A stretch of 42,429 nt of DNA from a virus, in IMG/VR virus record IMGVR_UViG_3300009168_000066, positions 1 to 42,429 of that record. The stretch is one strand, 5' to 3'. Position 1 is the stretch's first letter, and each line of letters starts with the position of its first letter. The position numbers and the translations under genes were made by a program. Below, piece by piece: positions 1 to 42,429 of this stretch. The notes under the pieces were generated by a model, which had not been told where the DNA came from, did not search any database, and saw only the letters and a program-made list of their open reading frames with translations.

Positions 1-67
1 AATAGCAAACATCGTGCCAAAGTTTCTGGGGAAAAAATTCCCCAGATTCTTGCGCCACATCGGTTAA
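1..67 (+). CDS. 3' end of a small gene that probably begins at 42242 (circular junction)
   Basis: Joining the last base of the window to the first keeps the reading frame that starts at 42242 open: base 1 completes a Lys codon, 21 more codons follow (ending RFLRHIG), and TAA lies at 65-67. The joined product would be 84 residues. The tail is rich in Lys, Arg, Phe and Pro. No function is recognised. The continuity is seen in the sequence; circularity is inferred from it and could be a coincidence of about 22 open codons. Confidence 0.5.
   Translation, partial: IANIVPKFLGKKFPRFLRHIG
25..46. other. perfect hairpin, 9-bp stem with AAAA loop
   Basis: TCTGGGGAA at 25-33 and TTCCCCAGA at 38-46 are exact reverse complements around a four-base A loop. 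There is no T tract behind it, only TTCTTG, so it is a poor intrinsic terminator on the + strand. It lies inside the C-terminal codons of the gene that spans the window junction. Its role is unknown; it may be an RNA structure at the end of the early transcript or a protein-binding palindrome. Confidence 0.5.
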
Positions 68-250
68 CCTACGAACCTGCCACTACTTTTCAAAAAAATC
101 TAGATATAAATAAATAACTCCGCTCCGCACCACCAACTTTAACTATAAAAATCCAGTAAATCCGGTTTACCTGCTGCTTCGGGCAAATGGTTTAGCATAC
201 CGGTTTGGGAACGATGCTTATAACTTTTTATAGCGGCGGATTCATTTTTA

Positions 251-282
251 CCAGCTCCTTCCTTACAGGGGCTGGTTTTTTT
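251..282 (+). terminator. intrinsic terminator upstream of the packaging genes
   Basis: CCAGCTCC (251-258) pairs with GGGGCTGG (268-275) through eight pairs including one G-T wobble. The loop is nine bases and seven T residues follow (276-282). It would end the long early transcript that arrives from the right edge if the genome is circular, and insulates the terminase-head operon that follows. Confidence 0.85.
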
Positions 283-293
283 ATGCTCAATCC

Positions 294-337
294 AATCTAC
301 AAAAAGTTACTGTAATCTACACAAAAAGTTATCCACA
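294..337. promoter_or_regulatory. near-direct repeat ending in a DnaA-box-like 9-mer
   Basis: AATCTAC followed by AAAAAGTTA occurs at 294-309 and again, with AC inserted in the middle, at 314-331. The two AAAAAGTTA halves are 22 bases apart, about two helical turns, so a protein could bind both on one face. The second copy runs into TTATCCACA (329-337), identical to the classical DnaA box. It lies immediately before the terminase start at 340. It may be a promoter/operator, part of a packaging site or chance. The rest of 68-339 contains only the terminator and nothing else I recognise. Confidence 0.35.
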
Positions 338-339
338 TT

Positions 340-1599
340 GTGTGCGAAACTAAATTTGGATTGTGCGAAATATGTCGTAGATTCGCATGTGTGCGTACCT
401 CTATTATATATCCAAAGACCCTCTCCGAGCTACGTAAAGGCACTCGGCGAATCATACACCAGGGTGGTCAGTACTCCGGAAAGACCGTCAATATACTTGG
501 CGCACTGGCGACATTATGTTGCGAAGAAACAGAGGGAATCACGACAGTTACGTCTATGTCCTTCCCGCATTTGAAGGGTGGAGCATTAAGAGACTTTGAA
601 TTGTATGTTTACCCTTCATTCAAGGCGGCAATAAAGTCTTATAACAAGACAGACCATGTCTTTTACTTTAAAAGCGGCAGTTCACTTGAATTTCGAGTGT
701 TTGAAAATGAAATGGCTGCGCGCGGTCATAAAAGAAAGAGGTTGTTTGTTAATGAGGCGAATAGTTTTAGTCCGCTGGTCTTTTTTCAGCTGGATAGTCG
801 TTCAGACCAAACAATTATAGATTACAATCCTTCGATACGGTTCTTTGCCCATAGTGACTTGATTGGATTGCCGGGAAACATAACATTCTACTCCGACCAT
901 AGGCACAATCCATTTATAAGCGACTCGAAACATAGGGAAATAGAGCAGATTTGCACTTTTGCTTATGATGAGAATGGGAAGCAGATATTAAAGGATAACG
1001 GTGAGCCGGTTGTTACAAGAGGCGATTATGAACTTTGGAAAGTATATGCTCGTGGATTAACAGGCAACATTACCGGAGTTATTTTCCCTGACTGGGAAGT
1101 GATAGATGACGAAGATTTTCCTTTTGAGGAAGAAGCCGTTTACTCGATTGATTTCGGTTATACAGTTGACCCTACAGCTATAATGAAACAAGTCAAGGTC
1201 GGCGAGACATTATTCGTGAAAGAACTAGCATATGAGCCAGGATTACCTCCAATTGTTATTCAGCAAATATTAAGAGGCAATGGCTTCAATATAGACAATG
1301 ATGTTTTATTCTGCGAACACGACCCTGATATGGTAAAGCAATTGCGGTCTAAGTGCGGAATAAGTTGCCAATTAGCAAGGAAAGGGCCAGGTTCTATAAA
1401 GGCCGGTATTGATTTGCTAAAACGCTTCAAAGTCAAGTACACAAGTTCTAGTCAAAACCTGCATAGAGAAAGAGGCTTGTACGTTTGGGACAAGGAGAAA
1501 GACACAGGCCGAATGTTAAATACTCCAATAGAAAAGCATAATCATACTTTTGATGCTATCCGTTATGGGACCTATACTAAATACCTAAGGGCTGCATAA
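340..1599 (+). CDS. terL: terminase large subunit (packaging ATPase-nuclease)
   Basis: The motor protein that drives DNA into the prohead and cuts it. The ATPase half has a Walker A variant GGQYSGKT at about residues 42-49 and a Walker B segment RLFVNEAN at about 134-141. The nuclease half shows the RNase H-like acidic residues: Asp271 in SIDFGY, Glu325/Asp327 in CEHDPD and Asp405 in HTFDAIRYG. Length (419) fits the PBSX/phage terminase-6 type. The start is uncertain: GTG 340 gives an N-terminus with four cysteines (2, 9, 12, 17), while GTG 391 would begin just before the ATPase core; there is no clear Shine-Dalgarno site for either. It overlaps the portal gene by one base (TAATG). No small terminase gene is recognisable next to it. 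Confidence 0.95.
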   Translation: MCETKFGLCEICRRFACVRTSIIYPKTLSELRKGTRRIIHQGGQYSGKTVNILGALATLCCEETEGITTVTSMSFPHLKGGALRDFELYVYPSFKAAIKSYNKTDHVFYFKSGSSLEFRVFENEMAARGHKRKRLFVNEANSFSPLVFFQLDSRSDQTIIDYNPSIRFFAHSDLIGLPGNITFYSDHRHNPFISDSKHREIEQICTFAYDENGKQILKDNGEPVVTRGDYELWKVYARGLTGNITGVIFPDWEVIDDEDFPFEEEAVYSIDFGYTVDPTAIMKQVKVGETLFVKELAYEPGLPPIVIQQILRGNGFNIDNDVLFCEHDPDMVKQLRSKCGISCQLARKGPGSIKAGIDLLKRFKVKYTSSSQNLHRERGLYVWDKEKDTGRMLNTPIEKHNHTFDAIRYGTYTKYLRAA

Positions 1600-3020
1600 T
1601 GAATTTAATAAAGTTAGCTTTACGAAGCGCTATTACTCCCTGGCAACGTCCTAGTTTGTTTGGTAGTGTAGGCAGCGGGGCGCTTCCAATTCCAATTACA
1701 ACAGATTTCATTCCCTTAGATAGCCACGGAAACGTGATGTATACCAGAGACGGAAATGTCAATCCGCACTGGCTTGGCTTGAGCAACCAAATGATGCAGT
1801 ATTGGTCCTATAAGTTTGTTGCACCTTTGGCTTCAGTTATTGACAGGATTGCCGAGGCAGATACTAACGGGAAACTAGAGTTTCTTTATGAGGACGATAC
1901 CACAATAAGGAATATTAATAAGATACCCGCTCTTTCTAGGATAAAAGCTCTTTTTAAGAAGCCAAATCCTACTCAAACGTGGGAGGAATTTAATTCTCAG
2001 CAAGTTATCCTATCAAAAATCTTCGGTTATTGTCCGGTTTTAGCGCTTCGACCAGCAGGCATGGATAAATCCTACACAACTTCTTTGTGGAACCTGCACC
2101 CGTTGATTGTAAAGCCAGAAATACAAGATGTTAACCTATACGATAGACCACTAAAATCAGTTATTAAAAGATGGAAATACGGTTATGGAGGTAGAGAATA
2201 CTACTTCGATAACGAGGACATAATTCTTGTTAAGGATGGCTTTATTGATGCGCATGAAGGTACATTCTTACCAAAGAGTAAGCTTGAAGGCCTGGACTTC
2301 TATGTTAGCAACATTTGCGCTTCTTTGGAAGCAGACAATGTTTTGCTCAAGAAGAAAGGGCCTTTAGGCGTTTTTACCCATGACCCTAAGCCTGATGTGG
2401 CTGGATGGGAGCCAATGAAGCCAGAAATGAAACAAGCATTGCAAGATGACTTATCTCAATATGGTCTTTCCTGGGGGCAGATGCAGTACGTTATATCTAA
2501 GAATCCGGTTCGATGGGAGCCAATGTCGTTTAATCTTCGGGATTTAATGACAAAAGAAACTGCCCGACAGGGAGTTGACACAATCTGCGATAGGTTCGGT
2601 TATCCAGCTGAGCTTATGAGTGGCAAAAATGCCACATACGAAAATAGGTCTTCCGCAGAGAGATATTTCTATCAAAACAACATCATCCCATTTTCTTTGA
2701 GGAGAATGTCAAGTTACAATAACTTCTTCGAACTCAAGGATTATAAAATGATTCTGGATTACGACCACGTTTCTGTTCTCCAGGAGGACATATTGAAATC
2801 CGGCCAGGCTATGAAATCGCAAGCAGATGGACTTGACGTTTTGTGGAAAGCCGGATTAATTACGTTTAACCAAGTCCAGATTGAACTCGGAAATGATACT
2901 GTAGAAGGGATGGATATTTACTACGGAGAGTGGTTGAAAACACATGGTAAAGAAATCGCAAAACTAGCACAAAATGTCAAACAGGTTGTTGCACCCAAAG
3001 ATTCAGGAACTAAAGACTAG
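1599..3020 (+). CDS. portal protein (HK97-like)
   Basis: Forms the dodecameric ring at the capsid vertex through which DNA passes. The 473-residue length, the place directly after the terminase and the sequence character fit the HK97/phage_portal family. Typical are an N-terminal region with VAPLASVIDRIAEA, a middle segment GLDFYVSNICASLEA, and the late segment in which MTKETARQGVDTICDRFGYP leads to the NATYENRSSAERYFYQ region of the wing/clip. The start ATG is shared with the TAA of the terminase gene. The final 47 bases overlap the longest form of the next gene. Assignment is by recognition of the family pattern plus synteny. Confidence 0.9.
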   Translation: MNLIKLALRSAITPWQRPSLFGSVGSGALPIPITTDFIPLDSHGNVMYTRDGNVNPHWLGLSNQMMQYWSYKFVAPLASVIDRIAEADTNGKLEFLYEDDTTIRNINKIPALSRIKALFKKPNPTQTWEEFNSQQVILSKIFGYCPVLALRPAGMDKSYTTSLWNLHPLIVKPEIQDVNLYDRPLKSVIKRWKYGYGGREYYFDNEDIILVKDGFIDAHEGTFLPKSKLEGLDFYVSNICASLEADNVLLKKKGPLGVFTHDPKPDVAGWEPMKPEMKQALQDDLSQYGLSWGQMQYVISKNPVRWEPMSFNLRDLMTKETARQGVDTICDRFGYPAELMSGKNATYENRSSAERYFYQNNIIPFSLRRMSSYNNFFELKDYKMILDYDHVSVLQEDILKSGQAMKSQADGLDVLWKAGLITFNQVQIELGNDTVEGMDIYYGEWLKTHGKEIAKLAQNVKQVVAPKDSGTKD

Positions 3021-3768
3021 AGTTGGCGCAATGCCAATCTTACGCGCTAACAGGTATGTGCGCGAGAGTGTTCCTGTATTAGAAACTAGGAGGACTAAGT
3101 CCGTTCCTACAGGAATTGACACAGATAGAGTTATCAGGCAGTACCATTGCATTTTTGGACTTCCAGATGACTATGGAACTATGCCAATCAAGGGTGCATT
3201 CAAGAAGTCGATAAAAGAACGTGGACCTGGAAGTGAAGGCAAATATAAGATTCCAACTCTTTATTGCCATGACCAGAAAGATTCCATAGGATTACCTTAT
3301 ACTCTTGAGGAAGATGATATTGGTCTGTATTCAGAGACCGAAGTTTTGAGAGGAGTGCAGGTTGCTGAGGAAACCCTTATCCGCCATAGGGCCGGAGTTA
3401 TTAACAATGGCTCCTATGGTTTTCATTATATCTGGGACAAAATGGAGTACGATGAGGATGAAGATGTTATTGTAATGAAGGAGTGCGAACTCCTGGAAGT
3501 ATCAGTACTTCCTATTGGTTCTCAAATGGAGACATACGGTGTTCGGTCTCCACAAGGAATTTATATGGACGATACGTTGCCTGAAGATAGCGAATCGCTG
3601 ATTAAAAGGCTTCCTCGTGAACACCAACTTGCTGTTAGGAGTTTAATTGAGAGACATATATCACTTGCAAAAAACAAGCCGCTCGAGCAAAGGACACTTG
3701 AAAAACGCAAGACGAAAAAGGTCGAACAAGTTAACTATAATTACTTAATTAAAAATTTTAAAATCTAA
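2974..3768 (+). CDS. prohead maturation protease (HK97 family, S78-like)
   Basis: Cleaves the scaffold part of the capsid precursor during prohead maturation. The core has the expected order: an IRQYHCIFGLPDDYG strand, MPIKGAFKKSI, a catalytic His in LYCHDQKDSIG, and the catalytic Ser in LLEVSVLPIGSQ with the usual acidic residue just before. It sits between portal and capsid as in HK97. The upstream ATG (2974) lies inside the portal gene; a second in-frame ATG at 3031, eleven bases after the portal stop, gives MPILRANRYV and is an equally good start. The C-terminus (about residue 210 on) is a charged helical tail. It ends in TAATG with the capsid gene. Confidence 0.88.
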   Translation: MSNRLLHPKIQELKTRVGAMPILRANRYVRESVPVLETRRTKSVPTGIDTDRVIRQYHCIFGLPDDYGTMPIKGAFKKSIKERGPGSEGKYKIPTLYCHDQKDSIGLPYTLEEDDIGLYSETEVLRGVQVAEETLIRHRAGVINNGSYGFHYIWDKMEYDEDEDVIVMKECELLEVSVLPIGSQMETYGVRSPQGIYMDDTLPEDSESLIKRLPREHQLAVRSLIERHISLAKNKPLEQRTLEKRKTKKVEQVNYNYLIKNFKI

Positions 3769-5198
3769 TGAAAAAGACATTTTTCAATCCTGCTGACCTG
3801 CATTTCAGGCAGTATCTCCCTGCAATGGGAAGCCGTAGGATTTTTGGCTCGAGCGGTGATGGTCGTGGTTCAGCATCTTATCGCTCCGGAGGCGGAGATG
3901 ATGATGGAGATGACGACGACGATGATGATGATGGAGATGATGTTACGAAGGAGCAGCGTTCCTTACTTCGCATCATCCAGAAGCGCGTTACAAGACAACT
4001 TCGTGGCGCTGCTACCGCAAAGGAAGTGAAGGAAATTGTTGAAGGTATGAAAGATCTGAAGGAACTTCCTGTGGCTGAACTTCGTGAGTTAGCCGACAAA
4101 GATAAGGGAGTTACCAAACAACTTGTGGAACAGGGCCTTGCAATTAAAAAGTTGCAGGAGAATATTACCGAAAGAGGTAAGGATATGAGCCTCCGTGGTC
4201 AGATTAAGACATGGATGGAAGAAAACAAGGATGCGCTGGAAGCTATTAAAAGAGGACAGAAACAGGATTTGAAGCCAATGGAACTGCGTGTTGTTGCAAG
4301 TCCAATGCACGTTTCTACAGTAAATCCAACTGGTTCTCCTTTCATTACCAGGACAGAAGTTGAACCTGGAATAAATGATATTCTAAGATATCCCAATACC
4401 TTCTGGGATTATATAACAAAAGGAAGAACAAATGCTCCTACCTATGTATGGGTGAATAAAACAAACCTGCAAGGCGCTGCTGCCTTCATAGGACCTGGCG
4501 TTGCTAAACCACCAATCAGCTTCGAATTTGTTGCCGAGAATTCAATAGCCAAAAAAGTTGCCGATAGTGCCAAAGCAGGTACTGAACTTTTGGAAGATAT
4601 TGATGGAATGGCTACATTTATCGAACAGGAGCTTCGCGCTGCTGTTATGCTGAAAGTGAATGATGTACTAATGACTGGCGTAAGTTCCAGTACATCTCCA
4701 GCTGGTATAAAAACATTGTCTCAAAACTTTGCGTTTTATACCACAGCTGCTTCCGGTATCAATGTTACTAATCCTAACTACATGGACGCATTAAGGTCAG
4801 TTGTTGCCGCTTTGCGTTCTGGAAAATTGACTGGTGAAATTACCATCTTCATTAATCCGATTGACTCGGCTAACATGGATATGGCTAAAGCAACCACTTC
4901 TGGACTGTATTTATTGCCACCGTTTACAAGCCAAAATAACAAGAACATATCAGGAGCTACTGTGGTTGAAGACCCATTGGTTCCTGTTGGGTATTTCCAG
5001 GCCGGATTTCTCCAATACTACCGTATCCTTATCTACAAGGATTTTGTTGCATCATGGGGATGGGAGAATGACGACTTCACAAAGAACTTGGTTACAGCCG
5101 TAGGTGAAATGAGGCTGCACCAGTTCGTAAACAGTATTCATACTGGTGCATTTATGTATGATTCTTTCGCAAATGTGATTACCGCTATAACTGCATAA
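3768..5198 (+). CDS. major capsid protein with N-terminal scaffold (HK97 fold)
   Basis: Builds the icosahedral shell. Residues about 170-476 fit the phage_capsid family: ITRTEVEPGINDILRYPNTF, an E-loop-like region, VVAALRSGKLTGEITIFINP, then the late DPLVPVGYFQAG and SWGWENDDF segments. Residues about 60-165 are charged and helical and look like the delta scaffold domain removed by the protease; cleavage is expected somewhere near 165-180. Between the basic leader and this domain is an extreme acidic tract at residues 44-58, 13 Asp in 15 positions, encoded by GAT/GAC repeats at about 3897-3942. The start overlaps the protease stop by one base. Confidence 0.93.
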   Translation: MKKTFFNPADLHFRQYLPAMGSRRIFGSSGDGRGSASYRSGGGDDDGDDDDDDDDGDDVTKEQRSLLRIIQKRVTRQLRGAATAKEVKEIVEGMKDLKELPVAELRELADKDKGVTKQLVEQGLAIKKLQENITERGKDMSLRGQIKTWMEENKDALEAIKRGQKQDLKPMELRVVASPMHVSTVNPTGSPFITRTEVEPGINDILRYPNTFWDYITKGRTNAPTYVWVNKTNLQGAAAFIGPGVAKPPISFEFVAENSIAKKVADSAKAGTELLEDIDGMATFIEQELRAAVMLKVNDVLMTGVSSSTSPAGIKTLSQNFAFYTTAASGINVTNPNYMDALRSVVAALRSGKLTGEITIFINPIDSANMDMAKATTSGLYLLPPFTSQNNKNISGATVVEDPLVPVGYFQAGFLQYYRILIYKDFVASWGWENDDFTKNLVTAVGEMRLHQFVNSIHTGAFMYDSFANVITAITA

Positions 5199-5202
5199 TA
5201 AA

Positions 5203-5754
5203 ATGTCAAACATAGTAAATCTGTCATTCTTTGTGGGCGATATAAACATACCTAATACTGGACAACCAGCAGTAGGTACAAGAGTGACCGAGTATATAAA
5301 CAAGTACGAGCCTGAGTGTCTTTTAAAGCTCTTGGGATATCCGCTTTATAAAGTGTTCGGTTCTGAAACCTCACAAAGAATGGCAGATTTACTTGATGGC
5401 GTTGAGTATGTAGATTATGAAGGATACACTCAATACTGGAAAGGACTGAAGCATGATACAACACAAAGCTTAATCGCTTACTACATCTTCTACCATTGGT
5501 TGAAGGATACACACACTCAGGTTATAGGGATGGGAACTACATCTGTAAACAAGGGAGACGGCTCTGTTGTAGTTATTCCTATGGAGCGTATGGTATCGAC
5601 TTGGAACAGCTTCAGTGAAGAAGGTCATGAGTGTCTTGCCTTTTTGTGGAATCAGACAGATATTTATGGCTACAGAGTCTATCCCGAGTTTACAAGCTAT
5701 CAGTTTCAGAAATCATGGTTATTTAGTGGTATGATGAATACTTTTGCGCTATGA
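5203..5754 (+). CDS. putative head-tail connector / head completion protein
   Basis: A 183-residue protein directly after the capsid gene, the usual place of the first head-completion protein. It is mostly helical, with NIPNTGQPAVGTRVTEYIN and YEPECLLKLLGYPLYK near the N-terminus, an aromatic YIFYHWLKD segment and a C-terminal MVSTWNSF helix. The pattern resembles what I know as the DUF6712 family of Bacteroidota phages, but I cannot run a search. The role is inferred mainly from position. Its TGA overlaps the ATG of the next gene (ATGA). Confidence 0.65.
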   Translation: MSNIVNLSFFVGDINIPNTGQPAVGTRVTEYINKYEPECLLKLLGYPLYKVFGSETSQRMADLLDGVEYVDYEGYTQYWKGLKHDTTQSLIAYYIFYHWLKDTHTQVIGMGTTSVNKGDGSVVVIPMERMVSTWNSFSEEGHECLAFLWNQTDIYGYRVYPEFTSYQFQKSWLFSGMMNTFAL

Positions 5755-6281
5755 CAGAAGAAATGACAATAGTAGATGTTATGCAAGAAATAGTTTTGTC
5801 AATGCAGGTTAAAGACCCTGCAAATCCAGATGAATTTCTTGTATTGAATTATCAGCCTGGGAGAAGTGCTCAAATCCTTCAGATGATTTCCACTCAGAGT
5901 TTATCAGCGGAACACAAAGATCTAAGGTACCCTTTAATCGCTATGTTGATGCCTGTAAGAGAACCAAGAGGTCCTGGTGCAGCGTCAGTTACAAGGATTG
6001 ACAGAATAATTATAGCATGTTTAACTGATTCTAATAAGAGCGTACTTGAACGGTATGCTGTAGATGAAACTTTTAAAACAATTCTTTATCCATGCTACAA
6101 TGAACTCTTAAATCGCATTGCTTTGTCGACTAGGGTAAATGGCCAAGACCCGGCTATGTTTTCTCATACAAAGATGGACATGCCTGGGAACAAGCCAATA
6201 AATGCAGAAACGAATGATATTATTGACTGCATAGAAATTTTAAACCTGGAAATTCCATTACTTCAAATTAAAACTTGTTAA
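5751..6281 (+). CDS. putative head-tail connector or tail terminator protein
   Basis: Not recognised by sequence. It has 176 residues of mixed alpha/beta character, with a strand-rich centre (RYPLIAMLMPVREP, RIDRIIIACLTDSN) and a C-terminal strand ending in two hydrophobic segments. It lies between the first connector-like gene and the putative tail tube gene, where phages of this type encode a stopper or tail terminator. Its ATG overlaps the preceding stop, so it is probably translationally coupled. The function is inferred from gene order only. Confidence 0.55.
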   Translation: MTEEMTIVDVMQEIVLSMQVKDPANPDEFLVLNYQPGRSAQILQMISTQSLSAEHKDLRYPLIAMLMPVREPRGPGAASVTRIDRIIIACLTDSNKSVLERYAVDETFKTILYPCYNELLNRIALSTRVNGQDPAMFSHTKMDMPGNKPINAETNDIIDCIEILNLEIPLLQIKTC

Positions 6282-6285
6282 TAAC

Positions 6286-7251
6286 ATGGCAATTACAAAA
6301 GCTTGTGGCATTAAAGTCTCAGTAGGTAATACTGGGAAGGAATGCGACACCTCGATGAACGCAACAGCTATGCTGATTGCTCTTCACCCTAGCGTGAAGT
6401 TTACTGACGACGACTTGGAAGACCCTCTCCCTTGGATTGAGGAGTTAATACACCAGCGTCGTGCTTTTCCTTTATTTGGTTCTAAGGCTCCTATTCGCAC
6501 AATAACAAACAATGCCGAGAGTGATGTGACTATAACTCTCGATGATGGATTGATTGTGTTCCTGCGTTACGGAGTTTATAACCGCATCTTTGAAACTACC
6601 TCCGGTGGCTTCTGCTACGCGAAGGCATTATCCAGCTTCAATAAAAGCGGATACAATATCCTGGAAATAGACCAGACAGGTCAGATGCTTGCCAGGAAGA
6701 ACAGCGATGGAACCTATAGCGGGTTCATCACAGACTTCATGTATTCGCCATCTCCTGTATGGGCTGACTTCACAAACACTCCTTACAAAAACAGGTTCCA
6801 GATTTCCTTTGGACCTCAGGAAGTTGTGAACAATGGAGTTATCTTCCAAGGAGCCGGCGAACTGCTGTCGCTTACTGGTCTTATTGACGTAAGGCTTGAG
6901 GTAGCTGATGCTCCAACAGGTGCTAAACTGTCTGTTCGCGCAATTACTGATTGCGCTGAAGCTGATTTAACAGAACTTTTCCCAACTGAACTTGCCGCTG
7001 CTGCAAGGTGGATTGTTACAAATAAAGCAACTGGCGCTCCTGTAACAGTAACCAGTGTTACAGTTACCGGTGGTAAAGTAAATCTGATGGGAACTTTTTC
7101 TGTTGGACAGACTTATGTTGTAAAAGGAAATACTTCTGAAGACTGGTATGATAATGACATCTTTGGTTATGATGCCAATACATTGCCAGGACTTGAACTT
7201 TTAGTATCAGCACTATTGAGGGCAGCTGAAGGAGAAAATAGAGAAGAATAA
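6286..7251 (+). CDS. putative major tail (tube) protein
   Basis: A 321-residue, strand-rich protein between connector genes and the tail-assembly/tape-measure block, followed by a strong terminator as is common for highly expressed tail tube genes. The N-terminal two thirds (ITKACGIKVSVGNTG to FQGAGELLSLTGL) would be the tube domain. The last part (about residues 240-290, TGAPVTVTSVTVTGGKVNL) looks like a small Ig-like beta-sandwich decoration, then a helical acidic tail. No motif proves the assignment. It rests on synteny, size and the apparent decoration domain. Confidence 0.65.
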   Translation: MAITKACGIKVSVGNTGKECDTSMNATAMLIALHPSVKFTDDDLEDPLPWIEELIHQRRAFPLFGSKAPIRTITNNAESDVTITLDDGLIVFLRYGVYNRIFETTSGGFCYAKALSSFNKSGYNILEIDQTGQMLARKNSDGTYSGFITDFMYSPSPVWADFTNTPYKNRFQISFGPQEVVNNGVIFQGAGELLSLTGLIDVRLEVADAPTGAKLSVRAITDCAEADLTELFPTELAAAARWIVTNKATGAPVTVTSVTVTGGKVNLMGTFSVGQTYVVKGNTSEDWYDNDIFGYDANTLPGLELLVSALLRAAEGENREE

Positions 7252-7293
7252 TTTTTCTTTTTGTTCTATATATTCAAAGCGTCGGCTAATTCG

Positions 7294-7321
7294 AACCCTG
7301 CTGTTTCCACAGCGGGGTTTT
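7294..7321 (+). terminator. intrinsic terminator after the putative tail tube gene
   Basis: CCCTGCTGT (7296-7304) pairs with ACAGCGGGG (7309-7317) around TTCC, with one wobble pair; the AA before and TT after extend the stem, and a short T run follows. It lies in the 76-base gap before 7328 and probably attenuates rather than fully ends transcription into the tail genes. Confidence 0.8.
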
Positions 7322-7327
7322 ACTAGT

Positions 7328-7798
7328 ATGGGGATGCAAGGATTTATGCGGAAGGTAGATAAACTAGAAAGCATATCTAGATTTGATATGGCTAAGGAGA
7401 TTACAGATATAATAAATAGTAATCAGGAGTTTATGACCAAAATTCTTAAAGACCAATTGGCTAGCGGTAAGGATGCAAATAATGAAGCTGTCACTGTGTT
7501 TGGAAGGGATTTTTACTCTCCAGAAACATTAGCTGCAAAATCTCAAATTGGTGGATTAGGTGGAGAAACAAGATGGATAACAAACTATATGTCCGGTGCA
7601 TTCTATACATTCTTGTATGTTAGAGCTGCTGGAACAAAGTTTGAATTTCATAGTGAAGTTGAATATTACTGGGAAATAATAGCGCAAAGTGGACGAGCAA
7701 TAATGGAATTGAGTCCAGAAAATTGCATGAGAGTAAGAAATGAATTAATAGTTCCAGAATTAGACAGACGAATTAAACTATATCTAAGTGGCGTATGA
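7328..7798 (+). CDS. putative tail completion / minor structural protein
   Basis: 156 residues. The pattern SGKDANNEAV, YSPETLAAKSQIG, YMSGAFYTFLYV, then a C-terminal ELSPENCMRVRNELIVPELD followed by an amphipathic helix, resembles small HK97 gp10-like tail completion proteins. Those share the order YSxxT-K, a xGxFY core, then a Leu-Ser-x-Glu helix. I am not sure of the family. A second in-frame ATG (7334) is possible. It ends eleven bases inside the next gene. Confidence 0.5.
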   Translation: MGMQGFMRKVDKLESISRFDMAKEITDIINSNQEFMTKILKDQLASGKDANNEAVTVFGRDFYSPETLAAKSQIGGLGGETRWITNYMSGAFYTFLYVRAAGTKFEFHSEVEYYWEIIAQSGRAIMELSPENCMRVRNELIVPELDRRIKLYLSGV

Positions 7799-8375
7799 AA
7801 ATTGGACTGTAAGACAATTGATGAACGCTTGGTTTAAGAAGGACTACTCTGAAATGAGTGAGGAAGAGTTTTACATTGTAAAGACTGAATATATTGATAC
7901 TGCTGGATTATATGATGAGAATGTGTTTCAGAAAGTTTCTTATATACACTTTATAAATAGTAGAATAAATTCAATAACTCTGTCAATTAAACTGCAAAAA
8001 GATTTCCTCAAAGAATTTGGATTGCCGTATAAACCAGCACTTCCTTTCTTAAATAAATTTGGACATAGAGTTAGATGGAATGGAGATGAAGAAGATTTTA
8101 TATCGCAACTAGATAAAGTAGAAAAAAGAGAATCAAGATATACTTCTATTCTGGAGAATGAAATGGTGGAACTTAAAAAATTGCAGAAAGAAACAAAAAC
8201 TCCAGAAGAAGATGATGATAAACTAACAAGAGAAAGATTTATAAGAACAGTTAATACTTTGGGGAAAATCGGATACAAAATTGACTATGATAAGACGACT
8301 GTTGAAGAAATGGCACTAATGATTAAACAGCAGACAGAAGAGGTTGACAGCATAAATAATACTGTGAAAAAATGA
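7788..8375 (+). CDS. putative tail assembly chaperone-like protein
   Basis: 195 residues, helical, rich in Glu and Lys, immediately before the tape measure gene, where tail assembly chaperones normally sit. The start is GTG 7788, overlapping the upstream stop by 11 bases. It is preferred over ATG 7821 because the residues between (AYENWTVRQL) look like the beginning of the folded domain. Residues about 105-195 are predicted helical or coiled-coil. No slippery heptamer is visible in the overlap, so the usual programmed frameshift of such genes is not supported. The function is inferred from position. Confidence 0.5.
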   Translation: MAYENWTVRQLMNAWFKKDYSEMSEEEFYIVKTEYIDTAGLYDENVFQKVSYIHFINSRINSITLSIKLQKDFLKEFGLPYKPALPFLNKFGHRVRWNGDEEDFISQLDKVEKRESRYTSILENEMVELKKLQKETKTPEEDDDKLTRERFIRTVNTLGKIGYKIDYDKTTVEEMALMIKQQTEEVDSINNTVKK

Positions 8376-11300
8376 GTCAAGATTATTTAGAGTTAGGTCT
8401 CGATGTTACATCTTTTACCGATGCAAAGTTAACTAAGCTTAACGAGTTTGTAGCGGTATTTGACAAGCTATCTTTATATGATGGGAAGACTATTAATCCT
8501 ATAATGGGTAGTGGATTAGTGCAGTTTAATGAATCTGTAAAAACAACATCTTCTCTTCTTACTGAATTAAATACAAAACTTGCCGCTTTATCCGCAAATT
8601 CAAAGAATGTTTCAACATCTACAGCAGCCGCATCTAGAGGTGTTAAAAAGATGACTGAAGAAGAAGCTAAACTTAAGTTTGAAACACAGGAATATAACAA
8701 GACATTAATGGAGAATGTCAAGGCTCAGAGTGCAACTGCTCAAGCAAGGAAGACTAGAAACGCTTCAATTAAAAATACTCAGAGTCTTCTTAAGGCTGAG
8801 TATGATATGGAAACTCAAATATCAAGTCAGCAGGAAACTGATTCTAAAAAGATATTGGCATTAAAGAAACAAGAGGATGCGGCTAATAAAAAGCTTGATG
8901 CTAATAAGAAAAAATCTGATGCCGATAAGAAAAGGTCTGATAAAGAGGCTGAAGCACAATCAAAGAAAACCAAAAAGGCTACAGATGATGAGGCTAAAGC
9001 GGTAAAAGCTCTTGCAAGTCAACTTGACAAGTTAAGACAAATAAGAAAAGACCAAGCCAACGCATACGCAAAAGCTGTAGTAGATAAAGGCTCAAGTTCA
9101 AAAGAGGCTAGATTGAGTCTTGGTGAATATGAGAAAACTAATAAGACTATAACTGACATTGAGTCGAAGCTAAAATCATCTGCTAATGCAGGTAAACTAT
9201 TTTCAACTAATTTGACTGAAGCTGGAAATAGCGCTGAAACTCTAGGAAGAAACTTGACAAAAGGATTAAGTGTTCTTAGGAATTTGGCTTACATATTGCC
9301 AGGTATAGGTTTAGCTGGTATATTTAATCTTGCTTATGAAGCTATATACAAAGCGTTTACGGCTTTGGTTGATTTCAAAGGTGGAACAGAAGATGTAATA
9401 AGAAGAGAAATTGAACTCAATCAAATACTTAGCGAAACAAGAGATTTATTAAAGGAGATTGGAAAAGAGCAGAGTCGTGCATATCAGACGGCTGGAAAGA
9501 AAAACGTATTTGTACCAGAAGAAGAAGAGTTAAACAGACTTAAATCTTTTGGGGAAAGTATAAATGAAGTGTATCAGCAGGAAATAAAGCTATCTGATTT
9601 ACAGACAAAACTTGCCGAAAACAAATTAATAGTTGGTAGTCCTGAAGAAACAAAGAAAAGAATTGACCAGCAGAAAAAAGGATTGGATGAGTTATTAAGA
9701 CAATACGGTAAAGTTCAGCAAGTATTACTTGAAGGAGATTTTAAAGGATATAACTATGCTGATGTTCAATCTCGTCAACTTATAAAAGGTAAAGAACTTA
9801 TAGAGAAAAAGAAAGAGTCGCTTGAAGGTCAAATATCATTTGAACAAAAGAAGCTTTCTGAACTCAATGATTCTTATGAAGACTACTATGCTAATATAAG
9901 AAAGAATGAACAGCTAAAATATGAGTATCAAAAACTACTTGCTGACCAAGCAAGAAACCTTGTTGTTGAAACTACAAAGAGTACAATAGAATTAAATAAA
10001 CAGCAGAATCAGATAATCTTTGACGACGAAATATCTTCATATGAGGATAGAGCTAAGGCATTGAAGGATATTATGACTCAAACGTTAAAGGAAAATGCTA
10101 ATTCTTTATATGATGTTATAAAAAATAATTCTTCTACTCCTGACGAAATCGCTATAGCACAATTTAAGTTCGACCCTAAGAAAGGAACTGAAAATCTAAA
10201 AGCTATAAACGAGTACAACGATAAATTAATTAGACTAAATGAAGAGTATAAACAAAGATTATTAACTGCTGTTGAGAAGGTTGATGAAGATAGAATAAAT
10301 GCCGAGGCAGTTCATAACGAAAGGATATTCAAGAATGAAGAAAAGTCTTTGGAAGAAAGGCTTGCCGCATATGAAAAATATATTCTTCTAAGACAACAAA
10401 TTCAAGATATTCAGTTCATAAGAGAAAGAAATACAAGAACTTTGCAGGCAAAAGGAAACGTTCCAGAGTCTGAAATCCTTGCATTACTGTCTAACCGAGA
10501 TACTCAGAAATTAAATGCTCAAGCAGATGCTGAAAAACAGATTTATGAAATAGTCTCTCAGTCTCTTGATGCACAGTTAAAATATTTGAAGGATATAAAC
10601 CAAGAGGAAACAAGAGAAAATTTGAACCAATATACAGAGGAATTAAAGAATCTTAATGAGTCGTATGAGAATAAATTAATAAGCTACGAGAGATATAAGG
10701 AAGAAAGGAAAAGGATAGATAAAAAATATGAAGTAAAAGTTCTTGATGAAACTATAGTTGACGATGAGAAAGACTTAAATCGGCTATTAAAGAATAGAGA
10801 TTCGTTATTAAAGAAAAGGAAAACTGCTGAAGAAAACCTTGGAAGAAAAGGTTTTGAAGCAAGTGTAGCATCTCGTGGTACTGATGTTGGAAGAAGAATA
10901 GCTGGACAACGAGGAAGGGATGAAGCTGTTGGAGAACTTAATGCTATAAATGATGCTATCATAAAGAACGATAAGGAAATAGAAAATGTAGAGAAGAGAA
11001 GAGATGAAAATAAAAATAAAAGAGAAAAAAGAGATTTTGATGAGACTGTTGCAAATAAAGATAAAGAGCTTGAAAAAAGAAGACAGTACATACAAATGTT
11101 TGCTGCAATTGAGGAATCGATATACAAGGTAGTTAAGGACTCTATTGATAAAGAATATCAATATAGAGTAGATAAACTAAATGCGGAAAAAGCTTTAATA
11201 GATGAAAGATATGATTACGAAATCGCCGCTGTACAGAGGTCGTCTCTTTCAGCTAAGGACAAATTCGCACTTGATATTCAACTTAATGCAAGAAGGCTTG

Positions 11301-11821
11301 AAGCTGATAAAAAAGCGGCAAGGGAAGAAAAGAAACTTGCGCACGATAAAGCTATTTACGACAAGGCTTTGGCTATATCACATATTACACTAAGTACCGC
11401 TGCTGCCGTTGCCGAAGCGTTGCCCGTTGTTCCATTGGCAATAGCTGCTGGTGTAGCTGGTGCGGCTGAATTAGCAATTGCTGCAAATGTTAGGATACCT
11501 ACATATAAGACTGGTGTCAAAGGTAAACCTTCAAGCGGTTGGGCAGTAACTGGTGAAGCAGGGCCGGAATTAATTAAGCAGCCATACAAATCACCATACT
11601 TAGTTTACAAGGAAAATGTTAGCTGGCTCCCAAAAGGAACAGATGTTATTCCTTTGAAGGAAAATGATGGTATGCTTTCTCCAATTAGAGACGATGGATG
11701 GGAGAAAACAAGATGGCTGGCTAAACAATTAAGACCTAAAGATAAGAAGGTAAACGTAGTGAACAATATAACTATAGATCTTGGATTTGAAAATTACAAG
11801 AAAAGTATAATTGGTAACTAA
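8372..11821 (+). CDS. tail tape measure protein
   Basis: Sets tail length and is threaded inside the tail tube. At 1149 residues it is a long helical, Lys/Glu/Gln-rich coiled-coil protein with two hydrophobic stretches: about residues 298-330 (around YILPGIGLAGIFNLAYEAIY) and about 998-1043 (around LPVVPLAIAAGVAGAAELA). The C-terminus carries the GWAVTGEAGPELI motif often seen at the end of tape measures. At the usual 1.5 angstroms per residue the tail would be near 170 nm, which supports a siphovirus. It starts with an ATGA overlap and ends in TAATG with the tail-tip gene. Confidence 0.93.
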   Translation: MSQDYLELGLDVTSFTDAKLTKLNEFVAVFDKLSLYDGKTINPIMGSGLVQFNESVKTTSSLLTELNTKLAALSANSKNVSTSTAAASRGVKKMTEEEAKLKFETQEYNKTLMENVKAQSATAQARKTRNASIKNTQSLLKAEYDMETQISSQQETDSKKILALKKQEDAANKKLDANKKKSDADKKRSDKEAEAQSKKTKKATDDEAKAVKALASQLDKLRQIRKDQANAYAKAVVDKGSSSKEARLSLGEYEKTNKTITDIESKLKSSANAGKLFSTNLTEAGNSAETLGRNLTKGLSVLRNLAYILPGIGLAGIFNLAYEAIYKAFTALVDFKGGTEDVIRREIELNQILSETRDLLKEIGKEQSRAYQTAGKKNVFVPEEEELNRLKSFGESINEVYQQEIKLSDLQTKLAENKLIVGSPEETKKRIDQQKKGLDELLRQYGKVQQVLLEGDFKGYNYADVQSRQLIKGKELIEKKKESLEGQISFEQKKLSELNDSYEDYYANIRKNEQLKYEYQKLLADQARNLVVETTKSTIELNKQQNQIIFDDEISSYEDRAKALKDIMTQTLKENANSLYDVIKNNSSTPDEIAIAQFKFDPKKGTENLKAINEYNDKLIRLNEEYKQRLLTAVEKVDEDRINAEAVHNERIFKNEEKSLEERLAAYEKYILLRQQIQDIQFIRERNTRTLQAKGNVPESEILALLSNRDTQKLNAQADAEKQIYEIVSQSLDAQLKYLKDINQEETRENLNQYTEELKNLNESYENKLISYERYKEERKRIDKKYEVKVLDETIVDDEKDLNRLLKNRDSLLKKRKTAEENLGRKGFEASVASRGTDVGRRIAGQRGRDEAVGELNAINDAIIKNDKEIENVEKRRDENKNKREKRDFDETVANKDKELEKRRQYIQMFAAIEESIYKVVKDSIDKEYQYRVDKLNAEKALIDERYDYEIAAVQRSSLSAKDKFALDIQLNARRLEADKKAAREEKKLAHDKAIYDKALAISHITLSTAAAVAEALPVVPLAIAAGVAGAAELAIAANVRIPTYKTGVKGKPSSGWAVTGEAGPELIKQPYKSPYLVYKENVSWLPKGTDVIPLKENDGMLSPIRDDGWEKTRWLAKQLRPKDKKVNVVNNITIDLGFENYKKSIIGN

Positions 11822-14800
11822 TGCCTACACACAAAAAGAATCTATACATCTTTATAAGCGATGAGAATAAGAACTTTTATCGCGCTACTCAGGAGAAGAA
11901 TGGTAGTTATAAAATTACCTTCAATAAGTCTCCTTATCCGATATCTTATAGTCCCTCCAATTTATTAAATATAGCATTTGAGTTTGGAACAAACCAGACT
12001 TACTTTTCTTTAAACCGTACAATATCCTATCCCTTAAACTTTATTAAAGATGGAGCTGCAATATTACGTCATCTTTATTATAATGGAAGAGGGCCAAACC
12101 AGAAAGCGTACATTCATATCTTTCAGTGGAACGGTACAATCCATGAGTTATGTTACTACGGAAGGATTGACTTCACCCAGAAAAAGGAAGACCCGAAATC
12201 TGGAATGTTTACTGCTTCCACGATTGATGACTCTGCATGGGGAGTTTTATCCCAGAAAGATGATATTGAATACGCTATAGAATGCAATGAACTTAATCCT
12301 AAAGCAATAAGAGTATTGCTTGATAATGTTAATCTGTTCAACAAGTTTGTGTTCCAAACTGTTCAGGCTCCGATAGAACAAGTTGCGATTGGTACAACTG
12401 GATTTACTATGCCATTCGTTCTTATAAACCAGGAGGGCGATAGCGTAGGTATAATAACACAAGATACAGAACTTATTAATAACACAGTTCCTGCTCCTAT
12501 ACCACCATTTTTCTTTAAAACTATATACGATATATACAATACAAGAATATCTGGAAGTGTACAATTTCATTGGGAATCTAATGGAAACGTTCCAACTCGT
12601 ATAGCATTCTTAATAAGAAGACAAGGCGGAGGATTAGGGCCTGCTTTATATACATTATATTCAAGCTTTGGAACAACTCTTATAGAGAATAAAATATACA
12701 TCTCTAACTTCGATTTCGTTATACCGGAGATGCGCGCTGGTTCTTATTTGAATCTTGAAATGATACTAGAAGCATATGGCCCTAACTTAACAAATCCGGT
12801 AGTAGTAAATATTGTTTCTACAAACATATCGGTTACAACTAAGACAAGACCTGAATCTAGAGTAGTTTATGCTTTACGTCCACTTGACTTAATGCAACAG
12901 ATAGTTGCAAAAGCTACAGGAAACAGATTTACCATCAACTCTAATTTCTTTGAGGAACATAACAAACACGTTCTAACTTGCGGTGATGCTATAAGAGGAG
13001 TTGATAATGCTAAGATATACACATCGTTTAAGGATTTCTTTAAGAGCTTTGATTGTATAAACTTCATGGCTTTAAGAGAAATAAACGGAGCGTTATGGAT
13101 GGAGAAGGCTACTGAAGTTTATAAAAATTCCGGTAACTTTATTGACCTTGGTGAAGTTATAGATGTTAAAATTGAGCCGGCCGGAGAATACTTTGGAAAC
13201 GAAATTAGCATTGGATATCCAAAGGTAGATCTTCGCCATCCATCAGGTAGATTAGAATTTAACTCAACTAATACGTTTTCTTTAGACATAGAAATGTATA
13301 AGAAAACAATCGACGTAGTATCCAAATACAGAGCTGGATGCTATGATATAACCTTCTTGTTATTGGATTATCAGCAGGAGTCTACAACTGATAACTCTGG
13401 TGACAAGGAGGTTTATCTTTTGGATATAACAGATGAACATGCAGATGGAACCGACTTAGTTGAGACATTTGAAACTGTAACAATAATTACAGAGCCTTTA
13501 GAGCCATTGATAAATAGTCCAGAAAACAATGATTTACTTCCTGGTACTAAGCCAACTTTAAAAGGATATGCAACTCCATCATCTACTATAAATGTATTTG
13601 CAGATGATATACTGGATGGTTCCACAACAGCAGATGCTAATGGTAATTGGGAGTACACTTTAGTAACTCCTTTAACTCCACTTGACCCTCTAGGACCTGA
13701 TGATGGAGTACACACTTTAAAGGTATCATATACAGATTTGTTTGCTCCATTTTCAACAATAACTGTAACTATAGATACAACAAACAGTCCAATATCAAGG
13801 CAGATAATTTATCCTTTGGACGGCGAAAGTCTTTATAACAATAGACCATTATTAAAAGGAGTTGCTAATCCTGGAGACATTGTTCCAATAGTAATAAATG
13901 GAGCTTTTTGGGATAACGTTACTGCTGACGGCTCTGGCAAATGGGAATTTAAAACTGAAGTTCTGCTAAACGGAAGTCACGTTCTAGATATAACCGGAGA
14001 CACTTCCACATTCTCAGTTAATTCTTTTGTGGAATTTCCGCTTATTACTTTTATAGAAAGGGAACTGGATGGAAAACCGATAGTAGAAAATCTTCCTTTA
14101 ATTCATGGTGTAGCCATGCCAGGAACTGTAGTTAAGGTATGGTTGAACTACATATCATATGCTCCATTAGGAACTGTAACTGCTGATGCAAATGGCTATT
14201 GGGAATTGCAAACTGTATTGGTAGATTATCCAGACCCTATAACTGGTAATCCTGTTGCGCTTACTCCAATACCAAACGGAACTCATGTTATATCTACACT
14301 ATTGTCAGACGAGACAGTTCCGGTAAATGTTTCTGGATTTAAACTTAACAGACCGACATACTCTCCACTAATAGGTGTGAATGATAACACAGTTTTTAAT
14401 GTTGAGCTTTCCCCAAAAAGAATGCTTCGTAACAGAAATCCTTTATGGGCGTCCATACTTGAGAAGCTTCCACAAACCGAAATTGAGTTTCAAACTGCCG
14501 ATAAGAATAGCGCACTCGTAACAAAATTGGGAGACGATATAGTTGCTGAAAGGACAGATGTACCAGCATCAATACTTGGTGAACCATTGCTACGACTGGA
14601 GTGGATTACGGTAACTACAAAGACACAGTATACATTTCATAAGACACTACAAAACTTTAACAACGGTGGAGTTGTAAGAGCTTCATTCAGAGGCCAGCAG
14701 CTGTATATGATTCCTATTGGCGATATGAAGATGGAGACAATAACTAGCGACGTTCAAAATTGGAAGCTTTTATTATCTCCTGCAACGCCATTTAGCGTAT

Positions 14801-15789
14801 TACTTAATCTATATAATAACGGACTTAATATACAGCTAATGAATAAGTCACTATATCATAGCGATTATAACTCTCTGCACTTTGTGACGTACAACTATCA
14901 AAGGCCACAGAAATATAATCATATACCAATCTATGACGATTGGTTTGAGAACAGAAATGAGGCATGGAGTCTTAATCCGCAATACATTCAGAAGTTTCAA
15001 CGCGGAGATATAATCAGAGACCAGATTATAACCAATGGAGTGTCAGGTTTATTCTTGGAAATGTATAGGTGCTTTGATGGTATTAAGGTAGACCAGTTTA
15101 ACTACCAACCAGTTACTCCAGCACCGATACCGTCTCCAGATATTGTATTGGAAGCTGTTATTGACTTGAGCACTCATCCAGAAGACCAGTACTTCTTTGT
15201 GTTGGGAACTATGAATACAGATCTAGTAAATGTAAGTTTGGCTATATCTGAAAGGATATGGACTAAAGATAAATGGGAACGTACTGTATTGATAGAGGCA
15301 TCTAACTCTATAAACAAAACAGGATGCTTCTTCTCGTCCGGTTTTAAGAGCATTATTCGTGTAGAAGGTATTGTTAAGAAATCGCAGCCGTCATTGCAAT
15401 CCATAGTTACTAAAGATGACATTGGTGATAGCGTACTTCTACATTCAGTTGTATCTAGAAAACGTCAGATAAGATTTGGTACAGCTTATGGTTTGCCGGA
15501 TTATCTGTATCTAAAAATAGCAAACGCACTAGCGTTAGATTTACTTCTTGTGGAAGGCGTTTTTTATGTATTGGAAGAAAGCGAAAACATAGAACCTTCT
15601 GAGGATGTTGCAGGCCATCCATTGTATTACTATAATGTCAATCTAATGGTAGCCGACAATCCTGGTGGTAAAGCATTTCCTGGAGCCGAACCTGGTTCAC
15701 AAGTCGAGGGCGTAGTTGTGGTGCTAGATGCAACTGCATTTGGTTTACCAGTTGGTTCTTTGATTAATATAAATCTTCAGGACGAATAA
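11821..15789 (+). CDS. tail tip / baseplate protein with three Ig-like modules
   Basis: 1322 residues, directly after the tape measure, the position of distal tail and tail-associated hub proteins. The first 540 residues are strand-rich (IRRQGGGLGPALYTLYSS, then YALRPLDLMQQIVAKATGNRF, where a hub-like domain seems to begin). Three Ig-like repeats follow at about residues 557-650, 658-740 and 740-843. Each has a PL(I/L)xGVAxPG-like opening, a TADxNGxWE turn and a DGVHTL or NGSHVL closing strand, as in bacterial adhesin Ig-like repeats. The hub region resumes after about residue 850. The C-terminal 150 residues contain an SVVSRKRQIRFGTAYGLP segment. Likely roles are tail-tip assembly and surface binding, inferred from order and modules. 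Confidence 0.78.
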   Translation: MPTHKKNLYIFISDENKNFYRATQEKNGSYKITFNKSPYPISYSPSNLLNIAFEFGTNQTYFSLNRTISYPLNFIKDGAAILRHLYYNGRGPNQKAYIHIFQWNGTIHELCYYGRIDFTQKKEDPKSGMFTASTIDDSAWGVLSQKDDIEYAIECNELNPKAIRVLLDNVNLFNKFVFQTVQAPIEQVAIGTTGFTMPFVLINQEGDSVGIITQDTELINNTVPAPIPPFFFKTIYDIYNTRISGSVQFHWESNGNVPTRIAFLIRRQGGGLGPALYTLYSSFGTTLIENKIYISNFDFVIPEMRAGSYLNLEMILEAYGPNLTNPVVVNIVSTNISVTTKTRPESRVVYALRPLDLMQQIVAKATGNRFTINSNFFEEHNKHVLTCGDAIRGVDNAKIYTSFKDFFKSFDCINFMALREINGALWMEKATEVYKNSGNFIDLGEVIDVKIEPAGEYFGNEISIGYPKVDLRHPSGRLEFNSTNTFSLDIEMYKKTIDVVSKYRAGCYDITFLLLDYQQESTTDNSGDKEVYLLDITDEHADGTDLVETFETVTIITEPLEPLINSPENNDLLPGTKPTLKGYATPSSTINVFADDILDGSTTADANGNWEYTLVTPLTPLDPLGPDDGVHTLKVSYTDLFAPFSTITVTIDTTNSPISRQIIYPLDGESLYNNRPLLKGVANPGDIVPIVINGAFWDNVTADGSGKWEFKTEVLLNGSHVLDITGDTSTFSVNSFVEFPLITFIERELDGKPIVENLPLIHGVAMPGTVVKVWLNYISYAPLGTVTADANGYWELQTVLVDYPDPITGNPVALTPIPNGTHVISTLLSDETVPVNVSGFKLNRPTYSPLIGVNDNTVFNVELSPKRMLRNRNPLWASILEKLPQTEIEFQTADKNSALVTKLGDDIVAERTDVPASILGEPLLRLEWITVTTKTQYTFHKTLQNFNNGGVVRASFRGQQLYMIPIGDMKMETITSDVQNWKLLLSPATPFSVLLNLYNNGLNIQLMNKSLYHSDYNSLHFVTYNYQRPQKYNHIPIYDDWFENRNEAWSLNPQYIQKFQRGDIIRDQIITNGVSGLFLEMYRCFDGIKVDQFNYQPVTPAPIPSPDIVLEAVIDLSTHPEDQYFFVLGTMNTDLVNVSLAISERIWTKDKWERTVLIEASNSINKTGCFFSSGFKSIIRVEGIVKKSQPSLQSIVTKDDIGDSVLLHSVVSRKRQIRFGTAYGLPDYLYLKIANALALDLLLVEGVFYVLEESENIEPSEDVAGHPLYYYNVNLMVADNPGGKAFPGAEPGSQVEGVVVVLDATAFGLPVGSLININLQDE

Positions 15790-15934
15790 GATTGCCTCTG
15801 TTTGGACGCAATTTTGGTTGAACCATTACCACGTTTTTATGGTTTTAGGTCGTGAAACAAACGATAAACAACGTTCCACGACTATTTAATAGATTTTGTC
15901 GTATCATTTTTAATGTGTATTTTTAATAATCTTT
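15790..15934. promoter_or_regulatory. structured intergenic element before the fibre block (copy 1)
   Basis: This 145-base gap starts at the stop codon with TAAGATTGCCTCT. It contains the small hairpin TGGTT-G-AACCA (15815-15825), an alternative 6-bp stem AACCAT/ATGGTT (15821-15826 with 15839-15844), and a larger hairpin whose arms GTCGTGAAAC (15849-15858) and GTTCCACGAC (15873-15882) pair with one mismatch. The 14-mer AGGTCGTGAAACAA (15847-15860) recurs exactly at 31141-31154. The AT-rich downstream part could contain a promoter for the fibre genes. It may act as a terminator-promoter junction. Confidence 0.5.
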
Positions 15935-17308
15935 ATGGCAACTCTGGTTCTAAATGCTTACGCTACAGCATATCCTACTATAGTAAGTAATAGGATAAGA
16001 GCGTCTATATATTTACAGTCAGACCCTCAGGCTTTCATAACGTCTCAAACTAAAGATGCTCCTCATCCACAAAGAACATGGTCATTTCCTGGCTTGCCTA
16101 GGAATAACTATGGTTTCATAATGGAGGAGATTGATAATGCTGGTAATCCTGTAACAAGTCTTGCAAAGTTTGATGTTGTTCCTGGAGAACTTGATGGCGA
16201 CGTACTGTTTAGATTAGATGAGCAAATTAAAGTAGGAACAACTGTAGGATTAGTTGCCGGATTAAATACTTTTACTTTCGATGGAACTGGTGGAAAACCA
16301 GATTACAGAGGATGGGAGATTGTTCCGTCTGAATTAACAAACAGAGGAATACTGGTTAAAGGAAAAGATTATTCTTGGGATAAAAATGCAGGATTATTTA
16401 CATTGCTTACAGCTGGTGATGTATTTGAACAAGATAGCTGGTATAATATTCACTTTGGACAAATATCAAATCCAGCTGGAGATAGCTATCCGGTTGTAAC
16501 AGACTTTGAAATTAATTTTATAACAACAAATACTACGCTCGATGCAACATATTTCGCAAAGAAACTCATTGTGGAGCCTGCCGGCAATTACATACAAGTT
16601 GTACTACCAAGTATATTAACTGTTCCACAAGGAAGACGATTAATGGTAGAAGTAAGTGGTAATCATCTTGCCTGTGTTAAATTCGATACTACTGGCTCTG
16701 ACACTATAAACTATTTGAACGGTGAAATATATGCTATGCCAGGCGAAAGTTTTTCAATATACCGCTACATGCGTAGTGGGGTATCAGAGTGGAGAATATG
16801 TGATGTTGATGCTAACTTTCGATTCTGCGGACAGATTGTATCGGATGATTTAATTCCTGGAAGTGTTTATAATAAACAGAAACTTGATGGCTCAATAGGT
16901 AGCGTATTTACTCATGCTCGTTTGTATAACGAAGTTGTGTTACGACTTCCTTTAGGTCAGACAGTCGACTACGATGTATGGAATGCTTCGATAGATAACA
17001 AGATGAAATATTCAAAAGCTAATTCTTCAAATCCAGCTAATACAGGAAAGTTCTTTTTTCCTGATAGAAGAAGTTTTTGGGAAAGAGCAACTGGAGCGGC
17101 AAACAAGGCAGGAGATTATATTCCACCAGAAGTAGGGCCGCATGACCACGGATTGCCGCCAGTCCACAATGAAAATGGCACTGGTCTACATATTGCATCT
17201 GGAGCCAATACAGCAGCTGAAGGTCCATGTTCTGATAGAACACAGTTTAGTACAGGAGTTGAAAATACTGTAGCATCATACTTAATTAATAAATACGTTT
17301 TGCTATGA
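15935..17308 (+). CDS. tail fibre with C-terminal tail-collar-like domain
   Basis: 457 residues. The C-terminal part (about residue 370 on) shows the tail-collar pattern: GKFFFPDRRSFWERATG, then AGDYIPPEVGPHDHG with the His-x-His-type metal-binding loop, and a final strand at the C-terminus. Such domains form the trimeric tips of short or side fibres. The N-terminal 350 residues are strand-rich and probably attach the fibre to the tail (WYNIHFGQI, VPQGRRLMVEVSGNHL). It is the first gene after a structured intergenic region and overlaps the next fibre gene by ATGA. Receptor binding is the expected role. Confidence 0.78.
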   Translation: MATLVLNAYATAYPTIVSNRIRASIYLQSDPQAFITSQTKDAPHPQRTWSFPGLPRNNYGFIMEEIDNAGNPVTSLAKFDVVPGELDGDVLFRLDEQIKVGTTVGLVAGLNTFTFDGTGGKPDYRGWEIVPSELTNRGILVKGKDYSWDKNAGLFTLLTAGDVFEQDSWYNIHFGQISNPAGDSYPVVTDFEINFITTNTTLDATYFAKKLIVEPAGNYIQVVLPSILTVPQGRRLMVEVSGNHLACVKFDTTGSDTINYLNGEIYAMPGESFSIYRYMRSGVSEWRICDVDANFRFCGQIVSDDLIPGSVYNKQKLDGSIGSVFTHARLYNEVVLRLPLGQTVDYDVWNASIDNKMKYSKANSSNPANTGKFFFPDRRSFWERATGAANKAGDYIPPEVGPHDHGLPPVHNENGTGLHIASGANTAAEGPCSDRTQFSTGVENTVASYLINKYVLL

Positions 17309-20300
17309 TTTATAATCCAGCGATACCTTCACTATACGGACATAAGTTCAATAGAATAAAAGCTGAAGAAGTATTGCACGTTCCAGAAGGGACTTCAGAT
17401 ATTAATACAACTGACGAGTCTGCTCAGATAAAAGTTATCGGTGGACAGCTTAAGCTTTACTATGGAGGTGAATGGGTTACTATAGGCGGTTCAAGTACTC
17501 TTAATGTAAGAGATGGCGTGAAGTATGATACAGAGGGTTATCTTGTTTGGGGAGGCCCTATTGATGTAGATGTTACTATAACTTTAAATGGTGGAAAGTC
17601 TATTTTTATAGAGAACATTCCTTCGGCTACTACTGGTAATATTTTATATTATAATTCATCTACTGGTAAAATATCTTCTGGTGCAGTACCAGCAGCAGGT
17701 GTTACATATACTGCTACCAATGGTTTGACAATTCCTCCTACCACTAGTAATATTGAACTAGGTGGCACACTGTCAAAACTTACTACAATAAATCAATCTT
17801 CTAGTTTTGGATTGAAGCTATTGAGTACTACAATGTCATCAAGTCCTCTTATAGTTGAGTCAGCAATATTTGCAGGAAGTGGACAAAATCTACATCTAAA
17901 GAATACGTCTGCTACTGGTGGATTTGGAATGAGAGTTGAAATGGCTGGTAGCGGTGGAGGAGCAGGGATAACAATAACTTATGCATCAACTACAGGCAAT
18001 AATGTTGGAGTAACAGCTACTGTAGGAACTTATAGGGCTATTGAAGGATATGTAAGTGGTAGTGCAGCAAATGCAGCTATTTATGGTAATGTAACTAGTA
18101 CTACATCTGGAATAGCTGGATATTTTGTAGGAGGATTAGTGGCTGTTAAAGGATTAATAACTGGTACTAATTCCGGAACAACTAGATATGCCGGTAGCTT
18201 TGAAACTCAATCTACTACTGAAACAAATACTATTCATACAGCTTTAGAACTTGTACACGTTTCTGCAAGTGTGCAGCCATTAGCAGGTTTTGGAACTGGA
18301 ATGAATTTTGTCTATACTTATCCTGGAACTAATCTTAATAAGACAAATGCTAGAATTCAATCAAAGTATGAAACTGTAAATGGTATAAATTCAGGAACAA
18401 CATTAGAGTTCCTAGTAAATCTAAATGGAACTAACGCATTGGCAACAGCTTTTTCTCTTTTGGGGAACGGACAGGCTCAGCTAAATAAATATACTGGAAC
18501 TACTTTTGATGTTGGAACTCCTCCTGCTAAAACATTAGGAGTGGATGATACTGGTAAATTAGTAACCTATGTTCCTGCTGCTGGTGGAGTTAGTGGAAAT
18601 ATCTATACACAAAGTGGAACTATTACAAGCAATAGGGTTGTAAATATTGATAGCAAAGTTTTGGTATTTGATTGGAAAGGCGATACTACTAATACATTAA
18701 CTTTCAATCAGTCAGGTACAGATAGTACCTTGCAGCTAAATCTTGTTAATGGTATAAATGAAGCACACTTTGTAGCATATCCTAATTTGTTTCAATTAAC
18801 AGCAAATGCAGGAACTGATGGTAGCTCTATTATTATGAATGGCATGGGAGCTTCATTAAATGCTAGTAATGGAACTAGTACATCTTCTGTATATGTAGAC
18901 AAGAATGGAGATATATATTTCTCAGGAAATAATGTTGACTTTAGTATAGGTGGCACTATATCACTAAATGCTGGCTTTTTATACATGGCTGGAGTTACCG
19001 GCGCTGGCTACGTATTAACAGATGTAGCAGGTGATGGTACACTTACGTTGCAACCTCCTACTGGTGGTGGTGGACAAGTACCTATACAATTCAAAGACGA
19101 AGGTGCTAACATTGGTTCGGTAGGAGCTATAACAGAAATAAACTATACAGGTGCAGGAGTTACAGCTAGTGTAGCAGGAACTGTTCTAAACGTTGATGTA
19201 CCTGCCGCTTCCGGAGGTTCAGCATCAATTATACAAACAGGACTATTGGTTGAATATCGCTTTGATGAGGGAAGTGGAACTGTAGTTAATGATTACTCAG
19301 GAAACGGAAATCATGGCGTTTATGTAGGAGCACCAACTATGGTTGGTGGTGGTGGCTTTATTGCTACAACTGCAAAATATGTCACAAGCGTTTCTACTGC
19401 ATGGGCAACAATGCAAACTGTATATGTAGCATTTGAGGTGAATAATAATTCAGCTAATAGTAATAGTGGATGCGTGGTAGGTAATTCATTAGGAGCTACT
19501 GCCATCGAAATATTAACTCAAAACTATTTAAGGAGTCCTTACATATTTTCAGGAAGCCCAAGACTAGCAACGATAAATTCGCTTCCAAGTAGTCAAGTAA
19601 TTATTACATTACTAATTGATGCAGCAGGTGTTATTAATGGGAAGTGTTTTATAGATGGTGAAGAAGTAGTGTATACTGGTACGCAATATGCTACATGGTT
19701 TAATTATCGTACAGGAGTTCCTTGGATAGGAAAGTCCGGTGGTACTCACTTTCTAAATAGTGCTGCTATTTATCACTTTGCTACATATTCTACCTATCAT
19801 ACGACAGCGCAAATAAAACAGAATGTAGCAGTAATTAAGGATATACTAATAAAGCGTGGCAATCCTTTACCAACTTCTATTCTTGGTGATACAGCTACAA
19901 ACAATGTGCTGGTAACAATGGGAGATTCCATTACACAAGGACAGGGTGCTGCAACAACTGGATGGCCGGAAAGATTAACGTTAAATGAAACATTCACTTT
20001 ATACAATTTAGGAGTTCCAGGAATTACTGCTACACTATTAAAGAATGCTACTCCTGGAGTATCTACGCTTTACAATGCAAAACTTGCTCCTCATAAGATA
20101 TGTACTATAATGGCAGGTACTAATGATATTGTAGCTGGAACAGCAGCACAAGTTGTGACCTGCATGAATGATTTAAGAACCATGTGCATGAGAATGAGGT
20201 CTGCTGGATTCAAAGTTATTGTTATTACGCAATGTGCAAGGATAACTAATAGTGCGCTTTCTTCCTATAATGCTATGATAAGAGCAACATGGAAAGAGTT

Positions 20301-21210
20301 TGCCGATGAGATAGGCGACTCTGCCGCTGACCCTTTAATCGGTGCCGATGGAGCCAGCACTAACTTAACTTATTTTAATGCTGACCAAACTCATCCTACA
20401 GATGCAGGGTATATTGTAATAGCACAATATATTTCTTCAGCTATAAATAGATTAACTAATAAATTTAGTTCAGGAAGAACAAATGCTCTATATGCACAGG
20501 CCGGAAATGTTACAGTTACTAATACTGTTACGGAAACTACAGTAGTAGGGCCATCCGCTACTTTCAATTCATCTGGATGGAATAATATTGTACAGGTAGG
20601 TACTTGGTTAAATAATACTCCTAACGTAACAGCAATGGCTCAAACAGGAATGCTTACTGTTGGTATGTCGGTAGTCGGAACAGGTATTGCAGCAGGAACC
20701 ACAATATCTGCAATACCATCTACAACTACATTAACATTAAGTGCCAATGCTACTCCAGCTGGAACTAATACAAGACTGACATTTAGTAAGATTGGCGTGA
20801 AGAAAAATTATTGGCTACCTGGACGTTCTATTATGATTGAGCAAAAAGGTTTAATGACAACTGCTGGAACTCCCACTTTAAATAGAAAACTTAAATGGGG
20901 TTCAGTAATCTTAGCGTCAACAGGAGCTATAACTACGCCATCGTCTATTACTGGATTGCCATATAGAATGGTAATAGAAGTTACTTGTGTTACTGTTGGA
21001 GCGGCTACAGGAACGTTTTGGATACAAGGTGAACTAGAAGTTCAAGCATCAGCAGGTGGTGCCTATAACGTTTATGGTATGAATAATTCAGCAGTAGTAT
21101 CTATTGATACAACGGCTGATGCAATACTAGATATTACAGATACATGGGGAACTGCCGCTACTGGTAATATTGATGTAGCTACAAATCTAGTCATTACAGA
21201 AAGAAATTAA
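17305..21210 (+). CDS. tail fibre with LamG-like and SGNH-hydrolase (esterase) domains
   Basis: 1301 residues. Residues 1-640 are Gly/Thr/Ser-rich strands typical of a fibrous trimeric shaft. About 646-850 looks like a concanavalin/LamG fold (YRFDEGSGTVVNDYSGNGNHG is the common start). About 865-1045 is a GDSL/SGNH hydrolase: block I GDSITQG with nucleophile Ser875, block III GTND with Asn940, and block V DQTHP with Asp1027 and His1030. The family removes acyl, usually acetyl, groups from polysaccharides. The last 190 residues carry TLTLSANATPAGT and a closing beta head region. It probably deacylates the host surface glycan during adsorption. It is coupled to the preceding fibre by ATGA. Confidence 0.85.
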   Translation: MIYNPAIPSLYGHKFNRIKAEEVLHVPEGTSDINTTDESAQIKVIGGQLKLYYGGEWVTIGGSSTLNVRDGVKYDTEGYLVWGGPIDVDVTITLNGGKSIFIENIPSATTGNILYYNSSTGKISSGAVPAAGVTYTATNGLTIPPTTSNIELGGTLSKLTTINQSSSFGLKLLSTTMSSSPLIVESAIFAGSGQNLHLKNTSATGGFGMRVEMAGSGGGAGITITYASTTGNNVGVTATVGTYRAIEGYVSGSAANAAIYGNVTSTTSGIAGYFVGGLVAVKGLITGTNSGTTRYAGSFETQSTTETNTIHTALELVHVSASVQPLAGFGTGMNFVYTYPGTNLNKTNARIQSKYETVNGINSGTTLEFLVNLNGTNALATAFSLLGNGQAQLNKYTGTTFDVGTPPAKTLGVDDTGKLVTYVPAAGGVSGNIYTQSGTITSNRVVNIDSKVLVFDWKGDTTNTLTFNQSGTDSTLQLNLVNGINEAHFVAYPNLFQLTANAGTDGSSIIMNGMGASLNASNGTSTSSVYVDKNGDIYFSGNNVDFSIGGTISLNAGFLYMAGVTGAGYVLTDVAGDGTLTLQPPTGGGGQVPIQFKDEGANIGSVGAITEINYTGAGVTASVAGTVLNVDVPAASGGSASIIQTGLLVEYRFDEGSGTVVNDYSGNGNHGVYVGAPTMVGGGGFIATTAKYVTSVSTAWATMQTVYVAFEVNNNSANSNSGCVVGNSLGATAIEILTQNYLRSPYIFSGSPRLATINSLPSSQVIITLLIDAAGVINGKCFIDGEEVVYTGTQYATWFNYRTGVPWIGKSGGTHFLNSAAIYHFATYSTYHTTAQIKQNVAVIKDILIKRGNPLPTSILGDTATNNVLVTMGDSITQGQGAATTGWPERLTLNETFTLYNLGVPGITATLLKNATPGVSTLYNAKLAPHKICTIMAGTNDIVAGTAAQVVTCMNDLRTMCMRMRSAGFKVIVITQCARITNSALSSYNAMIRATWKEFADEIGDSAADPLIGADGASTNLTYFNADQTHPTDAGYIVIAQYISSAINRLTNKFSSGRTNALYAQAGNVTVTNTVTETTVVGPSATFNSSGWNNIVQVGTWLNNTPNVTAMAQTGMLTVGMSVVGTGIAAGTTISAIPSTTTLTLSANATPAGTNTRLTFSKIGVKKNYWLPGRSIMIEQKGLMTTAGTPTLNRKLKWGSVILASTGAITTPSSITGLPYRMVIEVTCVTVGAATGTFWIQGELEVQASAGGAYNVYGMNNSAVVSIDTTADAILDITDTWGTAATGNIDVATNLVITERN

Positions 21211-21215
21211 ATTTT

Positions 21216-21581
21216 ATGGATAAAAAAACACTGCCACTTTCAGAAGTCCTCAAATTAAATGATGAAGTAGATGGATTAATCAAAGAAAAACTACCGATCT
21301 ACTTCAAGTTTTGGTTACACAAGTTGCGTAAAAATATTATACCTAATATTGATGCGGCGCAAGTTAGTCAAAAAGAATTGTTCGATAAGTATGGATACGA
21401 AGAAGATGGTCTAATTAAAATCAAACCAGAAGGAGAAGGCTATAAAATATACATGGCAGAAACCGAGAAGATGATGAAGCAACCGATAGAAATCGAGTAT
21501 AATCCATTTGATATTTCCACAATAAAAACGCTTGAAACTAGTGTTGCATTAGATATATTTTTTAAACTAGTAGTAGAATGA
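21216..21581 (+). CDS. DUF1617-like small tail-associated protein
   Basis: 121 residues. The pattern of a Leu-rich N-terminal helix (LSEVLKLNDEVDGL), KEKLPIYFKFWLHKLRKN, then ELFDKYGYEEDGLIKIK resembles the DUF1617-type proteins found among tail fibre genes of many siphoviruses. Function is unknown; a chaperone or minor tail role is a guess. It ends inside the ATG of the following gene (ATGA). Confidence 0.6.
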   Translation: MDKKTLPLSEVLKLNDEVDGLIKEKLPIYFKFWLHKLRKNIIPNIDAAQVSQKELFDKYGYEEDGLIKIKPEGEGYKIYMAETEKMMKQPIEIEYNPFDISTIKTLETSVALDIFFKLVVE

Positions 21582-24500
21582 ATATAAAGATAACATACTC
21601 TATATCAGAGAACGCTCGTGCTAGTGCTGACCTATTATATCCTGATGGAACATTTATTAGGAATCTATGGAACCATAAACAGTTGTATGCTAATCGTATA
21701 TATACAGAATATATAAACGATATAAATGAATTGCCTGCCGGAGATAATTATAAATTAAGACTTACTACTAACAACATTCGCTCATATTGGGAAGGAGTAA
21801 TTGGTAATACAGCAGCAAAGTTGACTGGGCCTACTACATTTTTTAATATGATGCAGGCTCAGGATATGGATTCTGGAATTGATAGTTATTTTTATGTTAC
21901 GGATTATAACGAAAATAAGACCTCGTGCTTTAGGATGCTTAAGAGTAATAGAAGAGCCGCTGAAGCCATATTTCCTACAAGGGGAATGAACGCTCTCCAT
22001 GTATGCGTTAAGAATGGAGTAGTGTATTGGGCAGGAATAGACCAGTACAAGGTTAAATCATATTCAGAAGAATTTGCAGAAAGGTGGATTGACCAAAAGA
22101 TGCCTGTTAGTGAGGCTGCAAAAGGCTATCCTGATTTTACAGAGGAACGCGTTAGGAAAGGAACGCTTACCTATTGTGATGAAGATGGATACTTCTTAAG
22201 CTATAGAAAACCTGAAACAACAAAACAAGACTATATAAAATGGTTTGAAACATATGTTATAAGAGACAAGTGGTGCAATACTCTAAGTGCTGTTTGGGCT
22301 ACTAATGAAAACGACAATATTGAGAAAGAGTTTTTGCATGGACAAAAGTACAAGCCATACTTAGGGATGGAGTATAAATCTACAATAGGATTATATGAAG
22401 GTGATTTAGCAGATATAACTGGACTAGCAGTAAGCGATGATTGCATATACATAGCATACGGAGGATTAACTAAAACTTGGTATTGGAATAGCCGTAATGT
22501 TATTGTTGTACTAAATTTGCAGGGTAAAGAGATAAATAAAATTGAGGTTGACAAGCCAGGGAAAATGATTGTAGTAGACAACTATCTTTTCTACTGTTCT
22601 GGACTAAATATATGCAGGGCAAAAATAGATGCAGAAGGAAATATTGTAACTGATATTGTGTGTCATGTAAATGCTGGTTTTACTGTTCTTGATGTTTCTT
22701 ACTATGCACCAACAAATACAATTGCTGTAGCTGCTACTGATGGGAAGATTTATTACTATAACATTGAATTGATTTTACTCCGTAAATTAGGAAATGAAGA
22801 AATGTATTGGGATAAGCCTGAAGTTAGAAATGACAAATTCTATTGGGAAGATCTTCGTCAGTGTTATGAATGCTTTATATGTACAGAACAAGCTAGTGGT
22901 ATACAGTTAATAGGAGATGGCGGTAATCAAAGAATACAAATATTCGATAGACGATCTACATACATAGAGACAATATCTTGGCTGAGTACAAGCTATCAAG
23001 TTGGAGTAATCGATAGTCAACCTAATCGTATTTTTTGCGAGTATCTTGAATTTAATAGAGAATATTCTGCTCAGCCTTCATGGAAGTGGAGACTTTCAAT
23101 GAATTGGGGATGCTATGCAGAGAACGAGTGGATTTATTTAGACATGCCATTTGTACTAAATGGTAAGACATATGCTAGACAACAATCAATTTCCTACAAT
23201 AAAATAAGACTGGTTGAACTTAGTCCAGAAGTAGGAATAATAATCGTAAATGAAGTAAGCATACCATCCAACTTTAACAAGAACAATGTACTAATATATC
23301 CAGATGGTTGTATATATAGACAAGAAACAAAACCTGGATACTACATAAGAGTTAGTAGACAAAATTTATTGGGTATAAATGAAGATGGAACTTTCAATTG
23401 GGCTGCACCTGTGGTCATTGTAAACTCTGTAACTCCTCCACCAGAAAGTACAGAAAATAATATGAGTAGGAGAGTGTTTGAAACTATTGGGGATACACTA
23501 TACCAGTATAATGCACATAGAGTAGAAACAGAAAATCATTTAACAGCTATAAATATGACTGATGGTACTTTTATAGCTAACGGATTTCCTTCTACTCATA
23601 CTGGATATTTCGGAGATTATATAGACGATAAATTTGATATTGGCAACGGAGTAAGGTATCCAGGCGGCATATTTATAGCTAAAGATAATTTTATAATCTG
23701 CAATTATCATGGTGAATTTTGGGCAGCTGGACAAGTTAATAAATGGCACTTGTTTGATAGTAATCTAGTTGCACTACATACCTATGGTATAGATTATAAG
23801 ACAATAAAGAAACAAGGAATGGAGTGGCCTGTAGCAATGATGGCAGGCAATAGCTTTACCGGTAATCTTGTAAAGAGCGGTGATTATTATTATCTGTACC
23901 ATTGTGATGAAGGCCATCATAGCGGAATACATTCTGTTAGATTTGAAGGAATGGATACAGTTAAAAAAATAGAATTTCCAGTTACTGTTTATGACCAGTC
24001 TGTTAATTCTAATACTGTTTACCTGTTGGAAGGATTGCCTAAATATGGAGATCTAAAAAGTGGTGATGCTGGATGGACTATGCACCCGGAAGAAGGATAC
24101 AATGCAAGTAGTACAGACCACTACCTTGTTAGAGCAGGAAGAAAATTCATTAGTGATATTGAACCATCAGACTTGCAATTGAATTTTAGAGTCCCAAATA
24201 GAACAGCAACTGTATCATATCCTCTTGACCCTGTGAGTAGTGATAAATGGCAGCTATCAGGGTATTTATCTTTTGAGGATAACTATCATTCAAGGGATAA
24301 CGGTGCTAAATCTGGATGCAAGTTACAGTTACTTGATGCTAATGATAAAGTTTTATTTGAAATTTATCCTACTCTTGATTACTATGCAAAGATAGTTACT
24401 TTGTATATTAATGAAAGAATTGTTTTTCAGCTACCTGAATTTGATGCGGAAAAAATTCTTGATTACTTTAAGAGCATTTCAGTTTGGGCTAAAGATAGTA

Positions 24501-24652
24501 TTCTTTATACAAGGTATCATACATATCCAGATATTGTTTTAGGAAGAATTGATACTAAGCCAACACAAATAAGATTATTGGCATATAACTTCACTGATAG
24601 AACTAATGACCAAAACATATCTGTTAGGTCTTTGAAATTTAATAGGAGATAA
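21578..24652 (+). CDS. large beta-propeller-like tail protein, putative receptor binding
   Basis: 1024 residues. The first about 65 residues (ISENARASADLLYPDGTFIR, then LPAGDNYKLRL) look like the FlgD-like Ig domain that often precedes a beta-propeller in Bacteroidota proteins. Residues about 70-800 hold repeated blade-like strands with Tyr/Trp-rich turns, for example LAVSDDCIYIAYGG, VVDNYLFYCSGLNIC, VAATDGKIYYYN and IGDGGNQRIQIFD. About 865-1024 looks like a jelly-roll lectin domain. No catalytic motif is visible. Its place between fibre genes and the depolymerases suggests an adsorption protein. Confidence 0.6.
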   Translation: MNIKITYSISENARASADLLYPDGTFIRNLWNHKQLYANRIYTEYINDINELPAGDNYKLRLTTNNIRSYWEGVIGNTAAKLTGPTTFFNMMQAQDMDSGIDSYFYVTDYNENKTSCFRMLKSNRRAAEAIFPTRGMNALHVCVKNGVVYWAGIDQYKVKSYSEEFAERWIDQKMPVSEAAKGYPDFTEERVRKGTLTYCDEDGYFLSYRKPETTKQDYIKWFETYVIRDKWCNTLSAVWATNENDNIEKEFLHGQKYKPYLGMEYKSTIGLYEGDLADITGLAVSDDCIYIAYGGLTKTWYWNSRNVIVVLNLQGKEINKIEVDKPGKMIVVDNYLFYCSGLNICRAKIDAEGNIVTDIVCHVNAGFTVLDVSYYAPTNTIAVAATDGKIYYYNIELILLRKLGNEEMYWDKPEVRNDKFYWEDLRQCYECFICTEQASGIQLIGDGGNQRIQIFDRRSTYIETISWLSTSYQVGVIDSQPNRIFCEYLEFNREYSAQPSWKWRLSMNWGCYAENEWIYLDMPFVLNGKTYARQQSISYNKIRLVELSPEVGIIIVNEVSIPSNFNKNNVLIYPDGCIYRQETKPGYYIRVSRQNLLGINEDGTFNWAAPVVIVNSVTPPPESTENNMSRRVFETIGDTLYQYNAHRVETENHLTAINMTDGTFIANGFPSTHTGYFGDYIDDKFDIGNGVRYPGGIFIAKDNFIICNYHGEFWAAGQVNKWHLFDSNLVALHTYGIDYKTIKKQGMEWPVAMMAGNSFTGNLVKSGDYYYLYHCDEGHHSGIHSVRFEGMDTVKKIEFPVTVYDQSVNSNTVYLLEGLPKYGDLKSGDAGWTMHPEEGYNASSTDHYLVRAGRKFISDIEPSDLQLNFRVPNRTATVSYPLDPVSSDKWQLSGYLSFEDNYHSRDNGAKSGCKLQLLDANDKVLFEIYPTLDYYAKIVTLYINERIVFQLPEFDAEKILDYFKSISVWAKDSILYTRYHTYPDIVLGRIDTKPTQIRLLAYNFTDRTNDQNISVRSLKFNRR

Positions 24653-24682
24653 TTTTTTTCATAACAATCTAAACAAACAAGT

Positions 24683-25189
24683 ATGGAACCGTTCAGAGCG
24701 ATTATTCTACCGCTAGAAGGGCCAGTAGAACCACCACCTATAGGCGGCGGTGGAGAGCCTCCTCGTCCTAACCATGACCTGCCTCTATTTCCATTTCATC
24801 CAATCGTAGTACCTCCCGGTGGTGCATGGCCAGGAGAGCCGCCTACTGGTGGAGGAGAACCAGTTTATCCGTCATTGCCTATCTATAATCCCGGTGGCCC
24901 TGCTGGCAGCTATCCTCCTGGATTTTGGGGAGGTGGTATGGGGCCTGGAGTTAAGCCACAGCCTCCAGTAGAAGGTAGTGAACCTAAACCTGAACATCCA
25001 ATTTACTATCCTCCAGGAACTGAGCCACCAACAACTGAACCACCACCAACAGGAGAAGGTGGACAGCCTAGCCATCCAATCAACTTGCCTCCAAGTGAAA
25101 ATGGCTATTGGATTATGATTTGGGTTCCAAGTGAAGGTTGGGTATGGGTAGCTTTGCAGCCTATTACTCCGACTCCTAAGAAGAAGTAA
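24683..25189 (+). CDS. Pro/Gly-rich repeat protein, putative virion protein
   Basis: 168 residues dominated by Pro and Gly with degenerate repeats of the form (H/L)PI-x-x-PPG: FHPIVVPPGG, LPIYNPGG, HPIYYPPG, HPINLPP. It ends in a compact hydrophobic domain, YWIMIWVPSEGWVWV, followed by a basic PKKK tail. Some other phages encode similar Pro/Gly-rich proteins ending in a Trp-rich segment close to tail genes. No signal peptide is seen. It is flanked by the propeller gene and a terminator. Function unknown; a linker or adhesive fibre is possible. Confidence 0.7.
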   Translation: MEPFRAIILPLEGPVEPPPIGGGGEPPRPNHDLPLFPFHPIVVPPGGAWPGEPPTGGGEPVYPSLPIYNPGGPAGSYPPGFWGGGMGPGVKPQPPVEGSEPKPEHPIYYPPGTEPPTTEPPPTGEGGQPSHPINLPPSENGYWIMIWVPSEGWVWVALQPITPTPKKK

Positions 25190-25202
25190 ACAATTTAAAA
25201 AG

Positions 25203-25227
25203 CCTAGATATCTAGTCTAGGTTTTTT
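25203..25227 (+). terminator. intrinsic terminator between the Pro/Gly-rich and pectate lyase genes
   Basis: CCTAGA (25203-25208) pairs with TCTAGG (25216-25221) around TATCTAG and is followed by six T residues. The A run before the stem makes it partly bidirectional. The pectate lyase gene begins 15 bases later, so it may have its own promoter or depend on read-through. Confidence 0.8.
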
Positions 25228-25241
25228 CTAAAACTTATTTT

Positions 25242-26708
25242 ATGCTTAAAGTAAACGGTTGGGCTACTCAAAATGGTGGTACTACCGGCGGTAAAGGAGG
25301 TTCAGTAGTTACAGTAGATACTGCTGGAGGGTTTAGAAATGAAATATCTGGAACAACACCAAAGATAATTCAAGTAAAAGGTACTATTGATATTGGTTAT
25401 GCAGTAGTAGGAAGCAATAAAACTATTGTTGGTCTTGGAACTGATGCAAAGACAATTGGAACTATACGATTGGAAGGCTCCAAAAATGTTATTATAAAAA
25501 ATATATCTTGCTCTAATCCAGGAGGAGATGGGATTGCCGCAGCAGGAGCCAGCAATTTTTTTATTAGTCATTGCTCTCCTAATAACTGCACCGATGGTTG
25601 TATAGACGTAACTAAAGGCTCCGACTATTACACTATCGAATGGTGCAAGTATTGGTATGACAGAGATTTTGGACACAATTTCTGTAACCTGGTAGGCTCA
25701 AATGATACAGACCCTGACCAAGGAAAACTCAAAGGAACCTTTCACCACAATTACTATTGGAAGTATTGTGTTGATAGAATGCCAAGAGTAAGATTTGGTA
25801 AAGTGCATGTATATAATAATTTCTATGACCCTGCTGTAGACCAGAAGGTATCTTCCATCATAACTGCTGCAATAGGTTCTGAGGTACTTGCCGAAAATAA
25901 CCATTTTGAATCTGGCGATGATGCCTTTGAAATCAGAGAGGATGGAAAGCTGTTAGGTCGGGGCAATACCTACGGAAGTAAATACATTGGGGAGCAAAAT
26001 AACGGTAATGTTATATCTGTATTTACTCCACCTTATCCCTATGAATTGAATGCTGCAAATACATTAGGTTATCTTGTCAGAGATAAGGCTGGTGTTGATG
26101 GAGATAGTGATTTAACTGAAGAAGGTGGTGGAACGCAGCCTCCAATACCTCCAGTAGAAATAAAGCCTCTAGCCATAGTTATGGAGGACGCTGATATTGT
26201 CGAACTTCCAAAAGATTTCGCGAGCTTCAACACCTTCGTTAACAATTTGAGGAAAGGCACCTATGATATTTCAATTACAGCAACCGGCAATGGAGAAACA
26301 GCAACTGATACAAAGAAGATTTTTGTTACTGGAGACAGTACTGTTCCTGTAGGAAGTCTTATAACTGGATTCAAACTTATCGATGCTGCATATGATAAAG
26401 AGGTTGTCGACTTAGTTGAAAATGGAAGTTACAGCCTTGTAAAGTACGGAAGAAGGCTAAACGTAAAGGCAATTGTAACGGATATATCTGTTAAGAGCGT
26501 TAAGTTTGTACTATCAGGAACGCAATCGAAAACATATACAGATAAGGCACAGCCTTTCGCACTTCATGGAGATGACGGAAACGGCAACTACTATGCTGGT
26601 ACATGGAATCCTCCACCATTGGGGAACTATACAATTGTTGCAACTCCAATTGATTCAACTGGAAAAGAATTGGCATCTAGTACAGTTAATTTTTCATTCG
26701 TAGCGTGA
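25242..26708 (+). CDS. pectate lyase (polysaccharide lyase family 1-like) with Ig-like C-terminus
   Basis: 488 residues. The parallel beta-helix has the PL1 hallmarks: calcium-site region DGCIDVTKG with Asp118 and Asp122, HHNYYW from His168, and the catalytic strand DRMPRVRFG, where Arg179, Pro181 and Arg184 match the RxPxxRxG motif, followed by HVYNNFYD. The family cleaves alpha-1,4-linked polygalacturonate by beta-elimination with calcium. Residues about 300-488 form one or two Ig-like sandwiches (GTYDISITATGNGETATD; GNYTIVATPIDSTGKEL). No signal peptide is seen, consistent with a virion-borne depolymerase. It is separated from the upstream gene by a terminator. Substrate is inferred; an acidic host capsule is as likely as pectin. 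Confidence 0.9.
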   Translation: MLKVNGWATQNGGTTGGKGGSVVTVDTAGGFRNEISGTTPKIIQVKGTIDIGYAVVGSNKTIVGLGTDAKTIGTIRLEGSKNVIIKNISCSNPGGDGIAAAGASNFFISHCSPNNCTDGCIDVTKGSDYYTIEWCKYWYDRDFGHNFCNLVGSNDTDPDQGKLKGTFHHNYYWKYCVDRMPRVRFGKVHVYNNFYDPAVDQKVSSIITAAIGSEVLAENNHFESGDDAFEIREDGKLLGRGNTYGSKYIGEQNNGNVISVFTPPYPYELNAANTLGYLVRDKAGVDGDSDLTEEGGGTQPPIPPVEIKPLAIVMEDADIVELPKDFASFNTFVNNLRKGTYDISITATGNGETATDTKKIFVTGDSTVPVGSLITGFKLIDAAYDKEVVDLVENGSYSLVKYGRRLNVKAIVTDISVKSVKFVLSGTQSKTYTDKAQPFALHGDDGNGNYYAGTWNPPPLGNYTIVATPIDSTGKELASSTVNFSFVA

Positions 26709-26782
26709 TATATCTTATTGCTATATTAATAGTAATATGGATAGCAGATGCTGCTGATTCTGATTATGATAGTGACGAATAA
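26705..26782 (+). CDS. putative 25-residue membrane microprotein
   Basis: GTG 26705 overlaps the TGA of the pectate lyase gene (GTGA). The product, MIYLIAILIVIWIADAADSD plus five further residues, is one hydrophobic helix with an acidic tail. It has no known family. The tight coupling and its place before other small membrane proteins suggest it is real and part of a lysis or membrane cassette, but the length makes this uncertain. Confidence 0.35.
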   Translation: MIYLIAILIVIWIADAADSDYDSDE

Positions 26783-26800
26783 CCTTTAAAATTATTTACT

Positions 26801-26974
26801 ATGTCTACATTCATTACAGTTATCTTTGTGCTTATAGTTATAGGTATAGTCCTCTACTTAGTCAATACAAAAGTCCCTATGGACTCCACAATTAAATTGA
26901 TAATTAATATAGTAGTTGTACTTGCTGTAATTGCATGGCTCCTTAGCTTTGTAGGGTTAATAAAATGGAGATAA
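26801..26974 (+). CDS. small two-helix membrane protein (Thivi_2564 family-like)
   Basis: 57 residues with two hydrophobic helices (about 3-20 and 34-53) joined by the short loop VNTKVPMDSTIK. The pattern LVNTxxPMDxxIK then IINIVVVLAVIAWLL matches the small membrane protein family named Thivi_2564, seen in bacteria and some phages. The charge distribution and position fit a class II-like holin, but the family's function is not established. It overlaps the next gene by ten bases. Confidence 0.7.
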   Translation: MSTFITVIFVLIVIGIVLYLVNTKVPMDSTIKLIINIVVVLAVIAWLLSFVGLIKWR

Positions 26975-27171
26975 TATTTGCTAATAAGGCAGAATTAACG
27001 GAAAGCGAACTCCATGCCCTAATCGAGATAATCAAGGCGATTGGGGCTTTAGTTGTCTTCATATTTGTTTGGATAAGACGGAAGAAACGACTAAAGAAGG
27101 AGGAAGAAACAAAAAAGAAAATGGAGGAGATGCAAAAAGAATTGGATATCTTGAGGCGTCAACAATACTAA
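26965..27171 (+). CDS. single-TM coiled-coil membrane protein, lysis candidate
   Basis: 68 residues: an acidic N-terminal segment, one hydrophobic helix at about residues 25-37 (AIGALVVFIFVWI), then a strongly basic RRKKR start to a Lys/Glu coiled coil. The arrangement is that of small phage inner-membrane lysis proteins (holin or inner-membrane spanin), with the coiled coil on the positively charged, cytoplasmic side by the positive-inside rule, which argues against a spanin. Identity is unproven. Confidence 0.6.
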   Translation: MEIIFANKAELTESELHALIEIIKAIGALVVFIFVWIRRKKRLKKEEETKKKMEEMQKELDILRRQQY

Positions 27172-27246
27172 ATGACCGCGCTCGCAGGCGCGTACGCGTT
27201 CCTTATATATATGTTAAATTTTAACAAATCATTAACAAACCGTTAA
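27172..27246 (+). CDS. doubtful 24-residue ORF after the lysis candidates
   Basis: ATG 27172 directly follows the TAA of the previous gene and encodes MTALAGAYAFLIYMLN plus eight residues, ending in the stem of the next terminator. It contains the GC-rich hairpin at 27177-27192. It could be a further membrane peptide or simply leader sequence. I list it only because of its exact adjacency and hydrophobic content. Confidence 0.2.
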   Translation: MTALAGAYAFLIYMLNFNKSLTNR

Positions 27247-27266
27247 CACCATGTTAACGGTTTTTT
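27237..27266 (+). terminator. intrinsic terminator closing the late region
   Basis: CCGTTAAC (27240-27247) and GTTAACGG (27253-27260) are perfect complements around ACCAT. AAA before and TTT after extend the stem to 11 pairs and the T tract continues to 27266. It marks the boundary between late (structural) and replication genes. It also contains two GTTAAC hexamers and belongs to a cluster of TTAAC motifs starting at about 27211. Confidence 0.9.
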
Positions 27267-27301
27267 CCTTTACTTTGTTGTTTAAATTCATAATCCCATC
27301 T

Positions 27302-27472
27302 ATGCAGCAAGCAGCTCTACAGCCAAAGACGGCAGAACAGTTAGAACGACAGATACAATTTCTGTCCGGTCAGTTAAAGAAATCGAAGAATCCATATGCG
27401 ATTCAGCAGAAAATTAAAAAGTTACGGAAGCATCAAGAATTAATTAACCGCTGGAATTGGCTGGCACAGTAA
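27302..27472 (+). CDS. small helical basic protein of unknown function
   Basis: 56 residues from ATG 27302; an in-frame ATG at 27251 lies inside the terminator hairpin and is unlikely to be used. The product is amphipathic and Gln/Lys-rich (TAEQLERQIQFLSGQLKKS, then IQQKIKKLRKHQELI), so probably a helical hairpin or coiled coil. It is the first gene of the replication-recombination block; a near-match to the Bacteroidota -7 box (TTTACTTTG, about 27269-27277) lies upstream. No family recognised. Confidence 0.6.
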   Translation: MQQAALQPKTAEQLERQIQFLSGQLKKSKNPYAIQQKIKKLRKHQELINRWNWLAQ

Positions 27473-27485
27473 AACCTAACAACAA

Positions 27486-28436
27486 ATGGCAGAAACACAG
27501 TACGTTGACGCAGAAGAAGTATACGAAGTGCCTATGAATGGCATGTCAGTATACCAGACAGACAAAGCAGTAGTTGATATGCAGATTATGACGGCAAAAC
27601 GTTTTCCCAGGAACTTGCAACAGGCAATTAATAAAGCCATGACGATTGCAACTATGGACAAAGAGACGGCAGCCAAATGCAACTACTCGTTATCAAAGGG
27701 CGGAAAGAATATCACAGGCCCAAGTGTTCATCTCGCACGAATCCTTGCGAGGCATTATGGAAATTTAAGGGTAGACCAGAAGGTTACCGATTTCGACAAG
27801 ACGCATGTTACAGCGGAGGCAATGGCGTTTGACCTGGAGACCAACTTCGCAATCAAAACAACGATAAAGAAATCGTTGCTTACGAGAGAAGGTATCCGAG
27901 TTACAGAAGACATGGCATCCATCATAGGAAATGCCGCAGCAGCAATCGCTTTTCGTAACGCCATATTTACAGTTCTTGACGACGACATTGTGAATAAAGT
28001 TTACAACGCGGTAAAGAAGAAGATGATTGGAGACGTTTCAACTGAGGAAAAATTGAAGATGAAACAGACCGCAGTGGTTGACGGATTGATTAAGCAGTAT
28101 GCAATCTACAAATTATCAGAGGAGGAAATTTGCAAGACGGTAGGAAAATCCGTTAGAACACATTTAACCATTGAGGACCTAGTAACTTTATCTGGATTTG
28201 AAGAAGCCATCAAAGTTGGTGAGCAAAGCTTCGGGTCTATATTCAGGCCAAATGGAACTGTAGCAAACGTTCAATCAAATTCAGTAACAAACGAGTCCAA
28301 AGAAAAGGAGCGCGTGCTTAAATTAATCAACAGTTCAAAGACAGTTGAGATATTGGAAAAGTACAAGGAGTTCCTCAAAGAGGAGGATTTGTTGACTGCA
28401 TATAATGAGAAGTACAAAATGCTCCTCAAGAAGTAA
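27486..28436 (+). CDS. putative single-strand annealing recombinase / recombination protein
   Basis: 316 residues. The conserved core runs from KCNYSLSKGGKNITGPSVHL through LARHYGNLRVDQKVTDF and AMAFDLETNFAIKTTIK to IIGNAAAAIAFRNAIF. This core occurs in many phages beside exonuclease genes and is commonly suspected to be a RecT/Erf/Rad52-type annealing protein. I recognise the pattern but cannot name the family with certainty. The C-terminal 80 residues are helical and charged. Two genes downstream is a PD-(D/E)XK nuclease, which supports a two-component recombination system. A terminator-like hairpin follows. Confidence 0.65.
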   Translation: MAETQYVDAEEVYEVPMNGMSVYQTDKAVVDMQIMTAKRFPRNLQQAINKAMTIATMDKETAAKCNYSLSKGGKNITGPSVHLARILARHYGNLRVDQKVTDFDKTHVTAEAMAFDLETNFAIKTTIKKSLLTREGIRVTEDMASIIGNAAAAIAFRNAIFTVLDDDIVNKVYNAVKKKMIGDVSTEEKLKMKQTAVVDGLIKQYAIYKLSEEEICKTVGKSVRTHLTIEDLVTLSGFEEAIKVGEQSFGSIFRPNGTVANVQSNSVTNESKEKERVLKLINSSKTVEILEKYKEFLKEEDLLTAYNEKYKMLLKK

Positions 28437-28451
28437 TTATTGTTAGGCTAC

Positions 28452-28480
28452 GGCTAGTGTTTCTACACTGGCCTCTTTTT
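28452..28480 (+). terminator. intrinsic terminator after the recombination gene
   Basis: GGCTAGTGT (28452-28460) pairs with ACACTGGCC (28465-28473), with one wobble, around TTCT; TCTTTTT follows. The next gene starts 13 bases later (ATG 28493), so partial read-through is likely. Confidence 0.75.
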
Positions 28481-28492
28481 AAACACAGAATT

Positions 28493-28696
28493 ATGGAAGA
28501 AATATTGGTACGGCTCAAAGTTTCAACAGAATTGTATGAAAATAAGGGAATGTTTATGAAGACGGTACAAGATGAATGTGTAAAGTACGGATTAGATGTA
28601 GATGAGATGTACACAATTCAAGCCGGATATGAAGGAGATGATTTTGTAATGAACAGATTAACAGTTATTGTAACACAAAGCAAAAAACATTTATGA
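28493..28696 (+). CDS. small acidic protein of unknown function
   Basis: 67 residues from ATG 28493; an upstream in-frame start (28457) would lie in the terminator stem and is rejected. Its alpha/beta pattern (ILVRLKVSTELYENKGMF, then DDFVMNRLTVIVTQS) suggests a compact fold. Its stop overlaps the start of the exonuclease gene (ATGA), implying coupled expression. No family recognised. Confidence 0.6.
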   Translation: MEEILVRLKVSTELYENKGMFMKTVQDECVKYGLDVDEMYTIQAGYEGDDFVMNRLTVIVTQSKKHL

Positions 28697-29640
28697 TATC
28701 TACAGTTGGTAAAAGATTTAGTTTTAATGACGGCATAGATTTTAAGAAAGAAGGTTGGGATAAATTGTTATTTAGTTGCTCCAGTTTGGGTTATATAATG
28801 TCAGACCCTCGCGGCAAAAGCAATATGCAAATGCTTATAGAAGCAAAGGAAATGTGGACAAAGAAAAAGAATGAATTTCTTGAACTTGATGATGCAGGTA
28901 AAGGTGACACATATAAAGCAAAGCAGGCATATGCGGCAATGGCGAAGTACAAAATAAAGATTGATAAGTACGAACCAGTTAAAGATATTCCTAACTTAAG
29001 CGACAAATGTAAGACGCATCTCGCTGACCTCTACACAGTGTATACTACAGGACGTACAGAGGATATCATATCGAAGTACATGGAGAAGGGCACTATGATT
29101 GAAGAAGATATCATAACTAACTACTCCATCCTTAAACAACGGTTCTTCAAAAAGAATATTGTACGGAAGTATAATGATTTTATAGAAGGAGAAATGGATT
29201 TCCAGGACGAGGACCAGGATATGATACTGGATGCTAAAGGTAACTGGACTATATTCCAATTCAATCGAGCCAGAGCCAAACCGATTAGTCCACTGTACCA
29301 TTGGCAACTTGAAGGTTATATGTGGCTTTGGAATAAGTCTAAAGCCAGATTGGTTTATGGATTGGTTAATACTCCGGAGAAGTTAATCGAACTGGAGAAA
29401 AAGAAACTCATGTATAACTTCGTTGGTATAGCGGAGGAGTACGAGGAAGCATGTAAAGAATTAGAATACCTTCACAGGTACGACGATATTCCTCTATCGG
29501 AAAAAATTGCGATATTCGATGTGCAGAGGAACGAAGAGAGGGTAGCGGCAATAGAACAAAGGATAAAAGATTGTCGCTACTATCTCAACAATTTTACTAA
29601 CGCAAATAAACTTTTTGAAGAAGATGAAACTGAAGATTAA
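28693..29640 (+). CDS. PD-(D/E)XK exonuclease (YqaJ/lambda Exo-like)
   Basis: 315 residues. The nuclease core shows Glu137/Glu138 in a GTMIEEDIIT helix, Asp169 in EGEMDFQD and the signature Asp180-Ala-Lys182 in ILDAKGNW. It is followed by YHWQLEGYMWLW and ARLVYGLVNTP, the Gln-helix and strand typical of phage recombination exonucleases. It would resect double-strand ends to give single strands for the annealing protein encoded nearby. The C-terminal 75 residues are a charged helical tail. The start overlaps the upstream stop (ATGA). Confidence 0.8.
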   Translation: MISTVGKRFSFNDGIDFKKEGWDKLLFSCSSLGYIMSDPRGKSNMQMLIEAKEMWTKKKNEFLELDDAGKGDTYKAKQAYAAMAKYKIKIDKYEPVKDIPNLSDKCKTHLADLYTVYTTGRTEDIISKYMEKGTMIEEDIITNYSILKQRFFKKNIVRKYNDFIEGEMDFQDEDQDMILDAKGNWTIFQFNRARAKPISPLYHWQLEGYMWLWNKSKARLVYGLVNTPEKLIELEKKKLMYNFVGIAEEYEEACKELEYLHRYDDIPLSEKIAIFDVQRNEERVAAIEQRIKDCRYYLNNFTNANKLFEEDETED

Positions 29641-29842
29641 AAATGGAGTTATCTATACTCCTGAAGGAAGAGCCGTTGGTGTTCTTTCTGAACATGCTGA
29701 TGAAAAAATTACTGAATCTATTGAGATGGGTACTGACCTTATCGACACTGTAAGGGAGTTCATAGACCAGGTTAACTCTGGAAAACTTCGTCCTAGATCT
29801 TCAGTAAAGAAATTTGAAAACGTAATACAAAAATACGAGTAA
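29624..29842 (+). CDS. small protein of unknown function
   Basis: 72 residues from ATG 29624, inside the last codons of the exonuclease gene; a TTG at 29615 would add three residues. The first 20 residues form strands (LKIKNGVIYTPEGRAVGVLS), the rest a helix with DLIDTVREFIDQVNSGK and a basic SSVKKFENVIQKY end. It is a common type of small phage protein, but I cannot assign a function. Confidence 0.65.
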   Translation: MKLKIKNGVIYTPEGRAVGVLSEHADEKITESIEMGTDLIDTVREFIDQVNSGKLRPRSSVKKFENVIQKYE

Positions 29843-29967
29843 TGGATTTAGTACTAACAGTAATGCTATCAATGCTTTTTTACGATGCAGTTAAGCTGAT
29901 ACTTAGAACATTCTTAAGATTCTTAATTTTTCACTTCCCTAAATTTAAAAAATGGATATACGAGTAA
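29842..29967 (+). CDS. small hydrophobic protein, possible membrane peptide
   Basis: ATG 29842 overlaps the TAA of the previous gene (TAATG). The 41-residue product begins MDLVLTVMLSMLFYDAVKL and ends with basic PKFKKWIYE, so one hydrophobic helix and an amphipathic Arg/Phe-rich segment are likely. The tight coupling supports translation. Function unknown. Confidence 0.5.
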   Translation: MDLVLTVMLSMLFYDAVKLILRTFLRFLIFHFPKFKKWIYE

Positions 29968-29993
29968 AGGAGGTACTAACAATGAAAACTTAA
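29966..29993 (+). promoter_or_regulatory. strong Shine-Dalgarno with a three-codon minigene
   Basis: AAAGGAGG (29966-29973) lies nine bases before ATG AAA ACT TAA (29982-29993), which encodes only Met-Lys-Thr. The next ATG (29998) starts the SSB-like gene five bases after this stop. A strong Shine-Dalgarno is unusual in this genome. It may load ribosomes that then reinitiate at 29998, or the minigene may be a decayed gene. Confidence 0.4.
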
Positions 29994-29997
29994 AACT

Positions 29998-30555
29998 ATG
30001 CAAACGTATCCAATTGAATCTTCGCTAATTAAAGAACTTGTCTACGATGCAATTACAAAGGAACTCACAGTACGATTTAAAAAGTACTATGTAGATGAAA
30101 TTACTTATGTAGATGTACCGAAGGATAAGTTTACAGATTTTCTTTTTGCGGATTCATACGGCAGGTTCTATCTTAAATTAATTAAACCACGTTTTAAAGA
30201 AAAAACAGACGACATGGCAGAAAAAAAGGCTATAGACAAAGTAATTCAAATGAAAGTTAAGGTTAATCTCCTAAAGAAGGAGTGGTTCTTTATTGGTAAA
30301 AATGGAGACGTATATGCAGATCTAACAATCCTCTATCATGAGGAGAAAGACCAGTATGGTTGCAACGGAATGATAGTGCAGGATGTTCCTTCAAAAATTT
30401 ATAAACAGGAGCCTTCAATTAAAGGGCCTATACTAGGTAACTGTGCAACCAAAGTAAAGAAAACTGAAATTGACCAAGAGGCATTACCAGGAGCAGAATC
30501 CGGTGAACTAGTTACAGACCAAGATAGCCAGGCTTTCGACGACCTTCCTTTTTAG
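29998..30555 (+). CDS. KTSC domain fused to an SSB-like protein
   Basis: 185 residues. Residues about 1-65 fit the KTSC domain (IKELVYDAITKELTVRFKK, YVDVPKDKFTDFL, then SYGRFYLKLIKPRF). Residues about 78-145 (MKVKVNLLKKEWFFIGKNG, VYADLTILYHEEKDQYGCNG, IKGPILGN) match a strand-rich domain seen in phage proteins I take to be ssDNA-binding, probably an OB fold. The C-terminus is an acidic, unstructured linker ending DDLPF, the classical SSB tip that recruits replication partners. Known SSBs do not usually carry KTSC. A role in coating single strands during replication is inferred. Confidence 0.65.
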   Translation: MQTYPIESSLIKELVYDAITKELTVRFKKYYVDEITYVDVPKDKFTDFLFADSYGRFYLKLIKPRFKEKTDDMAEKKAIDKVIQMKVKVNLLKKEWFFIGKNGDVYADLTILYHEEKDQYGCNGMIVQDVPSKIYKQEPSIKGPILGNCATKVKKTEIDQEALPGAESGELVTDQDSQAFDDLPF

Positions 30556-30580
30556 TAGATGGGTGGTTAGTTAAGACGGC

Positions 30581-30625
30581 TCCCGCTGGATGCGTCCTTT
30601 ACTCGGCTCGCAACTGAGAGCGGGG
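30581..30625 (+). ncRNA. compact three-stem RNA structure in the 5' leader of the next gene
   Basis: TCCCGCT (30581-30587) can pair with AGCGGGG (30619-30625). Inside, GGA-TGCG-TCC (30588-30597) is a mini-hairpin, and CTCGG (30602-30606) pairs with CTGAG (30614-30618) around the 7-base loop CTCGCAA. The stems abut with only TTTA unpaired, forming a three-way junction. The 7-base loop recalls a tRNA T-arm, but there is no anticodon arm and no CCA-compatible acceptor. The trailing CTTCATTTT is a weak T tract. It could be an imperfect terminator, an RNA regulator or chance pairing. Confidence 0.35.
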
Positions 30626-30641
30626 CTTCATTTTAAAAACT

Positions 30642-30658
30642 GTGCCATAGGAGGGCAC
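30642..30658 (+). promoter_or_regulatory. ribosome binding site held in a hairpin loop
   Basis: GTGCC (30642-30646) and GGCAC (30654-30658) form a stem whose loop is ATAGGAG; the Shine-Dalgarno AGGAGG straddles loop and stem. The ATG of the following gene is at 30664. The arrangement could limit or present the ribosome site. The fold is short and its use unproven. Confidence 0.45.
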
Positions 30659-30663
30659 TTCAA

Positions 30664-31083
30664 ATGGAATCTATAGTAGCAAAATGTACAGTAGCGCACA
30701 GGTCAACAGTGCAGCTTGATGCACCAAACAAGGCAAGCATCGGATTAAATATCTCCGAAGAAGATGCAAAAGATTTCGAAGTAGGTAAAAGCTATGCCGT
30801 ATCTTTTGAGGAAACCGAACCGGAAGATGATGAAGATGAAGTGGTTGGGCGTCCTGAAAGAGGAGACCGGCCAAAAACTATGCATGCCAGTAACACCTTG
30901 AGGCAAGGTTCTGAAAATGTTGTAGGTCAGCAAGGTGTTGAAGCTGTTCCAGGAAGAGGTTTAGCTGCTAATCCAGCAGAGCGTTTAGAACAACCAAACA
31001 TTCCATCTCAACCAGGAAATCCAGCACAGCCTGGACAGAAACCTTCGATTGGAAATACGCAGGTTAATCCTCCGCGTCCGTAA
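30664..31083 (+). CDS. unknown protein with low-complexity Pro/Gln/Gly-rich tail
   Basis: 139 residues. A small N-terminal beta domain (about 1-50: SIVAKCTVAHRSTVQLD, then FEVGKSYAVSFEETEP) is followed by an acidic EPEDDEDE stretch and a disordered tail with repeated PxQPGxPxQPG-like units (SQPGNPAQPGQKP). Its position between the SSB-like gene and the methyltransferase suggests a replication-linked or DNA-mimic accessory role, but no family is recognised. A structured leader precedes it and three hairpins follow it. Confidence 0.65.
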   Translation: MESIVAKCTVAHRSTVQLDAPNKASIGLNISEEDAKDFEVGKSYAVSFEETEPEDDEDEVVGRPERGDRPKTMHASNTLRQGSENVVGQQGVEAVPGRGLAANPAERLEQPNIPSQPGNPAQPGQKPSIGNTQVNPPRP

Positions 31084-31177
31084 GATGGCGTCTCTTGCCA
31101 TCGAATTTTGGGTTAACACATAACCCATATTTTACCCTACAGGTCGTGAAACAATCATTTACGTTTGTTTCACGACC
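31084..31177. promoter_or_regulatory. three tandem hairpins before the methyltransferase gene (element copy 2)
   Basis: Hairpin 1: GATGGC (31084-31089) with GCCATC (31097-31102). Hairpin 2: TGGGTT (31109-31114) with AACCCA (31122-31127). Hairpin 3: GGTCGTGAAACAA (31142-31154) with TTGTTTCACGACC (31165-31177), a perfect 13-bp stem followed by ATTTTAG. The AGGTCGTGAAACAA sequence and the general order are shared with the gap at 15790-15934. Hairpin 3 could be a terminator or operator. The AT-rich sequence from 31178 to 31215 probably holds the promoter of the next operon. Confidence 0.6.
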
Positions 31178-31215
31178 ATTTTAGACACTTTATCCATCCT
31201 CAAAATTGAAAATTT

Positions 31216-32223
31216 ATGGTTTATTACTCGTTCTATCTGGACGAACGCAGGCGTCCTGAAGACTTAAGATACAGGACAACAGAAGGATTTACCGATAGTG
31301 TAGCAAATGCTTTCGTATTTGAAAGCCAGGCAGTAGCCGAAAAAAATCTGTTCAGTTATTTTCTGGACAATGAAGATTTCCGATTTGGAAAATACCATCC
31401 GCTTCCAGGAACAGAACCATCCAAGAAAAAATCTAGAACAAAATCAAATGAAATAAAGCATTACCAGATAGTACCCGACGACTTTTCTCTCGCGTTAAAT
31501 AAGGTATATCATCTGGATTGCTTAACTTTTATGTCGCAAATTCCAGGCCAGTACTACGACCATGTTATCACTTCGCCTCCATACAACGTAGGCACCAGAC
31601 ATAATGGTAAAGATAATGAAAGCATGTATGGTCAATATGAAGACGACATGACAGAATATGAGTATGAGCAGTGGCTGTATAATGTTATTGATGAGCTGTT
31701 GAGAACAACAAAGCAGCATATCTTTTTTAACATTCAAATGCTTGGTAGGAACAAAGAAACAATACTACGAATGCAAGGCAAATACGCGAAACAGATAAAG
31801 GATATTATAATCTGGAACAAAGCAATAGCACCGCCACACATACAGCCAGGAGTAATGAATTCTAAGTTTGAATTTATCTTCATACTTTCAAACGACTTTC
31901 CAGATAAGAAAAAGTTTACAGTTGCTAACTGGAGGCAGGGTTCGTTCTCAAATGTAATAGAAGGAATGAACGCTAGTCAGAACCAGCTATCTCACTTGAA
32001 CAAAGCTACATTTCCTACTTACTTACCAAGAACTTTAATGCAAAAGTTCTGTACAAAGGGACAGTTAATCTATGACCCTTTCAACGGAACAGGAACAACT
32101 ATGGAAGCGTGCGCAATTGAAGGAATGGACTTCATTGGAACGGATATAGACGATGCACAATTGCGAGCAACTATCAAACGGTATGCTAATCAAAAATCAA
32201 TCCAGCAATTGCCATTTGAATGA
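31216..32223 (+). CDS. DNA N6-adenine/N4-cytosine methyltransferase (beta class)
   Basis: Transfers a methyl group from S-adenosylmethionine to an exocyclic amino group of DNA. Catalytic motif IV is TSPPYN (residues 119-124) and the AdoMet-binding motif I, DPFNGTGTT (287-295), lies C-terminal to it, which is the beta-class order. The first 90 residues (DERRRPEDLRYRTTEGF and a Lys/Ser-rich linker) are an extra N-terminal region, possibly for target recognition or partner binding. No restriction nuclease is next to it, so protection against host restriction is the likely role. It overlaps the helicase start by ATGA. Confidence 0.9.
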   Translation: MVYYSFYLDERRRPEDLRYRTTEGFTDSVANAFVFESQAVAEKNLFSYFLDNEDFRFGKYHPLPGTEPSKKKSRTKSNEIKHYQIVPDDFSLALNKVYHLDCLTFMSQIPGQYYDHVITSPPYNVGTRHNGKDNESMYGQYEDDMTEYEYEQWLYNVIDELLRTTKQHIFFNIQMLGRNKETILRMQGKYAKQIKDIIIWNKAIAPPHIQPGVMNSKFEFIFILSNDFPDKKKFTVANWRQGSFSNVIEGMNASQNQLSHLNKATFPTYLPRTLMQKFCTKGQLIYDPFNGTGTTMEACAIEGMDFIGTDIDDAQLRATIKRYANQKSIQQLPFE

Positions 32224-33764
32224 AGACTCTTGTAAAAAGAGACTATCAAGAAAGACGCGTCAATGAAGTTCTTGATAACATAGAAGATGTTAAGACGATT
32301 GTATCACAACTCCCAACCGGAGGCGGAAAGACCGTCGAGTTCTCTCAAATCGCATTGAAGTATTATTTTAAACACAAGCGCAGTGTTGTAATTGCAGTTC
32401 ACAGGATTGAATTGCTTAATCAGGCAGTTAAAACCATTACCGCAGCAGGGATTACTCCCAAGGTTGTGACGTCAAAGACCAGAACTTTCCAGTACGGTTG
32501 TATTTATGTCTGTATGGTTAAAAGCTTAACCAATAGACTTCATTTGATTGAAGATGCTGGCCTTGTTATTATTGATGAGTGCCATGTTGCAGACTTTAAA
32601 CAGTTGCACGACATCTTTGACAAAGCAGTTATTGTCGGATTTACTGCCACCCCTATCTCCGCGACAAAGAAAGACCCGCTCAAGAACTACTACGAAAAAA
32701 TAGTCGTAGGTCCACAAATTAATGAGTTGATAGAAGATGGGCATCTCGCGCAAAACATTACGAGGTGTCCAAAGGAAGTTGTCGACTCTACCCAATTCGA
32801 GATTGACAATCGTAAAGGTGACTTCAACGAGCGCCAAATGTCAGACGAGTACAGTAAACCTCGTTGCGTTATAAACACAGTATACAACTACAGGAAGTAT
32901 TGTCGTCCAGAGAAAACTATAGTGTTTAACGTAACCAAGGAACACTCCAAGGCAGTTAACGATGCATTTCTTGATTGTGGATACAACAGTCGCCATCTTG
33001 ACTCCGATGCGTCCGAGGAAGAGAGGGCAGAAATCCTTAAATGGTTTGCAGAAAATGATGATGCTATCTTAAACAATGTTATGATAGCAACGGTTGGATT
33101 TGACGAGCCAACTATTAGAAATGTAATCTTGAATTTTTCGACATTGAGTTTAGTAAAGTTCCTGCAATGTTGTGGCAGAGGTGGAAGAAAATTACCGGAC
33201 AAAGATTCGTTCAACATCATAGACATGGGTGGCAACTGCATCCGCTTCGGTGATTGGAACGATGATAGAGACTGGGAAGCTTTGTTCTATGACCCTCCAA
33301 TACCAGGAAACGGAGTCGCTCCAGTTAAAACGTGTCCTAACTGTGAATGTTTGGTTCATGCTTCGACAATGACTTGCAATAATCTTACACCTAAAGGAGA
33401 AATTTGCGGTTACGAATGGGAGCGAAAAGAGAAAGCAGAAGAGAAGATAATGGAGGAGATGGTGGTTATAACTAGGCACATAGACATACCTAAGCTGATA
33501 AGTAAACACAAAGCCAAGCACGACTACTATACGTTTCTTGATATGGGAATCGAGGTAGTTAGAAGTCTGTATGCGGCATTTCCAGAACCAAGTGAAGGAT
33601 ACATTATTAAAGCATTTGATAAATACTATAATATGTGTATCACTTGGTATAGAGACACACTCGCTGGAAAAGATGGTAACATACTTGATATTTCTGATAG
33701 TAGCTGGCATATTACAAGAGCAAAAAACCACTTCAATAACTTAATTAAAAAAATGAAACCTTAA
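32220..33764 (+). CDS. superfamily 2 DNA/RNA helicase with C-terminal zinc-binding region
   Basis: 514 residues. Helicase motifs: I LPTGGGKT (about 31-38), II DECH (119-122), III FTATP (about 140-144), VI QCCGRGGR (316-323). The C-terminal region has a cysteine set CPNCEC (372-377), Cys386 and Cys396, a likely zinc ribbon. Such helicases serve phage replication or recombination (UvsW- or Rad25-like type). A charged linker (KAEEKIMEEM) leads to a helical domain. It starts inside the methyltransferase stop codon, and the primase-helicase begins nine bases after it, so all three are probably one operon. Confidence 0.9.
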   Translation: MKTLVKRDYQERRVNEVLDNIEDVKTIVSQLPTGGGKTVEFSQIALKYYFKHKRSVVIAVHRIELLNQAVKTITAAGITPKVVTSKTRTFQYGCIYVCMVKSLTNRLHLIEDAGLVIIDECHVADFKQLHDIFDKAVIVGFTATPISATKKDPLKNYYEKIVVGPQINELIEDGHLAQNITRCPKEVVDSTQFEIDNRKGDFNERQMSDEYSKPRCVINTVYNYRKYCRPEKTIVFNVTKEHSKAVNDAFLDCGYNSRHLDSDASEEERAEILKWFAENDDAILNNVMIATVGFDEPTIRNVILNFSTLSLVKFLQCCGRGGRKLPDKDSFNIIDMGGNCIRFGDWNDDRDWEALFYDPPIPGNGVAPVKTCPNCECLVHASTMTCNNLTPKGEICGYEWERKEKAEEKIMEEMVVITRHIDIPKLISKHKAKHDYYTFLDMGIEVVRSLYAAFPEPSEGYIIKAFDKYYNMCITWYRDTLAGKDGNILDISDSSWHITRAKNHFNNLIKKMKP

Positions 33765-33773
33765 AGAAAAGCT

Positions 33774-35966
33774 ATGCCAAAAGTCAGTGTATTTAGAAGT
33801 GTGGCGGAGGTAAGGAATCCGATATACTTCGACTTGATTGACTACCTGGAAAGAACGAGAGATGGTGAATGGGAAGACATTGTTACTAAATGTAGATTAA
33901 TTAGAGATAAAAAAGAAAGAGATGACTTCAAACGTTCCATGCCTACAACTACATTATCTGGTGAATTTGATTATAGAAGTGACTCCAGATTAATAACACA
34001 TAGCGGGTACATTGCTATGGATTTAGATAATGTAGATAATCTCGACGTTGAGTACGGTAAGTTAATCAGAGATAAATTTGTATTCTCAGTATTCATGAGC
34101 ACATCTGGTACTGGTTTACGAGTGTTGTTCAAAATAGAACCAGACAAACATAAAGAAGCGTTTATAGGAGTATCGCAATATCTATGGGATAAGTACAACC
34201 TTCAAGTTGATGTTAACAGTAGTGTCAGTAAGCCATATGTAGTTAGCTACGACCCTAACATCTATATTAACTATGGAGACGTTCCTACTTTCAAAAAGTA
34301 TGTAAAGGAAACTGTAATTAAGCAGGTGGAATTCTTCTACACACCTGGAGATTTCGAAGAGATATTAAACCAGATAACAGGAAGAAGAATAAATCTATGT
34401 GAAGATTATAACGATTGGGTAAGATGTGGATTCTCTATAGCTTCACATTTTGGGGAAAACGGAAGACAATTCTTCCACAAGATAAGTGAAATATCAGAGA
34501 AGTATAAAGTAAGTAGATGCAACAAGCAGTATGATTATTGCTTGAGGAATAAGTCCGCCAATCCAGTAAATATATCTACATTTTACTTCTTATGTAAACA
34601 GGCAGGAGTTAATATTTATTCCGAGCAAACTAAATCCATAATAAGAACAACTCGGAACGGAAAGAAAGCAGGATTATCAAAGGCACAGATAGTAAACAAT
34701 CTGTCGAAGTTCCAAGGGATAAACAACACAGAAAAGATAGTTGATACTGTATTTGAATCGCAGGTAAATGAAGAAGAAGATGAAGATTCGGTAATCAATT
34801 TGCTTGAAATGTTTATCAGCCACAGCTACTCATTGAAGATGAATGAAGTTACTGGTTACATAGAGGATGGAGGAGAAGCTTTAACGCCTAGCGATTTGAA
34901 TACAATCTTCATATCCGCAAAGAAAATAGTTCCGAAGTTGGATTACCAGCTTATGATACGTCTGCTTAAATCAGACTTTGTTCCGAAGTTTAATCCACTA
35001 TTCGAGTTCTTTGGCAGCGATGGCATACCGATTATACTTCCGCCAATGCCGGATGAACCAAAGCCAGTACACTCTCCTCTCATTTTCCAATTGGCTAAGA
35101 CAATAATTAATGACGACCCTGCGTTCACTCTGCACTTCGTCCGTAAATGGTTGGTTGGAATAGTATCTGCTGCACACAAAGTCCATTCACCATTGCTGCT
35201 GGCATTGTTAGGGCCGCAGAACACAGGCAAAACGGAATGGTTCAGAAGATTGTTTCCAAAGGAACTTCAACACTATTATGCTGAATCAAAATTGGACAAG
35301 GAGAAAGATGACGAGCTGTTAATGACAGAGAATTTACTTATTGTGGATGATGAGTTGGGAGGAAAGAGTAAGCAGGATAATAACAAATTGAAGAACATAA
35401 CATCGAAGCAATGGTTCTCACTTAGGCGGCCGTATGGAGACCACAATGAGAAAATATTGCGATTAGCAGTTCTTGGTGGTACGTCCAATACTCTGGAGAT
35501 AATGTCAGACCCGACAGGCAATAGAAGAATCATTCCTATTATAGTGAATGATATAGATAAGCATCTATACAATTCCATAGACAAAAAGGAATTGATGCTT
35601 GAAGCATTCAGACTGTACAAAGAAGGATTTGACTGGCGAATAATGTCAGATGACATACGATATCTTAACAAGGACAGAGAAAACTTTGAAATGATAGTAA
35701 AGGAGGGAGAGCTCCTGTCAAAGTATTTTATGTCCGGAGAAGGAATATGGCTATCCACAACTGAAATTATTGTGGAAATAGAAAATCTTACTCATCAGAA
35801 GTTGAGCACGTCTGCTATGGGAAGGGAACTTGATAAGCAAGGATTTGTAAAGAAATCAATGCGGATAAATTCCTTCCAGGTTACTAAAAAATGGGCGGTT
35901 GTACGGCAAAATAGACCGCAGTTACAAAAACCAAATGAAGAACAACCAGAAGATTTACCATTTTAA
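33774..35966 (+). CDS. primase-helicase (BT4734-like + VirE ATPase)
   Basis: 730 residues. The N-terminal 180 residues match the BT4734-like/VirE N-terminal primase fold, with Asp83 and Asp85 of MDLD, STSGTGLRVLFKIEP and SVSKPYVVSYDP. About 185-280 is helical and PriCT-2-like (DYNDWVRCGFSIASHFGENG). About 450-650 is a VirE-type P-loop helicase: Walker A GPQNTGKT (480-487), Walker B LLIVDDEL, and SDPTGNRRIIPI. The C-terminus is disordered and ends EDLPF, like an SSB tip. This domain combination is typical of Bacteroidota phages and mobile elements. It should prime and unwind DNA for phage replication. Confidence 0.88.
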   Translation: MPKVSVFRSVAEVRNPIYFDLIDYLERTRDGEWEDIVTKCRLIRDKKERDDFKRSMPTTTLSGEFDYRSDSRLITHSGYIAMDLDNVDNLDVEYGKLIRDKFVFSVFMSTSGTGLRVLFKIEPDKHKEAFIGVSQYLWDKYNLQVDVNSSVSKPYVVSYDPNIYINYGDVPTFKKYVKETVIKQVEFFYTPGDFEEILNQITGRRINLCEDYNDWVRCGFSIASHFGENGRQFFHKISEISEKYKVSRCNKQYDYCLRNKSANPVNISTFYFLCKQAGVNIYSEQTKSIIRTTRNGKKAGLSKAQIVNNLSKFQGINNTEKIVDTVFESQVNEEEDEDSVINLLEMFISHSYSLKMNEVTGYIEDGGEALTPSDLNTIFISAKKIVPKLDYQLMIRLLKSDFVPKFNPLFEFFGSDGIPIILPPMPDEPKPVHSPLIFQLAKTIINDDPAFTLHFVRKWLVGIVSAAHKVHSPLLLALLGPQNTGKTEWFRRLFPKELQHYYAESKLDKEKDDELLMTENLLIVDDELGGKSKQDNNKLKNITSKQWFSLRRPYGDHNEKILRLAVLGGTSNTLEIMSDPTGNRRIIPIIVNDIDKHLYNSIDKKELMLEAFRLYKEGFDWRIMSDDIRYLNKDRENFEMIVKEGELLSKYFMSGEGIWLSTTEIIVEIENLTHQKLSTSAMGRELDKQGFVKKSMRINSFQVTKKWAVVRQNRPQLQKPNEEQPEDLPF

Positions 35967-35979
35967 AAAATAAAAAACT

Positions 35980-36144
35980 ATGAAAACAGAAGATGAAGCA
36001 AGTATAGCCGCTTGCAAAATTCTAAGAGAGCATTTCATTGGATTAGACCATCCAAATATTGAAGCATATGATGATGACTATGTCATTAGAAACTATCCTT
36101 TTGAATGGTCATTATTTATGGATGGATGGAAGTTTAATAATTGA
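35980..36144 (+). CDS. small acidic protein of unknown function
   Basis: ATG 35980, after an A-rich leader, encodes 54 residues: MKTEDEASIAACKILREHF at the N-terminus and EWSLFMDGWKFNN at the end. It is acidic with an amphipathic first helix. It starts 13 bases after the primase-helicase stop and ends four bases before the next ATG, so it is probably translated. No family recognised. Confidence 0.6.
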   Translation: MKTEDEASIAACKILREHFIGLDHPNIEAYDDDYVIRNYPFEWSLFMDGWKFNN

Positions 36145-36148
36145 AAAA

Positions 36149-36346
36149 ATGTCACTAGAATCAATAGTAGCCAGAGTTAATATCTGGGACGAACGAAACA
36201 AGACAAAGAAGTTTACATTCTGTTGCCAACCGGAGTTGGCTCGTGATGTAAAGGCGGCTCTGGTTACTAGATTCGATGTGAAGTATAAATATGAAGGTTC
36301 TTGTCTGTGCAATATGTTAGCGCAATTCACAATCTGGCGGCGGTAG
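36149..36346 (+). CDS. small basic Cys-containing protein
   Basis: 65 residues from ATG 36149, preceded by an A run; an upstream in-frame ATG at 36059 would overlap the previous gene heavily and is less likely. It carries CC (FTFCCQPELA) and CLC (GSCLCNMLA) pairs that could bind a metal, and a final TIWRR. The TAG stop is followed by a gene-poor regulatory gap. Function unknown. Confidence 0.55.
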   Translation: MSLESIVARVNIWDERNKTKKFTFCCQPELARDVKAALVTRFDVKYKYEGSCLCNMLAQFTIWRR

Positions 36347-36350
36347 TATC

Positions 36351-36403
36351 GTTAAATTAATTTTAACATTTCGTTAACAATTTTAACATAATGTTAACAT
36401 TAT
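36351..36403. promoter_or_regulatory. TTAAC repeat cluster with a 16-bp perfect palindrome
   Basis: The gap 36347-36489 begins with GTTAAATTAATTTTAAC, then CGTTAAC, TTTTAAC, and the perfect palindrome ATAATGTTAACATTAT (36388-36403). TTTTAACAT occurs twice and GTTAAC twice. A similar cluster lies at 27211-27260. This is the likely operator/promoter of the early gene block that starts at 36490. The downstream part (36404-36489) is AT-rich and could hold the promoter, but I cannot fix its -7 and -33 boxes. Confidence 0.55.
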
Positions 36404-36489
36404 ATGTCACATATATGTAGTATATTGTGTTATATTCGAAATCCGCTCTCTACCGCAGCATCTGCACTGGGAGTACAAAAATCACCACT

Positions 36490-36681
36490 ATGGAAGAAAA
36501 GATAGAAGACATGATGTTCTCCGTTGATGACGCAGAACCTTGCACATTAGCAGATTTTATGTATGCCAATCAAGAAGACTGGGATACGGTATTATCGTTT
36601 TTAGATCAATTACCAACTATGAAAGTTGGAGATGAATTCATCTGTGGCCCTCATTCTTCACCTGTAATTCGCACAAAATGA
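36490..36681 (+). CDS. small acidic early protein, unknown
   Basis: 63 residues from ATG 36490; the upstream in-frame ATG (36427) would put the start in the regulatory gap and is not preferred. Very acidic (EEKIEDMMFSVDDAEPC; NQEDWDTVLSFLDQL). Acidic small early proteins of phages often bind or mimic DNA-binding surfaces, but nothing specific is seen. It overlaps the next gene by ATGA. Confidence 0.6.
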   Translation: MEEKIEDMMFSVDDAEPCTLADFMYANQEDWDTVLSFLDQLPTMKVGDEFICGPHSSPVIRTK

Positions 36682-36992
36682 CAAACGAATTAAAAGCTCG
36701 CTTAATCAAAGACGCATTGCGCGAAGAGAAGCGTTGTATGCTTCACTTCAAATCGACAACCAAAGCACCTATGTTTGGTTTCCCAGTACATGATGAAGCA
36801 ATGTTTGCTAAGGGATTTGTTCGTTTCGTGCCGGAGGGGAAGATAATGATTCTTCGCCGTGGAGCGAATCTTGACATGGTATCAAAATTAATAACTCTCG
36901 ACTCTGTGTTCGTGGTCAAAATCGTTGACCGCTGCGTAGACGACATTGAATTAGACTATGAAAAACAGAGAAGAAATTCTAGCAACGCGTAG
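36678..36992 (+). CDS. early protein of unknown function
   Basis: 104 residues, basic N-terminus (KARLIKDALREEKRC), then a strand-rich middle (APMFGFPVHDEAMFAKGFV, FVPEGKIMILRR) and an acidic then basic C-terminus. It could be a small beta-barrel. ATGA coupling to the previous gene and a 35-base overlap with the next mark it as part of the early operon. Confidence 0.65.
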   Translation: MTNELKARLIKDALREEKRCMLHFKSTTKAPMFGFPVHDEAMFAKGFVRFVPEGKIMILRRGANLDMVSKLITLDSVFVVKIVDRCVDDIELDYEKQRRNSSNA

Positions 36993-37209
36993 GAGCAAAC
37001 AGTTCAAAGCGGAATGTATCCGTATAATTGAAGTCTACGACGAAAATTATCTAAAAAGCGAAGTTCGCAGATTGACCAAAAATATAGCAATTTATAAAGC
37101 TAGGATATTTGAAGGCAATACTGCAAACAACGAAATAAAGGACGAGATAAAGTATCTGTCCAAATTTAAGCGCAATATTAACTTCATCTTAAAAAATCCA
37201 AAGAAATGA
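36958..37209 (+). CDS. small basic helical early protein
   Basis: 83 residues starting in the last codons of the previous gene. Strongly basic and helical throughout (ILATRRSKQFKAECIRII, LKSEVRRLTKNIAIYKARI, YLSKFKRNINFILKNPKK), likely a helical bundle or coiled coil that binds nucleic acid. No family recognised. ATGA overlap with the next gene. Confidence 0.6.
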   Translation: MKNREEILATRRSKQFKAECIRIIEVYDENYLKSEVRRLTKNIAIYKARIFEGNTANNEIKDEIKYLSKFKRNINFILKNPKK

Positions 37210-37484
37210 ACTACAGAACTTACAACATTGACGCGGCTATTAATCTCCGTAATAAAACATGGATACAGGCAGGTTACCAAAAATTTTGTTCTCGTCAAGA
37301 GCAATACAAAGTAATATCTTTTAAAGACAGTGTTAAGTTTACAAATCTTGATGCATATGAAGATATTCCAGATTGCTGGATTGCCGTAACAGACTTTAAG
37401 CAAGGAAGTGTACCAACTCGCAAGTATTACACCAAAGAAATATGGAAACAAGCATGGAGCGCATATCGTGCTATCGGAAAATAA
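37206..37484 (+). CDS. early protein of unknown function
   Basis: 92 residues, mixed fold with aromatic residues (WIQAGYQKF, CWIAVTDFKQGSVPTRKYY, WKQAWSAYRAIGK). The C-terminal Trp-rich basic helix may contact nucleic acid or protein. A 28-base gap follows before the coiled-coil gene at 37513. Not recognised. Confidence 0.6.
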   Translation: MNYRTYNIDAAINLRNKTWIQAGYQKFCSRQEQYKVISFKDSVKFTNLDAYEDIPDCWIAVTDFKQGSVPTRKYYTKEIWKQAWSAYRAIGK

Positions 37485-37512
37485 ATTCTAATATCTATAA
37501 AAAATCACAGAA

Positions 37513-37959
37513 ATGGGACAGACAATGTATAATGGTCAGTTAGTTCAGACAGAAGATTGCACTCCAACATGGGAGGCAGCACTTCCAATTTATTTGACAG
37601 CATACGAGAACGGAAATCGTGTAGCTTTATCGGAATTGACCAGAATGGCAAAATCTCTTGACGAAAAGAACGAACACGTTAAAGAACTTTGCGCAAAGAT
37701 TAACGAACTGAACGAGACTATTGAAATCATGGACGACGAGAAAAACATTCTCGCATCAAAAACTTACGACTTGGAAAAGCAACTGGAAAAATTGACTCAA
37801 GAAAACGAAAGCTATAAGAAAGTTAATAAAGTAATGATAGATCTTTGCAACAAACATGGTATTGAGGCAATTTCTTACCAACAAATGATTAAGAACCTGG
37901 ACGCTCGACTTGACAATCTCGAAACCGAACTTGAACTATTAAAAAATGCGCAAGAATAA
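37513..37959 (+). CDS. coiled-coil early protein
   Basis: 148 residues. After a short N-terminal segment (MYNGQLVQTEDCTPTWEAAL), residues about 38-148 form a near-continuous heptad-rich coiled coil (INELNETIEIMDDEKNILAS; LEKQLEKLTQENESY; LDARLDNLETELELLKN). There is a possible break at about 105-118 around a Cys-Asn-Lys-His. It would form dimers or trimers. Function unknown; its last 14 bases overlap the next gene. Confidence 0.7.
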   Translation: MGQTMYNGQLVQTEDCTPTWEAALPIYLTAYENGNRVALSELTRMAKSLDEKNEHVKELCAKINELNETIEIMDDEKNILASKTYDLEKQLEKLTQENESYKKVNKVMIDLCNKHGIEAISYQQMIKNLDARLDNLETELELLKNAQE

Positions 37960-38263
37960 AAAACAGCATGCGGAACTTCCTTCTCTCTTTGGGGATAATG
38001 AATCTGTTGTTGGTTCCACAAAGAATTTAAACGAAGTTGCAAAACTAAAAGCCAAGACAATTCTTGATGTGTCTAAATTGGGTTTAGTTGCTAGCGACTT
38101 CGGTGAATATATTGAGAAAGGAAGAGGAAATACGCTCTCATGGAAACCTTCAACTTACAATCAAGTTGAAGTAGTTGTAATGGAATCTAAGGAAATAAAA
38201 GTCGAGCACGAAAAGGACGAGCGCGACGATTTTGATAAAAAGAAAAACTGGTTTAAAAAATGA
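37946..38263 (+). CDS. early protein of unknown function, charged C-terminus
   Basis: 105 residues. Basic start (MRKNKKQHAELPSLFG), a central helix (LNEVAKLKAKTILDVSKLGL), then a strand (YNQVEVVVMESKEIKVE) and a highly charged DERDDFDKKKNWFKK tail. It overlaps its neighbours on both sides (14 bases, then ATGA). No family recognised. Confidence 0.6.
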   Translation: MRKNKKQHAELPSLFGDNESVVGSTKNLNEVAKLKAKTILDVSKLGLVASDFGEYIEKGRGNTLSWKPSTYNQVEVVVMESKEIKVEHEKDERDDFDKKKNWFKK

Positions 38264-38598
38264 AACAAGAGAGGTCTATTTTCAGCGAAGAACAACGGTT
38301 AGCAGTCTATGAAAAAGCTTTGGACATTCACTTCCAAAGAACAACAATGTATTTTAGTTTATGTTCCTGCATGAAGAAAGCAATTGGTACTTTATTTCCG
38401 GAGCATTACGATGATGTATTTACTGCGGAAGATTTCCACGAATTCATCACGAACTTTCCAGAGTTTTTATCTTTAAGGGGAGATGAAACCGAGCCCGGAG
38501 ATTACTGGTTCGACCCTTTCGATTTTGAAGTTAGAGTTTTAGCAATGTCTTACATTATTAACCAATTAAAACCGGCAGATGAGACAGTTGACGCCTAA
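38260..38598 (+). CDS. small acidic phage protein, paralogue of its downstream neighbour
   Basis: 112 residues. Pattern: an N-terminal helix (EEQRLAVYEKALD), a FSLCSCMKKAI helix, an acidic segment with FPEFLSL, a YWFDPFD turn and a final helix. The downstream gene has the same order, and the family is one I have often seen among small Bacteroidota phage proteins, without a known role. The 20-base overlap with the next gene is consistent with tandem duplication. Confidence 0.6.
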   Translation: MKQERSIFSEEQRLAVYEKALDIHFQRTTMYFSLCSCMKKAIGTLFPEHYDDVFTAEDFHEFITNFPEFLSLRGDETEPGDYWFDPFDFEVRVLAMSYIINQLKPADETVDA

Positions 38599-38914
38599 AG
38601 AACGTTTTGACCTATATAGCTGGTTGGACGACCAGTATTACTATGACCCTAAGCCAGGAGGAATGTGCTATCACATAAGATGGTATCTTGGTCATGAAGG
38701 ATTTGGAGCAACACAAGAAGAAATAGATGACATGGAAGAAGATGAAATTTTTAGGTATTTGCCAGAATTGTTTGAACAGAAACCTCCTTTATCAGAAAGG
38801 AAAGGATTTCTTTTCTGGTATCCGTCTGAAGACATAAAATCTCGTCGATTTATAATCCAAAAAGCAAGAACAAGATGCTTAAAAATAGTACAGGAAGCTT
38901 CGATATCGAAATAG
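38579..38914 (+). CDS. small acidic phage protein, paralogue of its upstream neighbour
   Basis: 111 residues with the same outline as the previous protein: KERFDLYSWLDD, GMCYHIRWYLG, an acidic EEIDDMEEDE run, YLPELFEQKP, then FLFWYPSED and SRRFIIQKA. It is rich in Tyr, Trp and Asp. Function unknown. The TAG stop lies well inside the next gene (40-base overlap). Confidence 0.6.
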   Translation: MRQLTPKERFDLYSWLDDQYYYDPKPGGMCYHIRWYLGHEGFGATQEEIDDMEEDEIFRYLPELFEQKPPLSERKGFLFWYPSEDIKSRRFIIQKARTRCLKIVQEASISK

Positions 38915-39090
38915 TAGATGGCAACTATGTCCTCAAAATTAAAAATGGGACAGTTTATGCTCAGTTCACTCTAGATATGTCAAGGAAAGATATACCTATC
39001 ATTGTTAAATCGCAAGTATCCCTCTTTCAGAGGGTGCTTGCAAAATGGACAAAAAATGAGAAAGAGACTGATGGTCTTGGAAAAGTTTAA
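38875..39090 (+). CDS. small early protein, beta-rich
   Basis: 71 residues, starting 40 bases inside the preceding gene. The N-terminal half is a beta-hairpin-like segment (SFDIEIVDGNYVLKIKNGTV), followed by basic helical sequence (VLAKWTKNEKET). An alternative view is that the true start is further in, but no other ATG fits as well. Unknown function. Confidence 0.5.
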   Translation: MLKNSTGSFDIEIVDGNYVLKIKNGTVYAQFTLDMSRKDIPIIVKSQVSLFQRVLAKWTKNEKETDGLGKV

Positions 39091-39322
39091 GATGTTCTAT
39101 GACGAGGAGTTCGAATGCTATTTCTCGGAATACTTCCCAAATATGTGCATATATTCTTTTGAAGATATGTTCAACGTAGTAAACCCATGCGGAGAAATCC
39201 ACGTTGATTTAAGATTCTTTGAAATGAAATCTGTACGAGCAGCGCAACTAATAATCGAAGATATTGTATATGCAAAGCACCCTCAACATCTTCATTTTTC
39301 TTCACCAATGTTTAATAATTAA
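39056..39322 (+). CDS. small early protein, unknown
   Basis: 88 residues from ATG 39056, chosen because it follows an A run; an upstream start (39002) would be mostly inside the previous gene, and ATG 39092 would start just after that gene's stop. The core is acidic and aromatic (MFYDEEFECYFSEYFPNMC; FNVVNPCGEIHVDLRFFEM) with a His-rich end. Not recognised. Confidence 0.55.
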   Translation: MRKRLMVLEKFKMFYDEEFECYFSEYFPNMCIYSFEDMFNVVNPCGEIHVDLRFFEMKSVRAAQLIIEDIVYAKHPQHLHFSSPMFNN

Positions 39323-39325
39323 TCT

Positions 39326-39568
39326 ATGGACTTAAACAAATTTGAACAAGCAGTAGTTTATCGAGAAAATCTTAAGGATTTAAAAAAACAGTTAGAGCAA
39401 TGGAAAGTATGTGATTCTCTTTTTGAACCAAGAATTAAAGCCAAGGAAGGAGGATATCTTTATCCATGCTGGATTTTGCAAGAAGAATTTGTTTTACTTA
39501 AAAATACAGTTATCAATCGTCTTGAAAGAGACTTAAAATACCTGGAAGACCAGTTCAACAGCTTATGA
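39326..39568 (+). CDS. coiled-coil small early protein
   Basis: 80 residues. Two helical stretches (FEQAVVYRENLKDLKKQLEQW and LKNTVINRLERDLKYLEDQ) flank a turn with YLYPCWIL, so a helical hairpin is likely. Not recognised. Its TGA overlaps the start of the membrane protein gene (ATGA). Confidence 0.6.
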   Translation: MDLNKFEQAVVYRENLKDLKKQLEQWKVCDSLFEPRIKAKEGGYLYPCWILQEEFVLLKNTVINRLERDLKYLEDQFNSL

Positions 39569-39735
39569 AAATATTAACTTTTCTAATTAAGTTAGAGATG
39601 GTATTAATATCTTTAATACTATTGGTTAATATATTTCTAAACGAAACTGTTCTATACCAGATTTTAATATGCTTGATAATTGTATTTGTCTTCACTCTTT
39701 TATTCATACTAGAATACTACAAAAATGAAAATTGA
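39565..39735 (+). CDS. two-helix membrane protein of the early region
   Basis: 56 residues from ATG 39565, overlapping the previous TGA. Two hydrophobic segments: about residues 4-25 (around MVLISLILLVNIFLN) and about 30-50 (ILICLIIVFVFTLLFIL), ending EYYKNEN. It overlaps the next gene by 11 bases. It is an inner-membrane protein of unknown role; superinfection exclusion or another membrane effect is only a possibility. Confidence 0.65.
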   Translation: MKILTFLIKLEMVLISLILLVNIFLNETVLYQILICLIIVFVFTLLFILEYYKNEN

Positions 39736-39940
39736 AACCGCGCTATTTATCTCGGAAAGCGAGCCTTGCAAGGAATTTTACCAGCATTACTCCATAGACA
39801 ACGGAACTTTTACAACAAGATATGAAGTTCCTGTTCTTAATCCAGTGGCTAAATTTAATCTTAAGCCTAAAACTGGAAAAACAGTTCCACAAATTAGTTG
39901 CTTTATTACTAACGGAGAGAAAACAAAAATGCCATTTTAA
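39725..39940 (+). CDS. small early protein ending in MPF
   Basis: 71 residues, strand-rich (KIETALFISESEPCKEF, then FTTRYEVPVLNPVAKFNL), with a C-terminal GEKTKMPF. The final Pro-Phe recalls the SSB-type tip, but it lacks acidic residues there, so the resemblance may be chance. No family recognised. Confidence 0.6.
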   Translation: MKIETALFISESEPCKEFYQHYSIDNGTFTTRYEVPVLNPVAKFNLKPKTGKTVPQISCFITNGEKTKMPF

Positions 39941-39942
39941 CT

Positions 39943-40158
39943 ATGAGCCCAATTGAACAGATGGAAATTACCATCAAGAATGCAGGATTGCAATTTTTCG
40001 GAGAAGAAGTTCCGGATGAAGATATTACGGTACTTGATATGGCAGAAATTGGTTCGATATTTGTCAGGAAGAGCACAAAACAAAGCTTCCTGTTTGTGAC
40101 TCATCCTAAAATGGTTGAAGGAGAACTCCAAGTAAGGTCATGCGTGATACGGTTATAA
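39943..40158 (+). CDS. small early protein, member of a three-gene paralogous set (A)
   Basis: 71 residues. The C-terminal half follows the shared pattern: DEDITVLDMAEIGSIFV, then STKQSFLFVTHP and a final VRSCVIRL. The genes at 41518 and 42021 show the same [DE]-I, then IG-x-x-F, K-x-x-F-x-F order. Function unknown. Its last 19 bases overlap the next gene. Confidence 0.6.
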   Translation: MSPIEQMEITIKNAGLQFFGEEVPDEDITVLDMAEIGSIFVRKSTKQSFLFVTHPKMVEGELQVRSCVIRL

Positions 40159-40373
40159 AGACTTGGTGGCACGTTATTATCTATCCAAAAGATGGAATAG
40201 GAGAAGCTGAATGTTTTGGCTTCTCCTCCATTGATGGAGTAATAATGAATGCTCCGATGCCGATTCTCGGGTTCCGCAAAAAGGAATTGTCTTATAGACA
40301 TTTCAAACAATGGCTCCTTGAAAGAAAAGCAAAAGTTTATAAATGTGCTGAAGAAATAATCTATTTAAAATGA
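40140..40373 (+). CDS. small basic early protein
   Basis: 77 residues. A beta-rich start (KTWWHVIIYPKDGIGEAEC), a middle SSIDGVIMNAPMP, and a basic, helical end (LSYRHFKQWLLERKAKVYK) that could bind nucleic acid. ATGA coupling to the next gene. Not recognised. Confidence 0.6.
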   Translation: MRDTVIKTWWHVIIYPKDGIGEAECFGFSSIDGVIMNAPMPILGFRKKELSYRHFKQWLLERKAKVYKCAEEIIYLK

Positions 40374-40579
40374 GTCTACCAAACGGAATAAACCCGAATA
40401 GTCTTAGACCTCTGCTGGCATATAGTGACAGGTATGAAATATCTATCCAGTTTTGGCCAGACCAAATTGCTGTGTATATCGCAAAGGATGGAGTAGAATT
40501 AACAAGCTATGGCGGCTCGTTTAGCTTTGCAATTAAAAGCGCAACCGATTACTTGAACAGAATAAATAAAAAGCAATGA
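40370..40579 (+). CDS. small early protein, unknown
   Basis: 69 residues with a small alpha/beta outline: LLAYSDRYEISIQFWPDQI, VYIAKDGVELTSYGGSF, and a final helix ATDYLNRINKKQ. The DGVELTSYGG turn suggests a short beta sheet. I have seen similar short proteins in Bacteroidota phages but know no function. Coupled to the next gene by ATGA. Confidence 0.6.
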   Translation: MSLPNGINPNSLRPLLAYSDRYEISIQFWPDQIAVYIAKDGVELTSYGGSFSFAIKSATDYLNRINKKQ

Positions 40580-40884
40580 AAGCAATCTTTATTGACTCGG
40601 AAAAAGAAACCGTCTCAGAAGTAGAAGTTGATGGCCTAGAGTCATGGTACAAACTACTTAAATGCGAGTTAGTTGAAGCAGTTTTATTAAACTCCTATGG
40701 CGACTCAATAGTAGTAGATGAAGAAGGAATGTTAAAGAAACCGACAATCTTCTTCAAATTCGGAGAAACACCATTCGCAGGCAGTGGATTAATCATTAGA
40801 GTAAATGACCAAGGAGATTCAATTGAACCATTTATCACATTAGAACAAGTAAAAGCAAACGTCACATTCTTTAAACAAAAATAA
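40576..40884 (+). CDS. DUF3846-like protein
   Basis: 102 residues. The pattern WYKLLKCELVEAVLLNSYGD, IVVDEEGMLKKPTIFF, AGSGLIIRVNDQGD and a final hydrophobic helix (LEQVKANVTFFKQK) fits the DUF3846 domain found in phages and plasmids. The function of that family is unknown. ATGA overlap with the gene before it. Confidence 0.65.
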   Translation: MKAIFIDSEKETVSEVEVDGLESWYKLLKCELVEAVLLNSYGDSIVVDEEGMLKKPTIFFKFGETPFAGSGLIIRVNDQGDSIEPFITLEQVKANVTFFKQK

Positions 40885-40885
40885 A

Positions 40886-41521
40886 ATGAAAGAAAAAGCC
40901 GACCACGTTGTGTCTATTACAGACAAAGAGCAATTGAGAGTAATAACCGTACTTAACAAAGAAATTGCTGAAAGAAAGGTATTAATTGAGAAATTGATGC
41001 CAAAGTTCGAAGACAAAAAGTTGCAATTGTCATTAGCACAGAATGAGTTTGACGATGTGAACAAAGAGATTCAGTCGATTAAAGATGATATAGAATCTGA
41101 CATTCGCATCATTCGTGCTATTAGACATTTCCAAGATTCGGATGCGGATAAACAACTCCGAGTTGTAGGGGTGGAGAAGAAACCTTCTAAAACAGGATTT
41201 AAATCTCCAAAACAGGTAAACTGGTTAGTAGAAGCGGCTGAAGTTTTAACTCGCATGGGACGATTTATTTCCTTTGAGGAACTCTGGTATCAGATGGGAG
41301 AAAAAGCTGAATTGGTTGAAGCAGTTAATAAAACTGGAAGGCAATGGAAAGGAGCAAAGAAGCTTACTCAAACAAATCTGTTAATCCATGCTTCCAGGAA
41401 GTTCACCACGAACCGGACACAGTACTTTATCACAGTCAATGACAAATTTGGCCTTCCAGAGTGGTTGGATGCTAAAGGAGTCGTATTACCTCAGTTCCTC
41501 AAAGAATTAATGTTCAAATGA
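40886..41521 (+). CDS. coiled coil + winged-helix (HARE-HTH-like) DNA-binding protein
   Basis: 211 residues. Residues about 10-85 are a coiled coil (VLNKEIAERKVLIEKLMP; EFDDVNKEIQSIKDDIES). Residues about 105-205 fit a HARE-HTH-type winged helix: LVEAAEVLTRMGRFISFEEL, QTNLLIHASRKFTTN, and the closing wing with YFITVNDKFGLPEWLD. Such domains occur in chromatin and restriction-linked proteins and probably bind DNA. It could be an early regulator or a partner of DNA-modifying enzymes. A terminase small subunit role is less likely because the order is reversed (coiled coil first). ATGA coupling to the next gene. Confidence 0.6.
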   Translation: MKEKADHVVSITDKEQLRVITVLNKEIAERKVLIEKLMPKFEDKKLQLSLAQNEFDDVNKEIQSIKDDIESDIRIIRAIRHFQDSDADKQLRVVGVEKKPSKTGFKSPKQVNWLVEAAEVLTRMGRFISFEELWYQMGEKAELVEAVNKTGRQWKGAKKLTQTNLLIHASRKFTTNRTQYFITVNDKFGLPEWLDAKGVVLPQFLKELMFK

Positions 41522-41796
41522 ATAACCACATAGACCATCTGTTGGTAGAGATAGCCAGGAGAGGCCGAACGTACAGAGAAGCTTTAGATAAGCATATAGC
41601 ACATTACTCCAAACTTATTATTGGAAGAAGATTATATGCTGATGAAATTATGACAGTTGATACTCCAGGAATTGGCAGACATTTTTATGAAGCGGAAACA
41701 AAGAAATGTTTCATGTTTGAAGCAGAACCGGAGTTGGAACCGGATGGAGTTTTAATGAAAGTAACCTCAGTAAATTATTTTGAAGATGAGAAGTAA
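41518..41796 (+). CDS. small early protein, paralogous set (B)
   Basis: 92 residues. A basic N-terminal helix (LLVEIARRGRTYREALDKHI) leads to the shared module: ADEIMTVDTPGIGRHFYEA, KKCFMFEAEPEL and a final strand MKVTSVNYF. The module matches those at 39943 and 42021. Function unknown. The last 11 bases overlap the next gene. Confidence 0.6.
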   Translation: MNNHIDHLLVEIARRGRTYREALDKHIAHYSKLIIGRRLYADEIMTVDTPGIGRHFYEAETKKCFMFEAEPELEPDGVLMKVTSVNYFEDEK

Positions 41797-42028
41797 CGAA
41801 CCATCCCTCCTCCACTGGACAGCAGAAGATTGGTGGAGATATTTTAATGAGAATAAAGATCTTTATCATCATTTGGAAATGATCCTCAAAAGATATGATT
41901 TCATTAAAACTGCCGCTCGAACAAAAGAGCATGACACACTCGTTGCCGAGATATTAGACACGCTTGGGAAACAAATTACAGCTACATTAGCTAAAATTCA
42001 AACAGAAAACTTATTTAAACATGAATAG
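41786..42028 (+). CDS. small helical early protein, unknown
   Basis: 80 residues from ATG 41786; a TTG at 41780 would add two residues. Trp-rich start (LLHWTAEDWWRYF), then long helices (LYHHLEMILKRYDFIKTA; LVAEILDTLGKQITATLAKI). Ends FKHE with TAG. Not recognised. Overlaps the following gene by eight bases. Confidence 0.6.
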   Translation: MRSNEPSLLHWTAEDWWRYFNENKDLYHHLEMILKRYDFIKTAARTKEHDTLVAEILDTLGKQITATLAKIQTENLFKHE

Positions 42029-42260
42029 AATAGATGAAATAGCAGAAGAGTATTTAAAAACTCTGGAAAAGGAGTTAAGAACAGCATCAAGGCAAAAATA
42101 CGGCGTTGAGCTTGAGGCAAAGGAGATTCAATTAAGCAAGGCTCCAGGAATCGGCAATTTTTATTTCCACAAAGAGAAAAAGGATTGCTTCTTCTTTGAG
42201 CATGAAATAACAATATCTAGTAAAGGATTAGAATTTTTAGGATGCATAGTAAAATTATAA
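42021..42260 (+). CDS. small early protein, paralogous set (C)
   Basis: 79 residues. A helical N-terminus (RIDEIAEEYLKTLEKELRT) and the shared C-terminal module: AKEIQLSKAPGIGNFYF, KKDCFFFEHEI and LGCIVKL. The PGIG-x-x-x-F and CFxFE elements are the same as in the gene at 41518. Function unknown. It overlaps the next gene by 19 bases. Confidence 0.6.
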   Translation: MNRIDEIAEEYLKTLEKELRTASRQKYGVELEAKEIQLSKAPGIGNFYFHKEKKDCFFFEHEITISSKGLEFLGCIVKL

Positions 42261-42429
42261 ACAAGTACAACCTAGAATTAACTGACATGCCAGGAGAAAA
42301 CCCCGTCTATTACAACGGGGAATTCTTTTTTGAAGTATATCCTAACGGTTATGTAAAGATATTTAATGACGGAAGAGAAATTCATACCAGCATGTTTGTA
42401 TTAGAAGAATTTAGTGTAGAATTTATAAA
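42242..42429 (+). CDS. small early gene cut by the window edge (5' part)
   Basis: ATG 42242 encodes 62 complete codons before the edge (MHSKIINKYNLELTDMPGEN at the start, FVLEEFSVEFI at the end). The frame continues from base 1 to TAA at 65-67 if the molecule is circular, for 84 residues in all. The strand-rich middle (PVYYNGEFFFEVYPNGYVKI) looks like a beta sheet. No family recognised. A hairpin (42301-42320) lies inside it. Confidence 0.6.
   Translation, partial: MHSKIINKYNLELTDMPGENPVYYNGEFFFEVYPNGYVKIFNDGREIHTSMFVLEEFSVEFI
42301..42320. other. hairpin followed by T-rich sequence inside the edge gene
   Basis: CCCCGT (42301-42306) pairs with ACGGGG (42315-42320) around CTATTACA, followed by AATTC and six T residues. 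This resembles an intrinsic terminator, but the T tract is offset by five bases and the site lies in coding sequence. It may attenuate early transcription before the junction, or the GC pairs may simply reflect codon choice. Confidence 0.35.

Follow-up and report, generated by a model that had tools for sequence, protein, structure and literature searches.

Esterase fibre tip and family 1 polysaccharide lyase in the adsorption block of a probable Bacteroidota phage appear to be exchanged independently

Does a phage that encodes both a glycan esterase and a pectate lyase-like protein among its tail genes carry a dedicated machine, or two independently exchangeable enzymes gathered in one place? 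The question is raised by the virus record IMGVR_UViG_3300009168_000066, a 42.4-kb contig with terminase, portal, primase/helicase and exonuclease genes, whose whole length of 42,429 nucleotides is the window analysed here. A preliminary description had proposed a two-step module by analogy with plant pectin degradation, in which acyl groups are removed before an acidic surface polymer is cut, with LamG-like, propeller-like and Ig-like binders encoded between the enzymes. The best matches of the primase are in Cellulophaga, Nonlabens and Flavobacterium phages, and the best named matches of the terminase are in Bacteroides phages. Since the best matches of these two proteins are mostly phages of Bacteroidota, we infer that the window probably belongs to a tailed phage of a Bacteroidota host.

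Both enzymes are indeed encoded in the same tail/adsorption block, where all features given below lie on the plus strand. Upstream of the block is a virion structural or tail protein (11821..15789; PHROG virion structural, 4.3e-28) with Big_13 Ig-like domains (6.1e-13). A conserved protein of 457 aa (15935..17308; 45% identity in the sister phages L002 and L004) precedes the fibre, an ORF of 1301 aa at 17305-21210, which is followed by a small conserved protein of 121 aa (21216..21581; 64–76% in L002, L003 and L004). Then come a 1024-aa propeller-like protein (21578..24652), a small proline/glycine-rich protein (24683..25189) and, directly 3' of the fibre genes and on the same strand, the lyase (PL), an ORF of 488 aa at 25242-26708; both enzyme ORFs are present as first described. 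Among the binders placed between them, the propeller-like protein stands, its label drawn from a weak Pfam match (E 0.18) and a 25% identical INPHARED homologue annotated nhL, whereas the LamG-like domain is part of the esterase fibre itself, and Ig domains are clear (Big_13) in the protein encoded upstream, with an Ig-like region also at the PL C terminus. Behind PL, two small ORFs of 57 and 68 aa with hydrophobic stretches (26801..27171) are possibly lysis genes of holin/spanin-like type, judged from sequence only. They are followed by a terminator-like hairpin of 12 pairs (27237..27263), which has the most pairs of all hairpins counted, the total hairpin count being that of chance. This arrangement is consistent with late expression. 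The number of sigma-70 promoter-like sites equals chance.

The fibre can be divided into a shaft (residues 1-586, 17305..19062), a linker motif beginning QVPIQFKDEG (residues 586-633, 19060..19203), a LamG-like (ConA-like lectin) domain (about residues 645-830, 19225..19800), an SGNH/GDSL hydrolase domain (19918..20412) and a C-terminal part (20476..21210) without clear relatives in the loci compared. PF13472 matches residues 872-1036 above its curated cut-off (E=2.7e-15), and S875, G903/G906, N940, D1027 and H1030 are found at the positions claimed, supplying the Ser of the GDS block, the Asn of block III and the DxxH of block V. Across 11 aligned tips the catalytic S, N and H are invariant. 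A sequence search of solved structures with the esterase tip gave no match and fold comparison was required: the model of the SGNH domain built from the 11 tips (moderate, pLDDT 61) has the three-layer alpha/beta/alpha fold and matches TesA, CE3 and other carbohydrate acetylesterases at Z 14–16, about 16 for SGNH esterases. The domain ahead of it is called LamG-like because homologues match PF13385 (5 of the 11 tip family members); the window fibre itself is without such a match.

The assignment of PL to family PL1 is equally clear. PF00544 covers residues 54-222 (E=1.8e-22; 80.5 bits against a curated cut-off of 24), and hits to PL1 lyases of known structure have E-values of 1e-26 to 1e-31, a profile of the five phage copies reaching 3.7e-31. 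The catalytic domain (residues 1-290, 25242..26111) has no signal peptide. It carries the described D118, D122 and RxPxxRxG motif (R179-x-P181-x-x-R184), with D96 as a further calcium ligand; R179 and R184 correspond to R279 and R284 of the Bacillus subtilis enzyme BsPel, the arginine base and its partner. D96, D118, D122, R179 and R184 are invariant in the five phage copies and in every aligned relative. The canonical substrate lysine of pectate lyases (BsPel Lys247) is replaced by F147, and F or L occupies the position in 5/5 phage copies. Lys247 and Arg279 have both been called prerequisites for catalysis (PMC10992409). With Lys247 missing, the substrate or mechanism of PL may be shifted, and F147 could point to a weak or inactive enzyme. 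The AlphaFold model of PL from five close sequences was too poor for catalytic residues (pLDDT 47), so that the PL active site is read from sequence alignment. PL may have the right-handed beta-helix fold of the family, the model being poor but the sequence match to solved PL1 lyases strong. A more distant resemblance links PL to VexL, whose PDB entry has a PL1-like sequence (4e-8 to 4e-10). Synonymous sites are saturated, which made dN/dS uninformative.

Where PL may have come from is suggested by its cellular relatives. Niastella genomes encode secreted lipoprotein PL1 relatives with about 40% identity to the phage protein. In a tree of 25 domains the phage copies form one clade beside two of these (L039 and L040) with support 97/91, at a junction where, as the tree program warns, long branches meet. 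The clade falls within an H-x-F/Y/L group without the canonical lysine, and the H-N-K group keeping the lysine is separate. By sequence, PL is placed in a Chitinophagales PL1 subgroup without the lysine; lysine loss as phage-specific decay was considered and rejected, given that secreted Chitinophagales relatives share it. Unlike the Niastella proteins, the phage PL starts at the catalytic domain and its sequence reads without a signal peptide. Its C-terminal module (about residues 374-488, 26358..26708) is shared with secreted proteins of Bacteroidota, showing 42–49% identity to modules of Niastella, Pontibacter and Lunatibacter, and two of the proteins bearing it, Niastella L007 and Lunatibacter L012, are PF14099 polysaccharide lyases. 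A weak Pfam match and an all-beta model, within the overall poor PL model, suggest that the module is Ig-like. The place of PL in the lysine-less subgroup and the occurrence of its module on Bacteroidota polysaccharide lyases weaken the proposed analogy with pectin. Read by eye, the Lunatibacter stretch (L012 4265-7832) may be an exopolysaccharide locus: besides the PF14099 lyase it encodes another protein with a similar sequence and what looks like a polysaccharide deacetylase, with methyltransferase-like and further genes close by.

To ask whether the two enzymes travel together, related viruses were compared. PL occurs in four other IMG/VR records with 65–70% identity over its full length; these were selected by similarity to PL, a profile scan of IMG/VR returned the same four loci, and tblastn against INPHARED gave no match. 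PF13472 was found in 0/4 of these records, of which three are 47–59 kb long and L003 is a 10.8-kb fragment that cannot show absence, and lack of PF13472 leaves other esterase families possible. In the two sister phages L002 and L004, which share fibre, replication and other genes with the window at mostly about 45–60% identity, the fibre shaft is about 60% identical while the place of the LamG-SGNH tip is taken by one that combines an FN3-like stretch with a match to a beta-helix (below cut-off in L004), and the linker motif stands in a separate downstream gene. The tip thus differs on a shared shaft in two phages that retain PL, and the fibre tip is an interchangeable part on a conserved shaft. 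Conversely, relatives of the LamG-SGNH tip occur in further IMG/VR contigs and in phage Tunturi_5, and PF00544 was found in 0/20 records carrying them, records which may be fragments. No relatives were returned when IMG/VR was scanned with a single sequence, be it the whole fibre or the SGNH domain alone; finding those in IMG/VR required an alignment with the Tunturi_5 copies. The Tunturi_5 tail fibre (L013 10270-13830) contains two LamG-SGNH copies in tandem.

PL itself keeps different company. A proline-rich gene lies near it in 5/5 records, its position relative to PL varying, and the propeller-like gene accompanies it in 3/5, being full length in L003 (57%) and L005 (68%); gene order differs among the records. 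In the 21-kb stretch of L005, counterparts of the 26 window proteins compared are limited to the proline-rich, propeller-like and PL genes, and a tail fibre gene comes after PL. In L003 the replication genes are 84–92% identical to those of the window, against 65% for PL and 57% for the propeller-like protein, a pattern to be expected where a host-interaction region recombines. Between phages, the PL1 domain is 74–82% identical and the C-terminal module 50–66%. Most likely, then, a lyase cassette consists of the proline-rich protein and the PL1 lyase, often with the propeller-like protein, and is inherited independently of the tip.

The reading that we favour, at a probability of roughly 0.6, is a modular adsorption block that combines an exchangeable esterase tip with an independent lyase cassette directed against an acidic polymer of the host or its biofilm. 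The domains and their residues, the tip swap, the sharing of the cassette and the lack of pairing in relatives are observed, whereas the virion location, substrate and activity of the enzymes are inferred. The long fibre would be a conserved shaft with an interchangeable tip, here a LamG-like lectin domain plus SGNH O-acyl esterase, which probably removes the O-acyl groups of a surface glycan as the phage binds. PL, a Bacteroidota-type PL1 protein without secretion signal, might act from the particle or after lysis, using calcium-assisted beta-elimination to cleave a polymer that contains uronate and belongs to the host surface or biofilm. A more specific version is tentative: a mobile cassette of proline-rich protein, propeller-like protein and signal-less PL1 lyase with its lyase-associated C-terminal module may be exchanged between dissimilar phages and cut a non-pectin uronate exopolysaccharide through the lysine-less active site.

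A true two-step module, in which the esterase deacetylates the acidic polymer that PL then cuts, now appears improbable. Acetylation hinders some pectate lyases, both enzymes sit in one block with the named residues intact, and the distant similarity to VexL would also fit. Nevertheless, because PF13472 is missing from the PL records (0/4) and PF00544 from the SGNH-tip records (0/20), the enzymes are not a conserved pair, and since relatives have one enzyme and not the other, including sister phages in which the tip is swapped and PL kept, they look independently swappable rather than parts of a dedicated machine. SGNH fibres acting without a lyase are also known (PMC9569702). Sequential action of esterase and lyase in this phage is possible, with no sign of selection for such an order; that PL acts on pectin, and that deacetylation precedes cleavage, are hypotheses.

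Two further alternatives concern PL alone. It is rather unlikely that PL is an auxiliary enzyme, freed at lysis rather than particle-borne, whose task is to break down pectin from plants or algae in the environment or to loosen biofilm. PL has no recognisable particle-attachment domain and is no part of the fibre, and a viral pectate lyase of family PL3 has been interpreted as an auxiliary gene (PMC6460857); however, two phages that are otherwise dissimilar both encode PL among their tail genes, and PL lacks a signal peptide and the canonical pectate lysine. Very improbable is a degenerate, non-catalytic PL1 protein serving in glycan binding: F or L replaces the residue called a catalytic prerequisite (PMC10992409), but neither the calcium ligands nor the two arginines vary in any phage copy or aligned cellular relative, the same lysine loss is found in secreted Chitinophagales proteins, and the domain is 74–82% conserved. 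The modular block with an independent lyase cassette remains our preferred reading. It suggests how Bacteroidota phages may assemble host-attachment blocks from exchangeable glycan enzymes, and it draws attention to a lineage of phage PL1 proteins, unmatched in INPHARED, whose substrate may be bacterial exopolysaccharide rather than pectin and which offers a testable route to an exopolysaccharide-degrading enzyme.

Both types of enzyme have been met in phages before. In cryoconite phages, pectate lyases and GDSL-lipases are both among the putative depolymerases of variable islands (PMC7468147), and pectin or alginate lyase domains in flavobacterial phages were taken as evidence of polysaccharide-surrounded hosts (PMC8776804). 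Fibre-borne SGNH deacetylation of host O-polysaccharide was shown experimentally for Possum gp66 (PMC9569702). Like Possum gp66 and G7C gp63.1, the window protein bears an SGNH domain on a tail fibre, and O-deacetylation of a surface polysaccharide would be expected here as well; it differs in that the SGNH domain is joined to a LamG-like domain and relatives of the shaft bear other tips. The order LamG-like then SGNH recurs in gp342 of the Tunturiibacter phage Tunturi_5 and in the IMG/VR tips L016-L028 (23–33% identity over the aligned tip), which belong to different phages, none with PL1, and in Tunturi_5 to a fibre with two copies. PL shares family, calcium ligands and the two catalytic arginines with the solved PL1 pectate lyases 7bbv, 3zsc, 7xks and B. 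subtilis Pel (1BN8), from which it departs in F147 for Lys247, the missing signal peptide and the C-terminal Ig-like module. The nearest cellular relatives found, Niastella L039 and L040, have the same H-x-F motif, but they are secreted lipoproteins that end with the PL1 domain and lack the C-terminal module. That module is 48–49% identical over the matched stretch in the PF14099 lyases of Niastella (L007) and Lunatibacter (L012), where it is attached to an unrelated catalytic domain.
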